IMG/VR virus record: IMGVR_UViG_3300046501_000666 | Span: 1-59,095 of that record | Source of the DNA: a virus | Direction: 5' to 3' (one strand) | DNA: 59,095 nt | Part shown: positions 1-59,095 of the stretch, in pieces | How the letters are laid out: each line of letters opens with the position of its first letter | Position numbering within the stretch: position 1 is the stretch's first letter | Notes under the pieces: model-generated | The model's database searches: none | Told to the model about the DNA's origin: nothing | What the model saw: only the letters and a program-made list of their open reading frames with translations | Translations under genes and position numbers: made by a program

Positions 1-1626
1 GTAACTGTCGGGGAAGCCCTGGGCCTTCTTCAGTTCTGGCGGCTGCAGCATGCGGAGCGTGATATCGACGAGCACGTATCCGCCAACCAGCACCATTTCG
101 GCCGGGTCTTTGAAGTGCTCCGGCAGAAACTCATGCATGAAGGCAGCGCAACGGCGAGCCCCCTCCATCTGCTCTGGTGTCAGCGTGTCAGGAACCTGAA
201 CTGTCTCAATTAATGCGATGCGGTCCTTGGTAGGCAGGGTGTGCATTGGCTCGTTGAGCGATATGCCGTCCTTCTCGTTGCCGTAGTACTTCACCAGGTA
301 CGCACTGACGAGCCGTTGATTAGCGCCCGACTGGCATATGGTCGAAAGAGGATCGCTTGCGGCGCGACCGTCGCCATCGTAGAACCCGCCGTTTGCCTGC
401 TCAAAGAATGCCGCAGCGACTGCGTGATGACCGGTGCTGGTTGCCACGACTGACAGAGGCGCTCGTACGTCAGAACCTACCGAGCCTTTTCGGAGCGTTA
501 CCATGGAGGCAGCGACCATCGCGAAATGGCCACCTTTGACCTGGGCGACCTGTGTACGCAGTGGCTCCTGTACGTCGAAGTTTCGCTGGGCGGACCCGTT
601 GGCACATTCAGTCAGGAAGGTCGCCATCCTTGGGGCGACCAGTGCGTGATGGGTACCGCCAGCGCTAATGGTGGAAAGCGCCTCGTCAACACCGTGCGAG
701 CTGGTGTGCGATGGTGAGGTGCCGCGCATCGGTACGATAAAGGGCTTGGCGCTGGTCAGTACGTGCCGCCAGCATCCCTTAGCAACCCGTCGCATCGTGT
801 TTCTAGCCATCGGGTTTTTGCGGAAAATCGTTCTTCCTTCATGGCTCCAGTCAATGCATTCCGCGGCGCTGCGCCATCCCAGCTGATTTCCTGTCGGATT
901 CTTATGCCGTACCGGTTCAGGCCATACGATTGGCTTGCCGTCACTGCGAGCTACCAGGTACAGCCGCTTGCGAATGGTCGGTGCACCCGCGTTGGCTGCA
1001 ATCCGTTCGCGCCATTCGACGTTATAACCAAGTCCGCGGACGAGGCTAGAGAGTGGGACAAATTCTCCAATTGAATCCTGAATCTCCGCCATATCGGGAT
1101 GGTCCGCAGCAAGCCCGGTGCTCAGCGCAGCGATGAATGCGCGGAACGTGCGGCCTTTCTCGGCCTTGATTGGGCGGCCTTCCTCGTCAATTGGCCCCCA
1201 ATCTGAGAATTCCTCAACGTTCTCCAAAAAGAGAAGGCGTGGTCGCGTGGCGAATGCCCATCGAATAACAACCCAGGCCAGCCCGCGAACCTTGCGATCA
1301 CGCGGTGCACCGCCTTTGGCCTTGCTGTGATGACGGCAATCAGGCGAGGCCCAGAGGATGCCCACGGGCTGACCGCCAGTTGCCAGCACTGGATCAACTT
1401 CAAACACGTCGGCAACATAATGCTTCGTGGTCGGATGGTTGGCCCGGTGTACTGCCAGCGCTATCTGATTGTGATTTACGGCCACGTCCGGCTCGCGGTA
1501 CGCCCGGGCAATTGCGGTACTTGCACCACCGGCACCGGCGAACAGGTCCACGACCAACTCCTTTTCGAAAGGCAGACCCAGGGTCGGGGCAGGCATCATC
1601 GGGTGTTTCTTCTGAAATGCGGTCAT
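1..1626 (-). CDS. Cytosine-C5 DNA methyltransferase, partial (C-terminus beyond window)
   Basis: Open from the ATG at 1626 to the window edge, 542 codons with no stop, ending in a motif IX/X-like LQPPELKKAQGFPDSY. Seen: motif I DLFAGAGGAS (residues 27-36, SAM binding), catalytic motif IV as SPDC with Cys97 followed by SKAKGG, motif VI ENVEEF (135-140), and motif VIII RKRLYLVAR. The SPDC form is typical of phage Dcm-like enzymes. It should methylate cytosine in the phage DNA, probably as protection from host restriction. An AGGA ribosome site follows a small hairpin just upstream. Short overlapping reading frames on both strands here are shadows of this gene. Only the last few dozen residues should be missing. 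Confidence 0.9.
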   Translation of the reverse strand, partial: MTAFQKKHPMMPAPTLGLPFEKELVVDLFAGAGGASTAIARAYREPDVAVNHNQIALAVHRANHPTTKHYVADVFEVDPVLATGGQPVGILWASPDCRHHSKAKGGAPRDRKVRGLAWVVIRWAFATRPRLLFLENVEEFSDWGPIDEEGRPIKAEKGRTFRAFIAALSTGLAADHPDMAEIQDSIGEFVPLSSLVRGLGYNVEWRERIAANAGAPTIRKRLYLVARSDGKPIVWPEPVRHKNPTGNQLGWRSAAECIDWSHEGRTIFRKNPMARNTMRRVAKGCWRHVLTSAKPFIVPMRGTSPSHTSSHGVDEALSTISAGGTHHALVAPRMATFLTECANGSAQRNFDVQEPLRTQVAQVKGGHFAMVAASMVTLRKGSVGSDVRAPLSVVATSTGHHAVAAAFFEQANGGFYDGDGRAASDPLSTICQSGANQRLVSAYLVKYYGNEKDGISLNEPMHTLPTKDRIALIETVQVPDTLTPEQMEGARRCAAFMHEFLPEHFKDPAEMVLVGGYVLVDITLRMLQPPELKKAQGFPDSY

Positions 1627-1633
1627 GCGGGAT

Positions 1634-1660
1634 CCTCGCCGGTGTGGCGTGATTCGTTGA
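1634..1660 (-). promoter_or_regulatory. Leader repeat copy 1 with hairpin next to the Shine-Dalgarno
   Basis: A 27-nt block immediately upstream of the methyltransferase start is identical to one at 2832-2858. Read on the minus strand it holds the stem CGCC-ACACC-GGCG, which runs straight into the AGGA ribosome site. Position and duplication suggest a translational control element. Its function is unknown. Confidence 0.5.
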
Positions 1661-1742
1661 GTGGGGTTGTTTTAAAGCAGGCTTGTGATTGACCATTCAA
1701 GGGCTGGGTCAATCTCGATCTAGAGCACACAGGAGCAGGGAA

Positions 1743-1964
1743 ATGGGACGTTGGTCGAGCAAGTCGTACTCAGTAGGCCAATACACGATCGCTGCTTGGG
1801 AGGAGCAAGGGCCCGACGGCACGTATCGGGAAGTAAGATTCTCGGTTACCGGGCCTGGCCTACAAGGAGTTATGCATGGAGATCTAGCCTCAGCTATGGC
1901 TCAGGCAGAATCGCTCACGGAGCAAAACGAACCTAAGCCTTATCGCGGCCCTAGAATGGGTTAA
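1743..1964 (+). CDS. Hypothetical 73-aa protein
   Basis: The start at 1743 is preceded by AGGAGCAGGGAA, so it is favoured over an upstream in-frame start at 1689 that has no ribosome site. The product (MGRWSSKSYSVGQYTI..., ending YRGPRMG) has no recognisable domain. It looks like a single beta-rich fold, with sentences of aromatic and charged residues typical of small phage proteins. It converges on, and overlaps by a few bases, the PAPS-reductase-like gene on the other strand. Its function is not known. Confidence 0.6.
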   Translation: MGRWSSKSYSVGQYTIAAWEEQGPDGTYREVRFSVTGPGLQGVMHGDLASAMAQAESLTEQNEPKPYRGPRMG

Positions 1965-2824
1965 TCTCCACAGAAGCAATCGATGTCTTCGGAATATCCG
2001 AAGGCATCCATCTGACCTTTGTAGTTCTCCGCGTACCAAGCCAAGTGAGAGTACTTCGGCCGATCCATCCGGAAGACCTGATTGAATCGCTCTTCAGCGC
2101 CTGACCAAAAGAGCACTCGCTCTGGTTCGTCCTGAATTGCCTTGAAAAGCTTGTCCTCGCCCTTTTTCCAGCATAGGTCGCAGTTGCCAAGGTCAGAATC
2201 CATGCCGAGGTCGAAATCCTGCGCCGACCAGAATGCGGCTACATCCTCTTTGGTGATTCCCGCCGTGTAGGAGGGGCAGACGTTGTCCCAGCGTGTTCCG
2301 CCTTTGGCGTTGGCGGCCATCATGCGGTGATAGCGACCGGGTTCGTCCTTTCGGATTCCAATTACGCAATCCCATTCGTCATAGCCAAGAGAGCGCATGT
2401 GCTTCTCGCCGATCTTGATCTTTAAATAAGCAGTGCACATGTTGTTTGAGAAGTTAGGCAGCACCGGGTCCAGGCCTTTCTCTGCCTTCCGGTACGCGGC
2501 GTAATACTCAAGCATCATGGTGAATGGTTCGCCATTGCGGCTGGCCGTTTCGAAGTCGACAAGCTTGTACCACGGTGCATCGTCAGGCTGGCCGTACACA
2601 CGACACCACTCCATCCAAACCACGTTTATGCCCCAGCGTTTTGACATTTCATTGACGAATACCAGCGTCTCTTCGCGCTCCTTGCCTGTGTTTTGAAAGA
2701 AGAAGTGCACATCTGGCGGCAGGGTGAACTCGTGTGCTTCCAGTATTTTCCAGCCCATATGGCCGCTGGTTCGTCCGCCGCTGAGCCCGATCTGGGCCGG
2801 GCCTGTGATCAGGTAGGGGTTCAT
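1961..2824 (-). CDS. PP-loop ATPase, phage PAPS-reductase-like protein
   Basis: 287 aa. The N-terminus has the PP-loop SGGRTSG (residues 15-21), a variant of SGGKDS used by PAPS reductases, DndC and related AMP-forming enzymes. Further signatures are conserved Cys near PNFSNNMCTAYLKIK, a GIRKDEP segment, and a C-terminal Cys cluster (CDLC and CFCGD) that could bind a metal or Fe-S centre. The family adenylates or reduces sulphur substrates. Phage members are mostly uncharacterised and often lie beside DNA methyltransferases, as here, so a role in nucleic acid modification is an inference. The start has AGGAAACAG before the ATG. Confidence 0.75.
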   Translation of the reverse strand: MNPYLITGPAQIGLSGGRTSGHMGWKILEAHEFTLPPDVHFFFQNTGKEREETLVFVNEMSKRWGINVVWMEWCRVYGQPDDAPWYKLVDFETASRNGEPFTMMLEYYAAYRKAEKGLDPVLPNFSNNMCTAYLKIKIGEKHMRSLGYDEWDCVIGIRKDEPGRYHRMMAANAKGGTRWDNVCPSYTAGITKEDVAAFWSAQDFDLGMDSDLGNCDLCWKKGEDKLFKAIQDEPERVLFWSGAEERFNQVFRMDRPKYSHLAWYAENYKGQMDAFGYSEDIDCFCGD

Positions 2825-2831
2825 CTGTTTC

Positions 2832-2858
2832 CTCGCCGGTGTGGCGTGATTCGTTGAA
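2832..2858 (-). promoter_or_regulatory. Leader repeat copy 2 with hairpin next to the Shine-Dalgarno
   Basis: Exact 27-nt copy of the block at 1634-1660, here directly before the PAPS-reductase-like gene. It has the same CGCC-ACACC-GGCG stem followed by AGGA. The two leftward genes therefore share a leader despite unrelated coding sequences. Confidence 0.5.
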
Positions 2859-2909
2859 AGGGTTGAAAGGCCCGTCTAAGCTTCACTTGAGACCCAGGAG
2901 GGAACCGTG

Positions 2910-3131
2910 ATGACCGACAAGCACGCAATGGAACTGAAGCAGGCGCTCATAGCTGTATTTGCAACGGCAGCGAGCATGGGTATCGATATCGACGAGCTGT
3001 CAGAGCTGGCGGCTGCCGAATTGACCGAAGAGGAAATGGTTGGGTGGTTCGAGCAGTTCAAGCCAGGTGCGGTGCATGAGCTTCGATACTGCCGGGACCT
3101 GGTGAAGGGCTTCGATCTAGTTGATCGGTAG
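2910..3131 (+). CDS. Hypothetical acidic 73-aa protein
   Basis: The ATG at 2910 sits six bases after GGAGGG. A GTG three bases earlier would be too close to that site. The product is acidic and helical (DELSELAAAELTEEEMVGW...), with no recognisable domain, signal or membrane segment. It is rightward, flanked by leader repeat copies 2 and 3 that belong to the opposite strand, which suggests it was inserted into a leftward operon. No function can be assigned. Confidence 0.6.
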   Translation: MTDKHAMELKQALIAVFATAASMGIDIDELSELAAAELTEEEMVGWFEQFKPGAVHELRYCRDLVKGFDLVDR

Positions 3132-3138
3132 CTTGCAA

Positions 3139-3165
3139 CGTTGCCGGTGTCGCGTGAGTCGTGGA
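3139..3165 (-). repeat. Degenerate third copy of the leader repeat
   Basis: Matches the 27-nt repeats at 1634 and 2832 at about 22 of 27 positions, in the same orientation. The hairpin stem is broken (CGCG against GGCA) and no leftward gene starts after it. It is probably the remnant of a displaced leftward gene. Confidence 0.4.
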
Positions 3166-3232
3166 ATCGGAAATTTTGAACTGCATACCCCTCAAGGTGC
3201 CCAAACTGGAACCACTAAAGAGGGCAGCAGCC

Positions 3233-3349
3233 ATGACTGACGAAAAGAAAGAACCGCCAAAAGATGACACGCCAGCGCACTCCACCAAGGAAGAGCGGGA
3301 GCGTCTGAAAGACTTCAACAAGGGCGGCATTCCGCCCGGCGCTTGCTGA
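3233..3349 (+). CDS. Small charged 38-aa protein, hypothetical
   Basis: ATG at 3233 is preceded by GAGGGCAGCAGCC. The 38-aa product (MTDEKKEPPKDDTPAHST... ending GGIPPGAC) is hydrophilic and Pro/Lys/Glu-rich. A longer form could start at 3161, but that start lacks a ribosome site. It stops five bases before the end of the convergent 368-aa gene. Small proteins ending in KGGIPPGA-like tails are familiar in pseudomonads, but their role is unknown. Confidence 0.45.
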   Translation: MTDEKKEPPKDDTPAHSTKEERERLKDFNKGGIPPGAC

Positions 3350-3353
3350 TCTA

Positions 3354-4460
3354 TCAGGCAGCGCGAACCGGAACGGCACGCAGATGAGCTTTTTCATCTG
3401 CTGAGCCTAAGTAGGGTTTCAGCTCTGCGCGGGTGTATTTTCCAGCTTGCACGGTGTCAGTCGTGTAACCGCTGTAGTTGGGGCCGAAGTAGCCGCCACC
3501 GTGCTTGTCGCTCCAGATCATGAATAGCGGTTCATCCTTGGGGAAAAGGATGTCTCGGAGCTTTGCAGCTCGCTCGAAGTCCATGCTCGCTGTCGCTCTT
3601 TGCATCAAACCTTCGATCTTTTTGCGCCGCTTTCCGGCTGTCACGAGTCTGCGCAGATTGAGGGGCTCACTGCTGTAGATGTCAGAGGCCTGGACTACTG
3701 AGTGACCGTATCGACCACTGACTACGAACCAAGATGCATTCAAGTCATAGAAGGCGGTACCCTTGAAGATCCGCTGAGTTTTCCAGTCGTGGTACCAGAT
3801 CGTCGCGCCGTGCTTGATGGTTCCGCCGTCGCGGGCCGTCTCGTTGCTCTTCATGCTTATGCTTGCGCGACCCAGTTCTTCCCGATAATGCCCGGTGGCT
3901 CTGATCGCCTTTTGCATCCACTCCATGGCTGTTACTCGTTCTTTGCCAGGCCCCACCTTGGGATGCCGATCAGGCTCAAAGGTGTATCTGCTGAACACAC
4001 TGCAAAGGTAATCACGCAGCTTAAGGCGGGTGTAATGCATGCGCAGTCGTTGCTGGTAAGTCATCCGCTCTTCTTTGTCGAAGCAGTATTGACCTCCATT
4101 GCGGTTGTCCACATTCTGGACGTTCTGATACATCTTCAGCTCGATGTGACGCCCCGACACGCTCAGCTCCGCTTCAACGTCGCCGTGGCGGCAGTAGCGG
4201 TGACTGCGTGCGAAGCTCATACCGTACCGTTTGATCATCTCTTCGGGGATTATGCAGGTCCAACCCATTCGGTTCAGCTGTTGAACAATCCGGAGGAAAA
4301 CGGCTTTCTTGAACTCGTTTTCCCATGCGCCCATCACCATCCCGCCTGGAGATTCCCAAACGTTTAGGCTGGCATCATTGAAGTGGACGGTTCCGGTGCG
4401 TTCTATTTGCATGGGACAATCTCCATGGCATGCGCCGCCCTCCGTGACCGGATGCGACAT
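3354..4460 (-). CDS. Phage protein with a UVR motif, unknown function
   Basis: 368 aa starting MSHPVTEGGACHGDCPM. Residues about 295-325 (KKIEGLMQRATASMDFERAAKLRDIL) match the UVR motif, the helical hairpin by which UvrB and UvrC contact each other and which also occurs in Clp-type adaptors. The rest has no family I recognise. N-terminal Cys residues and an EAELSVSGRHIELKMYQN stretch look like a folded beta domain. It is divergent from the gene at 4528, and the start codons are separated only by the leader there. It might interact with host UvrAB, but that is inference from the motif alone. Confidence 0.6.
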   Translation of the reverse strand: MSHPVTEGGACHGDCPMQIERTGTVHFNDASLNVWESPGGMVMGAWENEFKKAVFLRIVQQLNRMGWTCIIPEEMIKRYGMSFARSHRYCRHGDVEAELSVSGRHIELKMYQNVQNVDNRNGGQYCFDKEERMTYQQRLRMHYTRLKLRDYLCSVFSRYTFEPDRHPKVGPGKERVTAMEWMQKAIRATGHYREELGRASISMKSNETARDGGTIKHGATIWYHDWKTQRIFKGTAFYDLNASWFVVSGRYGHSVVQASDIYSSEPLNLRRLVTAGKRRKKIEGLMQRATASMDFERAAKLRDILFPKDEPLFMIWSDKHGGGYFGPNYSGYTTDTVQAGKYTRAELKPYLGSADEKAHLRAVPVRAA

Positions 4461-4527
4461 AGTGGCTATTTGGTTTGAGTTGGGGTATTACGGGTGACCG
4501 GCATGGAGCCGGATCAAGGAGAGAAGG
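4451..4527 (+). promoter_or_regulatory. Promoter-leader A with hairpin before the ribosome site
   Basis: Matches 5320-5395 in blocks of identical spacing: GATGCGACATAGT, then GCTA, TGGGGTAT, TGACCGGC, and AGCCGGATCAAGGAG. A hairpin CCGGC-ATGGA-GCCGG (4498-4512) lies just before the AAGGAG ribosome site. The first ten bases overlap the start of the divergent gene. TATTAC may be the -10 box, with no good -35 seen. Confidence 0.55.
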
Positions 4528-5301
4528 GTGAGCGAAGTATCAGCAAATACAGGGAATGACGCAGATGCTAACTCATTTGCGGTTCAAGTATGGGAGTGGT
4601 TTGAACGCTTTGTTTCTTCCTTCTGGGAAGGATTGGGCTGGCCCCACGCAGTACTTATAATCTTTTTAGTGGTTATGTTGTGCTACCGAAAAGAGCTGAG
4701 GGAATTGATTGAGCGAATTCGGGAATTTGGGCCAGGTGGCTTCAAACTCCAGCCTATCTCTTTTCAGAACCCACAGTCAGAAACCGCAGATCTCCCGGCT
4801 TCAGAGTCCTCGGCCGCAACTGCGGTGGTCACCTCTGTGCCCGCTACTGGAGTCCTAGGCGCTCCAATACCTCTCCCGCCGACAATAGTTTTTCCCACAA
4901 TGAAAAAAGATTGTGAAGATGGAATAGCACGCGAAATCCAGGGCATGACAGATGCCGATGCCAAGAGTTATTTAGTTCCTATGCTGGCAATCTCAAGGGC
5001 GATGTGGGTGTTCGAAAGTTGCTACGCGAATATCTATGGCGGTCAGATTAGACTTCTCCTGATTCTGAATCAGAGGCCAGGTAAGGCCGTATCTAATGTT
5101 GAGGTAGTCAATTACTGGACATCGCATCAGGAGCAAATGAAGCCGTATTTAAATCTTTGGACTGCCGATCAATATCTAAACTACCTTGTTCAAAATGGGC
5201 TTGTCACCAAACTCGTTGACTCAATCGCGCTGACGACGAAGGGCGTTGAGTTTGTTCTCTGGCTGACTCAATACGGAAGGTCTCTCGATCGGGGGCTGTA
5301 G
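4528..5301 (+). CDS. Membrane-anchored hypothetical protein (257 aa), accessory gene
   Basis: GTG start after AAGGAGAGAAGG. One membrane helix is visible at about residues 41-56 (AVLIIFLVVMLCYRKE), followed by a basic/charged stretch, a Pro/Ala/Ser-rich linker (about 85-125), and a C-terminal globular part containing a possible winged-helix-like segment (NYLVQNGLVTKLVDSIALTTKGVEF). It is lower in GC than its neighbours and has its own promoter-leader, both signs of a recently acquired accessory gene. No family is recognised. A lysogenic role such as exclusion is possible but unsupported. Confidence 0.6.
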   Translation: MSEVSANTGNDADANSFAVQVWEWFERFVSSFWEGLGWPHAVLIIFLVVMLCYRKELRELIERIREFGPGGFKLQPISFQNPQSETADLPASESSAATAVVTSVPATGVLGAPIPLPPTIVFPTMKKDCEDGIAREIQGMTDADAKSYLVPMLAISRAMWVFESCYANIYGGQIRLLLILNQRPGKAVSNVEVVNYWTSHQEQMKPYLNLWTADQYLNYLVQNGLVTKLVDSIALTTKGVEFVLWLTQYGRSLDRGL

Positions 5302-5319
5302 CGCAGCTGAACATCAATG

Positions 5320-5395
5320 GATGCGACATAGTAGCTACTCAATATCTATTGGGGTATCAAAGATGACCGGCGTGTAGCCGGATCAAGGAGCAGTA
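5320..5395 (+). promoter_or_regulatory. Promoter-leader B, copy of leader A
   Basis: Same block order and spacing as leader A, with hairpin CCGGC-GTGTA-GCCGG at 5367-5381 before AAGGAG. The stem is conserved and the loop is not. It even retains the sequence complementary to the start codon of leader A's divergent gene, although no such gene starts here. A duplication of the whole divergent control region is the simplest explanation. Confidence 0.55.
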
Positions 5396-5647
5396 ATGGA
5401 CATCGACTTTAGCAATGGTCGCTACAACGTTTTCCAAGGACGCATGCCTGGGCAACTTCCAATCGGCCGTATCGACGAAGACGAATTCGTACGCTCAGCC
5501 GCAAACGTGCTGCTCTACCGGTTTGATGGTGAGGAGATGTACGACATGAACGGCAAGTACCTTGGCAGCGCCGAAGAGTCAGGTGACGGAAGGTTCATGG
5601 TCACGGACGGTCAGCATAATTGCTTATTTGTGGTCGTGCCTGACTAG
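5396..5647 (+). CDS. Hypothetical 83-aa protein
   Basis: ATG after CAAGGAGCAGTA. The product starts MDIDFSNGRYNVF and ends CLFVVVPD. It is acidic and probably beta-rich, with no domain I recognise. It is the second gene served by the duplicated leader. It converges on the leftward gene ending at 5648 with no gap. No function can be assigned. Confidence 0.6.
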   Translation: MDIDFSNGRYNVFQGRMPGQLPIGRIDEDEFVRSAANVLLYRFDGEEMYDMNGKYLGSAEESGDGRFMVTDGQHNCLFVVVPD

Positions 5648-5959
5648 CTAATCATCACGGCCAATCCGCAGCGCCTCACGCTGATAAGCCAGCTCCAACT
5701 TCCGCGCCACAACTGGCGACACCGTGATTTGGTGGCGCGGAACCTCAAGCAAGGGCAGGGACCTTTCAGACCCTAATGCATGAAGATGGTGAATCATCAG
5801 AGTCAGCGCTTCACCTTGCTCCTCGATGCCTGCCCATTCCATCAGCTCAGCCAGGGCTTGCCGTGTGCCGGGCCTGACCCGTAACCGCAATTCCTCTTCC
5901 TGCGCTGCCGATCGCTTCTGCGCGGTCCGCTCGTTTCGCTGCTGTGGACTCAGTGCCAT
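5648..5959 (-). CDS. Hypothetical 103-aa phage protein
   Basis: The ATG at 5959 overlaps the stop of the upstream gene (5950-5952). A longer in-frame extension to 6109 would run inside that gene and is rejected. The N-terminus is basic and helical (MALSPQQRNERTAQKR), followed by RVRPGTRQALAELMEW, which is suggestive of a ribbon-helix-helix or similar DNA-binding fold. Translational coupling with the upstream gene indicates they act together. No family is recognised with confidence. Confidence 0.6.
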   Translation of the reverse strand: MALSPQQRNERTAQKRSAAQEEELRLRVRPGTRQALAELMEWAGIEEQGEALTLMIHHLHALGSERSLPLLEVPRHQITVSPVVARKLELAYQREALRIGRDD

Positions 5960-6297
5960 GTCACATCCCCATTGCGCACAAACTCTGTCCCGGTACCGAC
6001 ATCCAGCAGGTCGCACACTCGGTTGATGATCTTCAGTGCAGCGTCGAACACCTTGGCGTCGTCCGGCTCGCGGCTCAGGCGCTTCATGTTCGGCTGATGC
6101 TCCAGGCAAACCTTGTCGACCAATCGGCGAGCCAGGGAGCGAAGCTCGTCAGCGCTGTCGTGAATCCGTAGGCTCAGGGCGAACGCCAGAGCCACGTCGT
6201 CAGGCTGATACTGGCCGCCGCTGCGAGTGTTGTAGAGCTTCCTGACCGAAGTCATCCAGCTGGGCAGGGTGACTACCCCGGATGCTGTCTTTTGCAT
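5950..6297 (-). CDS. Hypothetical 115-aa phage protein
   Basis: ATG at 6297 after GAAGGAGATACACC, a strong ribosome site. The product (MQKTASGVVTLPSWMTSVRKLYN...) is mostly helical with no recognised domain. It lies between the HTH protein gene and the 103-aa gene in the leftward early operon and overlaps the latter. Its operon position suggests an early function in DNA metabolism or regulation, but nothing in the sequence fixes it. Confidence 0.6.
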   Translation of the reverse strand: MQKTASGVVTLPSWMTSVRKLYNTRSGGQYQPDDVALAFALSLRIHDSADELRSLARRLVDKVCLEHQPNMKRLSREPDDAKVFDAALKIINRVCDLLDVGTGTEFVRNGDVTWH

Positions 6298-6378
6298 GGT
6301 GTATCTCCTTCAGCCCGCTTGGTGGAATGTGGAGGTGTTCGGCCCGCCGCCGTGTGCGGACCTTTGTGTTAAGGCGCT

Positions 6379-6921
6379 TCATGCCTTGGCCTTGGCCGGA
6401 TACACGAAGCCGTATTGCTCCATCAGCCGATAAAGCACGCATGCCGAAATACCCATCTGCTTGCATGCTTGGCGGCGCGTCAGGCCAGCGTCACGGAATG
6501 CGGCCAGGCGCTCGCAAAGCTTGCCGTCGCGTTCTGGGTTTCGGTCTTTTACGCCGCCGAAGCGACCGAAGTTGGGGTCGAGTTGAAACTTGAAGTCACC
6601 TTCCACTGAGGCCCGATAGAGCGCGCTATGGGAGAGACCGGTTGCTTCAATTGCTTCGCGGTAGCACATGGTCATGGCGACCTGCCGGATCTTCTCGACG
6701 TGCTCCCGGCGCTGAGCCGCGATATCGATCGACTTCTCAGCAATACGGCGGCGCTTCACTCGCTGCGGTTTGGTGCTCACTACATCCTTCCGGATGGGCC
6801 GAGGCTCGAACCTGGGTGGATCAAGTAGAACCAGTTGCCGGCCAGATGCGAAGAAGGCAGCTTTCGCCGCCTCCAGTTGCGATTGCCGCTGGTTGGCGGC
6901 AAGGATGAGGTTATCTGTCAC
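6379..6921 (-). CDS. Putative DNA-binding protein with two helix-turn-helix segments
   Basis: 180 aa from a GTG at 6921 that overlaps the exonuclease stop as GTGA. The in-frame upstream extension to 7002 lies inside the exonuclease gene and is rejected. Two HTH-like segments are visible: YREAIEATGLSHSALYRASV in the middle and TRRQACKQMGISACVLYRLM near the C-terminus. The region between is basic (KPQRVKRRRIAEKSI). Coupling to the recombination genes suggests a DNA-directed role during early replication or recombination, or regulation. The exact family is not recognised. Confidence 0.65.
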   Translation of the reverse strand: MTDNLILAANQRQSQLEAAKAAFFASGRQLVLLDPPRFEPRPIRKDVVSTKPQRVKRRRIAEKSIDIAAQRREHVEKIRQVAMTMCYREAIEATGLSHSALYRASVEGDFKFQLDPNFGRFGGVKDRNPERDGKLCERLAAFRDAGLTRRQACKQMGISACVLYRLMEQYGFVYPAKAKA

Positions 6922-8561
6922 GCCGCCACCTGCTCCAGGGTTACCCCCGGCATGTTGAAGTCGGAACCCTGGGAGTCGACAAGGTCGTCGAGGTTTTGCC
7001 AATTGACCGTAAGGACCGAAATAGGCGCTTGGCCGGAGGCGACAGCTTTCACCAGGGCTTCCATGTCGGTCACGCGGGCTTCCAGGCGTGAAGGCTTGGC
7101 TGGCACCTTCGCGGACGGCACTGCCGCTACACGCGGCGCTGGCTGTGCGGCTGGCTTGGGGGTATCAGAGACAACCGGTGCCAGCTCAACTTTCTGAGCC
7201 TCAGTGGCCCTGCGCGTAGCTTCATCGGCCAAACGCTTTTGCTCTTCCTGACGGATTCGCTCGCGCTGGGCTTCTTCCTTTTTCTGCTCGGCCAACTGGT
7301 GCTCGTTAATGCGGACCTTGATCAATGCCACCAGGTCGTCATTGGCCTTGAGCGCCAATTGCTGCGTGTCGTTGAACAGGAATTTGTGGTCAACAGCCAA
7401 GTCGTCAATGCTGGACAGGTTCACGCGAATGGTGTCGCCGATCTGGCTGGCTTCAATTTTCGCCCGGGCCAGCTCGCTGTCAGCAGCGTCACGGAGACTG
7501 CTTATCGACTTCTTGCCTTTGATGGCACCTGCAAAGTCCGCTCTGACCTGAGGCAGTCGAGCCCTGCCGCCAAGCGATAAGTTGATCTGGTCTAAATGAT
7601 CCTGCAGCGATTTCGCCGCGGTCATAACTAAGTCTTCGCGAATCGCAGCCTTGCGTGCCGTGACCAGCTTGTTGAGTTCAAGACGCTTCTGCCGAACCTG
7701 CTCGCTTATCTTTTCAATGGTTTTGAAAAGTGCATCGATACTTTCCGTCTGGCTCAGGGCATGTTGCTTGGCCGCTTCCAGCTTGCCTTCAACCTCTGAG
7801 CACCATTTCACCGTTTGCTCTGCGTCGGCGAAGTGCTGATCGGTTTGCAGGTCAGTGTTGATGGCTGAGATCACGGCCAGAGAATGCGCCTTGAACTGGT
7901 CAAGGTTGCTGGCTGTTACCATCCCGCTTACTTCGATGCGTAGGGCGGGCAAGCTATCCGGCGTCTTGCCAACGACTTCAGCCAAAACCTCAGCCGGGGC
8001 GTAACCCGCCAAGTCAGACTGGAACTGTTTCCAGCCCTCGATCAGTTGCGCAGCGCGACCTGGTACCGGGCGATATTCCATCGAAACAAAGTTCTGATCG
8101 GTGCCGTCCGAGCAAACGAAGATGACACGCTCAGCACCGCTGACCAGCAATTGCTGTTCGAGCTGCCAGTAGTAATGGGGAGCCAAGTCTTCGGCGCGCA
8201 CCTGGGCGACCAGCGATTCGTTCCAGAGCTTATGCTCGAACAGGGTGTCGCACATCATGTTCGCCCCATCCATCGACGCGAGCAGGTTGTCTTTGCTGCC
8301 GACGACTGGATATAGCTCCTCGCCGATCATGACCTCTACCAGTGGGCGGGCCAACGCTTCAGTAGCGTGCCCCTTGTCAAAGATCCGCTGTGTCTGCGCC
8401 GTGACCGCTGGCGCAATCCCGGTCTTCTTCAGGGTCAACAGGTCGGTGCGGCTTTGATACTTCGAAGCGCCCATCATTGCCGGGGCTTCGGACGCGGTGA
8501 AGTGCTCGGCGCGGAGTGCATGCCATTCGGCGGAACCCTGAGCTACGTTATGGACTTTCAT
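6918..8561 (-). CDS. YqaJ-family 5'-3' exonuclease (lambda Exo-type recombinase partner)
   Basis: 547 aa. The N-terminal domain (1-210) has the YqaJ pattern GSAEWHALR...FTASEAPAMMGASKY and the nuclease residues Asp98 (SMDG), Glu109 and Lys111 (FEHK), plus YYWQLEQQLLVSGA. It should resect double-stranded phage DNA to give 3' single strands for the Bet protein encoded just upstream, and their genes overlap as ATGA. Residues about 240-460 are a long charged helical region (coiled coil with EQKKEEAQRERIRQEEQKR), which makes this much longer than minimal Exo. The tail is Pro/Ala-rich. Confidence 0.9.
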   Translation of the reverse strand: MKVHNVAQGSAEWHALRAEHFTASEAPAMMGASKYQSRTDLLTLKKTGIAPAVTAQTQRIFDKGHATEALARPLVEVMIGEELYPVVGSKDNLLASMDGANMMCDTLFEHKLWNESLVAQVRAEDLAPHYYWQLEQQLLVSGAERVIFVCSDGTDQNFVSMEYRPVPGRAAQLIEGWKQFQSDLAGYAPAEVLAEVVGKTPDSLPALRIEVSGMVTASNLDQFKAHSLAVISAINTDLQTDQHFADAEQTVKWCSEVEGKLEAAKQHALSQTESIDALFKTIEKISEQVRQKRLELNKLVTARKAAIREDLVMTAAKSLQDHLDQINLSLGGRARLPQVRADFAGAIKGKKSISSLRDAADSELARAKIEASQIGDTIRVNLSSIDDLAVDHKFLFNDTQQLALKANDDLVALIKVRINEHQLAEQKKEEAQRERIRQEEQKRLADEATRRATEAQKVELAPVVSDTPKPAAQPAPRVAAVPSAKVPAKPSRLEARVTDMEALVKAVASGQAPISVLTVNWQNLDDLVDSQGSDFNMPGVTLEQVAA

Positions 8562-9373
8562 TCGGAGGCCCCTTCGATGGGTGTCATCTGATTTAGGCGC
8601 TCAATCTGAGCACCAGTGAGTGTGTATTTCGATTCAAGGAAGGCAATCAGGCTGGCAGATGTGGCCTTTCCGGCATCAACACCTTCCTGCCACTTAGGAA
8701 TCATCGATTCGAACTTTGCGTCTTCGTAGCTGGGCAGGCTGACGGGCTCGTTCGGCTCATGCTTTTGAGGGCTGATATCGCGTACGCCCTCGTGGAAAAT
8801 CTTGCCTTCCATCTCATCTGCCGTTGGCGCAGACCCAACTTCAGGGAAGGCCTTGCGCAGGGCCTGGGCCTCAGCGCATTTCGCCAATTGAGCGTATGCA
8901 CGGCGTTTCCACATCGCGTTTGGCGCGGACGTGTCCTTGCTCGCCGTTGCGTAGTTCTCAAGCCAGCGCTCATTCGCCGTGTACTCGGCGACCAGGCCGT
9001 TGCTCATTTGCCGCTTTACTGTCACCCGACACCACTCTGGGTAAGTGACGTCGACACCACTAAGCTTTGCTGCGACAGGAGGCCCATACTCTGGCTCGCT
9101 GATACCTGCGTACTGCCCGGTGCGCGCGGCTTGGATGCGGTAGAGGCCGATTCCCGGCATCACAACATCCACCATGCCTTTCCCTTTCTGGTAGATCGGG
9201 ACGATATGCACCGGCTTGAGCATCGGGTCGAGCTGCGCGGCCTTGCAGTAGGCCAGCACCATCACAACCGAGTTGTGCGCTGCACCGGGATAAAGGCTGC
9301 CGTTCAGCACCTCGACAAGAACAGCTTCGCTTACCGCGGGCGGCTGATCGGGCTGTTTCATTACTGCGGACAT
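8558..9373 (-). CDS. bet: Bet/RecT-family single-strand annealing protein
   Basis: 271 aa from the ATG at 9373, five bases after AAGGAG. An upstream in-frame ATG at 9391 lacks a ribosome site. The RecT/Bet pattern is clear: LYPGAAHNSVVMVLAYCKAA, DVVMPGIGLYRIQAARTGQYAG, and the basic helix MWKRRAYAQLAKCAEAQALR. It anneals complementary single strands and works as a pair with the YqaJ nuclease that follows it. This is the core of the phage recombination operon driven from PL. Confidence 0.9.
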   Translation of the reverse strand: MSAVMKQPDQPPAVSEAVLVEVLNGSLYPGAAHNSVVMVLAYCKAAQLDPMLKPVHIVPIYQKGKGMVDVVMPGIGLYRIQAARTGQYAGISEPEYGPPVAAKLSGVDVTYPEWCRVTVKRQMSNGLVAEYTANERWLENYATASKDTSAPNAMWKRRAYAQLAKCAEAQALRKAFPEVGSAPTADEMEGKIFHEGVRDISPQKHEPNEPVSLPSYEDAKFESMIPKWQEGVDAGKATSASLIAFLESKYTLTGAQIERLNQMTPIEGASE

Positions 9374-9427
9374 GGTTGCTCCTTGCGCCATGCCGTTGCC
9401 GGGGCGCTGCGGTTAAATGGGGAAGGG

Positions 9428-9625
9428 TTACTGAGAGGCTTGCTGATGGACGCGGTACCGAAGTACCTGAAGAACTCGGCCACGGTAGCCAGGCTCTGCG
9501 TATTGCTCGACTGGCGGGCCGTAGTAGCCGCGCAGTTCGGCGAGCCGGTAGGCCTCACGCAGGTTGTGCGCGCTGATTTCTTCGAGCTGTTCGTCGATCA
9601 GCGACTTCACAATTGGCTGACTCAT
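9428..9625 (-). CDS. Hypothetical 65-aa protein
   Basis: ATG at 9625, five bases after CGGAGG, overlapping the preceding stop as ATGA. The product (MSQPIVKSLIDEQLEEISAH...) is small, helical and charged, ending in QVLRYRVHQQASQ. It is one of a run of four coupled small genes upstream of bet. Genes in this position in lambdoid phages include kil- and gam-like functions, but no similarity is visible. Confidence 0.6.
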   Translation of the reverse strand: MSQPIVKSLIDEQLEEISAHNLREAYRLAELRGYYGPPVEQYAEPGYRGRVLQVLRYRVHQQASQ

Positions 9626-9849
9626 GCGCACCTCCGCATACTTTCAAGCAGTGCTTCAGTTGAGCGGGAGCGGATAAACATCAGGCACTGGGTGTAGCGC
9701 GTGTACTCTTTGCATTCGATAGCGCTGAGTGCATACGCCATTTCCACCGCCATCTGCGTTTCGCAGTGCAGGCTGCAGTCGTCGGCGTTTTCAATCAGTT
9801 TCTGAATCCGCGAGTCGATCATGCCGACCGCAATTTCGTACTTGGTCAC
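9622..9849 (-). CDS. Hypothetical 75-aa protein
   Basis: GTG start at 9849 after AAGGAGGTGCCGC, overlapping the stop of the upstream gene as GTGA. The product begins MTKYEIAVGMIDSRIQKL and contains three Cys (CSLHC, CKEY), without an obvious metal-binding spacing. It is translationally coupled on both sides. No function can be assigned. Confidence 0.6.
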   Translation of the reverse strand: MTKYEIAVGMIDSRIQKLIENADDCSLHCETQMAVEMAYALSAIECKEYTRYTQCLMFIRSRSTEALLESMRRCA

Positions 9850-10091
9850 GCGGCACCTCCTTTTGGTGGGCAGATCAGCTCCATCTGAGCGATGCATGCC
9901 TGGATGTTTGCTTTCAGCTTCAGACGACGATCCGCCTCACGCTCGCGGCGGGCTGTGTGGTCGACGGGGTTGTCGTAGTCGTGGGCGAACTCGTCGCAGC
10001 GAGGCTTTTCGTTGCCCCACTCATCACGGCTGCGGACAGACGCCCGGCCTTGGGCGCTGTCCTGATAACGCTCAAGGTCGAAGTCGGGCAT
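9846..10091 (-). CDS. Hypothetical 81-aa protein
   Basis: ATG at 10091 after CGGAGGCGACC. The product is highly charged (MPDFDLERYQDSAQGRASVR...; ARREREADRRLKLK), likely a long helix, ending CIAQMELICPPKGGAA. It is coupled to the following gene by GTGA. No domain is recognised. Confidence 0.6.
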   Translation of the reverse strand: MPDFDLERYQDSAQGRASVRSRDEWGNEKPRCDEFAHDYDNPVDHTARREREADRRLKLKANIQACIAQMELICPPKGGAA

Positions 10092-10122
10092 GGTCGCCTC
10101 CGAGGGCTGGGTTATGCGTTGA

Positions 10123-10392
10123 TCAGCAGATGATCGGGTTGGCCAGCGCGTAATCGAGCGCTTCAGTCTTCGCTATATCGTTGTCAAGGAAGCGGACGAG
10201 CCATGGCACAAGGGTTTGCATGGTGCCGTCGGGCAATTCGATGATGGCCACGCTGTAGTTGCCGGGACCGCTCTCAAATTCCTCGTACTCAACACCCCAA
10301 CCGTGAAACCTGCCCTCGCAGACATCCTCGTATCCGTCCAGCAGCCGCCCGATAGAATCGTGAATCGGCTTCATCGTCATTACTGGTCTCAT
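10123..10392 (-). CDS. Hypothetical 89-aa protein
   Basis: Start taken at 10392, where a weak site (CCGAGGTTTGAGTT) precedes the ATG. An ATG at 10380 is possible. The product (GRLLDGYEDVCEGRFHGWG..., then VAIIELPDGTMQTLVPWLVRFLD) looks like a compact alpha/beta protein. No family is recognised. It belongs to the same leftward early operon. Confidence 0.55.
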   Translation of the reverse strand: MRPVMTMKPIHDSIGRLLDGYEDVCEGRFHGWGVEYEEFESGPGNYSVAIIELPDGTMQTLVPWLVRFLDNDIAKTEALDYALANPIIC

Positions 10393-10680
10393 AACTCAAA
10401 CCTCGGTAGTTCAAATCCACTCGCTCAGCCCTCGGCCGCTCGCAATTGCCGATGGGCGCGAGGGGAGGACTGACGGGTGGATTCGGGAAAGGGTGCCCAG
10501 GCTCGCTACTGGCGACGGCCTGGGTTTGCAGCATCAAGTTGTCTTCATGCGCTGGGGTGGCCTACCGGTTGCCCGGCCGATGCGCGGTGACATCGACGGC
10601 CTACTGTCCGCTGCCTGTTAGGAGATTGGGCGCAGCCTTCAGGCTTGCTGCGCCGCACGGGGTTCTTGGCGGGACGTTGA
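10393..10680. other. Stretch without a confident gene
   Basis: About 290 bases between the 89-aa gene and the small genes near 10.7 kb. Open frames exist on the minus strand (one entering 10537-10289 across the next gene's start, one within 10784-10545), but their Arg/Pro/Ser-rich translations and lack of ribosome sites make them unconvincing. No terminator or repeat stands out. Confidence 0.4.
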
Positions 10681-10821
10681 TCACCAGAATGACCTTGCCC
10701 CGCTGGTACATCGCCAGCGCTCATGGATGAAGCGCTGTGGATCGGTTGGCAGGCCGCTTTCAGAGTGCGGTTCTGGCCGCGCATGGCTGAGCGCTGCGCC
10801 GATCAGGATCAGAAGGAGCAT
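10681..10821 (-). CDS. Possible small secreted or membrane peptide (46 aa)
   Basis: ATG at 10821 follows CGGAGATTCAC, a good ribosome site. The product starts with a hydrophobic segment resembling a signal peptide (MLLLILIGAALSHA), then a short polar tail ending GARSFW. It overlaps the end of the zinc-ribbon gene by about 60 bases, which is unusual. Reported with low confidence, because the tail has no clear protein character. Confidence 0.3.
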   Translation of the reverse strand: MLLLILIGAALSHARPEPHSESGLPTDPQRFIHERWRCTSGARSFW

Positions 10822-10990
10822 GTGAATCTCCGATTGGTCGTTCAGTGTTGCCATTGATCCAAGAATTCCAGGTGTTTTTGTCGATCACCTGGCCTTCGTA
10901 TTCATGAGCGCCGCAAGCCCGGCAGTAGATGTGCGGGGTACGCATGCCGAGCGATGTGGTGTTGCCTGACTGGCAAATCGTGCAAGCCAT
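10760..10990 (-). CDS. Small zinc-ribbon protein (76 aa), first gene of the leftward operon
   Basis: ATG at 10990 after GGGAGAACTGAG. An upstream in-frame ATG at 11014 has no site. The paired motifs CTIC and CRAC form a likely zinc ribbon (residues 3-30), followed by KNTWNSWINGN. This is the common Lar-like/treble-clef type of small phage protein. It is the first gene after PL and its leader, where lambda has N, but it lacks the Arg-rich N-terminus of N-type antiterminators. Its role is unknown. Confidence 0.6.
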   Translation of the reverse strand: MACTICQSGNTTSLGMRTPHIYCRACGAHEYEGQVIDKNTWNSWINGNTERPIGDSHAPSDPDRRSAQPCAARTAL

Positions 10991-11200
10991 CTCAGTTCTC
11001 CCGTTGATTTCCAATGCCGCCTCATAGAAGCGGCATCAGAAATCTGTGGTTACCGCTGGCACCGCGTAGCGGGTCATTCACTCGGTTCGAGCCTTTCGCT
11101 CTAGTCAGCCGTCGAGGTGGTCCTCGCGTTGGTAGCCTTTCGGGGCTATCTGATCTCCGGTCGCCGTAGAGGCAGTGCCGTCGTTGTTCGTATTGCGCAG

Positions 11201-11214
11201 ATTGTTAAAGAGTG
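11201..11214 (-). promoter_or_regulatory. boxA antitermination site in the PL leader
   Basis: On the minus strand the sequence is CACTCTTTAACAAT, nearly identical to the ribosomal boxA TGCTCTTTAACAA, about 45 nt after the predicted PL start. NusB/NusE bind such sites. Two short hairpins with GAAA-rich loops follow in the leader (11033-11048 region at 11133-11148, and 11089-11101). This marks an antiterminated early transcript. Confidence 0.6.
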
Positions 11215-11258
11215 GCGGGGCCTTTCAGTCCCTGTCGCTATGTTGCTGCGATGGGTGA

Positions 11259-11331
11259 ACTATCACGCATCGTGTTTAGAGTGTCAACACGAAATGTGAT
11301 TTATTTTCTCGTATAAACACGTCGCCGTGAT
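11259..11331 (-). promoter_or_regulatory. PL promoter with OL operators
   Basis: Minus strand: -35 TTGACA (11282-11287), 17-bp spacer, -10 GATAGT (11259-11264). Operators share A(A/T)CACG-NNN-CGTG(T/A)T: OL1 ATCACGCATCGTGTT at 11262-11276 lies between the boxes, and OL2 AACACGAAATGTGAT at 11286-11300 covers the -35. A third, AACACG-TCGC-CGTGAT (11316-11331), has a four-base spacer. The same motif recurs at OR next to cI, so CI and Cro should act here. Confidence 0.75.
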
Positions 11332-11424
11332 TAGCCTTCAATTCGTACTGAGGGGATTTACGCGAGAGAGGGTGTCCGTTATCCTCCGCAACAACTGGAT
11401 GGATATACAGGAAAGGAGGAATCT

Positions 11425-11739
11425 ATGGGCATGGCGCAGATGGCGGCGAAACCAGCAGTACGAGTGGAGATGTCCGGGGTAGAGCGCTTGGGGCTGCGAG
11501 TGTCAGAAATGATCAACCACCCAGTCGCGCAGGTTCAGCGCTGGGTGACGATTCACCGCCTGGATACAGATGGGGATCGGGAGTGGGAGGAGGTGATGGG
11601 AGTTTTATCCGCTACGGACGAGCTGGATTTGACCTTCGAGGATGATGGGGCAGTGACGGTCAGGTGGGAGCCGGTAGCTGCGGAAGATCGGCCGATCGAG
11701 GCGGCAGAGGAGGGGGATGAGGAGCCAGCGCCTTTTTGA
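11425..11739 (+). CDS. DUF1654-like small Pseudomonas protein (104 aa)
   Basis: ATG after GGAAAGGAGGAATCT. The layout VERLGLRVSEMINHPVAQVQR followed by an acidic DELDLTFEDDGAVTVRWEP resembles the DUF1654 family, small proteins found in pseudomonads and their phages. The C-terminal tail is very acidic (EAAEEGDEEPAPF). It lies divergent from PL. The family's biochemical role is not known. The assignment is from memory of the family pattern, not a search. Confidence 0.6.
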   Translation: MGMAQMAAKPAVRVEMSGVERLGLRVSEMINHPVAQVQRWVTIHRLDTDGDREWEEVMGVLSATDELDLTFEDDGAVTVRWEPVAAEDRPIEAAEEGDEEPAPF

Positions 11740-11832
11740 TCGCGCCATCTCGGCCGGAAAAATTAGAGTGGGCAGCTATAATTGTTCGGCTAACCGCGGA
11801 AAGGTTGAGCAGCACACTTAGGGAGGGTATTC

Positions 11833-12090
11833 ATGATTTCTCATCTTGAACTGCGACATATCGTCGAGACGGCATTCTTACCAAGAAAATGCATCTGCAA
11901 TATAGAACCGGCCGGATCGATGACGATTCAGATCTTTAACCAAAACTCTGACACGGAGGAGTTGACGGTCACAGGAATCGATTCTTCTCGCCTCGTTTCA
12001 AGTCGTGCGATCGCCGCGCTTATTGGCGAAATCAAAGAAGAGGCGAGAATAGGCCATATCAGGGCAACCGCTCGCCGACGTCAAGCTTGA
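11833..12090 (+). CDS. DUF1652-like small Pseudomonas protein (85 aa)
   Basis: ATG after TAGGGAGGGTATTC. LRHIVETAFLPRKCICNIEPAGSMTIQIF, then ELTVTGIDSSRLVSSRAIAALIGEIKEE, matches the pattern of DUF1652 proteins that are widespread in Pseudomonas chromosomes and prophages. A TATAAT box lies about 50 bases upstream. Function is unknown. It supports a Pseudomonas host. Confidence 0.65.
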   Translation: MISHLELRHIVETAFLPRKCICNIEPAGSMTIQIFNQNSDTEELTVTGIDSSRLVSSRAIAALIGEIKEEARIGHIRATARRRQA

Positions 12091-12167
12091 TGTGCCAGAA
12101 CGGATAGCGCTAGTGGGCGTCCGGGCAGGGCCAGCCTAAATTGAGGGAGAAAGAAGCACGGTCGCGG

Positions 12168-12377
12168 CTATCTGGGCCGCATTAGCGCTCCAACACATGC
12201 ACCGATTACGGACTGGCTCTGCTCGACGGTTTGCAGGCGTTCCCGAACTGCTATGGCTACCGGAGAGTGACCGTTGTCTTCCGCCCAGGCTGCCAGATGC
12301 TGCAAAGCATCAGCAATGGCAGCTTGGTTTCGGAGCAAAGCATTGAGTAAAGTCGGGGTTACTTCAGTTCGGTCCAT
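12168..12377 (-). CDS. Hypothetical 69-aa helical protein
   Basis: ATG at 12377 after AGGAGCACGGCC. A much longer in-frame extension to 12851 is rejected because it is low in coding character and overlaps the next gene. The product (MDRTEVTPTLLNALLRNQAA...) is two amphipathic helices with no further signature. Similar short proteins are common in Pseudomonas prophages. The role is unknown. Confidence 0.6.
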   Translation of the reverse strand: MDRTEVTPTLLNALLRNQAAIADALQHLAAWAEDNGHSPVAIAVRERLQTVEQSQSVIGACVGALMRPR

Positions 12378-12470
12378 GGCCGTGCTCCTGATATTGAAAT
12401 GGCAGCATAGATCAGGCGCAGGAAAGTGAGGGGGGCTGGGGAGAAAGGCGACGAACAGCAGGCAAAAGAA

Positions 12471-12498
12471 AAGCCCGTGATGGGGAGTCAGCGGGCTT
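12471..12498. terminator. Hairpin between small genes
   Basis: AAGCCCG (12471-12477) pairs with CGGGCTT (12492-12498). A-rich sequence on the left side gives a U-run for leftward transcripts, so it probably ends transcription from the DUF2388-like gene. Confidence 0.5.
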
Positions 12499-12558
12499 AA
12501 ACACACTAGGAGCTGTGATGACCATACGGGACAGTGCGTGAAAAAAGCGTGAATGCGC

Positions 12559-12885
12559 TCAGTGCGAAGTCGCGATTGCCTGGGCCAGTTGTATGTCCGA
12601 CATAAGTGGCGGGCTGTAGGTCTCGCGATAGTAGCGAGCCGCCTGCTCAAACTGAGCACCACGGATTTCACCGTCTGAACCGATGAAAGCAAGGGCATCA
12701 GCTTTGGCCAAGCCAAAATACTTGTTGGGATGAGAGGTGATATCGGTGGCGGCAGAGCTGAAGAAAGTCGGTCCAGTAGTAGTCCGAACCATCGCACGAT
12801 CAATGGGGTTATCAATCTGACCTGCCGCTGCCTGGGTACTACCCAACGCAAGCAATGCGATTGCCAAAATTTTCAAAGCTGCCAT
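12559..12885 (-). CDS. Exported DUF2388-like protein (108 aa)
   Basis: The N-terminus is a signal peptide (MAALKILAIALLALGSTQAAAG, cleavage near residue 22). The mature part has FFSSAATDITSHPNK, ADALAFIGSDGEIRGAQFEQA and ends LAQAIATSH, the pattern I associate with DUF2388, periplasmic Pseudomonas proteins of unknown role. A leftward gene of its own, flanked by hairpins, it is possibly a lysogenic accessory gene. Confidence 0.6.
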   Translation of the reverse strand: MAALKILAIALLALGSTQAAAGQIDNPIDRAMVRTTTGPTFFSSAATDITSHPNKYFGLAKADALAFIGSDGEIRGAQFEQAARYYRETYSPPLMSDIQLAQAIATSH

Positions 12886-12953
12886 TCGCTGCTGATTCCC
12901 TCACGCTTAACTAGTGCGCATGGCGATAGCAGAAGTGGTTCAAGCATAAAACG

Positions 12954-12980
12954 AGAAGCCCGGCGCTTGGCCGGGCTTCT
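12954..12980. terminator. Terminator of the cI operon
   Basis: Perfect 11-bp stem AGAAGCCCGGC / GCCGGGCTTCT with loop GCTTG, directly after the stop of the leftward gene at 12983. Confidence 0.75.
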
Positions 12981-12982
12981 GT

Positions 12983-13750
12983 TTAATTGATTCGATGCAG
13001 GACTTTTTCTCTTAGGGAGTCCAGATCAAGGATGTTGGGGACAATATCATTCGCCGCCGACATGAGCCTCGAAAGGTCCTTCTTTGGGAGATCAGTAGCG
13101 TCGTTGCATACGATTATAGAGTCGAACTTGTTGCCCACGGCCTTCAGATGAAGAAGGGTGATAGTGGTGAGTCTCGCCTTATCCTTTCCGTTCACCCCAA
13201 ACAAATAAACCGGACGGCCCCCAGTGTTGATTCGGTAATCGACCGCGTAGTCTTCCCCGCCCGAAACCTCAGGCTCGTAGCCTTCCTCAACGGACTCAGA
13301 AGGTACGATGGACAAAAGGGCGGCCTTGAGATCGTGATAGAAGGTTGACTCCACGCGGCTTTTCGACCAAAGCGCGAGATCCTCGATTCGTGAAAGTCCC
13401 TGGCCCAAATCGAAAATGCCGCGCGTTACCTTGTCGGCGGCTACCTCGATATAGATTTCGCCGTCATCCTCAGCGAGGCCAGACTCTGCGAGAATTGTCT
13501 CGTAAAGCTTCGCTCTCGGACCTGAGAGAAGCTTGCCAAGATCATTTTCATAGCTGAGGCGCATCATCGTGTTGGCAGCGTCGGATATCCTCCACCCTCC
13601 ATTCATGCGAGTCAGGTAAGCCGTGAACTGATCGCCGTCACGCGCAGTCATGGGTATTGACACCGTCAAGAGGTTACCGCGCTCGCGCACCTCTACGTCG
13701 TCGCAAAAAGCGGCGCATAGGGTTTTTTTGAGCGTTGCAATCTCGGTCAT
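12983..13750 (-). CDS. DUF1828/DUF1829-like protein, second gene of the accessory pair behind cI
   Basis: 255 aa. The N-terminal half (FTAYLTRMNGGWRISDAANTMMRLSYE) fits the DUF1828 pattern. The C-terminal half (YAVDYRINTGGRPVYLFGVNGKDKA) resembles DUF1829, with a D...K arrangement reminiscent of nuclease-like folds, though no catalytic set can be proven. Its ATG overlaps the stop of the upstream gene (TGATG), so the two are made together. The pair lies downstream of cI on the lysogeny transcript, as rexAB does in lambda, which suggests exclusion or another lysogen function (inference). Confidence 0.65.
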   Translation of the reverse strand: MTEIATLKKTLCAAFCDDVEVRERGNLLTVSIPMTARDGDQFTAYLTRMNGGWRISDAANTMMRLSYENDLGKLLSGPRAKLYETILAESGLAEDDGEIYIEVAADKVTRGIFDLGQGLSRIEDLALWSKSRVESTFYHDLKAALLSIVPSESVEEGYEPEVSGGEDYAVDYRINTGGRPVYLFGVNGKDKARLTTITLLHLKAVGNKFDSIIVCNDATDLPKKDLSRLMSAANDIVPNILDLDSLREKVLHRIN

Positions 13751-14232
13751 CAGAAAAGGCCCAACTGTCCGGAGGTGATGTCGTCTTCAGTGTTTAAGCC
13801 ATTGATATTGCAGTCACGCAGCATGCATTCTAGTGCGCCCGCAAGCGTGTCATATCTGTCTGTAGTCTCGGCGTATTTATCCGCTTTGTCACCAGCATCC
13901 ATGTAGCGCTCCGTCGCTTTATGGATATGGCACTTATTCACGATGAGCTCATCACCCTCAAGTGGATTGCGGTGAGTGTGGTTGCTTCCATTATAGCGGG
14001 CCAGCGGAACCCTCTCGCCGTTCCCGGCAAGAAACACCAATCCGCACGAGTAGGCTTCTGGGTCCAAGGTGTTCTGCCGTGTGTATAGCTCAAATGATTT
14101 TGAGCCATCATCAGATTCAACCTGATAGGTGAATCGTTCAGACTTCTTTCTGACAGTTCCTTTGGCGGCAGGGTTCGTCACCGATTTAGGAGTCTTGAGT
14201 AGCGTTGAGATCAGAGCATCACTGAGAATCAC
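13750..14232 (-). CDS. First gene of the accessory pair behind cI, unknown family
   Basis: GTG at 14232 is favoured because AAGGA lies eight bases before it. A TTG at 14271 in frame is the alternative. About 160 aa (MILSDALISTLLKTPKSVTNP..., with FELYTRQNTLDPEAYSCGL and YNGSNHTHRN). The His/Asn-rich GSNHTHRNP and later CHIHKATERY could be metal- or nucleic-acid-related. I think DUF6978-like proteins pair with DUF1828 proteins in this way, but this is from memory. It is transcribed with cI and coupled to the downstream partner. Confidence 0.55.
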   Translation of the reverse strand: MILSDALISTLLKTPKSVTNPAAKGTVRKKSERFTYQVESDDGSKSFELYTRQNTLDPEAYSCGLVFLAGNGERVPLARYNGSNHTHRNPLEGDELIVNKCHIHKATERYMDAGDKADKYAETTDRYDTLAGALECMLRDCNINGLNTEDDITSGQLGLF

Positions 14233-14298
14233 TGCACTTTTCCTTGTGAAAAATTCAATCCTGTTTGCCAAGCTAAAATCTACAAACTCCAGCCCCTA

Positions 14299-14538
14299 CT
14301 ACCGACTCCTCTCCCGCACAATCCGCCCGTCTCGCACTTCATCCGCGTAGCTTGCGAGCTTGTCCTCGGATGCCTGAAATACTACGCAGATCTTTAGCCG
14401 CGTCTGCGCATCTGACTCATTGCCCGCCAGGCTCAACCGCTCAGCAATCCGCAACAGGTCAACAGTTGCCCACTTCAGGTCTGATGCCGACCCGGTGAGG
14501 TCACGCCGAAGCTGTTGATTTGGTTTGTTCAGAGGCAT
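14299..14538 (-). CDS. Small hypothetical protein directly behind cI (79 aa)
   Basis: ATG at 14538 follows AGGAGGACTT. An ATG at 14556 in frame is weaker. The product (MPLNKPNQQLRRDLTGSASD...) is helical and charged with a short basic end. It starts 19 bases after the repressor stop and so is part of the lysogeny operon. No domain is recognised. Confidence 0.6.
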   Translation of the reverse strand: MPLNKPNQQLRRDLTGSASDLKWATVDLLRIAERLSLAGNESDAQTRLKICVVFQASEDKLASYADEVRDGRIVRERSR

Positions 14539-14556
14539 AAGTCCTCCTGCGATCAA

Positions 14557-15393
14557 TCACACCGGCTGTCCATTCCACACATACAGCACGCGAGCCAGGA
14601 TGTGGGTGTCGTCCACTCGGATATCCTCTGGATCGTGGTGCTTGTTGTCGGAGATCATCTTGAACAGGGTTTTACCTTTCTTCTGGAGCCGCTTCACGTA
14701 GAGCATTTCGTCGTGGGAGAAGAGGTAGATGCCGTCCCCCGTGAACTCCCGGATCGTGACGTCGACCAGCAGAGGGTCGCGGTCCTTGATCGTTGGCGCC
14801 ATCGACTGGCCCCAGCCGGTGATCATCTTGAGGTGGAAGTGTTCCTTGAACGAGACGCCCATCTCGCGCAGATGCTTGGGGCTGACCCTGATGTCCTGGA
14901 GCATTTCGGGATATTCGTGCGGGATCTGCCCGCCGCCCATAGCTGCGCGCACGTCGTAGTGAGCGATCCACACCTCATCACCTACTTGGCCAGGTCGCGA
15001 GAAGTCGACAGTGATGACGTTACTGGCAGGGGAAGACTGACCCTCTGCGACCTCAAGTATCTTCCGTTTTTGTTCAGCAGAAAGGCCCCCGGCCTTGTCG
15101 AGCATCTCTTGCAAGAGCTCATTAGTTGATGCGGATCGCTTGACGTCAGTTGGTATCCGCATCTCATCAACGCTGTGTACTCCCTCGTTATGCACGGGGA
15201 GCAGATCGGTAAAGCTGGTGCCGAGCGCCGATGCAATCGTCTGGATATCTGCCAGCGTCGGTTCACGCGTCCCCGACTCGTAGTTGCCCACGCGAGACTG
15301 CGATTTCCACCCGCACGCATCCGCCAGCTGAGCCTGGGAGATGCCTGCCGCTTTTCTGAAGCGCTTGATGCGCTGACCTAAAGATTCGTTCAT
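14557..15393 (-). CDS. cI: CI-type phage repressor with LexA-like autocleavage domain
   Basis: 278 aa. Residues 8-62 are an XRE helix-turn-helix (ISQAQLADACGWKSQSRVGNYE). The C-terminal S24 domain has Ser197 in GWGQSM and Lys234 in LYVKRL as catalytic dyad. The likely cleavage site is in AAMGGG (151-155), with Met before Gly where lambda has Ala-Gly. It keeps the prophage silent by binding OR (15406-15465) and OL (11262-11331), and SOS-activated RecA should trigger its self-cleavage. It is divergent from cro. Confidence 0.9.
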   Translation of the reverse strand: MNESLGQRIKRFRKAAGISQAQLADACGWKSQSRVGNYESGTREPTLADIQTIASALGTSFTDLLPVHNEGVHSVDEMRIPTDVKRSASTNELLQEMLDKAGGLSAEQKRKILEVAEGQSSPASNVITVDFSRPGQVGDEVWIAHYDVRAAMGGGQIPHEYPEMLQDIRVSPKHLREMGVSFKEHFHLKMITGWGQSMAPTIKDRDPLLVDVTIREFTGDGIYLFSHDEMLYVKRLQKKGKTLFKMISDNKHHDPEDIRVDDTHILARVLYVWNGQPV

Positions 15394-15405
15394 GCGCGGG
15401 ATTCA

Positions 15406-15465
15406 ATCACGAAATGAAATACCCGGCTTTCACTTATTGTGTTTGCCATGAACACGATACGTGTT
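15406..15465 (+). promoter_or_regulatory. OR operators and PR promoter
   Basis: Three 15-bp sites: ATCACGAAATGAAAT (15406-15420), TTCACTTATTGTGTT (15429-15443) and AACACGATACGTGTT (15451-15465), centres 22-23 bp apart. PR is TTGCCA (15443-15448), 17 bp, TATCCT (15466-15471), with the strongest palindrome between the boxes. The half-site matches OL. The leftward site next to the cI start is the OR3 equivalent. Confidence 0.75.
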
Positions 15466-15496
15466 TATCCTGTGATTAATTATGGAGGAGCACCAG

Positions 15497-15721
15497 ATGA
15501 ATGAAGTCCGAATGATCCGCGAGAGGGCTGGCGTAACGCAGGCAGCGCTGCGTCGGGCGCTCGGCTGGAATCAGTCCCGCCTGGCGAATTACGAGTCCGG
15601 CCTGAGAAGCCCGGGCCTTAGTGAGGCGCGCCTGATCGTCAAAGCGTTGAACACGCTCGGAGCGAAATGCGCTCTTGACGATGCGTTCCCTCCAGAAAAA
15701 CAGCCTTTATCAGCCGCTTAA
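15497..15721 (+). CDS. cro: Cro-like repressor
   Basis: 74 aa from the ATG at 15497 after GGAGGAGCACCAG. An ATG at 15482 lies inside the ribosome site region and is rejected. XRE helix-turn-helix: VTQAALRRALGWNQSRLANYE, closely parallel to that of CI, as expected for proteins sharing operators. It is the first gene from PR and should switch off PRM to favour lytic growth. Confidence 0.8.
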   Translation: MNEVRMIRERAGVTQAALRRALGWNQSRLANYESGLRSPGLSEARLIVKALNTLGAKCALDDAFPPEKQPLSAA

Positions 15722-15749
15722 ACCAATTCCAACCACGAAGGAGCAACAC

Positions 15750-15941
15750 ATGTACGACGAACCCCGCCATCTGAAGGATCGAGAAATTAAATCTCGGTAC
15801 GACGATGAGACCTACGAGGCACTCAAGGCAGTCGCCCGACTTCACAAACTGCAGCTGGCTGTATTCGTGCGCATGTGCGTGGAAGAGAAGCTCGAAAGCA
15901 TCGTTGAACAGGATGTTACCGAGAAACAGCATTTGGCCTGA
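15750..15941 (+). CDS. Small ribbon-helix-helix-like protein (63 aa)
   Basis: ATG at 15750 after GAAGGAGCAACAC. SRYDDETYEALKAVARLHKL followed by a hydrophobic helix AVFVRMCVEEKLESI is the strand-helix-helix pattern of Arc/MetJ-type regulators. It is the second gene of the PR operon, where lambda has cII, so a regulatory role is plausible. Confidence 0.6.
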   Translation: MYDEPRHLKDREIKSRYDDETYEALKAVARLHKLQLAVFVRMCVEEKLESIVEQDVTEKQHLA

Positions 15942-15960
15942 AGGCCCTGAAGGAGGCTTT

Positions 15961-16203
15961 GTGCCTGAAACCACGATCTGCCACGGGATCGATGGGCGCC
16001 TCTACGAAAAGCTTGAACGATTGGCAAAGGCCGCAGGCATGTCGCCTGACGAGTACGCCGCGAAGCTTGGAGCAGAACGCTTTTTCGAAAAGACCAGGCC
16101 CAAGGGTGCCGGAAAACTTCGACATCTACCCACAGCAAGGCGCGACCCGCCGCAGGACTTAAAAGGCCCTGAAAAAGGAGGGACTGATGAAGGCTCCCCA
16201 TAG
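15961..16203 (+). CDS. Second small ribbon-helix-helix-like protein (80 aa)
   Basis: GTG at 15961 after GAAGGAGGCTTT. ICHGIDGRLYEKLERLAKAA then MSPDEYAAKLGAERFFE resembles a ribbon-helix-helix core, followed by a basic, Pro-rich tail. An extension upstream in frame overlaps the previous gene and is not needed. Probably a regulator. The target is unknown. Confidence 0.55.
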   Translation: MPETTICHGIDGRLYEKLERLAKAAGMSPDEYAAKLGAERFFEKTRPKGAGKLRHLPTARRDPPQDLKGPEKGGTDEGSP

Positions 16204-16220
16204 CGAAACCCAAATCGCAG

Positions 16221-16255
16221 GCGAAAAAAAACCACCTGGCCGGGTGGTTCTTCGC
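16221..16255 (+). terminator. Hairpin before the Rha-like gene
   Basis: GCGAA...TTCGC outer stem and AACCACC (16230-16236) / GGTGGTT (16243-16249) inner stem. There is no good U-run, so it is a weak terminator or an attenuator like tR1. Confidence 0.4.
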
Positions 16256-16287
16256 GTTGCATTCGAAACATATCTGTGAGGCCGATT

Positions 16288-17112
16288 ATGCATACCTCTA
16301 ATACCGATGTACAGGCCCTGAAGAATCCCGCGCCACATTTTTCGAATCACGAAAACGTGGCGCACGGCGTATCCATGTCCAGCCTTGAACTGGTCGACTT
16401 CATCAACTCGAAGCGCAGCAAGGGTGAGCCAACTCTCACTCACAAAAACTTAATCGCCAAGATCCCCCGCGTTATCGGCGCTGATCAATCGGCTAAGTTT
16501 TCAGCCGATTATCTTGATGCTCGCGGCAGGGTTCAAAGGTGCTTCGTGTTCCCGAAGCGCGAAGCCTGCCTTATCGCTATGTCATACAGCTACGAACTTC
16601 AGGCGCTGGTGTTCGACCGTATGACCGCTCTTGAGGATCGGGAGCGCGCCCGCATGCTGCCGAACAATCCAAAGATCGTCGGCGAGTTGGCAATTCTTGA
16701 ATGCTTCGACCGCCTGCTTAAGCCTGCTCCATCCAGCAAAATGATGATGCTGGCAAAGATCGCCTCCAATAATGGGCTTGACGCTAAATTCCTCCCTGGT
16801 TACGCCGTCGACGCTGCTCCGGACGTATCTGGTGGCAGCTCAATGCCTACCAAGTCAGCCACGGCACTGCTGAAAGACAACGCCATCCGTATCGCTCCGG
16901 CCGCATTCAACCGCGCTCTGGAAGCTGCTGGATTCCTCAAGGTTATGCAGCGCAAGAACTCGAAACAGGAAATGGTCGACTTCTGGTCGATCACTGATAA
17001 GGGCCTGCGCTTCGGCAAGAACCTCACAAGCCCCCAATCCCCCCGCGAGACACAGCCGCACTGGTACGTGGATCGCTTCCTTGAACTGGCCAATTTGGTC
17101 GGGAAGGCCTGA
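16288..17112 (+). CDS. Rha-family phage regulatory protein
   Basis: 274 aa from the ATG at 16288 (GTG at 16276 possible). Residues about 25-105 fit the Rha domain: MSSLELVDFINSKRSKG..., FSADYLDARGRVQRCFVFPK, and YSYELQALVFDRMTALE. The C-terminal half (LLKDNAIRIAPAAFNRALEAAGF) looks like an antirepressor-type KilAC/ORF-C domain. Rha proteins influence lytic development when host factors are absent. It lies between the regulators and the replication initiator in the PR operon. Confidence 0.65.
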   Translation: MHTSNTDVQALKNPAPHFSNHENVAHGVSMSSLELVDFINSKRSKGEPTLTHKNLIAKIPRVIGADQSAKFSADYLDARGRVQRCFVFPKREACLIAMSYSYELQALVFDRMTALEDRERARMLPNNPKIVGELAILECFDRLLKPAPSSKMMMLAKIASNNGLDAKFLPGYAVDAAPDVSGGSSMPTKSATALLKDNAIRIAPAAFNRALEAAGFLKVMQRKNSKQEMVDFWSITDKGLRFGKNLTSPQSPRETQPHWYVDRFLELANLVGKA

Positions 17113-17113
17113 C

Positions 17114-18082
17114 ATGCAATACACCGTCACGATTAACCAGGCGAAGGCATTGGAGTGGGGGCTGAATGCTCAGCAAGCCCTGCTGTTTGCTTTCGTCTAC
17201 GAGTGCCCGAGCTGGGCCAATCCAATCAAGACGGATACCGGGATCTACTTCGCGTTGAGCAAAAGCAAGATCGTTGACGAATTGCCGCTGCTGACTGACA
17301 AGCCTGATACCGCTTACCGACTTCTGAAAGCTCTGCGAGACGCGGGCTTGATCGAGCTTTCCAGCACATCGAGCATCACCTTGATTCGCCTGACCGAGAA
17401 AGCAAAAGAGTGGAATCGTAAGCTAGATGGGTCGGAAAAATATCCGACGTCTGATGCGATTGATGGTCGGAAAAAAATCCGATCTACCTCGGAAAATTCT
17501 CCGAGCAAGGTCGGAAAAAAATCCGAGCCAAGGTCGGAAAAATCTCCGACAAATCAGGATACCAATAATCAGGGTACCAATCAGGTAACCAGTAATCAGG
17601 ATTTGCAGGACGGATCGGACAAGCCGAACCGGTCCAGCGGATTGGTATTGGTCGGTGGCATTGAAGCGCCACGGGTCGAGATTCCCGCCGATATGCCAGG
17701 GCCGAAAGACCAGACCTGCAAAACCTTCAAAACCTGGGCGAATTACGCCATGTCCTACCGCAAGCGCTACAAAGCGTGGCCGGTTTGGAATGCCAAGGTG
17801 GGAGGGCAGGTGGGACTGCTCATCGGCCGTCTTGGCATCGACGTGGCTCACAGTGTCGCGGCGTACTACTTGGGCATCAACGACGCTCAACTGATCCGTA
17901 AATGCCACAGCCTCAACGAACTGCTGGCCAACGCCGAGGGGTATCACACCCAGTGGGTCACTCAGACCCAGGTGAACGGCCGCACAGCCCGCCAGCAGGA
18001 AGACACCCAGGCCAACATGAACGCAGCTCAGGAAGCTGCACGCAAGATCCGTGAAGGAGGGCCGCGCAATGCTTTCCTCTGA
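17114..18082 (+). CDS. Replication initiator, lambda O-like, with origin inside the gene
   Basis: 322 aa from the ATG at 17114. The N-terminal 100 residues look like a winged helix (DTAYRLLKALRDAGLIELSS), as in phage replication initiators. Residues about 105-170 are a low-complexity Ser/Lys/Asn linker encoded by the iteron array. The C-terminal part (TWANYAMSYRKRYKAWPVWN) is conserved in pseudomonad phage replication proteins. As in lambda O, it should bind the iterons in its own gene and recruit the product of the next gene and host helicase. Confidence 0.75.
   Translation: MQYTVTINQAKALEWGLNAQQALLFAFVYECPSWANPIKTDTGIYFALSKSKIVDELPLLTDKPDTAYRLLKALRDAGLIELSSTSSITLIRLTEKAKEWNRKLDGSEKYPTSDAIDGRKKIRSTSENSPSKVGKKSEPRSEKSPTNQDTNNQGTNQVTSNQDLQDGSDKPNRSSGLVLVGGIEAPRVEIPADMPGPKDQTCKTFKTWANYAMSYRKRYKAWPVWNAKVGGQVGLLIGRLGIDVAHSVAAYYLGINDAQLIRKCHSLNELLANAEGYHTQWVTQTQVNGRTARQQEDTQANMNAAQEAARKIREGGPRNAFL
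17432..17607 (+). other. Putative replication origin: five iterons plus AT-rich repeats
   Basis: Five 16-bp iterons of the form TCGGAAAAATATCCGA, each an inverted repeat TCGGA-N6-TCCGA, at 17432, 17467, 17489, 17511 and 17534. The last four are 22-23 bp apart, two helical turns. Immediately after come four shorter direct repeats AATCAGG(A/G/T)(T/A)ACC at 17552, 17567, 17579 and 17594 (last one partial), a likely unwinding element. The arrangement copies lambda ori within O. Confidence 0.75.
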
Positions 18083-18854
18083 CGAAGTCGCGCAACTGGC
18101 CGGTGCGATCTGCGCAACTGCCGAAACCTTGGGCCAGACGATCAGCGCGACTGCTGCTGAGCTGATGGCCGAAGACCTATCTGTGTACCCGCCCGGCGAT
18201 ATCCGCAAGGCGCTTCAGTCCTGCCGCCGCGAATTGACCGGGAAACTGACCTTGGCTGCTGTCCTGCAACGCATCGAGGCCGAAGACGGTCGCCCGGGCA
18301 AGGACGAGGCGTGGGCCATCGCCATGACCACCCACGACGAATACGAGACCGTCGTACTCACGGACGAAATCCAGCTCGCCCTGGCTGCCGCCAAACCCGT
18401 GCTCGATGCAGGCGACAAGATCGGTGCCCGCATGGCGTTCATCAGCGCTTACGAGCGTCTGGTTGGCCAGGCCCGTGAAGATCACAAGGCCGTGAACTGG
18501 CATGTGTCTGTCGGCTTCGACGCCAACCGTCGCGTACAGGCCATTACCAAGGCCGTGCAGATGCAGCGCATCCCTCAGGAGCGCGGGCAGGTGTATCTGG
18601 CCGACCTCAACGTCGTGCCAATCTCACACGACGGCCAAGCCATCGCGGGACTTCTCACCGGTCAGGTAACTCGGCCGAGCGCGAACGTCCGGGAAAAGCT
18701 CAATGCGGTGAAGGACGCCATGGCCGAGATGAGCATGGCCAGTGCTGAGCGCCGCAAGGAACTGAAGATCAAGGCCGCCAACGATCTAGCCGACCGACTC
18801 GCGCTGCTCCAGCAGCAGGCCGCGGATTTGGAATTGAAGAGGGCTGCGCGATGA
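18069..18854 (+). CDS. Replication-region protein in the lambda P position
   Basis: 261 aa from the ATG at 18069 after GGAGGGCCGCGCA, overlapping the end of the O-like gene. Mostly helical (LSSDEVAQLAGAICATAETLG..., ending LALLQQQAADLELKRAAR). Position suggests a helicase-loading partner like lambda P, but no sequence signature proves it. It is coupled to ninB by ATGA. Confidence 0.6.
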   Translation: MLSSDEVAQLAGAICATAETLGQTISATAAELMAEDLSVYPPGDIRKALQSCRRELTGKLTLAAVLQRIEAEDGRPGKDEAWAIAMTTHDEYETVVLTDEIQLALAAAKPVLDAGDKIGARMAFISAYERLVGQAREDHKAVNWHVSVGFDANRRVQAITKAVQMQRIPQERGQVYLADLNVVPISHDGQAIAGLLTGQVTRPSANVREKLNAVKDAMAEMSMASAERRKELKIKAANDLADRLALLQQQAADLELKRAAR

Positions 18855-19321
18855 CCGACAAAATCAGCGTCAACTGCCAGGCCAAGCTCACCGAGGCAAT
18901 CACCAGCCTGACCACCATGTACCGCGACAAGCGTTTCGTGGTCGTGTCACTACGCCCGGGCAAGGACCGCACCCTGGATCAGAACGCACTCTGGTTCGCG
19001 ATGTACAAGCGCATCTCCGAGATGACTCAGATCGGCGACCCGGCCGAGGCGCGCAAGTACTGCAAGCTGCACATCGGCGTGCAGATCCTGCTGAACGAGG
19101 ACTCCGGGTTCCAGGCCGAGTGGTACCGGGTCATGCGTCATCTGTCCTACGAAACGAAGCTGGACATGATGGGCGGTTGCCATCTGTTCGGGCCTGACGG
19201 CTTCCCGGTGACCAGCCTGTTCAACCGTGCTCAGGGCATCGCCTACACCGACCGCATCGTCACGTACTTCGGTCGTCACGGCGTTGTGTTCTCGGACCTG
19301 CTGGGCGAGGTGGCTGCATGA
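18851..19321 (+). CDS. ninB: NinB-family recombination protein
   Basis: 156 aa. RFVVVSLRPGKDRTLDQNALWFAMYKRI followed by EARKYCKLHIGVQILL and MRHLSYETKLDMM is the NinB pattern. NinB (Orf) binds single-stranded DNA and can replace RecFOR in lambda recombination. ATGA overlaps with both neighbours place it in the nin operon. Confidence 0.85.
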   Translation: MTDKISVNCQAKLTEAITSLTTMYRDKRFVVVSLRPGKDRTLDQNALWFAMYKRISEMTQIGDPAEARKYCKLHIGVQILLNEDSGFQAEWYRVMRHLSYETKLDMMGGCHLFGPDGFPVTSLFNRAQGIAYTDRIVTYFGRHGVVFSDLLGEVAA

Positions 19322-19902
19322 GCCTGGCGATCAAAGAGCGCAAGAAAAAGACCTGCGCGAACGCTGCATGCGCCATCCAGTTCGTACCGGCGCAGCTGGG
19401 CCAGAAGGTATGCGGCTGGGCATGTGGTCTGGCAATTGCTCCGGCGAATCAGGAGCGTGCGCGCAAGGCCATTGCCCAGCGCGACCGGCAGGAGATCAAG
19501 GTTCGCAAGGAGAAGCTGAAATCACGCAGCGACCACATGCGCGACACCCAGCAGGCATTCAACGAGTGGGTGCGTACCCGTGACGCTGATCTTCCATGCA
19601 TCAGCTGCGGCCGGCACCACCAGGGCAAGTACGACGCTGGCCATTACCGGACAGTGGGGAGCAATCCCGCGCTGCGCTTCGAGCCGCTGAATTGTCACCG
19701 ACAGTGTTCGCCGTGCAATACGCAGCTATCCGGAAACATCGTCAACTACCGCATCGAGCTGGTGAAGCGCATCGGTGCCGTGAACGCTGAATGGCTCGAA
19801 GGGCCTCATGAGCCCCAGAAGTACACCGTCGAAGAATTGAAAGCGATGACCGCCGAATACCGGGCGAGGACCAGAGAATTGAAGAAAGGGGACGCAGCAT
19901 GA
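19318..19902 (+). CDS. ninG: NinG (Rap-type) recombination endonuclease
   Basis: 194 aa. An N-terminal Cys cluster (CANAACAIQF, CGWACG) and a central zinc-binding CISCGRHHQGKYDAGHY, then CHRQCSPCN, are the hallmarks of NinG, a Holliday-junction/D-loop endonuclease. It overlaps ninB (ATGA) and the Lar gene downstream. Length is typical. Confidence 0.85.
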   Translation: MSLAIKERKKKTCANAACAIQFVPAQLGQKVCGWACGLAIAPANQERARKAIAQRDRQEIKVRKEKLKSRSDHMRDTQQAFNEWVRTRDADLPCISCGRHHQGKYDAGHYRTVGSNPALRFEPLNCHRQCSPCNTQLSGNIVNYRIELVKRIGAVNAEWLEGPHEPQKYTVEELKAMTAEYRARTRELKKGDAA

Positions 19903-20225
19903 TTGAGCCAATAGAAATGGACCCATGCCCGTTCTGCGGCGGCCCTCCAGTAACGATCATTACTACCGCATTCTTCCCTCGCCAGCACGTTGAGCGGGTG
20001 GCGATCTACGGTGAGGACGGCCTGAGTGTTGAGGCTCGCGTTTACTGTCATGAATGCGGCGCCAGCGGGGAGACCGCCGAGGATGAGATATACGACGCCG
20101 AGAGTTACGACGCCGTGATGCTCGATGCCATAGGGAGGTGGAATGTCCGGGACAAGCGGCATACCGATTTGTACGAGTCCGGCGACAGTGCTGGCCGAAA
20201 CCTATACCCGAGGGCTGACGCATGA
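19899..20225 (+). CDS. Lar-like restriction-alleviation zinc protein
   Basis: 108 aa. CPFCGG (10-15) and CHECGA (about 50) form the zinc ribbon characteristic of Lar-family proteins, and AIGRWNVR near the C-terminus fits too. Lar of Rac eases type I restriction. Many phage members are untested. It is coupled to ninG and to the next gene by four-base overlaps. Confidence 0.7.
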   Translation: MIEPIEMDPCPFCGGPPVTIITTAFFPRQHVERVAIYGEDGLSVEARVYCHECGASGETAEDEIYDAESYDAVMLDAIGRWNVRDKRHTDLYESGDSAGRNLYPRADA

Positions 20226-20767
20226 CTTATCGAAACGTAGTTTCAGCAGTAGTCCGGGCCTTGGCCGCCGAGACGATCAACAGCGCAGGCGGGTGCGACC
20301 TCGAGCCTAAGGTGCAGTGCGCCAAACAGAAGGGCGAGATCGTCGGTAAGGAGGCGGCATTCCTCACTGACTGCTGGGTGTTCGGTCGACTGCATAAGGG
20401 GCTGACCCCGGCTCACTGGCGGGCACTGGTGGCGAAGTTCTCGACACACGCTGAACGAAAGCATGCGGCAATCGCTGAGCTGACCAAGGCTGTGCGATCG
20501 CCAGCGCCAGAGAGGTTTCGTGACTGCGCCGTGGTGACTTGGGCGATGCCTAAGCTGCCAGGTGTTGAGGGGAAGCGCTCTACGAACGTCCTGCCAGCAG
20601 GCTGGTATGAGATGGATAACTGGTCGAACGAGCCGCACCCGATCAAGACGCAGGAGCGCTGGAGGCGCGATATTCGCAAGGCGCTGGAGCGTGAAGTGGA
20701 CGAGGCGTTGGTATCCGCTCAAACGCTGCTGGACGCAGAGGAACTTATTAGGGCAGAAGCCGCTTGA
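20222..20767 (+). CDS. Conserved pseudomonad phage protein, antiterminator-Q position
   Basis: 181 aa (MTYRNVVSAVVRALAAETIN..., ending LDAEELIRAEAA). I recognise the type as common in Pseudomonas lambdoid prophages just after the nin genes. Position suggests a late regulator like Q, but there is no diagnostic motif. AKQKGEIVGKEAAFLTDCWVF may be a structured N-terminal core. The gene is followed by a hairpin at 20835. Confidence 0.55.
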   Translation: MTYRNVVSAVVRALAAETINSAGGCDLEPKVQCAKQKGEIVGKEAAFLTDCWVFGRLHKGLTPAHWRALVAKFSTHAERKHAAIAELTKAVRSPAPERFRDCAVVTWAMPKLPGVEGKRSTNVLPAGWYEMDNWSNEPHPIKTQERWRRDIRKALEREVDEALVSAQTLLDAEELIRAEAA

Positions 20768-20834
20768 CGGCAATGATCCATTGAGCCAATATCGCCCCAT
20801 CCTGTCATTCCTGCGTGTGTAGGAGTGAATCGCT

Positions 20835-20862
20835 AGCCCCGCCAGAGCAATCTGCCGGGGCT
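20835..20862 (+). terminator. Hairpin after the nin operon
   Basis: AGCCCCG / CGGGGCT with an inner stem CAGA-GCAA-TCTG. The U-run is short (TTCGT), so it may be a terminator for the early transcript or a site for late antitermination. Confidence 0.5.
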
Positions 20863-20890
20863 TCGTCATATCTGGTCCAAGGAGACTGAT

Positions 20891-21106
20891 ATGACAAGAG
20901 CGCAAAGGCGGCATGACACCTGCCGGGTGAAGGCAAGATTCAAACAAATTCAGAAATCGAAAGATTGGGACGCATCGGCAAAGCATGTCGGAGTTTTTGC
21001 TAACCATGGCAAGGTCTGTTCTTGCTGGATGTGCGGCAATCCTCGAAAGCTCGGTTTGCTGACCATGCAGGAACTACGAGCAGATTCGCCTCGAGCTGAA
21101 GACTGA
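20891..21106 (+). CDS. Small Cys-containing phage protein (71 aa)
   Basis: ATG after AAGGAGACTGAT. MTRAQRRHDTCRVKARF is basic, and a CSCWMCGNPRK motif near residue 45 looks like half of a metal site. This is a familiar small conserved protein in pseudomonad and enterobacterial genomes, without known function. Confidence 0.65.
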   Translation: MTRAQRRHDTCRVKARFKQIQKSKDWDASAKHVGVFANHGKVCSCWMCGNPRKLGLLTMQELRADSPRAED

Positions 21107-21172
21107 CCGAAGCCCGGCCGCTGCGCTGGGCTTTGGCGTTGCGTGCTACCTTATCGAGATCAATGATCGAGC

Positions 21173-21598
21173 ATGGACTCAGGAATGGCAGCGCTAGCTA
21201 GAAACCTCGTATTTATCTTATTTCCCTTGTCCCTGGCCGCACTGGGCTACTCCGTTGAAGGATTCCGAGAGAATCCAGCGGATGCTTCAGATACATATGG
21301 GCTTCCACCGGTTGTAATGTATTTCGTAGTGCTGCTGGCAGTTGGCACTTTTTCAATATGTTTGGCGGGAATCGGCAAGCTGTTGGAGCGTCAGTTGGTA
21401 GTCGCCAGAGGTACGAAGGTCGCGCTACGTCTCCTGTGCTATTTGCCGTTGCTGCTGTCAGCTTGCCTAACATGCTTGGTTAGCGCGGGATACGCACTGG
21501 ATACAGCCGGAGGCTTCGCTGCATGCGTGCTTTCGCTGGTTTCGGTAGCAAACGTTTTGTATTGGCTCTCGCGTGGATTTACTACTTATCAGACGTAG
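21173..21598 (+). CDS. Four-helix inner-membrane protein, hypothetical
   Basis: 141 aa. Hydrophobic segments at about 8-26, 48-68, 82-106 and 114-132 suggest four membrane helices. No clear ribosome site precedes the ATG at 21173 (a second ATG at 21185 is possible). It has its own terminator and a lower GC content than the neighbours, so it may be an accessory gene. No family is recognised. Confidence 0.5.
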   Translation: MDSGMAALARNLVFILFPLSLAALGYSVEGFRENPADASDTYGLPPVVMYFVVLLAVGTFSICLAGIGKLLERQLVVARGTKVALRLLCYLPLLLSACLTCLVSAGYALDTAGGFAACVLSLVSVANVLYWLSRGFTTYQT

Positions 21599-21619
21599 TT
21601 GATTCGCGGCATTTTTAGA

Positions 21620-21645
21620 AACCCCGGTACAGATCGGGGTTTTTT
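21620..21645 (+). terminator. Rho-independent terminator
   Basis: AACCCCG (21620-21626) pairs with CGGGGTT (21635-21641), followed by TTTTT. Confidence 0.8.
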
Positions 21646-21798
21646 GTTCCTACGATTTACCCATCCCTCGACACCTCTGATCGTCACGTTCAGCGAGGGC
21701 CTATTTCGTCCCTACCGTTCGGCTTAATTCTCGAACGAGTAATGGCTGGCTATTTCCAATGAGCATACCCGACAGCGTGTTGGGCATTGGAGGTAAGC

Positions 21799-22041
21799 AT
21801 GAATACTGACACAGCGCTTCAAGGTGGCATGGGCGGAGTCGACCCGATGCCCACTTCGCCAGATCCACTGAGCCCTGGCCGCACAGATGTGAACCCAAGC
21901 GATCAACCGGGCGTTGATGAACTCCCGGACAACGAAGGGGAGATTCCACTGGATACAGATGACGACGCACCGGTTCAGGAAGAAATGACGGATGTGGACG
22001 TGGACAACGCTGAAATGGATGACCAGCCGAACCCTCGTTAA
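21799..22041 (+). CDS. Small acidic disordered protein (80 aa)
   Basis: ATG at 21799 after TGGAGGTAAGC. The product is rich in Asp, Pro and Gly (LDTDDDAPVQEEMTDVDVDN) and predicted unstructured. A terminator follows directly, so it is a one-gene unit. Highly acidic phage proteins sometimes mimic DNA, but this is speculation. Confidence 0.6.
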   Translation: MNTDTALQGGMGGVDPMPTSPDPLSPGRTDVNPSDQPGVDELPDNEGEIPLDTDDDAPVQEEMTDVDVDNAEMDDQPNPR

Positions 22042-22047
22042 AGGTCA

Positions 22048-22072
22048 AAAGCCCGGCTCAGCGCCGGGCTTT
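22048..22072. terminator. Rho-independent terminator
   Basis: AAAGCCCGGC / GCCGGGCTTT, ten pairs, loop TCAGC. Likely works for both the rightward gene ending at 22041 and the leftward gene ending at 22092. Confidence 0.75.
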
Positions 22073-22091
22073 CGCTGTGTAGTCCGGCATA

Positions 22092-22316
22092 TTACGCCGC
22101 TGACCACTCCACGTTCGTTATGCCTAAACGCTCCGCTTGAGGCTTGCTCACCTTCGGCACTTTATCGGTGCGATATTTGGGGATTTGACCAATGCCCGCG
22201 TCGACAGCCGCCCAGTGCCACGCATCGGCGTTATCCATTCTAGGTGCGCATAGATAGAACGTTTTGTACGACCCGTTCAGTAGGTAGTCAATTCTGAAGT
22301 GAGTGCTCTGTGCCAT
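22092..22316 (-). CDS. Hypothetical 74-aa protein
   Basis: ATG at 22316 after AAGGACTGACCAA. FRIDYLLNGSYKTFYLCAPRM then ADAWHWAAVDAGIGQIP has the look of a compact alpha/beta fold. It is leftward among rightward genes, so it is expressed separately, perhaps in the lysogen. No family is recognised. Confidence 0.6.
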   Translation of the reverse strand: MAQSTHFRIDYLLNGSYKTFYLCAPRMDNADAWHWAAVDAGIGQIPKYRTDKVPKVSKPQAERLGITNVEWSAA

Positions 22317-22394
22317 TTGGTCAGTCCTTGGCGTGATGATGAACGTACAGATGATTCTGCTACATAGAAAAAATTCCCAACAAAAAACAGAAGC

Positions 22395-22499
22395 TTAGGA
22401 TGCAAACTCGTTCGGATAGGCTGGACAGTTAGAGGCGTCTAGGTGGGTGTAAAAGAATTGATATTCGCCTGCCGTTAGCACCCCAAATTCTTGATCCAT
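22395..22499 (-). CDS. Possible 34-aa peptide
   Basis: MDQEFGVLTAGEYQFFYTHLD... has a protein-like composition, but there is no convincing ribosome site. A GTG seven codons earlier is an alternative start. The longer frame reaching 22835 lies on the opposite strand of the holin-like gene and is rejected. Confidence 0.25.
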   Translation of the reverse strand: MDQEFGVLTAGEYQFFYTHLDASNCPAYPNEFAS

Positions 22500-22535
22500 C
22501 ACTGACTCAGCGATCACATCACCATCGGAGTAACA

Positions 22536-22907
22536 ATGGACCCTACCGACCTCGGCCCAGGCACAGCTACCTGGCTGGGCGGTACTGGCATCACATTGCT
22601 CGGAGGCTTCCTCTGGTTGAGGAAATTCCTCTCCAAAGATGCCACGGACCGGGCTATGGACAATGCCGACATTGGAACCGTCCGCCGTTTGAATGAATTG
22701 CTCGACTCGGAGCGGCAAGCCAGAAAGGACGCTGAAGCCCGTGCTGATCAGTTCGCGAAAGAACGCAACGAGCTCGCCGCAGCAGTAGGGCGGATGGAAG
22801 GGCGCATCGATGCCCTGACCAGTCAAGTCGCCCAACTAACCGACAAGGTCACGTCGCAGAGCCAGGAGATTTCCCGGCTCCGAACACAGCTTGGAGGTAA
22901 CAACTGA
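22536..22907 (+). CDS. Holin-like membrane protein with coiled-coil tail
   Basis: 123 aa, ATG after CGGAGTAACA. One hydrophobic helix near the N-terminus (TWLGGTGITLLGGFLWLRKF), then about 90 residues of heptad-like coiled coil (RRLNELLDSERQARKDAEAR...). This layout is common for the membrane protein encoded just before terminase in pseudomonad lambdoid phages and often labelled holin. Actual hole formation is not shown by sequence. It is coupled to the next gene. Confidence 0.55.
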   Translation: MDPTDLGPGTATWLGGTGITLLGGFLWLRKFLSKDATDRAMDNADIGTVRRLNELLDSERQARKDAEARADQFAKERNELAAAVGRMEGRIDALTSQVAQLTDKVTSQSQEISRLRTQLGGNN

Positions 22908-23245
22908 TGGAGAAGTGCGCAATCAACTTCATCGCACGCCGTTGGTGGAAGCGTGCCGAGGTATGGCTAATCGCGATCCTTCTGGCGGCTGGCGGTTTGA
23001 CCCTGGGTTATCAGGCGGGCGTCTGGTCTGCCGGTAGTGAGCACACCAAACAGCTTGCGGAGGTCCGCGCCGCGTATGACGCAGCCATGGGCAAACGAGA
23101 CCTCGGCCTTACCAAGCTGGCAGAGAAAACGCAGGACGCCGCTGCAAAGGTGCAGGAGGCATCGCACAGCGCCGTGCAGGCAGCAGACACGGCGAGCAAA
23201 GCAGCCGACAAGGTCAATGAGGCGGTAGAGCGGAAAAGTCCGTAA
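22907..23245 (+). CDS. Rz-like or holin-associated membrane protein
   Basis: 112 aa. The basic N-terminus is followed by a membrane helix (VWLIAILLAAGGLTLGYQAG, about 20-39), then an Ala-rich periplasmic coiled coil. The topology is that of an i-spanin, but a separate Rz/Rz1 pair exists at 53.9 kb, so its true role is uncertain. Its start overlaps the stop of the holin-like gene. Confidence 0.5.
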   Translation: MEKCAINFIARRWWKRAEVWLIAILLAAGGLTLGYQAGVWSAGSEHTKQLAEVRAAYDAAMGKRDLGLTKLAEKTQDAAAKVQEASHSAVQAADTASKAADKVNEAVERKSP

Positions 23246-23294
23246 CCGCGCCACGATTTCAGATGACGCCATTTCGTGGCGCGAGGTGATTCAA

Positions 23295-23654
23295 ATGAAC
23301 GACCAAGCAATCGAGCAAGAAATTCAAGATAAAGGACTGACTGCGCCGCGCATTACGCCCGGCGACGTTGAGCGCAATATCCGCAGCGAATTCTATTTCA
23401 CTGCTGGTGAGGGTGTTCTGGGTCAAAGCGAGATGGGTACCAAGCCTGCTGGCAATGCTGACAGCCTCAACCGTCTGACCTTCTGCGTCCTTGTACTGGC
23501 AAATGGTTTCACGGTAACTGGTGAGAGTGCTTGTGTAAGTGCCACCAACTTCGATGCTGAGATCGGCAAGAAGATTGCACGCCAAAATGCAATCACCAAG
23601 ATCTGGCCTCTGATGGGCTACGAGCTCACAGAGCGCCTGCACTCCGCGCAATGA
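23295..23654 (+). CDS. Gp49-like phage protein
   Basis: 119 aa from the ATG at 23295 after CGAGGTGATTCAA. LTAPRITPGDVERNIRSEFYF and LTFCVLVLANGFTVTGESACV match the N4 gp49 / Sf6 gene 66 family pattern. FDAEIGKKIARQNAITKIWPL is the characteristic C-terminal segment. The family is widespread in tailed phages, and its function is unknown. Confidence 0.75.
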   Translation: MNDQAIEQEIQDKGLTAPRITPGDVERNIRSEFYFTAGEGVLGQSEMGTKPAGNADSLNRLTFCVLVLANGFTVTGESACVSATNFDAEIGKKIARQNAITKIWPLMGYELTERLHSAQ

Positions 23655-23754
23655 CCAAGCGCAACTAGTACGTGACAACCCCAGGCCATGGATCACGAAT
23701 CGGCTCTAGCCTTTGCCCGGTCGATCTGGCCGCAATGCACAGTGGAGTGACGAC

Positions 23755-23976
23755 ATGAAGAGTGCCGACCAAAGCAATCTCAGCTACCTACTGGCATCCC
23801 GGCCACTGATCGTTAAGCGCAACGGCCAGCACGTATGTCTTCATGACGCTTTCAGTGGTGAAGTGTTGGGCGGGCAAAAAAGCGTCCGGCTGATCCAGAA
23901 TCCCGGCGAAGTCACCCGGCTGATCGTTGAATTCGTCTGCGACGGTAAATACGTCCGTATGGATGGTGAGCAATGA
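23755..23976 (+). CDS. Hypothetical 73-aa protein
   Basis: ATG at 23755 after AGTGGAGTGACGAC. MKSADQSNLSYLLASRPLIV... is a small beta-rich protein without known domain. Coupled downstream by ATGA to a run of three small genes leading to terminase. Confidence 0.6.
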   Translation: MKSADQSNLSYLLASRPLIVKRNGQHVCLHDAFSGEVLGGQKSVRLIQNPGEVTRLIVEFVCDGKYVRMDGEQ

Positions 23977-24164
23977 CCAACGTCACGCGAATCCGTCACG
24001 CGCTGCCGGTAGGCCCCGAGATCAACGAAGCCATCGAAACGCTGGACGGCGCAATCGCCAAGGCAATCGATGCAGCAAAGGAAGCGGGTCTGCCGCAGGG
24101 GTTCGTTGTTTCGCTCCTGCATGGGCATGCCCACAAAGAAACGCACCTGATGGTGTGCCAATGA
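23973..24164 (+). CDS. Hypothetical 63-aa protein
   Basis: ATGA overlap with the upstream gene. The helical core EINEAIETLDGAIAKAIDAA is followed by VVSLLHGHAHKETHLMVCQ, with His residues that could bind metal. No family is recognised. Confidence 0.6.
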   Translation: MTNVTRIRHALPVGPEINEAIETLDGAIAKAIDAAKEAGLPQGFVVSLLHGHAHKETHLMVCQ

Positions 24165-24406
24165 AGGTCGTCGAATTGAAGCGCGAAGGCTGGAGAGACG
24201 CCGCCAAGACGCTGCGCAAGATTGCCGATGATCTCGACGCTGGTGTGCATCCTGAGTGCACTGTTGGCGCGCTGACCCTCATAGGCCCAAAAGGCGAGGT
24301 GAATGTATTCGGGCTGGGTCCCAAGTGTGACGACCTGCAGTGCTTGGGTGCGATGCGCCTGGGTGAGCAGAAGGTTATCGATGTTCTGCTGGATACTGAC
24401 GATTAA
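24161..24406 (+). CDS. Hypothetical 81-aa protein
   Basis: ATG at 24161 overlaps the preceding stop. MKVVELKREGWRDAAKTLRK, then VNVFGLGPKCDDLQCLGAMR. Compact alpha/beta appearance, no known domain. The frame is open upstream to 23927, but that part overlaps two other genes and is rejected. Confidence 0.6.
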   Translation: MKVVELKREGWRDAAKTLRKIADDLDAGVHPECTVGALTLIGPKGEVNVFGLGPKCDDLQCLGAMRLGEQKVIDVLLDTDD

Positions 24407-24415
24407 GGACTCCCC

Positions 24416-25033
24416 ATGACAACCAAGCAACCCGACTGGGAGCGCATCGAACAGCTCTTCCGGGCCGGGCTGCTCTCGGTGCGAGAGATAGCTGCTGCTT
24501 GCGGCGTCTCTCATACAGCGATCAACAAACGGTCCAAGGCTGAAGGCTGGGATCGCGACCTGAACGCCAAGATCAAGGCCAAAGCAGCTTCGCTGGTTTC
24601 CAAACGCGAGGTTTCCACAAAGGTTTCCACGGAAACACTGGCAACTGAACGTGGAATCGTCGAGGCCAATGCCGAGGTCATCGCTGACATAAGGATGGCT
24701 CACCGTACAGACATTGGCCGATCACGAAGACTGGCCAACAAGCTGCTGGATGAGCTTGAATCCTTGACCGACGAGCAGGGCACTATCAAAGAGTTGATTG
24801 CTCAGCTCAAGGATGGTGACAGCGACAACGGTGAGGCGATGTCTGACATGCTGGCCCTGGCCAACAAGATGGGCGCGCTTCCGTCCCGTACCAAGACCAT
24901 GAAGGAACTGGCCGAGACACTCAAGACTCTGGTTGCGCTGGAGCGCCAGGCCTATGACCTCGACACCAAATCTGGCGGCAACGACGCCGACGAGCTATCC
25001 AAGCTGATGGACGATCTATCGAAGGACGCCTGA
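24416..25033 (+). CDS. terS: Terminase small subunit
   Basis: 205 aa. The N-terminal helix-turn-helix VREIAAACGVSHTAINKRSK (about 21-40) recognises the packaging site. A central coiled coil (ELESLTDEQGTIKELIAQLK) would oligomerise, and the C-terminal segment binds the large subunit. It is next to the large subunit with a one-base gap. Confidence 0.85.
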   Translation: MTTKQPDWERIEQLFRAGLLSVREIAAACGVSHTAINKRSKAEGWDRDLNAKIKAKAASLVSKREVSTKVSTETLATERGIVEANAEVIADIRMAHRTDIGRSRRLANKLLDELESLTDEQGTIKELIAQLKDGDSDNGEAMSDMLALANKMGALPSRTKTMKELAETLKTLVALERQAYDLDTKSGGNDADELSKLMDDLSKDA

Positions 25034-25034
25034 T

Positions 25035-26519
25035 ATGAAGCCCGAGCACTTGAAGCTGCTCCGGGATCGATTCTGGCGTCTGAACAACCTGTACTTCATC
25101 ACCGACAAGGGCGGGAAGAAAGTCCGCTTCCGGATGACGCAGGAGCAGATTGATTACTTCCAGGGGATGCACACCCGCAACATCATCCTCAAGGCTCGCC
25201 AGCTTGGGTTCACGACGCTGGTTTGCATCGTGCAGTTGGATGCCGCGCTGTTTGAGTCAGCCAAGTGCGCGCTGATCGCTCACACCTTGAACGATGCCAA
25301 GCGCCTGTTTCGCGAGAAGGTCAAATATGCGTACGACAACCTTCCCGCCGAGATACGTGCTGCCAACCCTGCTTCTAACGATGCTGCTGGTGAGCTTGTG
25401 TTCAGCAAGGGCGGATCGCTATACGTGTCCACATCCTTCCGGGGCGGGACTTTACGGTATCTGCACGTATCCGAGTTCGGGAAGATCTGCGCCAAGTTTC
25501 CCCACAAGGCCAGAGAGATCGTCACCGGGGCATTCGAGGCGGTCGCCGCCGATTGCTTCGTTACCATCGAGTCGACGGCCGAGGGGCGGGCGGGCTACTT
25601 CTTCGATTATTCGCAGAGCGCGGAGAAGCAGCAGCTTTCCGGCGTTCCGCTGGGCAAGCTGGACTGGAAGTTCTTCTTCTTCAGTTGGTGGCGCAACGGG
25701 CTGTATTGGCTGGACCCACAAGAAGTGGTTATCCCGCAACGACTGACCGACTACTTCAATGAGCTGCAGGCCAAGCACGGGATCGTCACGAACCCAGGCC
25801 AGCGCGCGTGGTACGCCGCCAAAGAGAAATCCCTCGGCGACGATATGAAGCGGGAGTACCCGTCGATACCGACCGAGGCGTTCCAGCAGTCTGTGGAGGG
25901 CGCTTACTACGCCAAGCAGTTCGCCAAGCTCTATGCGAATAAGCGGATAGGCATCATCCCGAACAACAGCCACCAGCCGGTGATGACGTTCTGGGATATC
26001 GGTGTCGGCGACTCCACGGCCATCTGGTTCGTGCGCCAGATCGGCACCGAGTATCACGTCATCGATTACTACGAGAACTCAGGCGAAGGTCTGCGCCATT
26101 ACATGAAGGTGCTCAAGGACAAGGGTTACACCTATTCCGAGCACTGGGGGCCGCACGATATCGAGAACCGTGAATTCGGTAGCGATGCCAAGAGCCGCAA
26201 GGATATCGCCAAAGAGGGCTACGAGATCGATGGCGAGCGGTATTCCATCAGGTTCCAGGTCGTCCCGAGGACGGGCGTTGATGACGGCATTGAATCGGCC
26301 CGGGAAATCCTGGCCCTTTGCGTCTTCGACGAATCCAAGTGTGAAGAGGGCATCGGTCATCTCGAAAACTACCGCAAGGAGTGGGACGAGAACCGCGGCT
26401 GCTGGAAGGACAAACCATTCCACGACAGTACATCCCACGGCTCTGACGCATTTCGATACTTCGCTGTGGCAAAAACCAAACGCGTACGCACCGCATCCAC
26501 TGAATCCTTGAGAATGTAA
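25035..26519 (+). CDS. terL: Terminase large subunit
   Basis: 494 aa. ATPase: Walker A-like KARQLGFTT (about 54-62), Walker B region LHVSEFGKI. Nuclease domain: FWDIGVGDSTAIWFV with the first acidic residue near 322 and HGSDAFRYFA near the C-terminus. It cuts concatemers and drives DNA into the prohead. Full length for the family. Confidence 0.9.
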   Translation: MKPEHLKLLRDRFWRLNNLYFITDKGGKKVRFRMTQEQIDYFQGMHTRNIILKARQLGFTTLVCIVQLDAALFESAKCALIAHTLNDAKRLFREKVKYAYDNLPAEIRAANPASNDAAGELVFSKGGSLYVSTSFRGGTLRYLHVSEFGKICAKFPHKAREIVTGAFEAVAADCFVTIESTAEGRAGYFFDYSQSAEKQQLSGVPLGKLDWKFFFFSWWRNGLYWLDPQEVVIPQRLTDYFNELQAKHGIVTNPGQRAWYAAKEKSLGDDMKREYPSIPTEAFQQSVEGAYYAKQFAKLYANKRIGIIPNNSHQPVMTFWDIGVGDSTAIWFVRQIGTEYHVIDYYENSGEGLRHYMKVLKDKGYTYSEHWGPHDIENREFGSDAKSRKDIAKEGYEIDGERYSIRFQVVPRTGVDDGIESAREILALCVFDESKCEEGIGHLENYRKEWDENRGCWKDKPFHDSTSHGSDAFRYFAVAKTKRVRTASTESLRM

Positions 26520-26523
26520 ACCA

Positions 26524-27915
26524 ATGAGCGATGACCCAAGCAAAACGCTAAAGGCAGTAGACGCCATGCGCGAAGACTGGGCCATCGTTGAGCCACTGAT
26601 GAAGGGAACAAGTGCAATGCGCCGGGCAGGCGAGGCACTACTGCCCAAGTGGCCCAAAGAGGAAGATCGCGACTACAAGGTGCGGCTAAAGCAATCAACT
26701 CTCTTGCCCGCATACAGCGAAACAGTCAAAAACAATGCCGGACGCGTCTTCGCTGAGCCGATCGTGCTTGGCGATGACGTTCCTGACTCTATCAAGACCT
26801 GTGCCGAGAACTTCGATCGCCAAGGCAACAACCTGCAGGTTTGGGCTCAAACTTTTTTCAGTGCGGCGCTGGCTAGTGGACTTTGCCACGTCCTTGTCGA
26901 CTACCCGAAGACAGTGGATGAAAAGGGTGAGTTGATTGTTCGCACCAGAGCAGAAGAAAAGGCTGCCAAGGTTAGACCATACGCGGTCATGATCCGGCCT
27001 CAGCAAGTGCTGGGCTGGCGATCAAACACATCCGGTGGCGAGCACGTCCTGACCCAGTTCCGGTACATGGAGTCGGTTGAAGAGGACGCTGGCGAGTTCG
27101 GGACGGTGCAGGTCGACCAGATTCGTGTACTAGCGATAGGAGGCTGGGCCATCTACCGCGAGGTGGAGAAAGATGGTCGCAAGACCTGGGCGCTACATGA
27201 TCAGGGAGCGAATTCGTTAAAAACGATTCCCTTGACCACCTATTACACCAATCGCACCGGCTATATGACCGCGACGCCGCCCCTGTTGGAGTTGGCCCAT
27301 CTCAACGTGAAGCACTGGCAGTCGCAGAGTGATCAGGACAACATCCTGCACGTTGCGAGGGTGCCCATGCTCGCGATCACCGGTATTGACGACGATCAGT
27401 GGGAACTGAAGGTAGGGACGGCATCCGCCACGAAGCTTCCATCCGGCGGCGACATGAAGTGGGTTGAGCACACTGGAGCGTCTATCGAAGCTGGCCGAAC
27501 CTCGCTGTTTGACCTCGAAGATCAGATGCGTATCGCGGGTGCAAAACTGCTTCAGAAGGACAAACAAGCTACCAAGACCGCCACCCAGGCTGAGGAAGAG
27601 GCCGCTCAGGAGATGAGTCCACTTCAGACCATGGCCGAGCAGTTGGAAGATGCGCTTGATCAGGCGTTACAGTTTTTCGCTAACTACACCGGTCAGCCCG
27701 AAGGTGGTCACGTACAGGTCAATGGCAACTTCGACGTCGACTTTGCCCCAGAGACGACCTTGCCGCTGCTGCTGAACATGGCGAGCCAAGGAAGACTGTC
27801 TGATCAGACGCTATTCGCCGAGTACCAGCGCCGTGGTGTTGTGTCCACCGACCTCAGATGGGAGGAGGAAAAGCAGAAGATTCAGGACCAAGGTCCCGCT
27901 CTCGGAGTTCTATAA
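26524..27915 (+). CDS. Portal protein, DUF4055 type
   Basis: 463 aa. The sequence around LLPAYSETVKNNAGRVFAEP and the adjacent DVPDSIKTCAENFDRQGNNL match the DUF4055 portal family used by P22-coat-type siphophages. C-terminal Gln/Glu-rich helices (ATKTATQAEEEAAQEMSPLQ) fit the portal wing/stem region. It is between terminase and the MuF protein, as expected. Confidence 0.8.
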   Translation: MSDDPSKTLKAVDAMREDWAIVEPLMKGTSAMRRAGEALLPKWPKEEDRDYKVRLKQSTLLPAYSETVKNNAGRVFAEPIVLGDDVPDSIKTCAENFDRQGNNLQVWAQTFFSAALASGLCHVLVDYPKTVDEKGELIVRTRAEEKAAKVRPYAVMIRPQQVLGWRSNTSGGEHVLTQFRYMESVEEDAGEFGTVQVDQIRVLAIGGWAIYREVEKDGRKTWALHDQGANSLKTIPLTTYYTNRTGYMTATPPLLELAHLNVKHWQSQSDQDNILHVARVPMLAITGIDDDQWELKVGTASATKLPSGGDMKWVEHTGASIEAGRTSLFDLEDQMRIAGAKLLQKDKQATKTATQAEEEAAQEMSPLQTMAEQLEDALDQALQFFANYTGQPEGGHVQVNGNFDVDFAPETTLPLLLNMASQGRLSDQTLFAEYQRRGVVSTDLRWEEEKQKIQDQGPALGVL

Positions 27916-29562
27916 ATGCCAACTGTTAACCAGATGCTGGCTGACGAGAGCGTCGCGCACGCCATTTCACTGGAAAGGTACAAGTTGGGGGTTGTGCGGC
28001 GCATCATCGCGCTGCTGAACAGGTCGGATGCACGATTAGTGGGCGAGTTGGCCAGCGCACTTGAGCGGTTGCCAGCAGACTCTTTCACTGTGGAACGTCT
28101 TGACGGACTGCTTGATCAGGTGCGTGAGGTCAACGCAGCTGCTTATGCGCAGGTCGTTCAAGAGTGGCAGGGCAACATCGCTGAGCTATCAGGCTACGAA
28201 ATCGACTGGCAGCATAAGCTGCTTGAGGTCACGCTGCCTGAGCCGGTGCTGGTCAGGTTTCCGTTGGTCCAGCTTGCGGCTGAGCAGGTCTACGCCGCGG
28301 CGATGGCTCGCCCTTTCCAAGGCCGGCTGTTGAGTGACTGGGCGAGCACTGTTGAGGCGGATCGGATGTTGAAGATCCGTAATGCAGTCAGCAGTGGCTA
28401 CCTCGAAGGGGGGACGACGGATCAGATCATTCGCAGCGTGCGAGGTACGAGGGCGAGCGGTTACGCCGATGGCTTTCTTGAGCGTCCTCGCCAGGATTTG
28501 GCTACGGTAATTCGCTCAGCGGTAAGTCATACCGCCGCAGTTGCACGTGAAAACCTGTACGAAGCAAACAGCGACATCATTGCTGCCGAGGATTGGACCA
28601 GTACGCTGGACACTAAGACCTCCGCGCCATGCCGCATCCGCGACAAACTGCCGTATACCGTGGGCACGCATAAGCCCATCGGTCACAAAGTGCCATGGCT
28701 GCAAGGGCCGGGTCGGCTGCATTTCAGTTGCCGTTCGACATCGGCTCCGAGAACCAAGTCGTGGCGTGAACTGGGCATCCCGGCCGATGAGATGACTGGG
28801 AGACAGCGCGCGAGCATGGATGGTACCGTCCCTGCTGATACGAACTATGGTAAATGGCTAGCGCGTCAATCGCCGGAGCGGCAGGCGGAAGTGCTGGGTC
28901 CTGAGCGATACCAACTCTACAAGGAGGGTAGGGTGGGCCTGGATCAGTTCTACTCTCCTAACGGCGAGTGGTTAACCCTTCAGCAGTTGAAGGCGCGAGA
29001 CGCGGGTGCCTTCCGGCAGCCGACGGGTGAGTTTACAGTTTATGACCCGGCGCATCCGGTGGGTAAGCCAGACATTTCAACGCCGGCGCGTAGAAAAGCA
29101 GTTCAGCTTGAGGAGACTATTCGTAAGGATCATATGGAGACCGGTGCTTTTATCGACAAGGCAGGAACCGTGGTTATTCAGCGCCAAGGCGAGGCAGACA
29201 GCGTCGGCTTTCCTATCATCGAGTTTCCACGCCTGCACGGCACAACGTTTACTCACAATCACCCTGGGAATGGCACATTTTCGATGCAAGACGTCAGCTT
29301 GGCGTCGCAGATTGGGTTGGCTGAGCTGCGCGCCGTCGGGCCTACGCTTCGTTACACCATGAGCGCTGACAAGGGCTGGCCTGGCGGTGATATGATCACT
29401 TCGTTGGTCGGTCAGACCGAGAAAGAAGCTGTTAAGCGGGTTTCGGGAATGATCAACAGAGGCGAGATTGAGCGTGAATTTGCTCAAACAGAATTAGAGC
29501 ATCAGTTCTGGACAATTTTGAGCGCCAAGGCCGGTCTGAAGTACACCAGGGAGCGATCATGA
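27916..29562 (+). CDS. MuF-type minor head protein with C-terminal JAB-like domain
   Basis: 548 aa. Residues about 170-290 form the MuF head-morphogenesis domain (GGTTDQIIRSVRGTRASG; EDWTSTLDTKTSAPCR; GRLHFSCRS). After a linker, residues 380-548 form an extra domain with H447-N-H-P-G-N-G-T-F-S456-M-Q-D459, close to the JAMM signature HxHP...SxxD but one residue shorter. MuF proteins with variable C-terminal domains are known temperate-phage polymorphic toxins. A protease-like role is inference. A 59-aa acidic gene overlaps its stop. Confidence 0.75.
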   Translation: MPTVNQMLADESVAHAISLERYKLGVVRRIIALLNRSDARLVGELASALERLPADSFTVERLDGLLDQVREVNAAAYAQVVQEWQGNIAELSGYEIDWQHKLLEVTLPEPVLVRFPLVQLAAEQVYAAAMARPFQGRLLSDWASTVEADRMLKIRNAVSSGYLEGGTTDQIIRSVRGTRASGYADGFLERPRQDLATVIRSAVSHTAAVARENLYEANSDIIAAEDWTSTLDTKTSAPCRIRDKLPYTVGTHKPIGHKVPWLQGPGRLHFSCRSTSAPRTKSWRELGIPADEMTGRQRASMDGTVPADTNYGKWLARQSPERQAEVLGPERYQLYKEGRVGLDQFYSPNGEWLTLQQLKARDAGAFRQPTGEFTVYDPAHPVGKPDISTPARRKAVQLEETIRKDHMETGAFIDKAGTVVIQRQGEADSVGFPIIEFPRLHGTTFTHNHPGNGTFSMQDVSLASQIGLAELRAVGPTLRYTMSADKGWPGGDMITSLVGQTEKEAVKRVSGMINRGEIEREFAQTELEHQFWTILSAKAGLKYTRERS

Positions 29563-29738
29563 CAGCTACCAAGAAGACTACTGAAGAGCTTCTCGCAGAG
29601 ATGAAGCGCGAAGACGAGGTCCACCGCTCTCAAGGCATAGTCTGCTTCGATGGCAGCCCTGCCTGGGCGGAGTTCTGCAAGCAGATGGGCGATGCCGCTG
29701 TAAACGGAGCTCTTGTCGATGACTTTGACGACGAATGA
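29559..29738 (+). CDS. Small acidic protein, candidate immunity partner of the MuF extension
   Basis: 59 aa, start overlapping the MuF stop (ATGA). MTATKKTTEELLAEMKREDE... ends in ALVDDFDDE, strongly acidic. Size, acidity and coupling are what one expects of an immunity protein for a MuF-borne toxin. No family is recognised, so the role is inferred from position. Coupled in turn to the next gene. Confidence 0.6.
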   Translation: MTATKKTTEELLAEMKREDEVHRSQGIVCFDGSPAWAEFCKQMGDAAVNGALVDDFDDE

Positions 29739-29983
29739 TCGACAAACCCCGGTTCCACGTTATTCAAGGCACGCCCGCTCCTGATACGCCGGTAGAGCAG
29801 GCGCGCAAGCGTGTGCGTGCAATGCCCAAGCCTGCGGCGATGATCCAGTGTCATCGCTGCGGTGGGCGTGAGGTCATCGAGACCAAGACAGGGGTCATGC
29901 TGAAGGACGGTAAGCCGACTGGGGGCACGAAGGCACTGTTGTGCGTTGGATGCCTGATGAACGGCCAGAGAGTCCTTCTTTAG
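29735..29983 (+). CDS. Small zinc-ribbon protein (82 aa)
   Basis: ATGA overlap with the 59-aa gene. CHRCGG (about 39-44) and CVGC (about 71-74) form a zinc ribbon, with a basic N-terminus. Similar short zinc proteins occur in pseudomonad head operons. Function is unknown. Confidence 0.65.
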   Translation: MIDKPRFHVIQGTPAPDTPVEQARKRVRAMPKPAAMIQCHRCGGREVIETKTGVMLKDGKPTGGTKALLCVGCLMNGQRVLL

Positions 29984-30471
29984 TTCAAGCAAGCCGAACG
30001 GCGCTGGTCGTATTTATCCATAAGACCGTAATACTGAGATGGCCAATCTTTCATAGCGGACTGCGCTAGATTGATGGCTCTGAGCTTCTGTTCCACGGTC
30101 TCTGCCATTAAGCCCAGTTGAATGGTACCGATGAGATTAAACGTCACCGCTGCAAGCTCTTTGGGTGCGTAGGCTGTGAAGCGCATAGCGCTATCAGCTA
30201 CTCCCTCACCCAAGACGTGAAATTTTTCTTCGGTCAGGTCAGGGGCGGAGGTTTTGGTGCCCAGGGCTGCAATGCTGGCTAGTACCTGTTCCGCTTTTTC
30301 CCGGATCAATGCTTCTTGCTTGTCCACCCGTTGGATACAGGATTCCGTAGCGGATTGTTGGGTAGCCAGGTAGGACGCATACCAAGTCAGCATGCCGACA
30401 GATAAAGTCACGACCAGACCGAGAAATGAGGCTGTAACAGTCCACCTTGTGGTGGGTTGAAGCGTTTCCAT
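29980..30471 (-). CDS. Reverse-oriented membrane protein in the head operon (moron)
   Basis: 163 aa from the ATG at 30471 (TCTGGAACAGAA before it). A TTG 16 codons upstream is possible. One N-terminal membrane helix (FLGLVVTLSVGMLTWYASYL), then a long helical soluble part. It is opposite to the structural genes and ends convergently with the zinc-ribbon gene, features of a lysogenically expressed accessory gene. It could act in exclusion, but there is no family evidence. Confidence 0.6.
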   Translation of the reverse strand: METLQPTTRWTVTASFLGLVVTLSVGMLTWYASYLATQQSATESCIQRVDKQEALIREKAEQVLASIAALGTKTSAPDLTEEKFHVLGEGVADSAMRFTAYAPKELAAVTFNLIGTIQLGLMAETVEQKLRAINLAQSAMKDWPSQYYGLMDKYDQRRSACLN

Positions 30472-30541
30472 TTCTGTTCCAGATTTCAAACTAATGCGGG
30501 TGAAGGATCCTACCTTCAAACCCCGCTTAGGAAAACCTCAT

Positions 30542-30568
30542 AGCCCTGGCATCCGCCGGGGCTTTTTT
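30542..30568 (+). terminator. Rho-independent terminator
   Basis: AGCCCTGG (30542-30549) pairs with CCGGGGCT (30556-30563), loop CATCCG, then TTTTT. Confidence 0.75.
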
Positions 30569-30571
30569 ATG

Positions 30572-30634
30572 GGCGCGATTCCGGATGGATAGCGCCGCAC
30601 CTGGCCGGATGGCCGTTCAATTGGGCGGATGCCC
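30572..30634 (+). promoter_or_regulatory. Three tandem GGAT-loop hairpins before the scaffold gene
   Basis: GGCGC-gat-TCC-GGAT-GGA-ta-GCGCC (30572-30596), GGCC-GGAT-GGCC (30603-30614) and GGGC-GGAT-GCCC (30623-30634). The last directly adjoins the GGAG ribosome site of the gene at 30644. The loops are identical and the stems differ with compensating changes, so RNA structure is probably conserved. GGA in a hairpin loop resembles RsmA/CsrA sites. Confidence 0.6.
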
Positions 30635-30643
30635 GGAGACCAC

Positions 30644-31432
30644 ATGAAACTGAAACTCGATGAGCAAGGCCACGTTGTCGTTCAAGACGGCCGCCCGGTA
30701 TACGTCCATGACGACGGCAAAGAAGTGCCGTTCGATGCGGTGGGGACCGTGAACACCATCACCCGCCTGAACGGTGAGGCCAAATCCCACCGCGAGCGAG
30801 CCGAATCAGCCGAGGGCAAGCTGAAGGGCTTCGACGGCATCGAGGATGGTGAGGCGGCACGTCACGCAATCGAAACCCTCAAAAACCTTGATGAGGGCAA
30901 GTTGATTCAGGCTGGCAAGGTCGACGAAATCAAGCAGGCGGCCGCTAAAGCAGCTCAAGACCAGGTGGCCGCCGCGAGCAAGACGCACGCCGAGGAGCTG
31001 GCTAAAGCCAAGCAAGGACTGGATCAGCGTGACCAGACCATTCATGGCCTTCTGATTGGTGGGTCGTTCAAGGGCTCCAAGCTGATCTCCGAGAAATTCG
31101 CCATTCCTGCCGACTTGGTGGAAGCCCGTTTCGGTCAGAACTTCAAGGTTGAAGAAAACAAGGTGGTCGCCTACGACGGCGCGGGCAACAAGATTTTTTC
31201 ACGCTCCCGCCCAGGCGAGCTGGCTGATTTCGAGGAAGCACTCGAGTCCATCGTTGAGCAGTACCCCTACAAAGATCACATCCTGAAGAGTTCCGGCGGC
31301 AATGGCGGCGGCGCTCCAAACGGCGGTGGCGGAGGCAATGGCAAGAAGACCGTCACCCGTCAGCATTTCGATTCTCTGGACCCGACCGCAAAGGCCGAGT
31401 TCGCACGTTCCGGCGGCGAAGTCACTGACTGA
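30644..31432 (+). CDS. Scaffolding protein
   Basis: 262 aa from the ATG at 30644. MKLKLDEQGHVVVQDGRPVY at the start, a central coiled coil (residues about 55-135), a small C-terminal domain and a Gly-rich linker (SSGGNGGGAPNGGGGG) before a charged tail. This is the layout of scaffold proteins encoded just before P22-type coat genes. It should guide coat assembly and leave the prohead. Hairpins in its leader may regulate its translation. Confidence 0.7.
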   Translation: MKLKLDEQGHVVVQDGRPVYVHDDGKEVPFDAVGTVNTITRLNGEAKSHRERAESAEGKLKGFDGIEDGEAARHAIETLKNLDEGKLIQAGKVDEIKQAAAKAAQDQVAAASKTHAEELAKAKQGLDQRDQTIHGLLIGGSFKGSKLISEKFAIPADLVEARFGQNFKVEENKVVAYDGAGNKIFSRSRPGELADFEEALESIVEQYPYKDHILKSSGGNGGGAPNGGGGGNGKKTVTRQHFDSLDPTAKAEFARSGGEVTD

Positions 31433-31444
31433 CACCGCGCTTGG

Positions 31445-31486
31445 CCGAAACCCGGATGGGGATCGGTGCTTGGGTCGGATGACCCG
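31445..31486 (+). promoter_or_regulatory. Two GGAT-loop hairpins before the coat gene
   Basis: CCGA-AA-CCC-GGAT-GGG-GA-TCGG (31445-31466) and TGGGTC-GGAT-GACCCG (31471-31486). Same loop and similar build to the set at 30572-30634, with different stem sequences. They lie 40-80 bases before the coat start at 31527. Confidence 0.6.
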
Positions 31487-31526
31487 CTATCAAACCACCC
31501 AAACATTGATCCTTTAGGAGCTTCAA

Positions 31527-32681
31527 ATGGCTAACAACCTGACCGGCCTCGTGCCTACTCTGTACAACGCGGTTGATGTCGTATCGCGCGAGCTGGTGGG
31601 CTTTATCCCTGCCGTTTCGTCCGACATGACCTATTCCCGCGCTGCTGTGGGCCAAACCGTTACATCGCCAGTCACCAACGGCGCTACTGCCAGCGACATC
31701 GTTCCTGCAGTTACCCCGCCAAACGACGGTGATCAAAACATCGGCTCTGTGTCGATGACTATCACCAAGGCGCGCCGTGTGCCGATTCGCTGGAATGGCG
31801 AAGAAAAGCTGGGCCTCGACAACAACGGCGCTTCGTACAACGTCATCCTCCGCGATCAAATCGCGCAGGGTATGCGCACCCTGGTGAACGAGGTCGAAGC
31901 AGACCTGGCTGCGGTCGCCATCAGTGCCTCCCGCGCTTACGGCACCGCTGGCACCACACCGTTCGCCTCTAACTTGGCAGACAGCGCCCAGATGCGCCGC
32001 ATCCTTTCGGACAACGGCGCGCCGCTGGGCGATCTGCAGTTGGTCATCGATACGTCGGCAGGCGCAAACATGCGCACACTGACCCAGCTCTCCAAGGCCA
32101 ACGAAGCTAACGATGACAGCCTGCTGCGTCGCGGTGTGCTGCTGGATGTTCACGGTTTCGCGATCCGTGAGTCTGCGCAGGTCAAAACTCCGCTGGTCGG
32201 TAGCGCCGCTGCGGCAACTACCAACACCACCGGCTACGCAGTGGGCGCGACTGCGATCACTCTCGCGTCGGCTGGTACAGGTGGCGTACTCGCGGGCGAC
32301 ATCATCAGTTTCGCAGGCGACACCAGCAAATATGTAGTGGCAGCAGGCGATGCGGATGTATCGAACGGCGGCGTCATTACCCTGGCTTCTCCGGGCTTGC
32401 GCAAAGCCATTCCGGCCGCAGCTACCGCGGTAACAGTCATCTCTGGCAGCACTCGCAGTGCAGCGTTCGCACGGTCGGCAATCGCGCTGGCGACACGCGC
32501 TCCGGCGCTACCTCCTCAGGGTGACTCGGCGATTGACCGGATGCTGATCACCGACCCGGTGAGCGGCCTGACCTTCGAGGTGGCCATGTACGCCCAGTAC
32601 CGCCAGATGCAGTACGAAGTATCGCTGGCATGGGGCACCAAAGCAGTCAAATCCGAACACATCGCGACTCTGCTCGGCTAA
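31527..32681 (+). CDS. Major capsid protein, P22 coat family
   Basis: 384 aa, ATG after TTTAGGAGCTTCAA. MANNLTGLVPTLYNAVDVVS, VSMTITKARRVPIRWNGEEK and LVNEVEADLAAVAISASRAY match the P22 gene 5 family. An Ala/Thr/Gly-rich insertion (about 230-320) may be the I-domain equivalent. It forms the HK97-fold shell, and the length is near that of P22 coat. Confidence 0.85.
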   Translation: MANNLTGLVPTLYNAVDVVSRELVGFIPAVSSDMTYSRAAVGQTVTSPVTNGATASDIVPAVTPPNDGDQNIGSVSMTITKARRVPIRWNGEEKLGLDNNGASYNVILRDQIAQGMRTLVNEVEADLAAVAISASRAYGTAGTTPFASNLADSAQMRRILSDNGAPLGDLQLVIDTSAGANMRTLTQLSKANEANDDSLLRRGVLLDVHGFAIRESAQVKTPLVGSAAAATTNTTGYAVGATAITLASAGTGGVLAGDIISFAGDTSKYVVAAGDADVSNGGVITLASPGLRKAIPAAATAVTVISGSTRSAAFARSAIALATRAPALPPQGDSAIDRMLITDPVSGLTFEVAMYAQYRQMQYEVSLAWGTKAVKSEHIATLLG

Positions 32682-32690
32682 ACCATCAGC

Positions 32691-32712
32691 GGTCGGCACA
32701 AATGTGTCGGCC
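32691..32712 (+). promoter_or_regulatory. Nine-pair hairpin after the coat gene
   Basis: GGTCGGCAC-AAAT-GTGTCGGCC, with two G-T pairs, lies between the coat stop and the next ribosome site (GGGAGATAG). There is no U-run, so attenuation, RNA stabilisation or processing is more likely than termination. Confidence 0.5.
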
Positions 32713-32733
32713 GCATCATTGCGGGAGATAGAT

Positions 32734-32997
32734 ATGAGCGACAAGACCGTGAAAGTGAAGTCCTGGCACAAGAGTCAGGGTGACTTCGTGATCATCAATG
32801 AATCCGATTTCGACAAGGAAGTTCACACACTGTACGGCGAGAAGAAGCTTACGCAGAAAGAGCAAAAGGCTCTGGACGAGCAGGCTGCCAAAGACTTGCT
32901 GGATGCCACCAAGGCCTCGTTGACTCAGAAGGGTGTTGCCTTCGGCGACGGCGCTAGCCAGGCAGACCTTCAAGCTCTGCTCGACGCAGCGGAGTAA
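32734..32997 (+). CDS. Hypothetical head-region protein (87 aa)
   Basis: ATG at 32734 after GCGGGAGATAGAT. VKVKSWHKSQGDFVIINESD, then a charged helical tail. Proteins of this type follow coat genes in pseudomonad phages and may be minor head or decoration proteins. No evidence beyond position. Confidence 0.6.
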   Translation: MSDKTVKVKSWHKSQGDFVIINESDFDKEVHTLYGEKKLTQKEQKALDEQAAKDLLDATKASLTQKGVAFGDGASQADLQALLDAAE

Positions 32998-33000
32998 CCC

Positions 33001-33495
33001 ATGGCGCTGGTTATCGAAGATGGCAGCGTGGTAGCTGGCGCAGAGAGCTATGCCAGCGCCGCCGAATTTGCGACATATGCCGCCAATTACGGGAAGGTCA
33101 TCCCTGTCGAGGAGGTAGCGCAGGAAGTGCTTCTGCGCCGGTCAGCCTTGCAAATGGAGGCGATGTCATGGAAGGGTTGCGTGGTTCATATCGACCAGCC
33201 TTTGAAGTGGCCGCGGGCGGATGTTTATCGTAACGGGTTTACCCTGGACTACGACCGCATCCCCCCGCAGATCAAGGCCGGGCAGATGGCTTTAGCCGCC
33301 GAGATCCACGCTGATGACCTGGTCGACCCTGATACCAAGGTTGGCGCGATTGTCTCTGAGACAGTTGGTCCACTGAGCACTACCTACGCCGCAGCGAAAG
33401 CGTCAGCCAGCAAGCGTGCTGCGGTTCGGCAGTCATATGCGCAGTTCGCTGGTCTTGTTGAATCGTCCGGCCAGATCAAGCTGAGTCGTGGCTAG
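33001..33495 (+). CDS. DnaT-like head-tail connector protein
   Basis: 164 aa. MALVIEDGSVVAGAESYASA, then QMALAAEIHADDLVDPD, fits the 'putative DnaT-like' phage family, which structure and position place as a head-completion/connector protein (lambda W or HK97 gp6 role). It is followed convergently by a reverse-oriented small gene. Confidence 0.7.
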   Translation: MALVIEDGSVVAGAESYASAAEFATYAANYGKVIPVEEVAQEVLLRRSALQMEAMSWKGCVVHIDQPLKWPRADVYRNGFTLDYDRIPPQIKAGQMALAAEIHADDLVDPDTKVGAIVSETVGPLSTTYAAAKASASKRAAVRQSYAQFAGLVESSGQIKLSRG

Positions 33496-33782
33496 AGTCC
33501 TAGATCCTTCGCAAGGGTTCGGTCTCTGCTGACGATGTCGCGGCCTATGTCATTGAGGATTTCTTCGATCTCGTCGAACTCCTCGTCACTGATGAAGTGT
33601 CCTGAGCGCAGGAATTTGTCTATTACATAATATGCAAAATCCTTGTCTGGCATTGCTTCAACGACTGAGTCCCGGAGCGCTTCAAGCTCGAACTCTACCG
33701 GCTGGCCAGTTGTGTATTGGACAGCCATCACCTTCGCAATGCACTGCCTCACCTTTGCTACCTTTTCGACAGTACTAGCCAT
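33492..33782 (-). CDS. Reverse-oriented acidic protein in the structural operon (moron)
   Basis: 96 aa (MASTVEKVAKVRQCIAKVMA..., DKFLRSGHFISDEEFDEIEE), acidic, helical, no membrane segment. Orientation opposite to the head-tail genes and a weak ribosome site suggest an independently expressed accessory gene. No family is recognised. Confidence 0.55.
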   Translation of the reverse strand: MASTVEKVAKVRQCIAKVMAVQYTTGQPVEFELEALRDSVVEAMPDKDFAYYVIDKFLRSGHFISDEEFDEIEEILNDIGRDIVSRDRTLAKDLGL

Positions 33783-33812
33783 AAGAGAGCTCTAGATAGA
33801 AGGATTCGATTT

Positions 33813-34202
33813 ATGCCAGATATCTATGACCGCGCCAAGGCCAGTGCTTCGCGCTTACTATCGCCGCGATCTGCTGGCGGTAAAGGCCTGGAACTCACCC
33901 TGAAACGCATCACCCAGGGCGAATACGATCCCTCCACCGGCGTCGGCACGCCGACCGTCGAGATTTTTGACGGCTCGGGCGTTCGTGAGAACTACAAACA
34001 GTCGGACGTCGATGGCACCCGAATTAAGCACGGCGACGTCAAGTTACTGATTTCCCCGGTCCTACTCACGGGTGTAGACATGCCACAACCCAAGAGCCTG
34101 GACACCATCGACTTCGACGGTGAGACGTACACGATCCAGAATGTTGATCCTTGGAAATACGCCGGTCTCGCGGTCGGCTTCAGCGTGCAGGCCAGAAAAT
34201 GA
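33813..34202 (+). CDS. Head-tail joining protein (stopper-like)
   Basis: 129 aa from the ATG at 33813 after GAAGGATTCGATTT. An in-frame extension to 33717 overlaps the moron and is rejected. TLKRITQGEYDPSTGVGTPT, then RIKHGDVKLLISPV and DFDGETYTIQNVDPW, are typical of the small beta-barrel stopper/connector protein at this place. It is coupled to the next gene by ATGA. Confidence 0.65.
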   Translation: MPDIYDRAKASASRLLSPRSAGGKGLELTLKRITQGEYDPSTGVGTPTVEIFDGSGVRENYKQSDVDGTRIKHGDVKLLISPVLLTGVDMPQPKSLDTIDFDGETYTIQNVDPWKYAGLAVGFSVQARK

Positions 34203-34774
34203 GCTTTAGCCTCGACCTCAAAGCATTCGTGGAGAAGGCCAAGCTGAATGCGGAAACCGTGGTGAAAAAGGTTTCTCTGGACTTAGCCTATTCAGTGATT
34301 GATCGCTCCCCGGTGGGTAATCCTGAACTTTGGGCATCCAACGCTGTGGCCACTGAATATAACAACGAGGTCAAGCGGCTAAATGTTGAAGCGCGGCGTA
34401 ATCCTGAAAACCTCACCAAAGCTGGGCGCCTGAGGCCAGGCCGATTGATTAAAGACGGTATGGATTTGAGCTCAGGCAAGGATTATGTAGGTGGGCGCTT
34501 TCGTGGTAACTGGCAGGTCAGTTTTGACGTGCCTGAAACGGGCCAACTGGAGAGAATCGATCCTCGCGGCGCTCAGTCCAAGGATAGTGCGGCCTTAGTT
34601 ATTCAGTCTTTCGATAGTGAAGTGGGCACGATCTGGATGACGAACAACCTCCCTTACGGTCCGCGCCTCGAATACGAAGGCTGGTCGAAGCAAGCGCCCG
34701 CGGGAATGGTCCGGGTGTCTGTTGCCGAGTGGCAAACCTATGTCAATGACGCCGTGGCAGGACTCGATAAATGA
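34199..34774 (+). CDS. Tail-completion or HK97 gp10-like protein
   Basis: 191 aa. Starts MSFSLDLKAFVEKAKLNAET, contains SPVGNPELWASNA and GGRFRGNWQVSFDVP, then LPYGPRLEYEGWSKQAPAGM, the arrangement seen in minor tail/neck proteins of the gp10/gpZ type. It probably joins tail tube to connector. Coupled on both sides. Confidence 0.7.
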   Translation: MSFSLDLKAFVEKAKLNAETVVKKVSLDLAYSVIDRSPVGNPELWASNAVATEYNNEVKRLNVEARRNPENLTKAGRLRPGRLIKDGMDLSSGKDYVGGRFRGNWQVSFDVPETGQLERIDPRGAQSKDSAALVIQSFDSEVGTIWMTNNLPYGPRLEYEGWSKQAPAGMVRVSVAEWQTYVNDAVAGLDK

Positions 34775-35190
34775 GCGACCGACTGATCAGGGCTGCGTTT
34801 GAAAGCCGACTCAATACTTGGGCAAATGAGAGAAACCCAAAACTGCCGATTGCTTTCGAGGATGTAGCATTCACGCCGCCGACCGATGGTGGCACTTACT
34901 TGCAGGCTTTTCTGCTTCCTGCGCGTACAGACAGCCAGGATTTGGAGGGAGTCCACACCGCGTTTTTTGGCGTGTTTCAGGTCAGCATCGTAACCGCTGC
35001 CGGGAATGGCAGAGGTGCGGCGTCAGCCATCGCTGATGAGCTTCGCACTGTATTCCCGAACAATCTCGACCTGACACAGGGCGGCCTTACCGTCTACGTT
35101 CGATCCCCGCTATCGACCGCCTCAGCAATCGCAGGCGACACAACCACGACGATGCCGACTTCTTTTCAGTATCGCGCTGACACCTTCTAA
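34771..35190 (+). CDS. Tail terminator protein (lambda U-like, DUF4128 type)
   Basis: 139 aa. LIRAAFESRLNTWANERNPK, then YLQAFLLPARTDSQDLEG and FFGVFQVSIVTAAGNGRGAA. This is the tail-terminator family located directly before the tail-tube gene. It caps the tail tube at its final length. A terminator follows. Confidence 0.75.
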   Translation: MSDRLIRAAFESRLNTWANERNPKLPIAFEDVAFTPPTDGGTYLQAFLLPARTDSQDLEGVHTAFFGVFQVSIVTAAGNGRGAASAIADELRTVFPNNLDLTQGGLTVYVRSPLSTASAIAGDTTTTMPTSFQYRADTF

Positions 35191-35211
35191 CCCGCCCATA
35201 GGGCAAACCTG

Positions 35212-35234
35212 AACCTGCCGAGTGCGGGTTTTTT
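35212..35234 (+). terminator. Rho-independent terminator before the tail-tube gene
   Basis: AACCTGC (35212-35218) pairs with GCGGGTT (35224-35230), loop CGAGT, then TTTT. Confidence 0.65.
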
Positions 35235-35258
35235 ATTTTCTGAAAAGAGGAAACACCC

Positions 35259-35915
35259 ATGGGCTACAAACTTCCAAACGGCGCAACTGTCCAGCACGCG
35301 GCTACCTACGCTTCCGCTTTACCGTTTACGGCCATCTCTAACGCTACCGAAGCCGTAGCAACTGTCACAGGATCGACCCTTGCAGCGGGCGATATCGTAC
35401 TGTTGACCTCCGGGTGGAGCCGCTTAAATAACAAGGTTGTCCGAGTTAAAGCCGCCACTGCTACTGCCATCACGCTGGAAAGCGTGGACACCACCAACCT
35501 GCAGATCTATCCGGCAGGCAGTGGCGCTGGCAGCCTGAAGAAAGTCCTGACGTGGGTCGCTGTTCCGCAGGTGACCGACGTTGCTCCTTCTGGTGGTGAA
35601 CAAAACTACACCGACGTGGTTTTCCTGGAGGATGACCAAGGCCGCCAGATTCCCACGGATAAATCTGCTGCGAGCATGGTGCTGACGATCGCGGACGACC
35701 CGGCACTGCCGTTCAACGCCGTACTGACTGCTGCTGATACCAACAAGGCCATCGAAGCTGCCAGGCTTAACCTGCCCGGTACCGATACCATTTTTTACGG
35801 GACATACACCTCCTTCTCCAAGCAGCCGGTGATGTCTCGCAACAACATCATGACCCGAACCGTTAGCCTGGCTCTTCAAGCTGAACCGACCCGTTATCTG
35901 ACGGCGGTGGTGTAA
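35259..35915 (+). CDS. Major tail tube protein
   Basis: 218 aa, ATG after AAGAGGAAACACCC. MGYKLPNGATVQHAATYASA, TLAAGDIVLLTSGWSRLNNK, VVFLEDDQGRQIPTDKSAAS. The pattern is the pseudomonad siphophage tail-tube family (lambda V equivalent). The fold should be an all-beta ring former. Position between terminator protein and G/T supports this. Confidence 0.8.
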   Translation: MGYKLPNGATVQHAATYASALPFTAISNATEAVATVTGSTLAAGDIVLLTSGWSRLNNKVVRVKAATATAITLESVDTTNLQIYPAGSGAGSLKKVLTWVAVPQVTDVAPSGGEQNYTDVVFLEDDQGRQIPTDKSAASMVLTIADDPALPFNAVLTAADTNKAIEAARLNLPGTDTIFYGTYTSFSKQPVMSRNNIMTRTVSLALQAEPTRYLTAVV

Positions 35916-35918
35916 CTC

Positions 35919-36302
35919 ATGGCCAAGTTCAAGATTGCCCAAAACCCGACGTTCAAGGCAAAGGTGTCAATTCCGCGCGTGGGCGGATCGTCTGATGAGG
36001 TCGAGTTTGAATTTAAATATTTCGATCGTCTGGCGCTGTCTGAGCTGTTCGAGAAATGGAATGTGGCGCGGGATGCCCACGCCGAGAAGGTTAAGGCCGA
36101 AGGCGTTTCATGGGTTGAGGCAACAACATCCGAGATCGAGCTGCAGGTCAATCAGATGAAAGACGTCGTTACGGGTTGGGCGTTTGACGATGAGTTTGAC
36201 GATGAGTCGATCACTGCGCTGGTCACGACCTGCGTTGCCGCCCCTCAAGCAATTCTTGCGGCATACCAGGCCGCTTACCACCCTGCGCGCCTGGGAAACT
36301 GA
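35919..36302 (+). CDS. G: Tail assembly chaperone G
   Basis: 127 aa. MAKFKIAQNPTFKAKVSIPR, EFKYFDRLALSELFEKWNVA and VTGWAFDDEFDDESITALV fit the lambda G-like chaperone that binds the tape measure. The stop codon TGA lies immediately after a slippery GGGAAAC, so a fraction of ribosomes should continue into the -1 frame to make the G-T fusion. Confidence 0.8.
   Translation: MAKFKIAQNPTFKAKVSIPRVGGSSDEVEFEFKYFDRLALSELFEKWNVARDAHAEKVKAEGVSWVEATTSEIELQVNQMKDVVTGWAFDDEFDDESITALVTTCVAAPQAILAAYQAAYHPARLGN
36293..36299 (+). promoter_or_regulatory. -1 ribosomal frameshift site GGGAAAC
   Basis: The heptamer is read as G GGA AAC in the G frame, directly before its TGA. It fits X XXY YYZ and is one base from lambda's GGGAAAG. 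A -1 slip reads CTG AAA GCC and enters the open frame of the T part. Confidence 0.75.
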
Positions 36303-36619
36303 AAGCCTCCGCTCGCGCACTTTATGAGCCTGACGTCAGCGCGAAGCTGGGTATGTTCGGGCTTTCTGCCAGCGACTTTGATGACGTTGTGGAGGTGTGG
36401 CCTGACAACTGGCCTGCGTTCGTCGTCATGGAGTCGATGAACACGCAGTGGCGGGTGGGGGCTGGCGGCGCTACAGGCCTTGACTACGGTGTTTTGCCTG
36501 ACGTTATGCGCCTCGAATCAATCCCGGAAGAGAACCGCACCTCAGTTTTCCACGACATTCGAGTCATGGAGCTGGAGGCGCTGGCCGTTATGGCCGAATC
36601 ACGCGACAACAGCCCGTGA
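36299..36619 (+). CDS. T: T extension of the G-T fusion chaperone (DUF1799-like)
   Basis: Joined in the -1 frame to G, giving a product of about 233 aa (127 of G plus 106). The extension reads LKASARALYEPDVSAKLG, then WPDNWPAFVVMESMNTQWRV and GGATGLDYGVLPDVM, matching the DUF1799 pattern. An ATG at 36353 is not preceded by a ribosome site, supporting frameshift expression. In lambda, G-T brings tail tube subunits to the tape measure. Confidence 0.75.
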   Translation: MKASARALYEPDVSAKLGMFGLSASDFDDVVEVWPDNWPAFVVMESMNTQWRVGAGGATGLDYGVLPDVMRLESIPEENRTSVFHDIRVMELEALAVMAESRDNSP

Positions 36620-36645
36620 GAGCGGGCACTTATTCAAGGTGAGTT

Positions 36646-39600
36646 ATGGATATTGCCTCGCTCGGTATACGCATTGATACGACCGATGCCGCGCAGGCAA
36701 GCTCGGACCTAGACAAGCTCACGGCTGCGGGCGGCAGGGCGGAAAGCTCTGTAAAGGGGTTAGCGGAAAGTGCGGACAAGTTGCAGAAATCCTCGCGAGG
36801 ATCCTCTTTATCTCTAAAAGACCAGGCTAGAGAGGCAGACGAATCTACAGCAGCCTTCCGTAGACTGTACGGCGGAACCACGGCAGCGGCGGCCGGCATG
36901 TTCTCTCTTGAGAACTCGATTAAAAACGGAAGCTTTGTAAGGTCGCTCGCAGCAACACAGGACGCCGATAGGTGGCTTGCCTCACTGACATCAACGACCA
37001 AGAAAGCTGGCTCAGCATTCTTAGATTCAAGCCAAAAACTGACGTACCTGTCGTCAGGTCTAAAGGGGTTGGGTGCGTGGTCCGGCTCTAGTGCTCCAGT
37101 TTTCGGGTCGATTGCCAAGGGTAGTAAAGAGGCGGTTTCCGGGCTCGGGGCTTTCGGCACAGCGACTGTGCAATCGGAAATGTCAGCGAAGGCCCTGCAG
37201 AACGCATTACGCGGCGTTCCGGCTCAATTCACCGACATCGCCGTGTCGCTGCAGGGAGGCCAAGCGCCGCTTACTGTTTTGTTGCAACAAGGCGGGCAAT
37301 TAAAAGATATGTTTGGAGGGGTAGGGCCTGCCGCTAAAGCACTAGGCGGGTACGTACTCGGGTTGGTTAATCCGCTCTCGGTGGCTGCCGCCGCAGTGGC
37401 CACGCTCGGGCTCGCTTACTACCAAGGGAGCGAAGAGCGGGACGCTTATCGCGATGCGTTGGTAACGACAGGAAATGCAGCAGGCACGACCACCACTGCG
37501 CTGGCAGGGATGGCGAAGCAGGTCAGCGCCACAGTGGGCACTACAGGTGCGGCCGCCGCGGTGCTCGCGCAGTTGGCCGGGTCAGGGAAGATTGTTAGCA
37601 GTAGCTTCGAGGAAATTGCTATCGCTGCATTGGCCTTCGAGAAGGCTACCGGAAAGGCTGCATCGGAAACGGTAGCGGAGTTCGCCAAGCTGGCAGACGA
37701 TCCGGTTAAAGCCGTGGTCGCGCTAAATGACAAGTACAACTTTCTCACCGCAGCCGTATTCACCCAGATCCGCGCCTTGCAGGATCAGGGCGATACCTTG
37801 GGCGCTCAGCAGCTGGCCGAAAGCTCCTATGCTGATGCGCTCGTGGAGCGGGCCGGAACCATCACTAACAACCTCGGCGCAGTCGAAACAGCCTGGAACT
37901 ATGTCAAAGGTGCCGCCAAAGGTGCGTGGGATGCCATCCTCGATATCGGACGAGAAGATACGTTCAACGAGAAGATGGAGAAGCTTGAGACCCGACTTAA
38001 GAATCTGCGGACGGCACAATCTGGGCCAATCGTCTTTGATGACAATCCCGATTTGGGGCAACTGGCGGGCGGCGAGAAAGCTGTTCAATCGGACATCACC
38101 ACCGCATTACAGAAAGAGGTCGATGATCAAGCCAAGGCTCGTCAGCAGATGTTCGATGCACTGAACATCCGAGAAGGAGCCAAGGCATATGAGGCGATCC
38201 AGAAGAGCCTTGAATCGACAGAATCTAAGTCGAAGAAGCTGACAAGGGCGCTGCAGGACAATCAGCGTGAGATTGCCGAGGCACGCAAGGCTGGATTTAA
38301 GATCACCGCCGAGCAGGAAGCGGCGCTGGAAAAGCAGACCCGCGACAAATTCAAGGAGTCCAAGAAGGGCGGCAGCACGGCGGTCGACTTAACCGGTTTC
38401 AACGACGCTCAGAACCAACTGAAAATGCTGACCGCTGCGTACGGCAACAGTCAGAAGGAACTGGATGCTCAGCAGAAGGCCGGTCTCATCTCGCTAGAGA
38501 CGTACGCGGCTCAGCGGGCAACGCTCATCCGGGCGGAGAAGGAAGAGGTCGGTAGCGCCTATCAAGCTGAAATTGCAGCTCTTGAGGCTGCTAGGGCCAA
38601 GTCCACCACATCCGGCGCTCAGCGCATTCAGATTGATCAGAAGATCGCTGACGCCCGAACCAGCATGGTCAAGGCTCAGCAGGACGCTGACACCCAGCTG
38701 GAAGTGCTGGCCAACGCCGAAACGGGCCGGATCGAGAAACAGCGTCTCGCGATCAGTACCTACACCGATGCGCTCAACCAGCAGAACGCCGCCTTGCAAC
38801 GCGCCGGGCAACGGGCTGCGGGTGGTGTGGGGCAGGGTGATCGCCAAGCATCGTTAACTGGCTCGCTGAACGGCATCGAGGACCGAGCCAACCAGCAGCG
38901 CTTGGACCTAGCCCGCGACAAGGCCGACAAATCGCGGAACATGAGTGCCGAGGAGTACCAAGCCAAGCTTGAGGCAATCAATCGCAGTGAGAAGGATCTC
39001 GCGGAGACGACGCTTAGCAACTACGAGCAGATGTCTGCCGCGCAAAGCGATTGGCGCAACGGTGCCACGTCGGCGTTCAGCAACTATCTGGAGTCTGCGC
39101 GTGACGTAGCTGGGCAGACGAAAAGCCTGTTCACCAATGCCTTCACCGGCATGGAAGACGCGCTCGTCAACTTCGCGCTGACCGGCAAAGCGTCCTTCGC
39201 AGATTTCGCTAAGTCGATCCTGGCTGATATGGCGCGGATTGCGACTCGCCAAGCATCGTCGAGCATCCTCTCGTCAATCGCTACAACCGCCATAGGGTCG
39301 TACTTTGGAGGGAACGGCACTGCTACATCGGCTGGCTCTACTCAGGCAGGGTATACCGGCACCGACTTATCAAACTTCACACCGGTGGCCAGCGCCAAGG
39401 GCAACGTTTTCGACGCACCGGGTTTGAGCTCGTACTCAAACAGCATTGTCAGTTCTCCGACGTTATTCCCATTTGCGAAAGGTACTGGATTGATGGGGGA
39501 AGCCGGGCCTGAAGCGATCATGCCTCTCACGCGAACATCAAACGGGACTCTCGGCGTGCGCTCCTTGGGCGGAAGCTCTGACTCTGGCGGCGTAAGTGTA

Positions 39601-39771
39601 TCGATCAGCATCGCAAGCGACGGCCAAACAAGCGTGTCGAGCAATCAGAGTGGCCTCGAAAGCTTCGGGGCTGAAATCGGAAAGTTCGTCGAGCAGAAAT
39701 ACAAACAGCTCGAAGCCAAGTCCTTGGGTTCTCAGGGCAACATCCGCAAAGCTATCAATGGGAGGGCTTGA
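36646..39771 (+). CDS. H: Tape measure protein (lambda H-like)
   Basis: 1041 aa. MDIASLGIRIDTTDAAQASS at the N-terminus is the typical tape-measure opening. ALRGVPAQFTDIAVSLQGGQ and the adjacent PLTVLLQQGGQLKDMFGG form a highly conserved motif. A hydrophobic stretch at about 225-257, long coiled coils (about 500-790), and a C-terminal lambda-H domain (WRNGATSAFSNYLESARDVA...; FAKGTGLMGEAGPEAIMPLT). It sets tail length and enters the host envelope during DNA injection. Confidence 0.9.
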   Translation: MDIASLGIRIDTTDAAQASSDLDKLTAAGGRAESSVKGLAESADKLQKSSRGSSLSLKDQAREADESTAAFRRLYGGTTAAAAGMFSLENSIKNGSFVRSLAATQDADRWLASLTSTTKKAGSAFLDSSQKLTYLSSGLKGLGAWSGSSAPVFGSIAKGSKEAVSGLGAFGTATVQSEMSAKALQNALRGVPAQFTDIAVSLQGGQAPLTVLLQQGGQLKDMFGGVGPAAKALGGYVLGLVNPLSVAAAAVATLGLAYYQGSEERDAYRDALVTTGNAAGTTTTALAGMAKQVSATVGTTGAAAAVLAQLAGSGKIVSSSFEEIAIAALAFEKATGKAASETVAEFAKLADDPVKAVVALNDKYNFLTAAVFTQIRALQDQGDTLGAQQLAESSYADALVERAGTITNNLGAVETAWNYVKGAAKGAWDAILDIGREDTFNEKMEKLETRLKNLRTAQSGPIVFDDNPDLGQLAGGEKAVQSDITTALQKEVDDQAKARQQMFDALNIREGAKAYEAIQKSLESTESKSKKLTRALQDNQREIAEARKAGFKITAEQEAALEKQTRDKFKESKKGGSTAVDLTGFNDAQNQLKMLTAAYGNSQKELDAQQKAGLISLETYAAQRATLIRAEKEEVGSAYQAEIAALEAARAKSTTSGAQRIQIDQKIADARTSMVKAQQDADTQLEVLANAETGRIEKQRLAISTYTDALNQQNAALQRAGQRAAGGVGQGDRQASLTGSLNGIEDRANQQRLDLARDKADKSRNMSAEEYQAKLEAINRSEKDLAETTLSNYEQMSAAQSDWRNGATSAFSNYLESARDVAGQTKSLFTNAFTGMEDALVNFALTGKASFADFAKSILADMARIATRQASSSILSSIATTAIGSYFGGNGTATSAGSTQAGYTGTDLSNFTPVASAKGNVFDAPGLSSYSNSIVSSPTLFPFAKGTGLMGEAGPEAIMPLTRTSNGTLGVRSLGGSSDSGGVSVSISIASDGQTSVSSNQSGLESFGAEIGKFVEQKYKQLEAKSLGSQGNIRKAINGRA

Positions 39772-40106
39772 TGGATACGTTTACGTTCAGGCCGGACAAG
39801 GCAGCCCCGGCTGAATTCACCCAGCGCACCCGCAGCGCACAGTATGGAAACGGGTACATGCAGGAGGCTGGCGACGGCCTCAACACGGAATCCCAATCTT
39901 GGTTCTTAACCTTCACAGGCGATAAAGCGCGAATCATTTCGATTCGCGACTTTCTTCGCTCACAGAAAGGGTACAAGGCCTTCATCTGGTCGACGCCACT
40001 CGATGGCCCGCTGTATTTCAAGTGCAGGGCTTATAACCCCGCACCCATGGGTGGGGCGGCTTGGTCACTCACTGCAACCTTCGAACAAACCTTCCAGGTG
40101 GAATGA
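39771..40106 (+). CDS. M: Minor tail protein M
   Basis: 111 aa. MDTFTFRPDKAAPAEFTQRT, then SWFLTFTGDKARIISIRDFL and FIWSTPLDGPLYFKC: the lambda M family at tail-tip assembly. Its ATG overlaps the H stop, and its end overlaps the L start. Confidence 0.85.
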   Translation: MDTFTFRPDKAAPAEFTQRTRSAQYGNGYMQEAGDGLNTESQSWFLTFTGDKARIISIRDFLRSQKGYKAFIWSTPLDGPLYFKCRAYNPAPMGGAAWSLTATFEQTFQVE

Positions 40107-40804
40107 TGGCCGAAAGTATTTATGAGGACGTCCAGAAGCTGGAAGTCGGCCTGTATGTCGAATTGTACGAAATGGATTTGACCCCGCTAGGTGGCGACGT
40201 GTATCTGTTCCACGGGTACCTGCAAGTCGGAAAAATTTACTGGCAGGGAAGGGAGTTCTCGCCTTGGCCGATCAAAATAGACGGCTTAGGCATGACCGGT
40301 GAGGGTCAGCAATCCAACCCGACCCTGACTGTGGGCAATGTCACTGGCTTCATTACGGCACTCTGCCAGACATATCAGGACTTGGTTGACGCGAAGATCC
40401 GGAGACATCGCACGCTCGGACGCTACATGGATGCAGCGAACTTCCCGGGCGGCAACCCAGAGGCTGACCCTGAGGAGCACTTCGCTTCCGACTCGTATGT
40501 CATCGACCAAAAACAGGCAGGGGACAGCGCAACAGTCGCCTTCGTCCTGAAATCTCCTCTGATAGCCACGGACCGGAAACTTCCCGGGCGGCAGATCATT
40601 GCCAACTGCTGCCAGTGGGCAACGATTGGCGGTTACCGCGGCGTCTACTGCGGCTGGACCGGTGCGCAGTATTTCACTGACAAGGATGTCGCTACAGATG
40701 ATCCGTCTAAGGACATGTGTTCGTTCACTTTGACCGGCTGCAAACGGCGATTTGGTGAAAACAATCAGCTGCGCTATGGATCCTTCCCAAGCGCCGGCAA
40801 CTAG
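40106..40804 (+). CDS. L: Tail-tip protein L with iron-sulphur cysteines
   Basis: 232 aa. (A start at 40103 is equally possible.) The C-terminal part has Cys169, Cys182, Cys205 and Cys212, placed as in lambda L, where the cysteines bind a 4Fe-4S cluster. It forms part of the tail tip between M and I/J. Length matches lambda L. Confidence 0.85.
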   Translation: MAESIYEDVQKLEVGLYVELYEMDLTPLGGDVYLFHGYLQVGKIYWQGREFSPWPIKIDGLGMTGEGQQSNPTLTVGNVTGFITALCQTYQDLVDAKIRRHRTLGRYMDAANFPGGNPEADPEEHFASDSYVIDQKQAGDSATVAFVLKSPLIATDRKLPGRQIIANCCQWATIGGYRGVYCGWTGAQYFTDKDVATDDPSKDMCSFTLTGCKRRFGENNQLRYGSFPSAGN

Positions 40805-40813
40805 GTGGCTGAC

Positions 40814-41578
40814 ATGAAACTGAACAAGAAAGTCATAAGCGACATCTATGCCCACGCAGATGCTGAGAATCCCCGCGAGTGCTGCGGTGTTGTCATTGCC
40901 GGGCCTGGTGCACGGCGCTACGTTCCGCTTGCCAATTCTGCAGCGAAGCCCGAGGAAGACTTTCGTATCAGCGCCGAAGCCTGGGCATCCGCCGAGGATC
41001 AGGGCCAGCCGGTTTGCATCGTCCATAGCCACCCAGGCCAATCCGCCAGACTTAGCGGCGCCGACCGGGTGTCACTAGAGGCCACCGAGCTTCCTTGGCT
41101 GATCGTTGAGGTTCGCGAGGGTGTGCCGGCTTCCCATCTGGTGCATCTGCCTACGGGCTACCAAGCACCGCTTATTGGTCGGCCATTCCATCACGGGGTA
41201 TTGGACTGCTACACGCTGGTCAGGGACTACTACAAGCGAGAGATGGGAATCGAACTGCTCGACTATGAGCGGCCTGACAATTGGTGGAACGAGGCCGAGC
41301 ATGACTTCTACATGGAGAAGCATGCAGAGAACGGATTTTCCGAGATAGACGCCTCAGAAATCCAGCAGGGCGACGTTGTCATCATGCAGGTGCGAGCCGA
41401 TAAGGCGAACCATGCAGGAATATATCTTGCCGACGGCAAGCTGAAGACTGAGTCCGATCACCACCCAGCGCCTGGTACCATCCTTCATCACTTGTACGGG
41501 CGGGACTCAAAGAGGGACTTGTTCGGCGGGTACTGGCGGGAAGCGACCCGCCTGATCCTCAGGCACAAAGATGCATAA
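40814..41578 (+). CDS. K: Tail-tip protein K: JAMM and NlpC/P60 domains
   Basis: 254 aa from the ATG at 40814, six bases after AGGTGG (GTG at 40805 less likely). JAMM motif H71-S-H73-P...S81-x-x-D84. NlpC/P60 domain with Cys132 in LDCYTLVRDYY and His in NHAGIYL. Lambda K is needed for tail-tip assembly and may digest peptidoglycan during entry. The tail operon is interrupted after this gene by an accessory block of 4.7 kb. Confidence 0.85.
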   Translation: MKLNKKVISDIYAHADAENPRECCGVVIAGPGARRYVPLANSAAKPEEDFRISAEAWASAEDQGQPVCIVHSHPGQSARLSGADRVSLEATELPWLIVEVREGVPASHLVHLPTGYQAPLIGRPFHHGVLDCYTLVRDYYKREMGIELLDYERPDNWWNEAEHDFYMEKHAENGFSEIDASEIQQGDVVIMQVRADKANHAGIYLADGKLKTESDHHPAPGTILHHLYGRDSKRDLFGGYWREATRLILRHKDA

Positions 41579-41634
41579 CCAACCACATGACGCGGCCAGC
41601 TGAAAATACCAGCACGGGGGAGCTAGCCGAGCAG

Positions 41635-42063
41635 CTATTCCTTCGCCAGCAGCTTCAGAAGCTTTTCATAGGCCCCTGGCATCTCTGCTTCAAGCTGGGC
41701 AAGCATGTCAGGGTTTTTGTCGTATTTCATCTTCAGGCCCATCGCGAACACCTTGTTGGCGGCGTCACCGAAGCTGAGGCCTTGTGATTCCGCGTAGTCG
41801 TCTATTGCCTTGGCATCGCTTGGCTTGAGCGTGAGCGTGACTTCGCGATTGAAGTCATCTACAGAGTCACCAGCCAAAAATTCAGGAGTTGTACCAAGAG
41901 CTTCTGCGAGCTTCATCAGGATAGCCAGGCGAGGCCGAGCCTTGCTGGCCTCATACCTAGATATCTGAGAAAAGGTTATGCCTATCGCGTCTGCCAGCTC
42001 TCTTTGAGTTAGCTGTTTTTCGGCTCGTGCTCTCGCCAGCCGCTTGCCAAACAATGGATCCAC
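41635..42063 (-). CDS. Second phage repressor: HTH fused to a ribbon-helix-helix-like segment
   Basis: 142 aa. Residues 8-62 form an XRE helix-turn-helix (LTQRELADAIGITFSQISRY). Residues about 73-116 (VTLTLKPSDAKAIDDYAESQ, then a helix) look like an Arc-type ribbon-helix-helix. There is no S24 cleavage domain, so it is not a LexA-type repressor. It diverges from the Arc-like gene at 42196, with palindromic sites between. It probably silences the antirepressor cassette. The start at 42063 has AGCTTCCAGTGG before it, a modest site. Confidence 0.7.
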   Translation of the reverse strand: MDPLFGKRLARARAEKQLTQRELADAIGITFSQISRYEASKARPRLAILMKLAEALGTTPEFLAGDSVDDFNREVTLTLKPSDAKAIDDYAESQGLSFGDAANKVFAMGLKMKYDKNPDMLAQLEAEMPGAYEKLLKLLAKE

Positions 42064-42195
42064 TGGAAGCTCCGTTTTAATACCCTATAAGGCATAAAAG
42101 TACACGCATAGCCGCTTACATGCAAAATAAGCAACAAATTGCTTTACAAAAGCAACAAAGCGCATTAAGGTACGCAAAACACGGAGAGACGCAAC
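42064..42195. promoter_or_regulatory. Divergent control region of the second immunity cassette
   Basis: AT-rich. AAGCAA-CAAA-TTGCTT (42129-42144) is a perfect inverted repeat, and AAAGCAACAAA recurs at 42149-42159. These are likely operators for the repressor at 41635 and/or the Arc-like protein. TATAAGGCAT near 42087 may be a leftward or rightward -10 region. Confidence 0.55.
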
Positions 42196-42363
42196 ATGGC
42201 ATGCGAAGAAAGCAAAGTGGTGGGTGTGAGGATGCAGGTTTCTGTGCAGGCGCAGCTGGCTAAACGCGCGAAGAGTAACGACCGAAGCCTTTGCGGCGAA
42301 ATTCTTCACCGTCTCAAGAAGTCACTTGAGCAGGACTTGGAAAATGAAAAGCAACAGGCATAA
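42196..42363 (+). CDS. Arc-like ribbon-helix-helix repressor (55 aa)
   Basis: ATG at 42196 after ACGGAGAGACGCAAC. VVGVRMQVSVQAQLAKRAKS followed by NDRSLCGEILHRLKKSLEQ is the Arc/Mnt strand-helix-helix pattern, and length matches Arc of P22 (53 aa). It is the first gene of the rightward cassette leading to the antirepressor, the same order as arc-ant in P22. A terminator follows immediately. Confidence 0.7.
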   Translation: MACEESKVVGVRMQVSVQAQLAKRAKSNDRSLCGEILHRLKKSLEQDLENEKQQA

Positions 42364-42365
42364 AA

Positions 42366-42395
42366 AAACCCCAAGCGTTCGAGCGCAAGGGGTTT
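42366..42395 (+). terminator. Hairpin after the Arc-like gene
   Basis: AAACCCC-AA-GCG-TTCGAG-CGC-AA-GGGGTTT (42366-42395). It lies between the Arc-like gene and the antirepressor and could limit antirepressor expression. Confidence 0.6.
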
Positions 42396-42430
42396 CTGGT
42401 AACGAATCCAACTATCAGGAAAGAAACGTC

Positions 42431-43390
42431 ATGGCGAATAATAGCACAGCTGTAACCGTGGACAACCTACCAGCCATAAGTCACGCAGGCCGGCCAGTCG
42501 TAACGACCGCCTTACTGGCAAAGCTGTATGGCTCTGAAGCAGCTCACCTGATCAAGAATTTCCAGCGTAATACAGATCGATTCGTCGCTGGTAAGCACTT
42601 TCACAAGCTGGAAGGTGCAGATCTAAAGGATCTAAAGAACAGCATGTCTAAAAGACATGCTGTTGATGGAACCCCTGAAATCATTGGCTCTAAAGCCAAG
42701 AGCGTGATTCTCTGGACCGAGCGCGGCGCAGCTCGTCATGCAAAAATGCTTGATACTGATGAGGCGTGGGAAGTCTTCGAGAAACTTGAAGACAGCTATT
42801 TCGGCAAAGCCCCAGCTCTTGCAATTGAGCACAAGTCAGAGCTGCTATCCCCAGCACACCAGCGACACATTCAAAACCGGGTTGCCGAGCTGGCCGGCAT
42901 GGACCGCAAAAAATACCCGGCAGTTTGGCGCGGGATCAAAGACCACTTTCAGGTGGGGACCTACAAAGACATCCCGGACAGCCAGTACCCAGCTGTTTGC
43001 GCATTCATGTTGTGCAAGCCGCTCGAGGGTGAAATTCCTACAGCAAGAGTGATCGAGGAGGCAGCGCCGTCGGCCCTTGAGTTGTGGGATTTCAACTCCC
43101 CAATCAGCGCTTTGGCAGCCCGCCGCGACGACATGATGACAATGCGCAACAGCGAGAGGGCGTGGCTGGATGTGTCGCTTCACGACCTGCGTGACATTCG
43201 CGGCGAGGGCACGCCGCTTGAGACGCTTCTTTGGTCACTGGATAAGGCGGGCTTTGATATCGGCGGCGCGTGGTGGGAATTGCGCACGTACCGAAACAAG
43301 CTGCAGGAATTTACAAGCACCGTTCGAGGGCTGAACCGGCTTGTTGAAGATCCTAAGCGCTACGCCGTAAATCCAGCGGGAGGCATTTGA
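42431..43390 (+). CDS. Phage antirepressor, ORF6N-like
   Basis: 319 aa from the ATG at 42431 after CAGGAAAGAAACGTC. An earlier in-frame start at 42326 would read through the terminator and the Arc-like gene's end, so it is rejected. Residues 10-115 (HAGRPVVTTALLAKLYGSEA; FQRNTDRFVAGKHFHKLEG; RGAARHAKMLDTDEAWEVFE) fit the ORF6N regulatory domain. The rest (HIQNRVAELAGMDRKKYPAV...) fits the ORF6C type. It probably inactivates a repressor to favour lysis. Confidence 0.7.
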   Translation: MANNSTAVTVDNLPAISHAGRPVVTTALLAKLYGSEAAHLIKNFQRNTDRFVAGKHFHKLEGADLKDLKNSMSKRHAVDGTPEIIGSKAKSVILWTERGAARHAKMLDTDEAWEVFEKLEDSYFGKAPALAIEHKSELLSPAHQRHIQNRVAELAGMDRKKYPAVWRGIKDHFQVGTYKDIPDSQYPAVCAFMLCKPLEGEIPTARVIEEAAPSALELWDFNSPISALAARRDDMMTMRNSERAWLDVSLHDLRDIRGEGTPLETLLWSLDKAGFDIGGAWWELRTYRNKLQEFTSTVRGLNRLVEDPKRYAVNPAGGI

Positions 43391-43391
43391 C

Positions 43392-43961
43392 ATGGACCTC
43401 CTGACGCTCCGGATTAGCGGCACCTCGCCACTGATGATGCACAGCGATCGACTGGCAAATCCGTTGTTGCCTGAAACCAAGGCTCACAAAGAGCTGACCG
43501 GCAAACGGAAAAAGACGGACGACGACCATTTGGCGATTGCTCGGTCTGAGTTCATCGCGGGCGCGTACTTTGACGAGAAGCTGGGCTTCTATATACCTGG
43601 CCAAAATTTCGACGCAACATTCTGGTCCGGCGCCAAGCTTCAGAAAATGGGCGTCCACTGGAAACGTGGCGCGATGGTGATGACGGACAAGGTAAAACTG
43701 GAGTTCAGCGGGCCTAACACGCCAGCTAAACTCTGGGAGGATACACGGTTCGTTGACTGCCGAGGCGTCAAGGTCGGACAGGCCAAAATCATGCGCTACC
43801 GTCCGATTTTCTTGGACTGGGCGGTGACGCTGGAGGTCGTCGTGAATCCTGACGTTTTGGATGTGGCGGAGGCTAAGAAAGCCATATCAGATGCAGGCAA
43901 ACTGATCGGTGTCTGTGAGTACCGTCCGCGCTTCGGGCGTTTCGAGGTGGCTTATGAGTAA
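43392..43961 (+). CDS. Conserved phage protein of unknown function (189 aa)
   Basis: Starts one base after the antirepressor stop. LTLRISGTSPLMMHSDRLAN, then KELTGKRKKTDDDHLAIARS and ends with GVCEYRPRFGRFEVAYE. I recognise it as a conserved type in phages, without known role. The N-terminal strand with SPLMMH and the C-terminal Gly-rich/FGRF end recall RAMP/ferredoxin-like RNA-binding folds, a weak hint only. It is part of the second immunity cassette by operon structure. Confidence 0.6.
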   Translation: MDLLTLRISGTSPLMMHSDRLANPLLPETKAHKELTGKRKKTDDDHLAIARSEFIAGAYFDEKLGFYIPGQNFDATFWSGAKLQKMGVHWKRGAMVMTDKVKLEFSGPNTPAKLWEDTRFVDCRGVKVGQAKIMRYRPIFLDWAVTLEVVVNPDVLDVAEAKKAISDAGKLIGVCEYRPRFGRFEVAYE

Positions 43962-44412
43962 TCTCGCGCGGCATCCGCTGTGGCGCCAGGCGGTCCAGGA
44001 CTTTATCGCCGAGTTTCAGTACGGCGATATCGTCGGCCACGAATGGCTGGAGATTCGGTTCGGAATGCCCGGGCTTTCGGAGGATCAGCAACTGACTGCC
44101 GATCAGTTCCGGGAGCGTCAATTTGAATGGCTGGCAAATGTCGAGGCCTTCAAGAACGAACTGCTGCGTGACCACCAGATTTGCTTGCAGTCGATTCGAG
44201 GCAAGGGATACCGCTGGGTTCCGCCAAACGAACAGACTGAGTTAGCCGTTGCGGACTTCCATCGGGGAGCCAAGAAGATGTTCAGCTCCGTCGGGCAAAA
44301 GCTACGCCATTTGCGCACCGCCGAGCTGTCAGATGGTGAGCGCCGGGCTAACGTTGACGCCGCCGCGAAGATTTCTCAGCTTCAAGGCATGACCCGAAAG
44401 GCGTTGAACTGA
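43954..44412 (+). CDS. Hypothetical protein, last gene of the cassette (152 aa)
   Basis: ATG at 43954 overlaps the preceding stop by eight bases. MSNLARHPLWRQAVQDFIAE, LRDHQICLQSIRGKGYRWVP, and a C-terminal helical part. IRGKGYRWV resembles the wing of a winged helix, so DNA binding is possible. It is followed by a hairpin (44422-44444) without U-run. Confidence 0.55.
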   Translation: MSNLARHPLWRQAVQDFIAEFQYGDIVGHEWLEIRFGMPGLSEDQQLTADQFRERQFEWLANVEAFKNELLRDHQICLQSIRGKGYRWVPPNEQTELAVADFHRGAKKMFSSVGQKLRHLRTAELSDGERRANVDAAAKISQLQGMTRKALN

Positions 44413-44444
44413 TGCAGCGTCATGCCCTTTCGATGAGAGGGCAT

Positions 44445-44653
44445 TGCAGTGCGAAAGCATTATTGCTCGGTACGCTTCGCTACGGTGCGGTGGGGCAAGG
44501 CTTGATAAGGCGTGTCATGGGCTGAAAACAGCGTTCAGCCACTTCTCGCGAGGTGGTTGAGCGGTGTGAAAGCACTGTATGGCGTGCCGAGGTAAGGTTG
44601 GGCGAGGTCTGGCTAGTCCAGGTATGGTTGGGTATGGGCCGTAAACGGCATTG
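44445..44653 (+). other. Non-coding G-rich low-complexity stretch
   Basis: No gene is seen. Many short GGT/GGC units appear, densest at 44585-44640 (GAGGTAAGGTTGGGCGAGG, then CCAGGTATGGTTGGGTATGG). It ends in a strong terminator at 44654, so it may be the body of a small RNA or an untranslated tail of the cassette transcript. Confidence 0.4.
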
Positions 44654-44681
44654 AAAGGCACCTTCAGGTGCCTTTTCTTTT
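44654..44681 (+). terminator. Rho-independent terminator
   Basis: AAAGGCACC-TTCA-GGTGCCTTT (44654-44675), followed by TCTTTT. Confidence 0.8.
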
Positions 44682-45018
44682 AGCTGTGAGCATTGCAAGC
44701 AATAAACGGCTGTTTCACCCGCCGCTTTCGCCGCCGAATTCGGGTTTTGAATCGTGCGCGTCACAATTCGAAAATATTTATTTCGTGGCGCGGATTCGGT
44801 TAACCATTGGTTTTACTGGGTTTGTTCGCTTTTGGTTTAGCAAAACTCTAACCACAACCGGTTGTGGGTATTGTATAGGGATAGTCGCGCACACATAATT
44901 ACTATGTCACCGGCGTCATCTGGTGAAGGAATGGGTGCAATTGCAGCCCATCCAATCGTTCAGGCGGAGGCAACACAAGCTGTCTGGCGCGCACCAATAG
45001 ACCTAAAGGATTCAGCAT
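44682..45018 (+). promoter_or_regulatory. Control region of the acetyltransferase pair, with 16-bp palindrome
   Basis: AT-rich stretch without a convincing gene. It contains a perfect palindrome CCACAACCGGTTGTGG (44852-44867) followed by TATAGGG (44874-44880), a plausible -10 region. This looks like an operator over a promoter. AAAGGA at 45005-45010 serves the gene at 45019. Confidence 0.5.
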
Positions 45019-45186
45019 ATGTCGGCCAAGCCAAGCATTCAGTCTACCGCACCGCTAAGTCGCGAAGAAAGCCGCGAACTGGTTCGCGCAGTCACGTCTG
45101 TTAGCCTTTCCGAATCGCGCCGCGAGACCCTTTCCGGTTATGCCCAGGCCGCTCAAACGGCCTTTGCAAAGCGCACAGTTCGATAA
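45019..45186 (+). CDS. Small basic protein before the acetyltransferase (55 aa)
   Basis: ATG at 45019 after AAAGGATTCAGCAT. MSAKPSIQSTAPLSREESRE..., a single helical region ending AFAKRTVR. It lies six bases before the acetyltransferase, so they form an operon. Such a small partner could be an antitoxin, though it is shorter than the DUF1778 antitoxins of TacT toxins and lacks a clear ribbon-helix-helix. No family is recognised. Confidence 0.55.
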   Translation: MSAKPSIQSTAPLSREESRELVRAVTSVSLSESRRETLSGYAQAAQTAFAKRTVR

Positions 45187-45192
45187 AGGTCT

Positions 45193-45741
45193 GTGCTAGA
45201 CGACTATAGCCTGGCGTATGTGGGCGAGGTTGATCAGGCTGTTCTCGATCAATTCACCTGCGGCGACGAAGACCTTGACGAATTCCTCAAAAGCGAAGCG
45301 AAAAGCTATGCCGATGCTGGAATTACGTCGACCACGGTTATCTTCCTGAATGGCGACCCAATCCCTATAGGCTTCTTTAGTCTGTCTTCAGACAGCATTA
45401 ATTTGTCTTCCATGGAAGAGTTCGAGCTTGGAATTACCTTTCAGCTGCCGATCCCGTTCTTCCCAGCAGTCAAAATCACTAAATTAGCCGTTCGAGCTGG
45501 CGAGCAATCCAAAGGTATCGGCGAGCAGATGGTTAAGCTGATTCAGGGTATCGCTTATAGCAGTCCAGTGTCAGCGAGGCTTCTTACTGTCAATGCAGTA
45601 AATAGGCCTCGAGCAATCGCTTTCTACGAGCGGTGTAATTTCATTCGAAGCCATCGGAACGACGTTCAGCGACAAGGTCGGCGGCCGGCAAATGAGCCGG
45701 AAACAATTCTTTTCTACAAAGACCTCTATACCGACGATTGA
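45193..45741 (+). CDS. GNAT-family N-acetyltransferase
   Basis: 182 aa from a GTG. Acetyl-CoA-binding motif A at about 97-112 (KLAVRAGEQSKGIGEQMV, with Q105-x-x-G108-x-G110). Further features are NAVNRPRAIAFYERCNF near the C-terminus (motif B). Candidates for the role: tRNA-acetylating toxin, or an enzyme modifying a host protein or defence factor. It is an accessory gene inside the tail operon with its own promoter and terminator. Confidence 0.75.
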   Translation: MLDDYSLAYVGEVDQAVLDQFTCGDEDLDEFLKSEAKSYADAGITSTTVIFLNGDPIPIGFFSLSSDSINLSSMEEFELGITFQLPIPFFPAVKITKLAVRAGEQSKGIGEQMVKLIQGIAYSSPVSARLLTVNAVNRPRAIAFYERCNFIRSHRNDVQRQGRRPANEPETILFYKDLYTDD

Positions 45742-45760
45742 ATTAATGCGCCGTCACAAA

Positions 45761-45786
45761 AACCCAGCCCTCGAGCTGGGTTTTTT
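45761..45786 (+). terminator. Rho-independent terminator
   Basis: AACCCAGC (45761-45768) pairs with GCTGGGTT (45775-45782), loop CCTCGA, then TTTT. Confidence 0.8.
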
Positions 45787-45861
45787 GCATCTTGCGCCGC
45801 GGTTTTTGGCGCCTCCTCCGGATGGTGGTAGATTGCTCTCATCGAAAAATGAGGGAACATC

Positions 45862-46203
45862 ATGCGAATTTTGATTGGGGCGCTGGCTGTGGCGCTGCTG
45901 GCCGGGTGTGCGAGCTCTATGGAAGAGCGGCGGGCGGATAAACCAAGGGAAAGGCTCTCTTCGTCCAAAACTGTTGATGCGGTGTCGCGATGCATCCTAT
46001 TCAGTTGGCAGAGCTATACCTGGTACGGCAGTCCGCTGAATGTGGTATTGCAGCCTAATCAATACGGCGGGAATACCGTCACGGCTGGGCAAACTGATTT
46101 CTTTTCCGACGTAATCCCGAAAGGCAGCAAGACGCAGATCGACTACTACGGGTCTGGGGCAATTGGCAGAGAACTGGCTCCGCTGGTCAAAGCCTGTATC
46201 TGA
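45862..46203 (+). CDS. Small lipoprotein, possible exclusion or cor-like factor
   Basis: 113 aa, ATG after GAGGGAACATC. Signal peptide with lipobox (ILIGALAVALLAGC, Cys17 as the lipidated residue). The mature part contains a Tyr/Trp-rich segment (FSWQSYTWYGSPLNVVLQ). It lies between accessory genes and tail gene I. Phage lipoproteins here often block receptors for superinfecting phages, but no homology shows this. Confidence 0.65.
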   Translation: MRILIGALAVALLAGCASSMEERRADKPRERLSSSKTVDAVSRCILFSWQSYTWYGSPLNVVLQPNQYGGNTVTAGQTDFFSDVIPKGSKTQIDYYGSGAIGRELAPLVKACI

Positions 46204-46224
46204 CAGGCATTAGATTTCATAACT

Positions 46225-46247
46225 ACCGCCTTCGGGCGGTTTTTTTT
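46225..46247 (+). terminator. Rho-independent terminator before gene I
   Basis: ACCGCC-TTCG-GGCGGT (46225-46240) then a run of Ts. The following TTCGCCTGGAGAAAA contains the ribosome site of gene I and recurs before the endolysin. Confidence 0.75.
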
Positions 46248-46261
46248 CGCCTGGAGAAAAC

Positions 46262-46918
46262 ATGTCTACCAAATCCGCAATGCTTTCACCCGGAGAGCGC
46301 TACAGAGAAATACGTCTCGACGGCGCGTTAGGAAAGCGATTCGGCAAGAGTCATCGACTTGTTGTCGACTCTGCCAGGGAGGCTTGCCGAGCGCTGGGCG
46401 TACTGCACAAGGGCTTCAACCAATACATGGCAGAGGCCGGTGATCGAGGGATTGTGTTTGCCGTGTTCTACGGCAAGAGAAACATCGGCAAGGATGAGCT
46501 TGGCGACCCGCCAAGTCATAACGTGATCCGAATCACTCCCGTCGTGACAGGCAGCAAAAACAGCGGTGGCCTGCAGACCATTATCGGTGTGGCACTGGTG
46601 GTTGCTGCAAGTTACTTTTCTGGCGGGCTTGCTGCGGGCGGTGCCGGTGGCGCTGGGCTGTTTGGAGCTTCCAGTGCCGCCTGGACAGTAGCCGGAACAA
46701 TCGGCCTCTCACTTGCAGTTGGCGGCGTAGCCCAAATGGTAGCCGGCACCCAGGCAGGCTTGAGCAGCTCTGAGTCAGCCGACAACCGACCCAGCTACAA
46801 CTTCTCCGGCATCAAAAACACCATGACCCAAGGCGGACCGGTTCCTCTCTGTTACGGCGAGATGATCGTTGGTTCTGCTTGCGCTTCCCTCGGCATCGTT
46901 GCTGAAGACCAGCAATAA
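46262..46918 (+). CDS. I: Tail-tip protein I
   Basis: 218 aa. An N-terminal beta-grasp part (IRLDGALGKRFGKSHRLVVD), then a Gly/Ala-rich membrane-like segment (about 100-165: IIGVALVVAASYFSGGLAAG...), and PVPLCYGEMIVGSACASLGI, the signature of lambda I. It joins K and J at the tail tip. Confidence 0.85.
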   Translation: MSTKSAMLSPGERYREIRLDGALGKRFGKSHRLVVDSAREACRALGVLHKGFNQYMAEAGDRGIVFAVFYGKRNIGKDELGDPPSHNVIRITPVVTGSKNSGGLQTIIGVALVVAASYFSGGLAAGGAGGAGLFGASSAAWTVAGTIGLSLAVGGVAQMVAGTQAGLSSSESADNRPSYNFSGIKNTMTQGGPVPLCYGEMIVGSACASLGIVAEDQQ

Positions 46919-46927
46919 GGAAAACAC

Positions 46928-49900
46928 ATGTCCCGTCTCGCCACTCGCGGCTCCAAAGGCAGCGAAAGCGCCCACACGCCTGTAGAAAGCCCAGATAGCC
47001 TGATCAACACCAGTTACGCCAATATCTTGGACGCTATCAGCGAGGGCCCGATTGTTGGACTAGTTAACGGCGCGCAGTCGATCTATTACGACGAAACGCC
47101 ATTGGCTAATGCCGACGGAACGCTGAATTTCACAGGAGTGACCTGGGAGCAGCGGACTGGTGAGCCTGATCAGGATTACATCCCCGGCTTTCCATCGATT
47201 GAGGCGGAAACAAGTGTCGGCGTAGAGCTGACAGCCGCAAGCAGCTGGACGCAGGCGATCGCCAATCTTGAGCTTTCGGCTGTCCGTGTTCGCTTGGGCG
47301 TGTCGACGCTCTATCGCACGCAGTCGGACGGCGACACCATCGGCTACTTGGTCAATTACGCTATCGATCTTTCGACCGACGATGGCGATTACCAGACAAT
47401 TCTCACGCCAGCCTTCGACGGCAAGACCACCAGCGGCTATCAGCGCAGCCACCGTATCGACTTGCCTAAAGCTGAGGACGGCTGGCAAATCCGCGTCCGT
47501 CGCCTGACGCCTGATGCGACTGACTCCAAGATTCAGGCCAATACCAGTATTGTCAGCTTCACCGAAGTCATCGACGCAAAGCTGCAATACCCCTACACCG
47601 CATTGATCGGCACCAAGATCGACGCCAGTCAGTTCAGCGCTATTCCTGAGCGTGCTTTTCGCATCAAAGGGCGAATTGTCCAGGTTCCGGCGAACTACGA
47701 CCCAGCCACCCGTACCTACAGCGGTGCTTGGGATGGCACGTTTAAGCTCGCCTGGACAGACAACCCTGCCTGGATCTATCGCGACCTGATCCTGAATGAC
47801 CGCTATGGTCTCGGCTCTGTTATCACGGCCTCCCAAGTGGACAAGTGGAGCTTGTACGAGATATCAGGCTACTGCGACGAGATGGTTGATGACGGCAAGG
47901 GTGGCTTCGAGCCACGCTTTGCCTGCAATCTTTACCTGCAATCAAGGGCCGATGCACTCACCGTGCTGCAGGACATGGCTAGCATTTTCAGAGGCATGAG
48001 CTACTACGCAGGTAGCGAGGTGATGGTCTCGGCTGATATGCCGAGCGACCCGGTGTACACGTACACCAACAGCAATGTCATCAATGGCAAGTTCAGTCGT
48101 GCTGGATCCAGTGGATCGACCCGCTATACCGTCTGCAAAGTTTCCTGGTCCGACCCGGATAATTTTGGCGCAGTCAAAGTTGAGTATGTCCAGAACCAGC
48201 GTGGAGTGGTTCGTTACGGTATCCGTGAAACTGAAGTGACCGCCTTCGGCTGTACCTCCCAGGGGCAGGCTCAGCGCCTGGGGCACTACATCCTCCTAAC
48301 CAACCAGCTGGAGACGGACACCAATAGTTTCAGTGTTGGCCTGGATGGCACCATTGCGCGGCCCGGCCAGATTGTGCGGGTGGCAGACTCTGAATTCCAG
48401 GGACGAAATGTTTCTGGACGAATCGTTTCGGCGACCATTGATACCGTCACTCTCGACGCAGATGTGGCTGCCGCTGTCGGCGACACTCTCGTAGCGATTT
48501 TACCAACGGGCATCGCTCAGACGCGCGTCATTCAGGACTTCACCGGCCGCGTGGTTACCGTCACCGAGGACTTTTCTTCCATACCAACGGCGCAGTCGAT
48601 CTACACCGTCGAGTCGACCGAACTAGTGGCCGAGACTTATCGCATTTTGTCGGTGGTCGAAAACTTCGGCGACGACAAACTGCAATACGACATCGTCGCG
48701 GTGCAGCACAACGCGAGCAAGTTTCCGGCTATCGACACCGGCGCGCAGATTGTCACGCTGCCGACGACGGTTCTGCCGTCTGCCGTCCAGGCAATCCCGA
48801 CAGGCGTCGAGCTCGGCTCGTTTGACACGGTGAAGCAGGGCTTGTCTGTCGCGACCATGCGTATTACGTGGAGCGCCGCAGCGGGTGCAGTGAGTTACAA
48901 CGTCTGGTGGCGCAAAGGGTCAAGCGACTGGGTCTATGGCGGCATTACCTACACCACCTCGCTAGAGGTGCCGGGTATCTACACGGGCACGTACACGGCG
49001 CGCGTTTCCGCCGTCGGCGTGTCTGGCAGCAGCTCGCTCTGGGGTTACTCCGAGCCAGTTGAGCTCTCAGGCAAAACCGGCCTGCCTCCGGCCGTAACCA
49101 GTCTGACGACCACCAGCCTCTTATTCGGCATTCAGATCAATTGGACTTTCCCACCAGGAGCGGAGGATACCCAGCGAACTGAAATCTGGTACGGGGCGGC
49201 GAACGATCTTTCCGCAGCGGGAAAGCTGGCTGATCTGGCGTATCCGCAAGCTGATTACTCTATGCAGCAGTTGAAGGCCGGAGCAGCTCTGTTCTTTTGG
49301 GCGCGTTTGGTGGACCGGACCGGCAATGTTGGGCCGTTCTTTCCTGTTGTTAACGGCGTACTGGGCCTGGCCAGCACCGATGCAAATGCCATCCTCGATC
49401 AAATCGAGGGGCAGCTCGAAGAGTCGGCGTTTGGTGAGGAGCTTTTAAGTACGATTGGCAAGATCGATGGTAATGGGCCAGGGTCGGTCAACGAGAGACT
49501 TGCGGCGGCTAAAGCCCTCACCGATCAGCTGCTCGGCAACCTTGAGACTCAGTTGAGTGAGGTGAACGAAGAGCTTCAAGGGCAGATCGATCAGATTGAA
49601 GACTTGGCCGACTCTGCAGGCTGGAAAGACGACCGGCCGTACACTTCCGGTCAGAGCGTCATCTTCACCGATGGATTTCTGTACCAGGCCACAAAGGATG
49701 TGCCGGTAAACACGCCGCCGCCGAACACTGATTACTGGTTGAACGTTGGGCAGGCGGTGTCTACGGCAAACGGCCTGGCTGCGCGCACGCAGACAATTGA
49801 AACCAAAGTAACCGAGATCGAAGGGGTAAACACCACTCAGGCGAGCCAGATTACCGGGCTGCGCACGGATGTGGATGGTAAGGCCAGCGGCACGGCCGTG

Positions 49901-51955
49901 AGCAGCCTAACGCAGAGGGTAACCACTGCCGAGGGCAGCATCGCGAGCCAAGGCACAGCGCTGACTGGGCTTTCGAATACCGTTGACGGCAAGGCAGATG
50001 CGCAGGCACTGACTGCGCTAACTAACCGAGTGACCAGCGCCGAGGGCGTCAACAGTTCGCAAGGTACTGCTATCACCAGCCTAAACAACAGCCTGGCTGC
50101 CAAAGCTAACTCCTCAACTGTGACGTCACTTAGCAACACCGTAAGCGAACAAGGTGTTGACCTCACTGCGCAAGGTAACGCCCTGACCAACATCAAGGCG
50201 AACCTGTCCGGGATTCGGGGCGATAGCATCAACCTCATACCGGATACCTATAGCTGGCTGGGGTCTACGCTTCCGACCATTGCGGTCAGCAGTACAGCTG
50301 TTGCCACTTCAGTAGACACCAGCGTCCCCAGCGGCAACAGATTCCGGGTGGTCAGGGGTGATGTCGCGCAGCCGTGGATCATGATGGCGGCCAGCAACAA
50401 CGCTGCAGGTTGGAACGTGACCCTCAAGGCAGGCACTTACCTGCTGTCGTTTTGGGCCAACACCAACGGAGCGGGGATCACCAACGGTCTGACGTTGCGA
50501 GCTGCCTTTTGGGATGGATCCAGCAGGAGTCCGACTGACTTCAGGCTAACCGGTGACCGCGTGCGCTACACGGCTGGGATTACGGTCACTGCTGAAAGCC
50601 AGGGTGCTGCAGTGTTCTTCGTCCCGGCCGGCGCTGCAGGAGATGTGTTCTGGATTGACTCGGTCATGATCGAGGCGCGGGTTGGGGCTTCAAATGTCCC
50701 GTCAGCGTTTGTATCTGGCCCGTCCATAACTTCGGCGGCTAACGCTGCTGCCATATCCTTGCTGAATGCCGCCGTGACGCGGCAGGGCCAGGATATAACC
50801 AGCGCCAGTCAGGCTGTCACGCAGCTTTCCAGCTCAATCGGGGGAACCGGTGTAAACCTGCTGCCAGATACCTACAGCTGGATTGCGAGTGCAGCATTAC
50901 CTGCCATTGGCCTGACTGCTGGCCTTTCTCTGTCCGGCTTGTCCGGCGAAGCGGGTTCTGTGGCAGGCGGTGCTATCCGCATTCAGACGACTGATACGAA
51001 CACGAATCGGCAGTTCATGTTGATTCCAGTGAACAGCGATGCGAATGGCAGAAATATACCCGTGGAGCCAGGGACGTACCTGGTCTCATTCTTCGCCTAC
51101 TCCAACCAGAACGTGACTCTGCGTGCCGGGTTGTGGGACTCAACGGGTGCGAGGCTGGGGGCAACCAAGGTTATCGGCACAGCAAGGGTGAGACACACGT
51201 TTGTGGTCACCATTACGGTCGCGGGGATGGCGGCGGTGATCGTCTATCCGAGCACTGATGGCGTGTCCGGCGTGCCTACCGTTTACTACAGCTTCATGGT
51301 CGAGAAGCAGATCGGGGGCTCGATTGCGCCTTCGCCGTTCACCCCTGGCAGTAGCGCCAGTTCGGTGACCGGCCAGGCAAGCGCCATCAGCGCCACACAG
51401 GCAACGGTTGGCCAGCAGGGAGCTGCAATCACCTCGATGAGTTCGCGTATCGACTCCGTAACGGCCACGGCCGGAAGTGCGAGCGCAACGGCTCAACAGG
51501 CACTGAATGCTATCTCCACGACCGATGGAAAGTTGTCCGCAATGCTCACGGTCAAGCTGGGGATCACGTCGAACGGTATCTACTACCAAACAGGATATGG
51601 TTTGGGCATAGAGAACGGGCCGGCGGGTGTGCAGTCAACGTATGCCGTGCAGGCTGACAAGTTCATCGTGCTTAACGGGACAGGGGCGGCGACTGCTACT
51701 TCACCATTCGCCGTCTCCGGGGGGCAGGTCTTCATCCGCTCTGCGGTCATCCAGGCTGCATCTATCGACTTCGCGAAAATAAGCGACACGCTGCAGTCTG
51801 ATGACTACGTGGATAACTCGGCGGGCTGGAGATTTGCCAAGTCTGGCGGTCTTGAAATCAACGGGCAAACTTCTAGCGGAAGAATGAAGTTGACTAACTC
51901 GGCATTGGCTTTTTTCCATCCAAACGGGGTGCAGGGAATCCTGCTTAGTCTATGA
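46928..51955 (+). CDS. J: Host specificity / tail-tip fibre protein J
   Basis: 1675 aa. The N-terminal part (about 1-600) is lambda J-like (DAISEGPIVGLVNGAQSIYY; RYGLGSVITASQVDKWSLYE). Two FN3-like domains follow at about 625-810, a small carbohydrate-binding-like module at about 898-940 (WKDDRPYTSGQSVIFTDGFL), coiled-coil heptads at about 945-1095, and two repeated jelly-roll-like modules starting (L/I)LPDTYSW near 1102 and 1308. The C-terminal DUF1983-like end follows. It determines host receptor binding. Confidence 0.9.
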   Translation: MSRLATRGSKGSESAHTPVESPDSLINTSYANILDAISEGPIVGLVNGAQSIYYDETPLANADGTLNFTGVTWEQRTGEPDQDYIPGFPSIEAETSVGVELTAASSWTQAIANLELSAVRVRLGVSTLYRTQSDGDTIGYLVNYAIDLSTDDGDYQTILTPAFDGKTTSGYQRSHRIDLPKAEDGWQIRVRRLTPDATDSKIQANTSIVSFTEVIDAKLQYPYTALIGTKIDASQFSAIPERAFRIKGRIVQVPANYDPATRTYSGAWDGTFKLAWTDNPAWIYRDLILNDRYGLGSVITASQVDKWSLYEISGYCDEMVDDGKGGFEPRFACNLYLQSRADALTVLQDMASIFRGMSYYAGSEVMVSADMPSDPVYTYTNSNVINGKFSRAGSSGSTRYTVCKVSWSDPDNFGAVKVEYVQNQRGVVRYGIRETEVTAFGCTSQGQAQRLGHYILLTNQLETDTNSFSVGLDGTIARPGQIVRVADSEFQGRNVSGRIVSATIDTVTLDADVAAAVGDTLVAILPTGIAQTRVIQDFTGRVVTVTEDFSSIPTAQSIYTVESTELVAETYRILSVVENFGDDKLQYDIVAVQHNASKFPAIDTGAQIVTLPTTVLPSAVQAIPTGVELGSFDTVKQGLSVATMRITWSAAAGAVSYNVWWRKGSSDWVYGGITYTTSLEVPGIYTGTYTARVSAVGVSGSSSLWGYSEPVELSGKTGLPPAVTSLTTTSLLFGIQINWTFPPGAEDTQRTEIWYGAANDLSAAGKLADLAYPQADYSMQQLKAGAALFFWARLVDRTGNVGPFFPVVNGVLGLASTDANAILDQIEGQLEESAFGEELLSTIGKIDGNGPGSVNERLAAAKALTDQLLGNLETQLSEVNEELQGQIDQIEDLADSAGWKDDRPYTSGQSVIFTDGFLYQATKDVPVNTPPPNTDYWLNVGQAVSTANGLAARTQTIETKVTEIEGVNTTQASQITGLRTDVDGKASGTAVSSLTQRVTTAEGSIASQGTALTGLSNTVDGKADAQALTALTNRVTSAEGVNSSQGTAITSLNNSLAAKANSSTVTSLSNTVSEQGVDLTAQGNALTNIKANLSGIRGDSINLIPDTYSWLGSTLPTIAVSSTAVATSVDTSVPSGNRFRVVRGDVAQPWIMMAASNNAAGWNVTLKAGTYLLSFWANTNGAGITNGLTLRAAFWDGSSRSPTDFRLTGDRVRYTAGITVTAESQGAAVFFVPAGAAGDVFWIDSVMIEARVGASNVPSAFVSGPSITSAANAAAISLLNAAVTRQGQDITSASQAVTQLSSSIGGTGVNLLPDTYSWIASAALPAIGLTAGLSLSGLSGEAGSVAGGAIRIQTTDTNTNRQFMLIPVNSDANGRNIPVEPGTYLVSFFAYSNQNVTLRAGLWDSTGARLGATKVIGTARVRHTFVVTITVAGMAAVIVYPSTDGVSGVPTVYYSFMVEKQIGGSIAPSPFTPGSSASSVTGQASAISATQATVGQQGAAITSMSSRIDSVTATAGSASATAQQALNAISTTDGKLSAMLTVKLGITSNGIYYQTGYGLGIENGPAGVQSTYAVQADKFIVLNGTGAATATSPFAVSGGQVFIRSAVIQAASIDFAKISDTLQSDDYVDNSAGWRFAKSGGLEINGQTSSGRMKLTNSALAFFHPNGVQGILLSL

Positions 51956-52257
51956 CTGGTCTAGTTCTCAAGTCGTCCAATGGGCAAGTCATACTCGATA
52001 TGACCATGTTCATAAGCCAGAGCATGGGCTACGTGGACACGGGAGGGGGCAACGGATCGATAACTGTGCCTGCGCCGCCTTCTGGGAAAACTCTCTATTA
52101 TCAGATTGTTCCGTTGGTTGACTTGGGGAAAGACTTAGGAAAAAAGCCCGGTGTAACACTATCGGGCAGGAACCTAAGCTGGGCCTACTCCTTTTACACT
52201 GGTGGTGGTTGGGGGTATTTCGCTGCTAACTGTCGAATCTACTACGGGTATTACTGA
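51952..52257 (+). CDS. Tail-fibre-associated protein (101 aa)
   Basis: ATGA overlap with J. MTGLVLKSSNGQVILDMTMF is similar in build to the start of the next gene's product, suggesting related beta modules. Gly- and Tyr-rich C-terminus (FYTGGGWGYFAANCRIYYGY). Probably part of the tail tip. Function is not known. Confidence 0.6.
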   Translation: MTGLVLKSSNGQVILDMTMFISQSMGYVDTGGGNGSITVPAPPSGKTLYYQIVPLVDLGKDLGKKPGVTLSGRNLSWAYSFYTGGGWGYFAANCRIYYGYY

Positions 52258-53141
52258 TGCCCTACCTTGTTGTGAACAAAGAAGACGGGACTTTGCTTTT
52301 TGACACCCGCAACATCACCCATGGCCTGCTTAAAAGTGGATACATGGAACTGAACAGAACTGATGGCTATTACTCGATCAGAGGTATCAACGTCGATCCT
52401 GATCAGAAGAGCAGCTATAACTACTACACCGGCAAATACCCCTTGCACGGCTTTACCGTGCAGAGTGCTTCATGCCCGATAGCGTTTCTTGTCGGGCCTG
52501 GCTCACTGGTGGGCACGAGCCGCTCGGGCGATACGATCACGTTTTACTATGTGGGGGCGAGTACATCGACCAAATACTATTGCTTTGATCTAATGAGGGA
52601 CACCTCCGGTAGCGGGCCATTCCTAAAGGCGTGGCTTGATACTGGGGTTTGTACGTTCAACTCGTTGATGATACCTCTCAACATCCATGCGGCCGTAACT
52701 GCGCCGGGGCCGGGCGAGACTTGGCCCAATGGCATGTATAAGACCGCGTACGCGGGCGGATCTCTTTATCAAATAGCCAACTCTTCGGGTGGCCTTAATG
52801 CGAATGGCGGCAGCGCTCCTAATCGCGGCAATGTAGTCAATGTTGCATTGGGCAGCGGTGAAGAATACGCGGCCCACCTACCGTGGAGTAGATCCATTCG
52901 CATTATCGAATCCGGCCAATATGGTGGTGGGAGCTACGCATATAACGGTGTTGAAGGGGCTTATGGAAGAGTCGGCGGGATATCGTTCATGTTTTCGGCA
53001 ACATCAGAAGGCACGATAACCCAATATACCGGGAGTCCTATCTATTCCGACGGTATGTTTACAAACCTACCCATCGACAGATTCCCAATAGCGTTGGTGG
53101 TTAGGACCTCTAACCTGCCATTTCCTTACAGTGCTGCTTAA
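52257..53141 (+). CDS. Tail-fibre-associated protein (294 aa)
   Basis: Start overlaps the stop of the previous gene. MPYLVVNKEDGTLLFDTRNI..., DTITFYYVGASTSTKYYCFD resemble a family found after J in pseudomonad lambdoid phages (DUF6453-like, from memory). Gly/Asn-rich C-terminal half. Likely a receptor-facing or accessory fibre component. Confidence 0.65.
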   Translation: MPYLVVNKEDGTLLFDTRNITHGLLKSGYMELNRTDGYYSIRGINVDPDQKSSYNYYTGKYPLHGFTVQSASCPIAFLVGPGSLVGTSRSGDTITFYYVGASTSTKYYCFDLMRDTSGSGPFLKAWLDTGVCTFNSLMIPLNIHAAVTAPGPGETWPNGMYKTAYAGGSLYQIANSSGGLNANGGSAPNRGNVVNVALGSGEEYAAHLPWSRSIRIIESGQYGGGSYAYNGVEGAYGRVGGISFMFSATSEGTITQYTGSPIYSDGMFTNLPIDRFPIALVVRTSNLPFPYSAA

Positions 53142-53199
53142 TTCTATTTAATTTGACATGCTTGAAACCCAATCGATTAATCCAATAGGAACGACAACG

Positions 53200-53418
53200 A
53201 TGCCTTATATCGCAGTGAACGTTAGCAACAACTTTGACGCCACCAATGGCACCCGTTACGCGACTCAAGATGCAGCTGACGCCCGTGCGCGGGAAATCCT
53301 GACGCAGTTTCCTACCGCCCAAGTCTTCACCGCCCAGGTGATCAAGGACTACAGCGCCAAGGTGACAGTGACGGCAAAGGATCCTGACGAGGTTGTGGTC
53401 GAGCCAGCCGCCGAATAA
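53200..53418 (+). CDS. Small hypothetical protein (72 aa)
   Basis: ATG at 53200 after AATAGGAACGACAACG. MPYIAVNVSNNFDATNGTRY, ADARAREILTQFPTAQVFTA, VTVTAKDPDEVVVEPAAE. A compact helix-strand protein found beside lysis genes in similar phages. Function is unknown. Confidence 0.6.
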   Translation: MPYIAVNVSNNFDATNGTRYATQDAADARAREILTQFPTAQVFTAQVIKDYSAKVTVTAKDPDEVVVEPAAE

Positions 53419-53437
53419 CCCGAACTCAATCAACAGT

Positions 53438-53460
53438 GCCCGCCATGCGCGGGCTTTTTT
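53438..53460 (+). terminator. Terminator before the endolysin gene
   Basis: GCCCGC-CATGC-GCGGGC (53438-53454) then TTTTTT. The TTCGCCTGGAGAAAA that follows is the same leader as before gene I. Confidence 0.75.
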
Positions 53461-53476
53461 TCGCCTGGAGAAAAGC

Positions 53477-53902
53477 ATGACCGTTACTGAGAAAGATCGA
53501 GACGTACTGGCGCGCACGTTGTGGGGCGAAGCTCGGGGAGAGGGCGCAGCCGGTCAAGTCGCCGTAGCCTGGACTATCCGAAACCGGGTCTTCGATGGCA
53601 AGAAAAAGTCGTGGTGGGGCGAGGGGTATGCCGGTGTATGCCAAAAAGCCTGGCAGTTCAGCTGCTGGAACACGAACGATCCAAACTATCCGTACCTGAG
53701 TGGTGCGAAGCAGATCCCATTCCGCGAGCTGGCGCAGGCCCGCATCGCTGCCGACCAAGTGATCGATGGCAAGCAGCCGGACCCAACCGATGGGGCGACT
53801 CACTACTACGCGGCCACAATGCCAAAGGCTCCGGGGTGGGCGGCGAAGGCCAAACTAACCATGAAGCTGGGGCATCACGTCTTCTTCAGGGACGTTCCAT
53901 GA
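53477..53902 (+). CDS. Endolysin, SleB-type cell wall hydrolase
   Basis: 141 aa. LARTLWGEARGEGAAGQVAV is the SleB/hydrolase_2 motif with catalytic Glu18; KAWQFSCWN and GATHYYAATMPKAPGW are further conserved segments. It has no signal peptide, so it needs a holin to reach the peptidoglycan. It is coupled to Rz by ATGA. Confidence 0.85.
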   Translation: MTVTEKDRDVLARTLWGEARGEGAAGQVAVAWTIRNRVFDGKKKSWWGEGYAGVCQKAWQFSCWNTNDPNYPYLSGAKQIPFRELAQARIAADQVIDGKQPDPTDGATHYYAATMPKAPGWAAKAKLTMKLGHHVFFRDVP

Positions 53903-54399
53903 CGGCCGTTCTCAAGCTGGTGCCCGCGTGGATGTGGGTTCTGTTGGCGCTGTTGGTCGCTGTCGGCTACCTGGCACTGCGCCTTGACGTCGAGAAGGAC
54001 TCTCGCAATGCGGTGACAATGGAGCGTGACTCTGAGCGGGAAAAGGTGGCGCAGCTTACCGCTGCGAATGAGTCACGCAAGAAAACCCAAAAACTGCTGC
54101 TGGAACTCGACACGCAGCACATTAAGGAACAGGCCCAAGCCGATGAAACGAACAAGCCCATGCTTACTGCTGTCGCTACTGGTGCTCAGCGGGTGTATGT
54201 CAAAGCCAGTTGCCCAGCAGCCCCTGTGCGAGCCGCCCCAGCTGCCCCCGGCAAGCCTGATGAAGAAGGTCGAGCCGAACTTGACCCAGCGACTGCGGAA
54301 AGAATTCTCCATGCCGGAGTCGACGGCGACGACGCAATCCGGCAACTGAACGCGCTGCAGGAGTATGTGAGCACCGTATGCCTAGGACGTGCGAAATGA
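53899..54399 (+). CDS. Rz: Rz inner-membrane spanin
   Basis: 166 aa. Membrane helix at 9-27 (AWMWVLLALLVAVGYLALR), then a periplasmic coiled coil (RDSEREKVAQLTAANESRKK) and DGDDAIRQLNALQEYV near the end. With Rz1 (nested in the +1 frame) it fuses inner and outer membranes after peptidoglycan digestion. Confidence 0.85.
   Translation: MTAVLKLVPAWMWVLLALLVAVGYLALRLDVEKDSRNAVTMERDSEREKVAQLTAANESRKKTQKLLLELDTQHIKEQAQADETNKPMLTAVATGAQRVYVKASCPAAPVRAAPAAPGKPDEEGRAELDPATAERILHAGVDGDDAIRQLNALQEYVSTVCLGRAK
54143..54349 (+). CDS. Rz1: Rz1 outer-membrane spanin lipoprotein, nested in Rz
   Basis: 68 aa entirely inside Rz in another frame, start at 54143. MKRTSPCLLLSLLVLSGC, lipobox LSGC with Cys18. The mature part is Pro-rich (PLCEPPQLPPASL), as in lambda Rz1. 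The in-frame upstream extension is not credible. Confidence 0.85.
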   Translation: MKRTSPCLLLSLLVLSGCMSKPVAQQPLCEPPQLPPASLMKKVEPNLTQRLRKEFSMPESTATTQSGN

Positions 54400-54610
54400 T
54401 CAGGCCGCGGCCGTAGGAAAAACGAAAGAGCGGTTGCTCTGCGGTACAGAGTTGGCCCGGAGAGCGACTGATTACAAGGAAGATGCTTTAAATAGATAAA
54501 CCAACGACTTACAGAACTCCTTATTACGTAGCATCTCCGGGAAAGCCGCTAAGTACTTGGGCTTTAGCGTCTTTGTTACGTGCTATCTCTGCATTTCGCA
54601 GTCAAGCCCG

Positions 54611-54817
54611 TCAGGCTCCCTTGGGTTCCATCTGGTTGGCCTCATAGATCTTCAGTACGGGGCTGTCTTCGTGCACACATCCAACGCTGATCGGCTGTTT
54701 AGGGTCTGTGGACCACAGGGCTTTGAGAGCTTTCTGGCATGCTTCCTCGCTCTCGTAGCTGCCCATCAACGCCGATGCGCCGGTGTTTATCAGTGTTAAA
54801 GCCAGTATCCAATGCAT
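54611..54817 (-). CDS. Small exported protein (68 aa)
   Basis: ATG at 54817 after CAAGGAAGCTGT. N-terminal signal-like segment (MHWILALTLINTGASAL), then GSYESEEACQKALKALWSTD and VGCVHEDSP with a likely disulphide pair. Leftward, after the lysis genes. This is the common small secreted type of pseudomonads and their phages. Role is unknown. Confidence 0.6.
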   Translation of the reverse strand: MHWILALTLINTGASALMGSYESEEACQKALKALWSTDPKQPISVGCVHEDSPVLKIYEANQMEPKGA

Positions 54818-55040
54818 ACAGCTTCCTTGTCGTTTTATCAGCTACTTTGTCATCGCGCTTTGAGCATGCATGTCACACGTCAGTAGCTGTTTATCGTCTC
54901 TTCAAGCACAAACTTTTGTATCTCTTCGCTGAATCCGACGAGCCGAGGGCTGCAATAAAGGCCGGCGATTAAACACGATTTGAATGACTGCACTTTTGAA
55001 ATGGGACAAAATGCCCGCCCGAATTCCTTAGGTCCTCGCC

Positions 55041-55055
55041 ATGATGGGCCATCAT
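55041..55055 (+). promoter_or_regulatory. Palindromic operator before the XRE gene
   Basis: ATGATGG-G-CCATCAT, perfect, fifteen bases before the start of the XRE regulator at 55070. Likely autoregulation. Confidence 0.5.
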
Positions 55056-55069
55056 AAAAAGGTGCTGCG

Positions 55070-55393
55070 ATGACCCTGGCAGTCCGGTTACGAAAAGAAC
55101 GCAAAGCCAAAGGGCTTTCCCAGCGGGACTTGGCGTTAGCCTGCGGAGTGGGACACATCGCTCAGGGCAACTACGAGAACGGCCATCGTGTTCCCCGGGC
55201 TGACTATCTCTGCAGTTTGAATGCGCTCGGTTTCGATGTGCACTACATTCTTACAGGTGAGCGCCTTCCGTTTGGAGAAGTGCAGCTTTCCGCGTCTGAG
55301 GCCGCAGTCGTTCGAAGTCTACGCTTGTTGGATGAAAAGGACCGCGAGTTGATCCAGCAGCTCCTTGCGACGCTGACCAAAGGTGTGGAGTGA
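55070..55393 (+). CDS. XRE-family transcriptional regulator (107 aa)
   Basis: ATG after AAAGGTGCTGCG. Helix-turn-helix LSQRDLALACGVGHIAQGNY at about 16-40; the C-terminal helical part (EKDRELIQQLLATL) likely dimerises. No protease domain. It is beyond the lysis genes. It may be a phage accessory regulator or a gene of the flanking region. A small membrane peptide gene follows. Confidence 0.7.
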   Translation: MTLAVRLRKERKAKGLSQRDLALACGVGHIAQGNYENGHRVPRADYLCSLNALGFDVHYILTGERLPFGEVQLSASEAAVVRSLRLLDEKDRELIQQLLATLTKGVE

Positions 55394-55399
55394 AGGTGG

Positions 55400-55483
55400 A
55401 TGTTCAGGTTTGGCATAGCGCTGATAGCCATCGGCATGATCTGGATAGCCGTGGTGTGGTTTATCACAGACAGTATTTTTTAA
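55400..55483 (+). CDS. Tiny membrane protein (27 aa)
   Basis: ATG at 55400 after GAAGGTGG. MFRFGIALIAIGMIWIAVVW is almost all one membrane helix, with a short polar end (FITDSIF). It is six bases behind the XRE gene, so they share a transcript. Too short for family assignment. Confidence 0.4.
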   Translation: MFRFGIALIAIGMIWIAVVWFITDSIF

Positions 55484-55696
55484 CAGGCGACCGAATGCTC
55501 ATTTCCCACGGTGGGAGCCACACACGAGCACGGATTTTTTAAGGTGGTTGATTTGTCCGTTAGATCGAGGAGATTATTTTGGGGGGAGGTGAACGAGCCG
55601 CCGGGTTCGGTTCGTGTTGCGGTGAGGTGGGGTTAATTGCCGTAGACAAACTCTCGGTGGCGTTTCTGACCACCTGTCACCAACAAGGAACTGCCC
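55484..55696. other. Intergenic stretch, nothing definite
   Basis: About 210 bases with no gene, terminator or repeat I can support. Contains a G-rich run (GGGGGGAGGTGAACGAGCCG) of no evident function. Confidence 0.4.
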
Positions 55697-55912
55697 ATGA
55701 AGACCTGCATAGTTAGCGGTGACCTGTCATCCGGTAGCGGTGCTGAACAAAACAAGCCTGTGAACCTCTGTGACGATTGCGTGGCCGATGATGGCCAGAA
55801 GAGCGGCAGGCTGGTTATCCGTTATGATAAAGAGTACAACCCCGACTATGGTGAAACCTGCGCGTGGTGCGGCAGGACCGCCGAAGAGGAGGCTCAAGCC
55901 TGGGCCGAGTGA
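55697..55912 (+). CDS. Small zinc-ribbon protein (71 aa)
   Basis: ATG after CAAGGAACTGCCC. CDDC (about 25-28) and CAWC (about 55-58) form a zinc ribbon in a very acidic protein. Terminator follows. Function is unknown. Confidence 0.6.
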   Translation: MKTCIVSGDLSSGSGAEQNKPVNLCDDCVADDGQKSGRLVIRYDKEYNPDYGETCAWCGRTAEEEAQAWAE

Positions 55913-55958
55913 CAGCGCTACGCATAACGGGACATTCGTTAAATGCCTCCCCACAACA

Positions 55959-55982
55959 AAGCCCACCCCGGTGGGCTTTTTT
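55959..55982 (+). terminator. Rho-independent terminator
   Basis: AAGCCCAC-CCCG-GTGGGCTT (55959-55978) then TTTT. Confidence 0.8.
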
Positions 55983-56077
55983 GTGCCCGGCGGTCACCCA
56001 TCCCCCGGGAACTGGCCTACCCTTTTCCGGGTGGATGGTTTGACGCCGTACCGTCCCGGATTCTCAGGAGGTATGGC

Positions 56078-56344
56078 ATGCGCAAGAAAGATAGCTTCAT
56101 CCGTTACGTGGTCCTCGGCCACAGCCCGGTGCTCAGTGATCGGCAAACCGGCTGGACCGGGCGTTGGTGCCTGATGGGGGACGTGGTGCTGTGCAGCCAG
56201 TGTCTGGCGGCGCAGGCCATCGAGCAGGCGCACGAACCCTTCGAGCACATGCCCGGCTGCGTGGCACGCCACGAAGGTCTGCACCCCTGGCACGAACTGC
56301 AATACCTGTTGACCCAACTGCCGCCCTTACCGAAGACGCAATGA
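56078..56344 (+). CDS. Hypothetical 88-aa protein, high-GC pair
   Basis: ATG at 56078 after CAGGAGGTATGGC. MRKKDSFIRYVVLGHSPVLS, then LCSQCLAAQAIEQAHEPFEH and CVARHEGLHPWHEL, Cys/His-rich. An in-frame extension to 55943 crosses the terminator and is rejected. GC is visibly higher than in the phage genes around. Coupled to the next gene. Confidence 0.6.
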   Translation: MRKKDSFIRYVVLGHSPVLSDRQTGWTGRWCLMGDVVLCSQCLAAQAIEQAHEPFEHMPGCVARHEGLHPWHELQYLLTQLPPLPKTQ

Positions 56345-56583
56345 CTGGCAAAGGCCTGCGGGAAGAAACGCTGCGTGCCATGCTCGAGGCGGGCGCCGTG
56401 CGCGAAGTGCTGGTGAGTCGTCATAACGAGAAGTGGTCCCTGGCCATCCGCCTGGGCGGGGCCGGCAGTCGCTGGCTGCCGGTGCGTTCACGCCGTGAGG
56501 CGCTGCGCACCTGGGCCAGCCTGACAGCGGTGGGACGCTTTGCCGAGTCGGCGGGGATCCGCGCCTTTCAGGTCGAAGTCTGA
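56341..56583 (+). CDS. Hypothetical 80-aa protein, high-GC pair
   Basis: ATGA overlap with the previous gene. MTGKGLREETLRAMLEAGAV, REVLVSRHNEKWSLAIRLGG, then RSRREALRTWASLTAVGRFA. I recall similar short proteins labelled ParC-family partition-associated, but cannot confirm this. High GC suggests a different origin from the phage core. Confidence 0.55.
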   Translation: MTGKGLREETLRAMLEAGAVREVLVSRHNEKWSLAIRLGGAGSRWLPVRSRREALRTWASLTAVGRFAESAGIRAFQVEV

Positions 56584-56592
56584 GATGGCGGG

Positions 56593-57297
56593 CTACGTCT
56601 GTGAGGCATTGCTCAGCGGTGTAATTAACTCAGGCCCCTGATTTCGTACATTGCCTACGGCTTTACCAACCGGGTACCACTCGAAATCCTCAACCGACCG
56701 GCAGCACTCCATTGCAATCTCCGCAGCTCTGCCTGGCGATAGGTCAGGCTCAAGCCAGTCATTCGCATACTCCGGCGTCAGCACAAGCGGTCTCCGATCG
56801 TGAATGTCGACCATGCCCTGGTCACTGGCGGCCGTGATAATCACAAAACCATCCTCCTCGCACGGCTCGAGCCCGGGCGTCACCTGAGCCAGTCCGCCAT
56901 AGAACATCGGAGCTTGGCTTTTCAGCCTTATGAAGTAGGGCTGCTTCTTCTTCGGGTCGTCAGGATCCTTGACCCACTCAAACCATCCATTTGCTGGAAC
57001 AAGCACACGGCCGTTCGGCCAAAGCTGCTTGAAGTACTTCCCTGTCGTTACTGTCTCGACCCTGGCATTGATAGGGTCAGGCCTTTTCCCCTTCGCCCAG
57101 AACGGCGACCATCCCCAGCGGACCTTGTCCACGTTTAGACCGTCTTCCAACCCCCGAATAATCTGCACGCGCGTGCTCGGCGCGACGTTGTACCGCTCAA
57201 TCGGCCACTCGTCATAACCATTTATCACGATCTGCTTTGAGCCCAGTTCCTTCAGGTAGTGGGCCATTGGTTCGTAGATCGAATAGCGTCCGCACAT
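56593..57297 (-). CDS. SRAP-domain protein (YedK/HMCES-like)
   Basis: 234 aa from the ATG at 57297, giving MCGRYS so that Cys2 becomes N-terminal after Met removal, as the mechanism needs. An upstream start at 57381 would bury this Cys. Conserved: RYNVAPSTRVQII, WGWSPFWAK, INARVETV, GWFEW (catalytic Glu) and IHDRRPLVL (catalytic His). It crosslinks to abasic sites in single-stranded DNA. It shares a LexA box with umuDC. Confidence 0.85.
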   Translation of the reverse strand: MCGRYSIYEPMAHYLKELGSKQIVINGYDEWPIERYNVAPSTRVQIIRGLEDGLNVDKVRWGWSPFWAKGKRPDPINARVETVTTGKYFKQLWPNGRVLVPANGWFEWVKDPDDPKKKQPYFIRLKSQAPMFYGGLAQVTPGLEPCEEDGFVIITAASDQGMVDIHDRRPLVLTPEYANDWLEPDLSPGRAAEIAMECCRSVEDFEWYPVGKAVGNVRNQGPELITPLSNASQT

Positions 57298-57352
57298 GAT
57301 GTCACCCGTCGAAATTTCCCACATCAGAGATTGACCGCAAGCCTGCGAAATC

Positions 57353-57378
57353 GTTAACTGTATATCCATACAGTTAAC
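57353..57378. promoter_or_regulatory. LexA box between SRAP gene and umuD
   Basis: CTGTATATCCATACAG (57358-57373) matches CTGT-N8-ACAG, inside a larger perfect inverted repeat that extends with GTTAA on each side. The centre is placed to control both the leftward SRAP gene and umuD at 57397. Confidence 0.85.
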
Positions 57379-57396
57379 CACAATCAGGCTTGCATC

Positions 57397-57828
57397 ATGA
57401 ACGTCATCATCTTGGGTCCCTTGAGAGAAGGGGGCGTAAAGCTTCCATTTTATTCCTCAATGATACCGGCCGGATTCCCGTCACCCGCGGCAGACCACAT
57501 TGAACAGAGCCTCTCCCTGGATGAGATGTGCAACGTTCGGGCTCCGCACGTTTACGTGGGAAAGATCCAGGGTGACAGCATGCAAGGTGCTGGGATCTTC
57601 GATGGTGACTTCATCGTGGTTGACCGGAGCATGTATGCCGAAGACGGACATGTGGTCGTCGCAGCGCTCAATTCTGAGCATGTGTGCAAGCGTCTGTACA
57701 TGCGGGACAACATCATTATTCTGAAGTCCGAGAACAAAAAATACCCACCGCGTCATGTGATGGAAGGCGACGAGCTGATCATCTTGGGCGTGGTGAAGCA
57801 TTGTGTACGCGGCATTGAAAAAGCCTAA
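57397..57828 (+). CDS. umuD: UmuD/RulA-type SOS mutagenesis protein
   Basis: 143 aa. Self-cleavage site Ala25-Gly26 in IPAGFPSPA, catalytic Ser61 (GDSM) and Lys98 (VCKRLY), as in UmuD. After RecA-triggered cleavage it activates UmuC (DNA polymerase V). Regulated by the LexA box just upstream. Confidence 0.9.
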   Translation: MNVIILGPLREGGVKLPFYSSMIPAGFPSPAADHIEQSLSLDEMCNVRAPHVYVGKIQGDSMQGAGIFDGDFIVVDRSMYAEDGHVVVAALNSEHVCKRLYMRDNIIILKSENKKYPPRHVMEGDELIILGVVKHCVRGIEKA

Positions 57829-59095
57829 TCCAGTATTTGCGCTCATCGACTGCAACAGCTTCTACGCAAGCTGCGAACGCGTGTTCCGGCCTGATCTGGC
57901 GAAGACGCCCATCGTAGTGCTGAGTAACAATGATGGTTGTGTCATTGCGCGCAGTTACGACGCCAAGCCCTTTGTGAAAATGGGTGCGCCGTACTTTCAG
58001 ATCAAGGACGCCCTAAGTAAGAACGGCGTGCAGGCGTTCAGCAGCAACTATGCGCTGTACGGCGATATTAGCGAGCGGGTCATGACCATCATCGAATCCA
58101 TGGTGCCCGCTGTGGAGGTTTACAGCATCGATGAGGCTTTTGCTGATCTGACCGGAATGCCTGGCGACCTGACCGCATTGGGGCGGCAGATCCGCGCGAA
58201 GATTTACAAGTGCACAGGTATTCCGGTTGGCGTTGGCATAGCTCCCACCAAGACCCTGGCCAAGCTGGCGAATCACACCGCTAAGCGCTTACAGGATAAA
58301 ACCGGTGGCGTCGTCGACATCTGCGACAAGTTCAAGCGCGACTGGGTTTTGCGTAACACGCCAGTTTCAGAGGTGTGGGGTGTCGGTCGCAAGATGAAAG
58401 CCCACCTGGAGGCAATGAACATCCTGACCGCGATGGACCTGGCCAAGGCCGATCCTACGATGCTCGGGAAGAAATTCAGCGTTGTGATCGAGAAGACGGT
58501 CCGCGAGCTTTCTGGAATCAGTTGCCTTGAGATGGGCGAGGACGAGCCGCCGAAGCAGGAAATATGCTCAAGCCGGATGTTCGGGAAGCGCCTGACGACA
58601 ATCGAGCCGATCAAAGAGGCGGTGGCTACCTATGTCCAGCGGGCGGCAGAAAAACTGAGGGCGCAGAACTCACTCTGTAAAAAAATCCGGGTCAGCATCC
58701 GAACGGGCATGTTTAATTCTGAGGAGGCGAAGTACGCCAACGGCGCCCTGATCGAGTTGCCATACCCGACGAACGACGTTCGGTTAATGACCAAGGCTGC
58801 GACCGAGGCTGTCAATCGACTGTTCCGGTCCGGCTTCAAATACAGCAAGGCCGAAGTTCTGTTGATGGATCTGCGACAGCCAGGAGAATTTACTGATGAT
58901 CTTTTCGCGCCATGTCAGCCCCAGGCAGCAGAGAAGGTGATGAGCGTGTTAGATGAAATCAATCAGAGGTGGGGCCGCGGGACGCTACGCACTGCAACCG
59001 TGCCCTCTAACCCAGATTGGGGAATGCGGCGGGAGATGATGAGTCGGAGTTTTACTACAAGGCTCGATCAGCTTTGGACAGTGAAATGCAATTGA
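57803..59095 (+). CDS. umuC: UmuC/RulB, Y-family DNA polymerase V subunit
   Basis: 430 aa from a GTG at 57803 that overlaps the umuD end; a TTG at 57815 (starting KKPNPVFALID) is an alternative. PVFALIDCNSFYASCERVF, NNDGCVIARSYDAK and YSIDEAFADL hold the catalytic acidic residues; the little-finger domain and a C-terminal end with WTVKCN follow. Full length; the stop is the last codon of the window. It carries out error-prone translesion synthesis. Confidence 0.9.
   Translation: MYAALKKPNPVFALIDCNSFYASCERVFRPDLAKTPIVVLSNNDGCVIARSYDAKPFVKMGAPYFQIKDALSKNGVQAFSSNYALYGDISERVMTIIESMVPAVEVYSIDEAFADLTGMPGDLTALGRQIRAKIYKCTGIPVGVGIAPTKTLAKLANHTAKRLQDKTGGVVDICDKFKRDWVLRNTPVSEVWGVGRKMKAHLEAMNILTAMDLAKADPTMLGKKFSVVIEKTVRELSGISCLEMGEDEPPKQEICSSRMFGKRLTTIEPIKEAVATYVQRAAEKLRAQNSLCKKIRVSIRTGMFNSEEAKYANGALIELPYPTNDVRLMTKAATEAVNRLFRSGFKYSKAEVLLMDLRQPGEFTDDLFAPCQPQAAEKVMSVLDEINQRWGRGTLRTATVPSNPDWGMRREMMSRSFTTRLDQLWTVKCN

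Follow-up and report, generated by a model that had tools for sequence, protein, structure and literature searches.

Hairpins with GGAN loops before the scaffold and coat genes of tailed phages: a probable translational operator read by the scaffold protein

Tailed phages need scaffold and coat protein in the right proportion. In phage P22, post-transcriptional autoregulation of the scaffolding gene 8 has long been known genetically; to our knowledge, no RNA operator has been defined for it. Translational operators are known in other phages. MS2 and other single-stranded RNA phages have operators for the coat protein, and phage T4 has them for RegA, gp32 and gp43.

The DNA analysed here (the window) comes from an IMG/VR record, a viral contig of 59,095 bp. 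It belongs to a siphophage in which the genes for terminase, portal, head morphogenesis, scaffold, coat and tape measure follow in that order. A scaffold 98% identical to that of the window is encoded by a prophage of Pseudomonas maioricensis, and the host is therefore probably a Pseudomonas. The start of the scaffold gene was placed at the ATG at 30644, where its relatives begin with MKLK. A sequence-only reading of the window had pointed to five hairpins with GGAT loops, C-G closing pairs and differing stems before the scaffold and coat genes, and all five are present as described (Table 1), with a C-G pair closing every loop. The first hairpin of each leader has the same build of outer stem, internal loop and inner stem, and the third hairpin of the scaffold leader directly abuts the Shine-Dalgarno sequence, both as noted in that reading. 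Four of the hairpins also kept the coordinates it gave; the second hairpin of the coat leader, placed there at 31471-31486, was found to span 31472-31485. Nine perfect hairpins with a GGAT tetraloop and a stem of at least 3 bp occur on the + strand of the 59-kb window; five of the nine lie in the scaffold and coat leaders, as compared to about 0.03 expected there by proportion. Two other features of the window were recorded on the - strand: a 179-aa open frame at 29980-30519, opposite to the head genes and without a Pfam or PHROG match, and a perfect 11-bp inverted repeat at 57353-57378 (GTTAACTGTAT-GGAT-ATACAGTTAAC), possibly a repressor operator.

Table 1. Positions of the hairpins and associated features in the window
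Feature	Position	Strand	Description
Terminator-like hairpin	30542-30568	+	Resembles an intrinsic terminator, with U-run; lies directly before the scaffold leader; from sequence
Scaffold-leader H1	30572-30596	+	GGCGC-gat-TCC[GGAT]GGA-ta-GCGCC; outer stem, internal loop, inner stem; covarying
Scaffold-leader H2	30603-30614	+	GGCC[GGAT]GGCC; covarying, covariance-model match
Scaffold-leader H3	30623-30634	+	GGGC[GGAT]GCCC; adjoins Shine-Dalgarno GGAGA
Scaffold Shine-Dalgarno	30635-30639	+	GGAGA; from sequence
Scaffold gene	30644-31432	+	262 aa; Pfam DUF6651, phrog_784/phrog_206; proposed reader of the hairpins
Codons of scaffold residues 41-62	30764-30829	+	Proposed recognition helix, LNGEAKSHRE in the window; R50 codon 30791-30793
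Coat-leader H1	31445-31466	+	CCGA-aa-CCC[GGAT]GGG-ga-TCGG
Coat-leader long alternative helix	31458-31514	+	31458-31475 with 31497-31514; excludes H1 and H2; ends just before the coat Shine-Dalgarno
Coat-leader H2	31472-31485	+	GGGTC[GGAT]GACCC; covarying, covariance-model match
Major coat gene	31527-32681	+	phrog_283

Related scaffold and coat genes were taken from viral contigs, from the genomes of named hosts and from named phages. Judged by this comparison, the five hairpins are one conserved RNA element, which stands before the scaffold gene as H1-H2-H3 and often before the coat gene as H1-H2. It was found in phages and prophages of Pseudomonas, Enterobacterales, Burkholderiales, several alphaproteobacteria and two planctomycetes; the laboratory-accessible phages HK639 and PS-1 are among those that bear it. 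The usual scaffold leader consists of a U-run terminator, H1, a GC-containing linker, H2, H3, the Shine-Dalgarno sequence and AUG-AAA. At least one element hairpin was observed in 140 of 144 unique leaders. The loops of the 344 hairpins in this set were GGAT (303), GGAA (32), GGAC (8) and GGAG (1), and the closing pair was C-G in 298. Spacing is regular: the loops of H1 and H2 lie 23-26 nt apart in most leaders (mode 24), the last two loops 18-26 nt apart, and the last loop precedes the start codon by a median of 16 nt (254 leaders). In some lineages the GGAT of H3 occupies the Shine-Dalgarno position itself (GGTTGGATGACC-ATG). Of 153 unique three-hairpin leaders, 127 have a T-run within the 35 nt that precede H1; several alphaproteobacterial leaders do without the upstream terminator, which the element therefore does not require. 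A kissing contact between GGAT and the ATCC loop of the terminator (30551-30554) was considered and rejected, because relatives do not conserve that loop. Several prophage copies in one symbiont genome, that of Candidatus Fukatsuia symbiotica (five loci), have a degraded element with GGAG in H1, and some of their scaffold frames are truncated or altered.

A covariance model was built from nine leaders and searched against 656 kb. It returned 154 matches, nearly all at scaffold or coat leaders; those in the window cover 30568-30617 (scaffold-leader H1-H2) and 31440-31487 (coat-leader H1-H2, E 1e-13). Among 146 distinct sequences, double (compensatory) changes were observed at all 12 modelled base pairs. 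The compensating stem changes read from the window thus recur in homologous phages, the opposite of the outcome, no covariation, that had been named as speaking against the hairpins. Paired cells amounted to 94.7% of the 146 distinct rows as compared to 72.4% in shuffles, and the covariation score was 0.576, with 0.204 obtained for shuffles and no more than 0.107 for slid partners. These values come from an alignment (146 rows) fitted to the covariance model; RNAalifold, run on a plain MAFFT alignment with no structure fitting, recovered the same hairpins. The folding energy of the scaffold leader does not stand out from that of its shuffled versions (z -0.27), and the case for structure therefore rests on covariation. 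No Rfam family matched the window at gathering score; at a relaxed threshold weak matches appeared around the upstream terminator only.

The position of the element was also recovered by a scan blind to genes. The pattern GGCGCNNNGGGYYGGATRRCCC, scanned over all viral contigs, gave 47 hits, of which homology search placed 28 before scaffold homologues and 14 before coats; of the other five, one is a coat leader whose start had been assigned wrongly, three extend beyond contig ends, and one is apparently due to chance. Covariance-model hits in 300 Pseudomonas genomes numbered 20, and 19 of these lay beside the scaffold described here. The twentieth, a weak match (E 0.007) in one Pseudomonas genome, has neither the scaffold nor the coat gene next to it and is probably due to chance.

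Across the loci compared, the element tracks the N-terminal domain of the scaffold rather than the type of coat. It was present at 140 of 144 unique loci whose scaffold has this domain (174 unique coat loci compared), and in the coat leader at 53 of the 144 loci with the domain versus none of 29-30 without it in the same coat family. Coats about 75-78% identical to that of the window adjoin a different scaffold, one without the first 55-60 residues (MKLK...PVYVHDDGKE...), and at four Acinetobacter-type loci where the scaffold lacks the domain the element was found in neither leader. Where the scaffold has the domain, the element was found beside five types of coat. Three single GGA hairpins near scaffolds that lack the domain, or that went undetected, were picked up where the search region was wider and do not exceed chance. 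At one locus the domain was kept and the element lost, residue 49 there being T; at another the domain is present and the element absent. Many coat leaders have no element, and control of the coat therefore cannot be universal.

Within the N-terminal domain, the letters of the loops vary with a short stretch of the protein. Residue 50, in the motif LNxEAKxHRE, is R in 233 of 235 unique scaffold N-termini. The two exceptions have K50, L130 in the form ITDESKKYKE and L322 in the form LTDESKGYKI, and they are the two of the 235 with GAAN/GATA loops instead of GGAN, in both leaders. By leaders, scaffolds with R50 had GGAN loops in 250 of 256 and GAAN loops alone in none, and scaffolds with K50 had GAAN (259 leaders in all). 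A scan of the viral contigs with the protein motif TDESKxYKxRA found two further lineages, of three and two contigs, and every recognisable element hairpin in them had a GAAN loop in both leaders, as predicted from the protein alone. In the reverse direction, the DNA was scanned for H3 hairpins of the GAAN type ahead of an MKLK start; this gave the seven contigs already known and a stemless, unrelated ORF that is a chance match. In a tree of residues 63-215, from which the helix was left out, the four GAAN lineages fall in four places with well-supported branches between them; a tree-based sign test on the co-switches has four cases, too few to reach 0.05. The scaffold of L130 is only 41% identical to that of its near relative L139 within residues 41-62, as compared to 64-95% outside them, and the loops of the two differ in both leaders.

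Co-inheritance of the scaffold leader with the adjacent 5' end of the scaffold gene could be part of this linkage. However, the loops of the coat leader switch as well, at a distance of over 700 nt, and transfer of one block of DNA therefore does not account for them. On the comparative evidence, the code of the putative recognition helix (scaffold residues 41-62) would be LNxEAKxHRE for GGAN and TDESKxYK for GAAN, the latter in four lineages. The earlier suggestion that a phage structural protein may read these RNAs is supported and can be narrowed to the scaffold, whose N-terminal domain the element follows and whose residues 42-51 switch together with the loops in four lineages. An AlphaFold model of the scaffold, of low global confidence (pTM 0.38), has a helix at residues 32-62; against the PDB the model gave no significant match and no known RNA-binding fold. 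One further scaffold, L253, has the loops AGAT/TGAT/AGAT in its own leader, GGAT in the coat leader, and a helix of the HR type (LTAENASHR), possibly a third code or a relaxed reading.

The hairpins might have no dedicated reader, functioning instead as standby sites for the 30S subunit, as stabilisers of the mRNA or as spacers, and might covary with the scaffold only as neighbours. GGA is indeed like the Shine-Dalgarno core, H3 lies at the ribosome site, and terminators commonly stand before the leader. Even so, we give this explanation little probability. A Shine-Dalgarno mimic should prefer GGAG, but the fourth loop base was G in 1 of 545 hairpins, and mimicry was rejected on this count. 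Coat leaders at a distance switch their loops with the helix, and the rest of the scaffold does not. That the loops pair with the codons for scaffold residues 41-62 is likewise excluded, ATCC having been found in 10 of 266 cases.

The sequence-only reading had also proposed the host Rsm system. A CsrA/RsmA protein, from the host or borne by the phage, would bind the GGA loops and repress or stabilise the scaffold and coat mRNAs. The preference at the fourth loop base, U>A>C over G, resembles that of the CsrB repeats. Pseudomonas and some of the enterobacterial hosts do have csrA, and the leaders are arranged like a classical target, their GGA motifs displayed in hairpin loops and one of the sites placed at the ribosome-binding site (PMC4005645). 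Phage-borne csrA genes are also known, including in hosts without a chromosomal copy (PMC7366521). Against these points, csrA (PF02599) was missing from 22 of 29 host genomes that carry the prophages, including all beta- and alphaproteobacteria tested; the set includes a complete Comamonas chromosome besides some assemblies that are drafts or derive from metagenomes, and positive controls were detected. Of 44 phage records, 43 likewise had no PF02599, the window among them. A phage-borne csrA is the exception among element-bearing phages, the one case being Pseudomonas phage vB_PaeS-D14P of P. aeruginosa, which bears the motif and encodes its own CsrA homologue (BK061589.1, 34738-34890). The hairpins themselves fit poorly: the A at -2 of A(N)GGA was present in 13 of 545, and the loop is a 4-nt GGAN closed directly by Y-R; RsmE binds GGA weakly when it is occluded by secondary structure (PMC4005645). 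Finally, CsrA offers no account of why GAAN replaces GGAN at precisely those points where the scaffold helix is altered. The counts tell against the host Rsm system as the general reader, and we regard any CsrA/RsmA reading as very unlikely. That the major coat or another head protein is the reader, as the coat-operator hairpins of single-stranded RNA phages and the position of the element before the coat in many phages might suggest, is highly improbable, given that at least five coat types have the element, that it is absent beside closely similar coats when the scaffold differs, and that the loops track scaffold residues 42-51.

The reading we favour, and consider probable, is that the hairpins together form a translational operator in several copies, with the phage's own scaffold as its reader; the scaffold would repress its own synthesis and also act on the coat mRNA. 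As expected of an operator, a structured leader lies at the scaffold ribosome-binding site; its RNA specificity is tied to the scaffold by evolutionary evidence. From conservation, covariation, placement, linkage to the N-terminal domain and co-switching, we infer direct binding and repression by the scaffold. The helix at about residues 41-62 would recognise a GGAN loop on a stem closed by Y-R, with Arg50 probably touching G2 of the loop. H1 and H2, with their near-constant loop spacing, would form a paired binding unit. Free scaffold would bind cooperatively and, to judge from the position of H3 at the ribosome-binding site, would block its own translation; repression would relax once the coat has consumed the scaffold. 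Through H1 and H2 of the coat leader, free scaffold would also act on coat synthesis, so that the two products are kept in proportion.

In the window, H1 and H2 of the coat leader lie about 40 nt before the coat start codon, and the minimum free energy fold of this leader is the long helix of Table 1, at -35.0 kcal/mol as compared to -27.6 kcal/mol with H1 and H2 held. For shorter transcripts, up to about base 31500, the best fold is H1 and H2. The long helix is kept with compensations in the window's clade (eight loci, z -2.6 to -4.8), but it is not general, 21 of 79 coat leaders reaching p<=0.05. In the folding model, unfolding the long helix frees the coat Shine-Dalgarno only partly. The folds suggest a bistable coat leader in the window's clade, in which scaffold binding may switch coat translation with either sign.

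Phages with a scaffold that lacks the N-terminal domain have other twin hairpins within 150 nt before the coat, with identical triloops on different stems. The pairs observed were CGT/CGT (two loci), AGT/AGT, AGC/AGC and GGG/GGG (one locus each); twin triloops occurred in 6 of 29 leaders as compared to 0.29 expected from shuffles, one of the six lying in coding sequence. Three other loci have twin triloop hairpins with shorter stems before the coat, and AGG is also found among the triloops. The pattern is in keeping with a wider arrangement, one loop for each type of scaffold. More broadly, and only tentatively, the double-stranded DNA phages may use a protein-RNA recognition code in which the N-terminal helix sets the loop, the scaffold represses its own gene at H3 and switches the coat through a bistable leader, and other scaffolds have other twin-hairpin codes, perhaps as a common means by which tailed phages balance scaffold against coat.

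In this work an operator family and its probable reading helix were identified together, in phages of very many Proteobacteria, with the specificity swaps already made by evolution. If the favoured reading is true, the helix represents a new class of sequence-specific RNA binder, and the element a new RNA family absent from Rfam. The known systems each share part of it. Like the targets of CsrA and RsmA-RsmE (PMC4005645), the leaders have GGA loops, several sites per leader, the last of them at the ribosome-binding site, and likely bridging by a dimer or multimer; unlike them, they have no A at -2, a tetraloop closed by Y-R, hosts and phages without csrA, and a GAAN switch that goes with the scaffold helix. 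As with RegA, gp32 and gp43 of T4, a phage protein would repress translation at the initiation region, autogenously included, but the proteins and RNA shapes are others, and those of T4 are not structural proteins. As in MS2, a structural protein is proposed to read a small hairpin at the ribosome site and so set a ratio of viral proteins; here it would be the scaffold and not the coat, in a double-stranded DNA phage, with three tandem hairpins, a second copy on another gene, and a GGAN tetraloop. P22 has in common with the window a tailed-phage scaffold that would limit its own synthesis while unassembled, and adjacent scaffold and coat genes in one late operon. In Pfam the scaffold of the window belongs to DUF6651 alone, for which no link to P22 gp8 was found there, and in PHROGs to phrog_784 and phrog_206. 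Unlike in P22, the proposed operator here is explicit, repeated, shared with the coat, and linked to a helix not shown in the P22 scaffold.

What the first reader, a model, noticed from the sequence alone, without database searches (positions are those of the whole stretch)
41635..44412. Second immunity cassette inside the tail operon, between K and I
A leftward repressor, a divergent Arc-like protein, an ORF6N-type antirepressor and two unknown proteins interrupt the conserved K-I junction. The order resembles P22 immI (mnt, arc, ant), which sits elsewhere in P22. This prophage thus seems to have two immunity regions, one LexA-type (cI at 14.5 kb) and one that is not cleavable.
Basis: partly seen in the sequence, partly recalled or inferred. 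Interest (0 to 1): 0.74.

Follow-up and report, generated by a model that had tools for sequence, protein, structure and literature searches.

The report
Antirepressor cassette carrying RNA-guided VIPR system
A temperate, apparently Pseudomonas-type phage carries, between two of its tail genes, a P22-like antirepressor switch (predicted antisense RNA included) in front of a newly described RNA-guided system, VIPR, whose two guide RNAs appear aimed at tail genes of competing phages, which suggests that two anti-rival weapons share one switch.

Summary
The two "unknown" proteins are a Vipr protein (solved SUSP1 Vipr matches at E 4.5e-55; Cas7/Csm3-like fold) and its accessory Vap. Two guide RNAs (vrRNAs) made of GNY/NN repeats follow them. 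This is a VIPR system, a phage-borne RNA-guided DNA-binding system described in a 2026 preprint. The published 1-nt-skip code holds in this cassette family: 24 of 151 guides find targets, against 0-1 in controls. Targets are mainly tail genes of related phages and rival vipr or ant genes. The window's guides point to J (20 of 22 positions) and to a tail-tube gene (19 of 20). The control part has the P22 immI layout: divergent repressor, Arc, Ant. It also carries a predicted sar antisense RNA whose terminator overlaps the arc stop and whose promoter lies inside the start of ant. A covariance model of 23 such junctions finds P22's annotated sar (E 9e-5) and 59 of 94 vipr loci. New here: VIPR sits behind an immI/sar-type antirepressor switch, which the preprint's main text does not mention. 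Expression and effect are untested.

The parts
41635..42063 (-). cassette repressor (XRE/HTH_3, 142 aa, no S24 domain), in the place of P22 mnt
   Evidence: ORF; Pfam HTH_3 E 2e-16, no Peptidase_S24
42064..42195 (.). divergent control region with two direct repeats 21 bp apart (42129-42146, 42150-42167), candidate operators (inferred)
   Evidence: the repeat finder; function inferred from the P22 layout
42196..42363 (+). Arc-like ribbon-helix-helix regulator (55 aa)
   Evidence: Pfam Arc E 1.8e-7
42361..42430 (-). predicted sar-like antisense RNA (about 70 nt): begins next to the ant start codon, ends in a hairpin plus T-run overlapping the arc stop codon
   Evidence: alignment A3, model R1, matches in P22 and other loci; ends inferred from spacing
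42438..42465 (-). predicted promoter of the antisense RNA (TTGTCC-16-TATTAT, extended -10 TGCTATTAT), inside the first codons of ant
   Evidence: scan; TGnTAnnnT 40-60 nt 5' of the hairpin in 29 of 48 distinct terminators versus 1.96 expected
42366..42395 (-). hairpin of the leftward terminator of the antisense RNA
   Evidence: inverted repeat; dG -14.4; both-side pair changes in 4 of 9 pairs
42431..43390 (+). ORF6N-type antirepressor Ant (319 aa, ATG at 42431)
   Evidence: Pfam ORF6N E 2e-16; PHROG 1760 anti-repressor E 4e-53
43392..43961 (+). Vipr protein (RAMP, Cas7/Csm3-like, 189 aa)
   Evidence: profile vs PDB 36pp_D 'SUSP1 Vipr protein' E 4.5e-55; Foldseek Csm3/Cas7 E 5e-5, VIA Z 10.9
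43954..44412 (+). Vap, VIPR accessory protein (152 aa, predicted winged helix plus helical tail)
   Evidence: 28% identity, E 4e-13 to the gene downstream of vipr in Felix-type phage wV8; model pLDDT 92; fold matches weak
44464..44560 (+). vrRNA A: 11 GNY/NN units (44464-44518) plus 3' tail GGGCTGAAAACAGCG with hairpin; ends approximate
44571..44652 (+). vrRNA B: 13 GNY/NN units (44571-44635) plus 3' tail GGGCCGTAAACGGC; ends approximate
44653..44681 (+). terminator that closes the cassette (10-bp stem, then TTTTCTTTT)
   Evidence: similar hairpin and T-run at the end of most arrays

Best explanation
The cassette is a moron (a self-contained gene block inside a phage operon) in the K-I hotspot of the tail operon. 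It joins a P22-immI-type switch to a VIPR RNA-guided interference system. Inferred working: in the lysogen the leftward XRE repressor and Arc keep the rightward operon arc-ant-vipr-vap-vrA-vrB low; a ~70-nt antisense RNA, made leftward from inside ant, covers the ant ribosome-binding site and sets a ceiling on Ant. On entry into a cell that lacks the repressor, or on derepression, Ant can inactivate a repressor (its own cI or a resident rival's), while Vipr loaded with the two vrRNAs binds rival phage DNA by the 1-nt-skip code and silences tail genes there: J for vrRNA B, a tail-tube gene for vrRNA A. Shown: gene content, insertion, Vipr identity, vrRNA repeats, the code at family level, and the conserved sar-like element. 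Inferred: transcription, repression, the target of Ant, and the outcome for rival phages.
For: Vipr identity: E 4.5e-55 to SUSP1 Vipr; model pLDDT 89; Csm3/Cas7 fold. Vap. vrRNAs: the two segments score 52.5 and 39.5 while the next best in the 59-kb window is 27.5 and the highest of 100 codon-shuffled windows is 35.0; arrays with the same tail follow vipr in most loci. Code: 151 distinct guides; 1-nt skip gives 24 guides with hits at <=2 mismatches, skip 0 and 2 give none, shuffled order 1, reversed 0. Targets: against the window, Medea1 and 13 related phage records (12 in full or nearly so), 29 of 144 guides hit (threshold <=2 mismatches); all identified best targets are tail genes (tape measure 13, tube 4, L 2, J 2) or vipr (2). 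vrRNA B: 115 of 120 contigs matching its first 8 units do so inside J homologues, at MVDKWELY, skip base on the wobble position; the window's own J has no site within 6 mismatches. vrRNA A: 19 of 20 positions in a Phage_tube_2 gene. Sar: parallel to P22. Upstream of vipr lie antirepressors of several families: ORF6N, KilA-N, Rha+KilAC, AntA. Hotspot.
Against: No expression data. No exact target was found for either window guide in 2.9 million viral contigs with 20-base patterns, nor for guide B in 398 Pseudomonas genomes at <=3 mismatches; the best matches keep 1-2 mismatches after leaving out the last, non-guide-like unit (and, for B, the first unit). Most target DNA held was chosen for lying near vipr or for matching guide B, so the predominance of tail genes may be partly sampling. 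The preprint reports lysogeny-switch regulators as the main targets of a P. fulva clade (PMC13142463). GNY adherence in vrRNA A is imperfect (second G in 6 of 11 units). The leftward repressor is XRE-type, not Mnt-like.
Confidence: 0.78

Rival explanations
1. It is simply a second immunity region as in P22: repressor, Arc and Ant decide lysogeny, and the two downstream proteins are passengers.
For: Same order as P22 immI; separate LexA-type cI present.
Against: The downstream genes are the most conserved part: Vipr 57-96% identical across loci while the repressor type varies and the antirepressor family changes altogether. vrRNA arrays and matching targets are conserved in the family.
Confidence: 0.08
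2. Two independent neighbours: VIPR has its own constitutive promoter and acts as standing defence in the lysogen; the immI-like part only controls Ant.
For: VIPR occurs without ant in LESphi2, Felix-type and Gordonia phages; vrRNAs are ~100-nt separate transcripts in SUSP1 (PMC13142463).
Against: ant stop and vipr start are 1 nt apart and vipr and vap overlap; the sar element precedes vipr in 59 of 94 loci, also where the antirepressor belongs to another family; no second rightward promoter-like site found.
Confidence: 0.2
3. Ant and VIPR jointly attack the lysogeny switch of resident prophages, to induce or silence them, rather than tail genes.
For: The preprint says 36 P. fulva-clade guides concentrate on one prophage locus, mainly lysogeny-switch regulators, and shows prophage induction by cI-directed guides (PMC13142463).
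Against: In the related phage records used as targets, early region included, identified guide hits fall on tail genes, vipr or ant and none on cI or cro; the window's guides point to J and a tube gene.
Confidence: 0.12
4. A decayed, silent remnant.
For: No expression data; mismatches remain at the best targets.
Against: All ORFs are intact; regulatory sites, terminators, both vrRNAs with tails and coupling of the genes are kept; near relatives such as Medea1 and L008 keep the same set.
Confidence: 0.03

Closest known systems
VIPR (Viral Interference Programmable Repeat), Escherichia phage SUSP1 and the P. fulva prophage clade (PMC13142463, preprint 2026)
   Same: Homologous Vipr, downstream Vap, vrRNAs of GNY/NN repeats with a constant tail, 1-nt-skip targets in rival phages and in rival vipr genes
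   Different: Here vipr is directly downstream of an antirepressor in a P22-immI-like switch with a predicted sar antisense RNA, inside a tail operon; the preprint's main text contains neither 'antirepressor' nor 'repressor' (supplements not readable).
P22 immI region (mnt, arc, sar, ant), the 'ant moron' of P22-like phages (NC_002371, PMC2629481)
   Same: Leftward repressor, Arc, leftward sar RNA ending at the arc stop with its promoter inside ant, Ant; inserted as a moron among late genes; the sequence-structure model finds P22 sar
   Different: XRE repressor instead of Mnt; ORF6N-type Ant; followed by vipr, vap and vrRNAs instead of gene 9; located K-I in a lambda-like tail operon
Type III Csm3 / Cas7 subunits of CRISPR complexes
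   Same: Fold of the Vipr model
   Different: 9-14% identity, no cas genes, no CRISPR array; Vipr is a separate lineage according to PMC13142463

Membership tests
VIPR | Vipr RAMP protein | tested here: met
   E 4.5e-55 to SUSP1 Vipr 36pp_D; Csm3/Cas7 fold
VIPR | vap gene next to vipr | tested here: met
   43954-44412, 28% identity to the wV8 gene downstream of vipr, E 4e-13
VIPR | vrRNA of 9-16 YNNGG repeats | tested here: met
   11 and 13 units; scores 39.5 and 52.5 versus at most 35.0 in 100 shuffled windows; the second G is often replaced, so GNY rather than GGY in vrRNA A
VIPR | constant structured 3' tail of the vrRNA | tested here: met
   GGGCTGAAAACAGC / GGGCCGTAAACGGC, shared with most other loci
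VIPR | 1-nt-skip DNA targets in competing elements | tested here: met
   family level: 24 of 151 guides versus 0-1 in controls; the window's own guides reach 19/20 and 20/22 positions, no perfect target
VIPR | RNP binds target DNA and silences transcription | not testable with these tools
   needs experiment
P22 immI region | divergent repressor, arc, ant order inside a late operon | tested here: met
P22 immI region | Mnt-type (ribbon-helix-helix) repressor | tested here: not met
   HTH_3/XRE protein instead; so 'immI-like', not filed as a member
P22 immI region | sar antisense RNA across the ant start | tested here: met
   position, promoter and terminator as in P22; model R1 built without P22 hits annotated P22 sar, 31.2 bits, E 9e-5 in 654 kb; transcription itself not testable
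P22 immI region | Ant inactivates prophage repressors | not testable with these tools
   only family resemblance: ORF6N and PHROG anti-repressor
LexA-type cleavable phage repressor (cassette repressor) | Peptidase_S24 domain | tested here: not met
   absent in 41635-42063, present in cI 14557-15393

The most novel reading that the evidence does not exclude
Antirepressor and RNA-guided DNA interference form one coordinated counter-phage weapon under a single immI-type switch. Its sar-family antisense RNA, so far known from P22-like phages, controls not only Ant but, through coupling, the whole VIPR operon, and has been kept while repressors, antirepressors and insertion sites were swapped.
Probability: 0.5. 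Interest if true: 0.85.

Novelty: new variant of a known kind. Interest (0 to 1): 0.75.

Why it matters
VIPR was described only in 2026, and the preprint's main text says little about how these systems are switched on. This cassette offers a concrete control circuit with a well-studied model (P22 immI) and a predicted antisense RNA that can be tested directly. It ties RNA-guided interference to antirepressors, the classic tools phages use against resident prophages. It also gives readable targets (J, tail tube, tape measure, rival vipr and ant) from which specific competition outcomes can be predicted, and it extends the P22 sar RNA to a broad family with a searchable model.

Tried and rejected
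Rfam: only one weak chance match, no sar or vrRNA family. Exact 20-base target patterns for both guides in 2.9 million viral contigs: none. Guide B in 398 Pseudomonas genomes at up to 3 mismatches: none. The ORF at 44480-44764 (-), recurring in relatives as cluster c26, was rejected as a gene: it is the antisense of the vrRNA array. P5 fold search gave only weak winged-helix matches. A reading of the target c10 as a P2-like tail sheath (my first guess) was wrong: Pfam says Phage_tube_2. Anti-CRISPR or defence function of P4/P5: no PADLOC hit. Sar model on two other ant loci (Stx phage P27, RCS47): no hit. On 1.04 Mb of related phage DNA it hit, at E below 0.05, only cassette junctions. First try of the genome search with a locus id failed.
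Full report
What is there. The five ORFs of the finding are confirmed, with Pfam HTH_3 for the leftward repressor, Arc for the small rightward protein and ORF6N for the antirepressor. The ant ATG is at 42431. The last two proteins have no Pfam, NCBIfam or PADLOC family at a meaningful E-value but fall in PHROG 4652 and 5926, both 'unknown function'. K and I flank the block, together with a separate acetyltransferase ORF and a lipoprotein. Pseudomonas phage Medea1 carries the same block between K and I.

It is an insertion in a hotspot. Among loci that hold both K and I homologues, 62 lack vipr: 10 have K and I abutting or overlapping, and the others hold 0.4-3.6 kb of varied cargo. The vipr-bearing junctions measure 3.2-7.7 kb. 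The same gene order (repressor, Arc, Ant, P4, P5) also recurs at other tail-operon sites, for example upstream of the tape measure gene. The P4-P5 pair occurs without Ant in LESphi2, Felix-type phage wV8 and, for P4 with a neighbouring predicted DNA-binding protein gene, in a Gordonia phage.

P4 is a Vipr protein. A model from a 38-sequence alignment has pLDDT 89. Its best structural matches are Csm3/Cas7 subunits of type III and VII CRISPR complexes (Foldseek E 5e-5; VIA Z 10.9). A profile search of PDB sequences gives a single hit, 36pp_D 'SUSP1 Vipr protein', E 4.5e-55. The paper behind it (PMC13142463) describes VIPR: a Vipr protein, a Vap, and vrRNAs of YNNGG repeats whose NN pairs read DNA with one base skipped, silencing genes of competing phages. 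P5 matches the gene downstream of vipr in wV8 (28%, E 4e-13), so it is the Vap; its model looks like a winged helix, with weak structural support.

The window has two vrRNAs. Period-5 GNY/NN segments at 44464 and 44571 score 39.5 and 52.5. The next best segment in the 59-kb window, both strands, scores 27.5, and the highest of 100 codon-shuffled windows scores 35.0. Each ends in the tail that most related arrays share, and the second runs into the terminator at 44653-44681.

The code holds in this family. With 151 distinct guides searched against all DNA then held, a one-base skip gives 24 guides with hits at two mismatches or fewer (79 hits). Skips of 0 and 2 give none, shuffled unit order gives 1, reversed order none; skip 3 only recovers the vrRNAs themselves. 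The last NN unit is biased to AT or AA and usually mismatches, so it is probably not guide. Against the window, Medea1 and 13 related phage records, 29 of 144 guides hit, and all identified best targets are tail genes (tape measure, tube, L, J) or vipr; one guide (from L033) hits ant of rival cassettes. Because many held loci were chosen for lying near vipr, this bias toward tail genes needs an independent survey.

The window's own guides. Units 1-8 of vrRNA B spell the codons MVDKWELY of J with the skip base on the wobble position. Best agreement is 20 of 22 positions once the first and last units are left out. Other cassettes (L012, L017, L018, L023, L029) carry guides to the same J site. 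vrRNA A matches 19 of 20 positions in a Phage_tube_2 gene of the close relative L008. The window's own DNA has no site for B within six mismatches and none for A below six. Exact searches found no perfect target.

The switch resembles P22 immI down to sar. The P22 record annotates mnt leftward, arc, a 70-nt leftward sar RNA whose terminator overlaps the arc stop and whose promoter lies inside ant, then ant. In the window a hairpin plus T-run on the minus strand overlaps the arc stop, and an extended -10 (TGCTATTAT) with a -35-like TTGTCC points leftward from the first ant codons. Across vipr loci, 29 of 48 distinct leftward terminators have TGnTAnnnT 40-60 nt upstream; 1.96 are expected from shuffling. 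P22 itself has TGCTATACT there. In the alignment of 23 junctions (selected for having the motif, so its conservation there is by construction) 4 of 9 terminator pairs show both-side changes. The model built from it without P22 finds P22's annotated sar at 31.2 bits, E 9e-5 in 654 kb and E 1.9e-6 in P22 alone. In a run of 100 sources it found 60 matches at E <= 0.01: 59 vipr loci (of 94 searched) and P22, none in two other ant loci nor in the vipr-bearing phages without ant. In 1.04 Mb of related phage DNA it hit, at E below 0.05, only cassette junctions.

What varies and what stays. The gene before vipr is an antirepressor of changing family: ORF6N, KilA-N, Rha with KilAC, AntA. The repressor also varies. 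Vipr, Vap, the vrRNA format and the sar-type junction are kept. That pattern fits a weapon whose control parts are exchanged to fit the carrier.

Mechanism, with status. Shown by sequence: gene content, insertion, Vipr identity, vrRNA format, the family-level code, a conserved sar-like element. Inferred: the repressor and Arc hold the operon down in the lysogen; sar limits Ant; Ant inactivates a repressor; Vipr-vrRNA silences J and tube genes of competitors. The order of vipr after ant suggests joint expression, but transcripts were not available. The ant moron of P22-like phages is known to be a site of rapid gene flux (PMC2629481); this cassette is a parallel in lambda-like tails.

Novelty. 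VIPR and immI are each known. Their union, and the extension of sar to this family, were not found in the literature held: one VIPR paper exists there, and its main text contains neither 'antirepressor' nor 'repressor'. Its supplement could not be read. I class it as a new variant of a known kind.

Noticed in passing
window 45019-45741: A short ORF (55 aa) followed by a GNAT acetyltransferase (phrog_1758) between the VIPR cassette and I; a separate cargo pair, possibly toxin-antitoxin-like.
   Followed up: no
window 57397-59095: UmuD-like S24 protein and a UmuC-like polymerase at the right end of the window.
   Followed up: partly
window 55070-55393: A third XRE-type regulator (107 aa), apart from cI and the cassette repressor.
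   Followed up: no
L003 7584-9073: P. aeruginosa prophage LESphi2 has vipr and vap (record 4403-5475) next to cI with three vrRNA-like arrays before them: a VIPR system without ant in a well-studied strain (LESB58).
   Followed up: partly
window 44480-44764: An ORF antisense to the vrRNA array that recurs in relatives (cluster c26) and could be mistaken for a gene.
   Followed up: yes
all vipr loci with arrays: The last NN unit before the vrRNA tail is mostly AT or AA and usually mismatches the target, so it may be scaffold rather than guide.
   Followed up: partly
window 43476, 37273 and 40289: Guides of related cassettes match the window itself: its vipr gene (guide of L030), tape measure (L054) and L gene (L049), each with 2 mismatches in the stretch scored.
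   Followed up: partly
L101 3548-4150, L102 6643-6900, L103 3510-4000: Very long GGC- or GGA-based period-5 arrays next to divergent vipr genes in bacterial genomes and MAGs, some with over 20 units.
   Followed up: no
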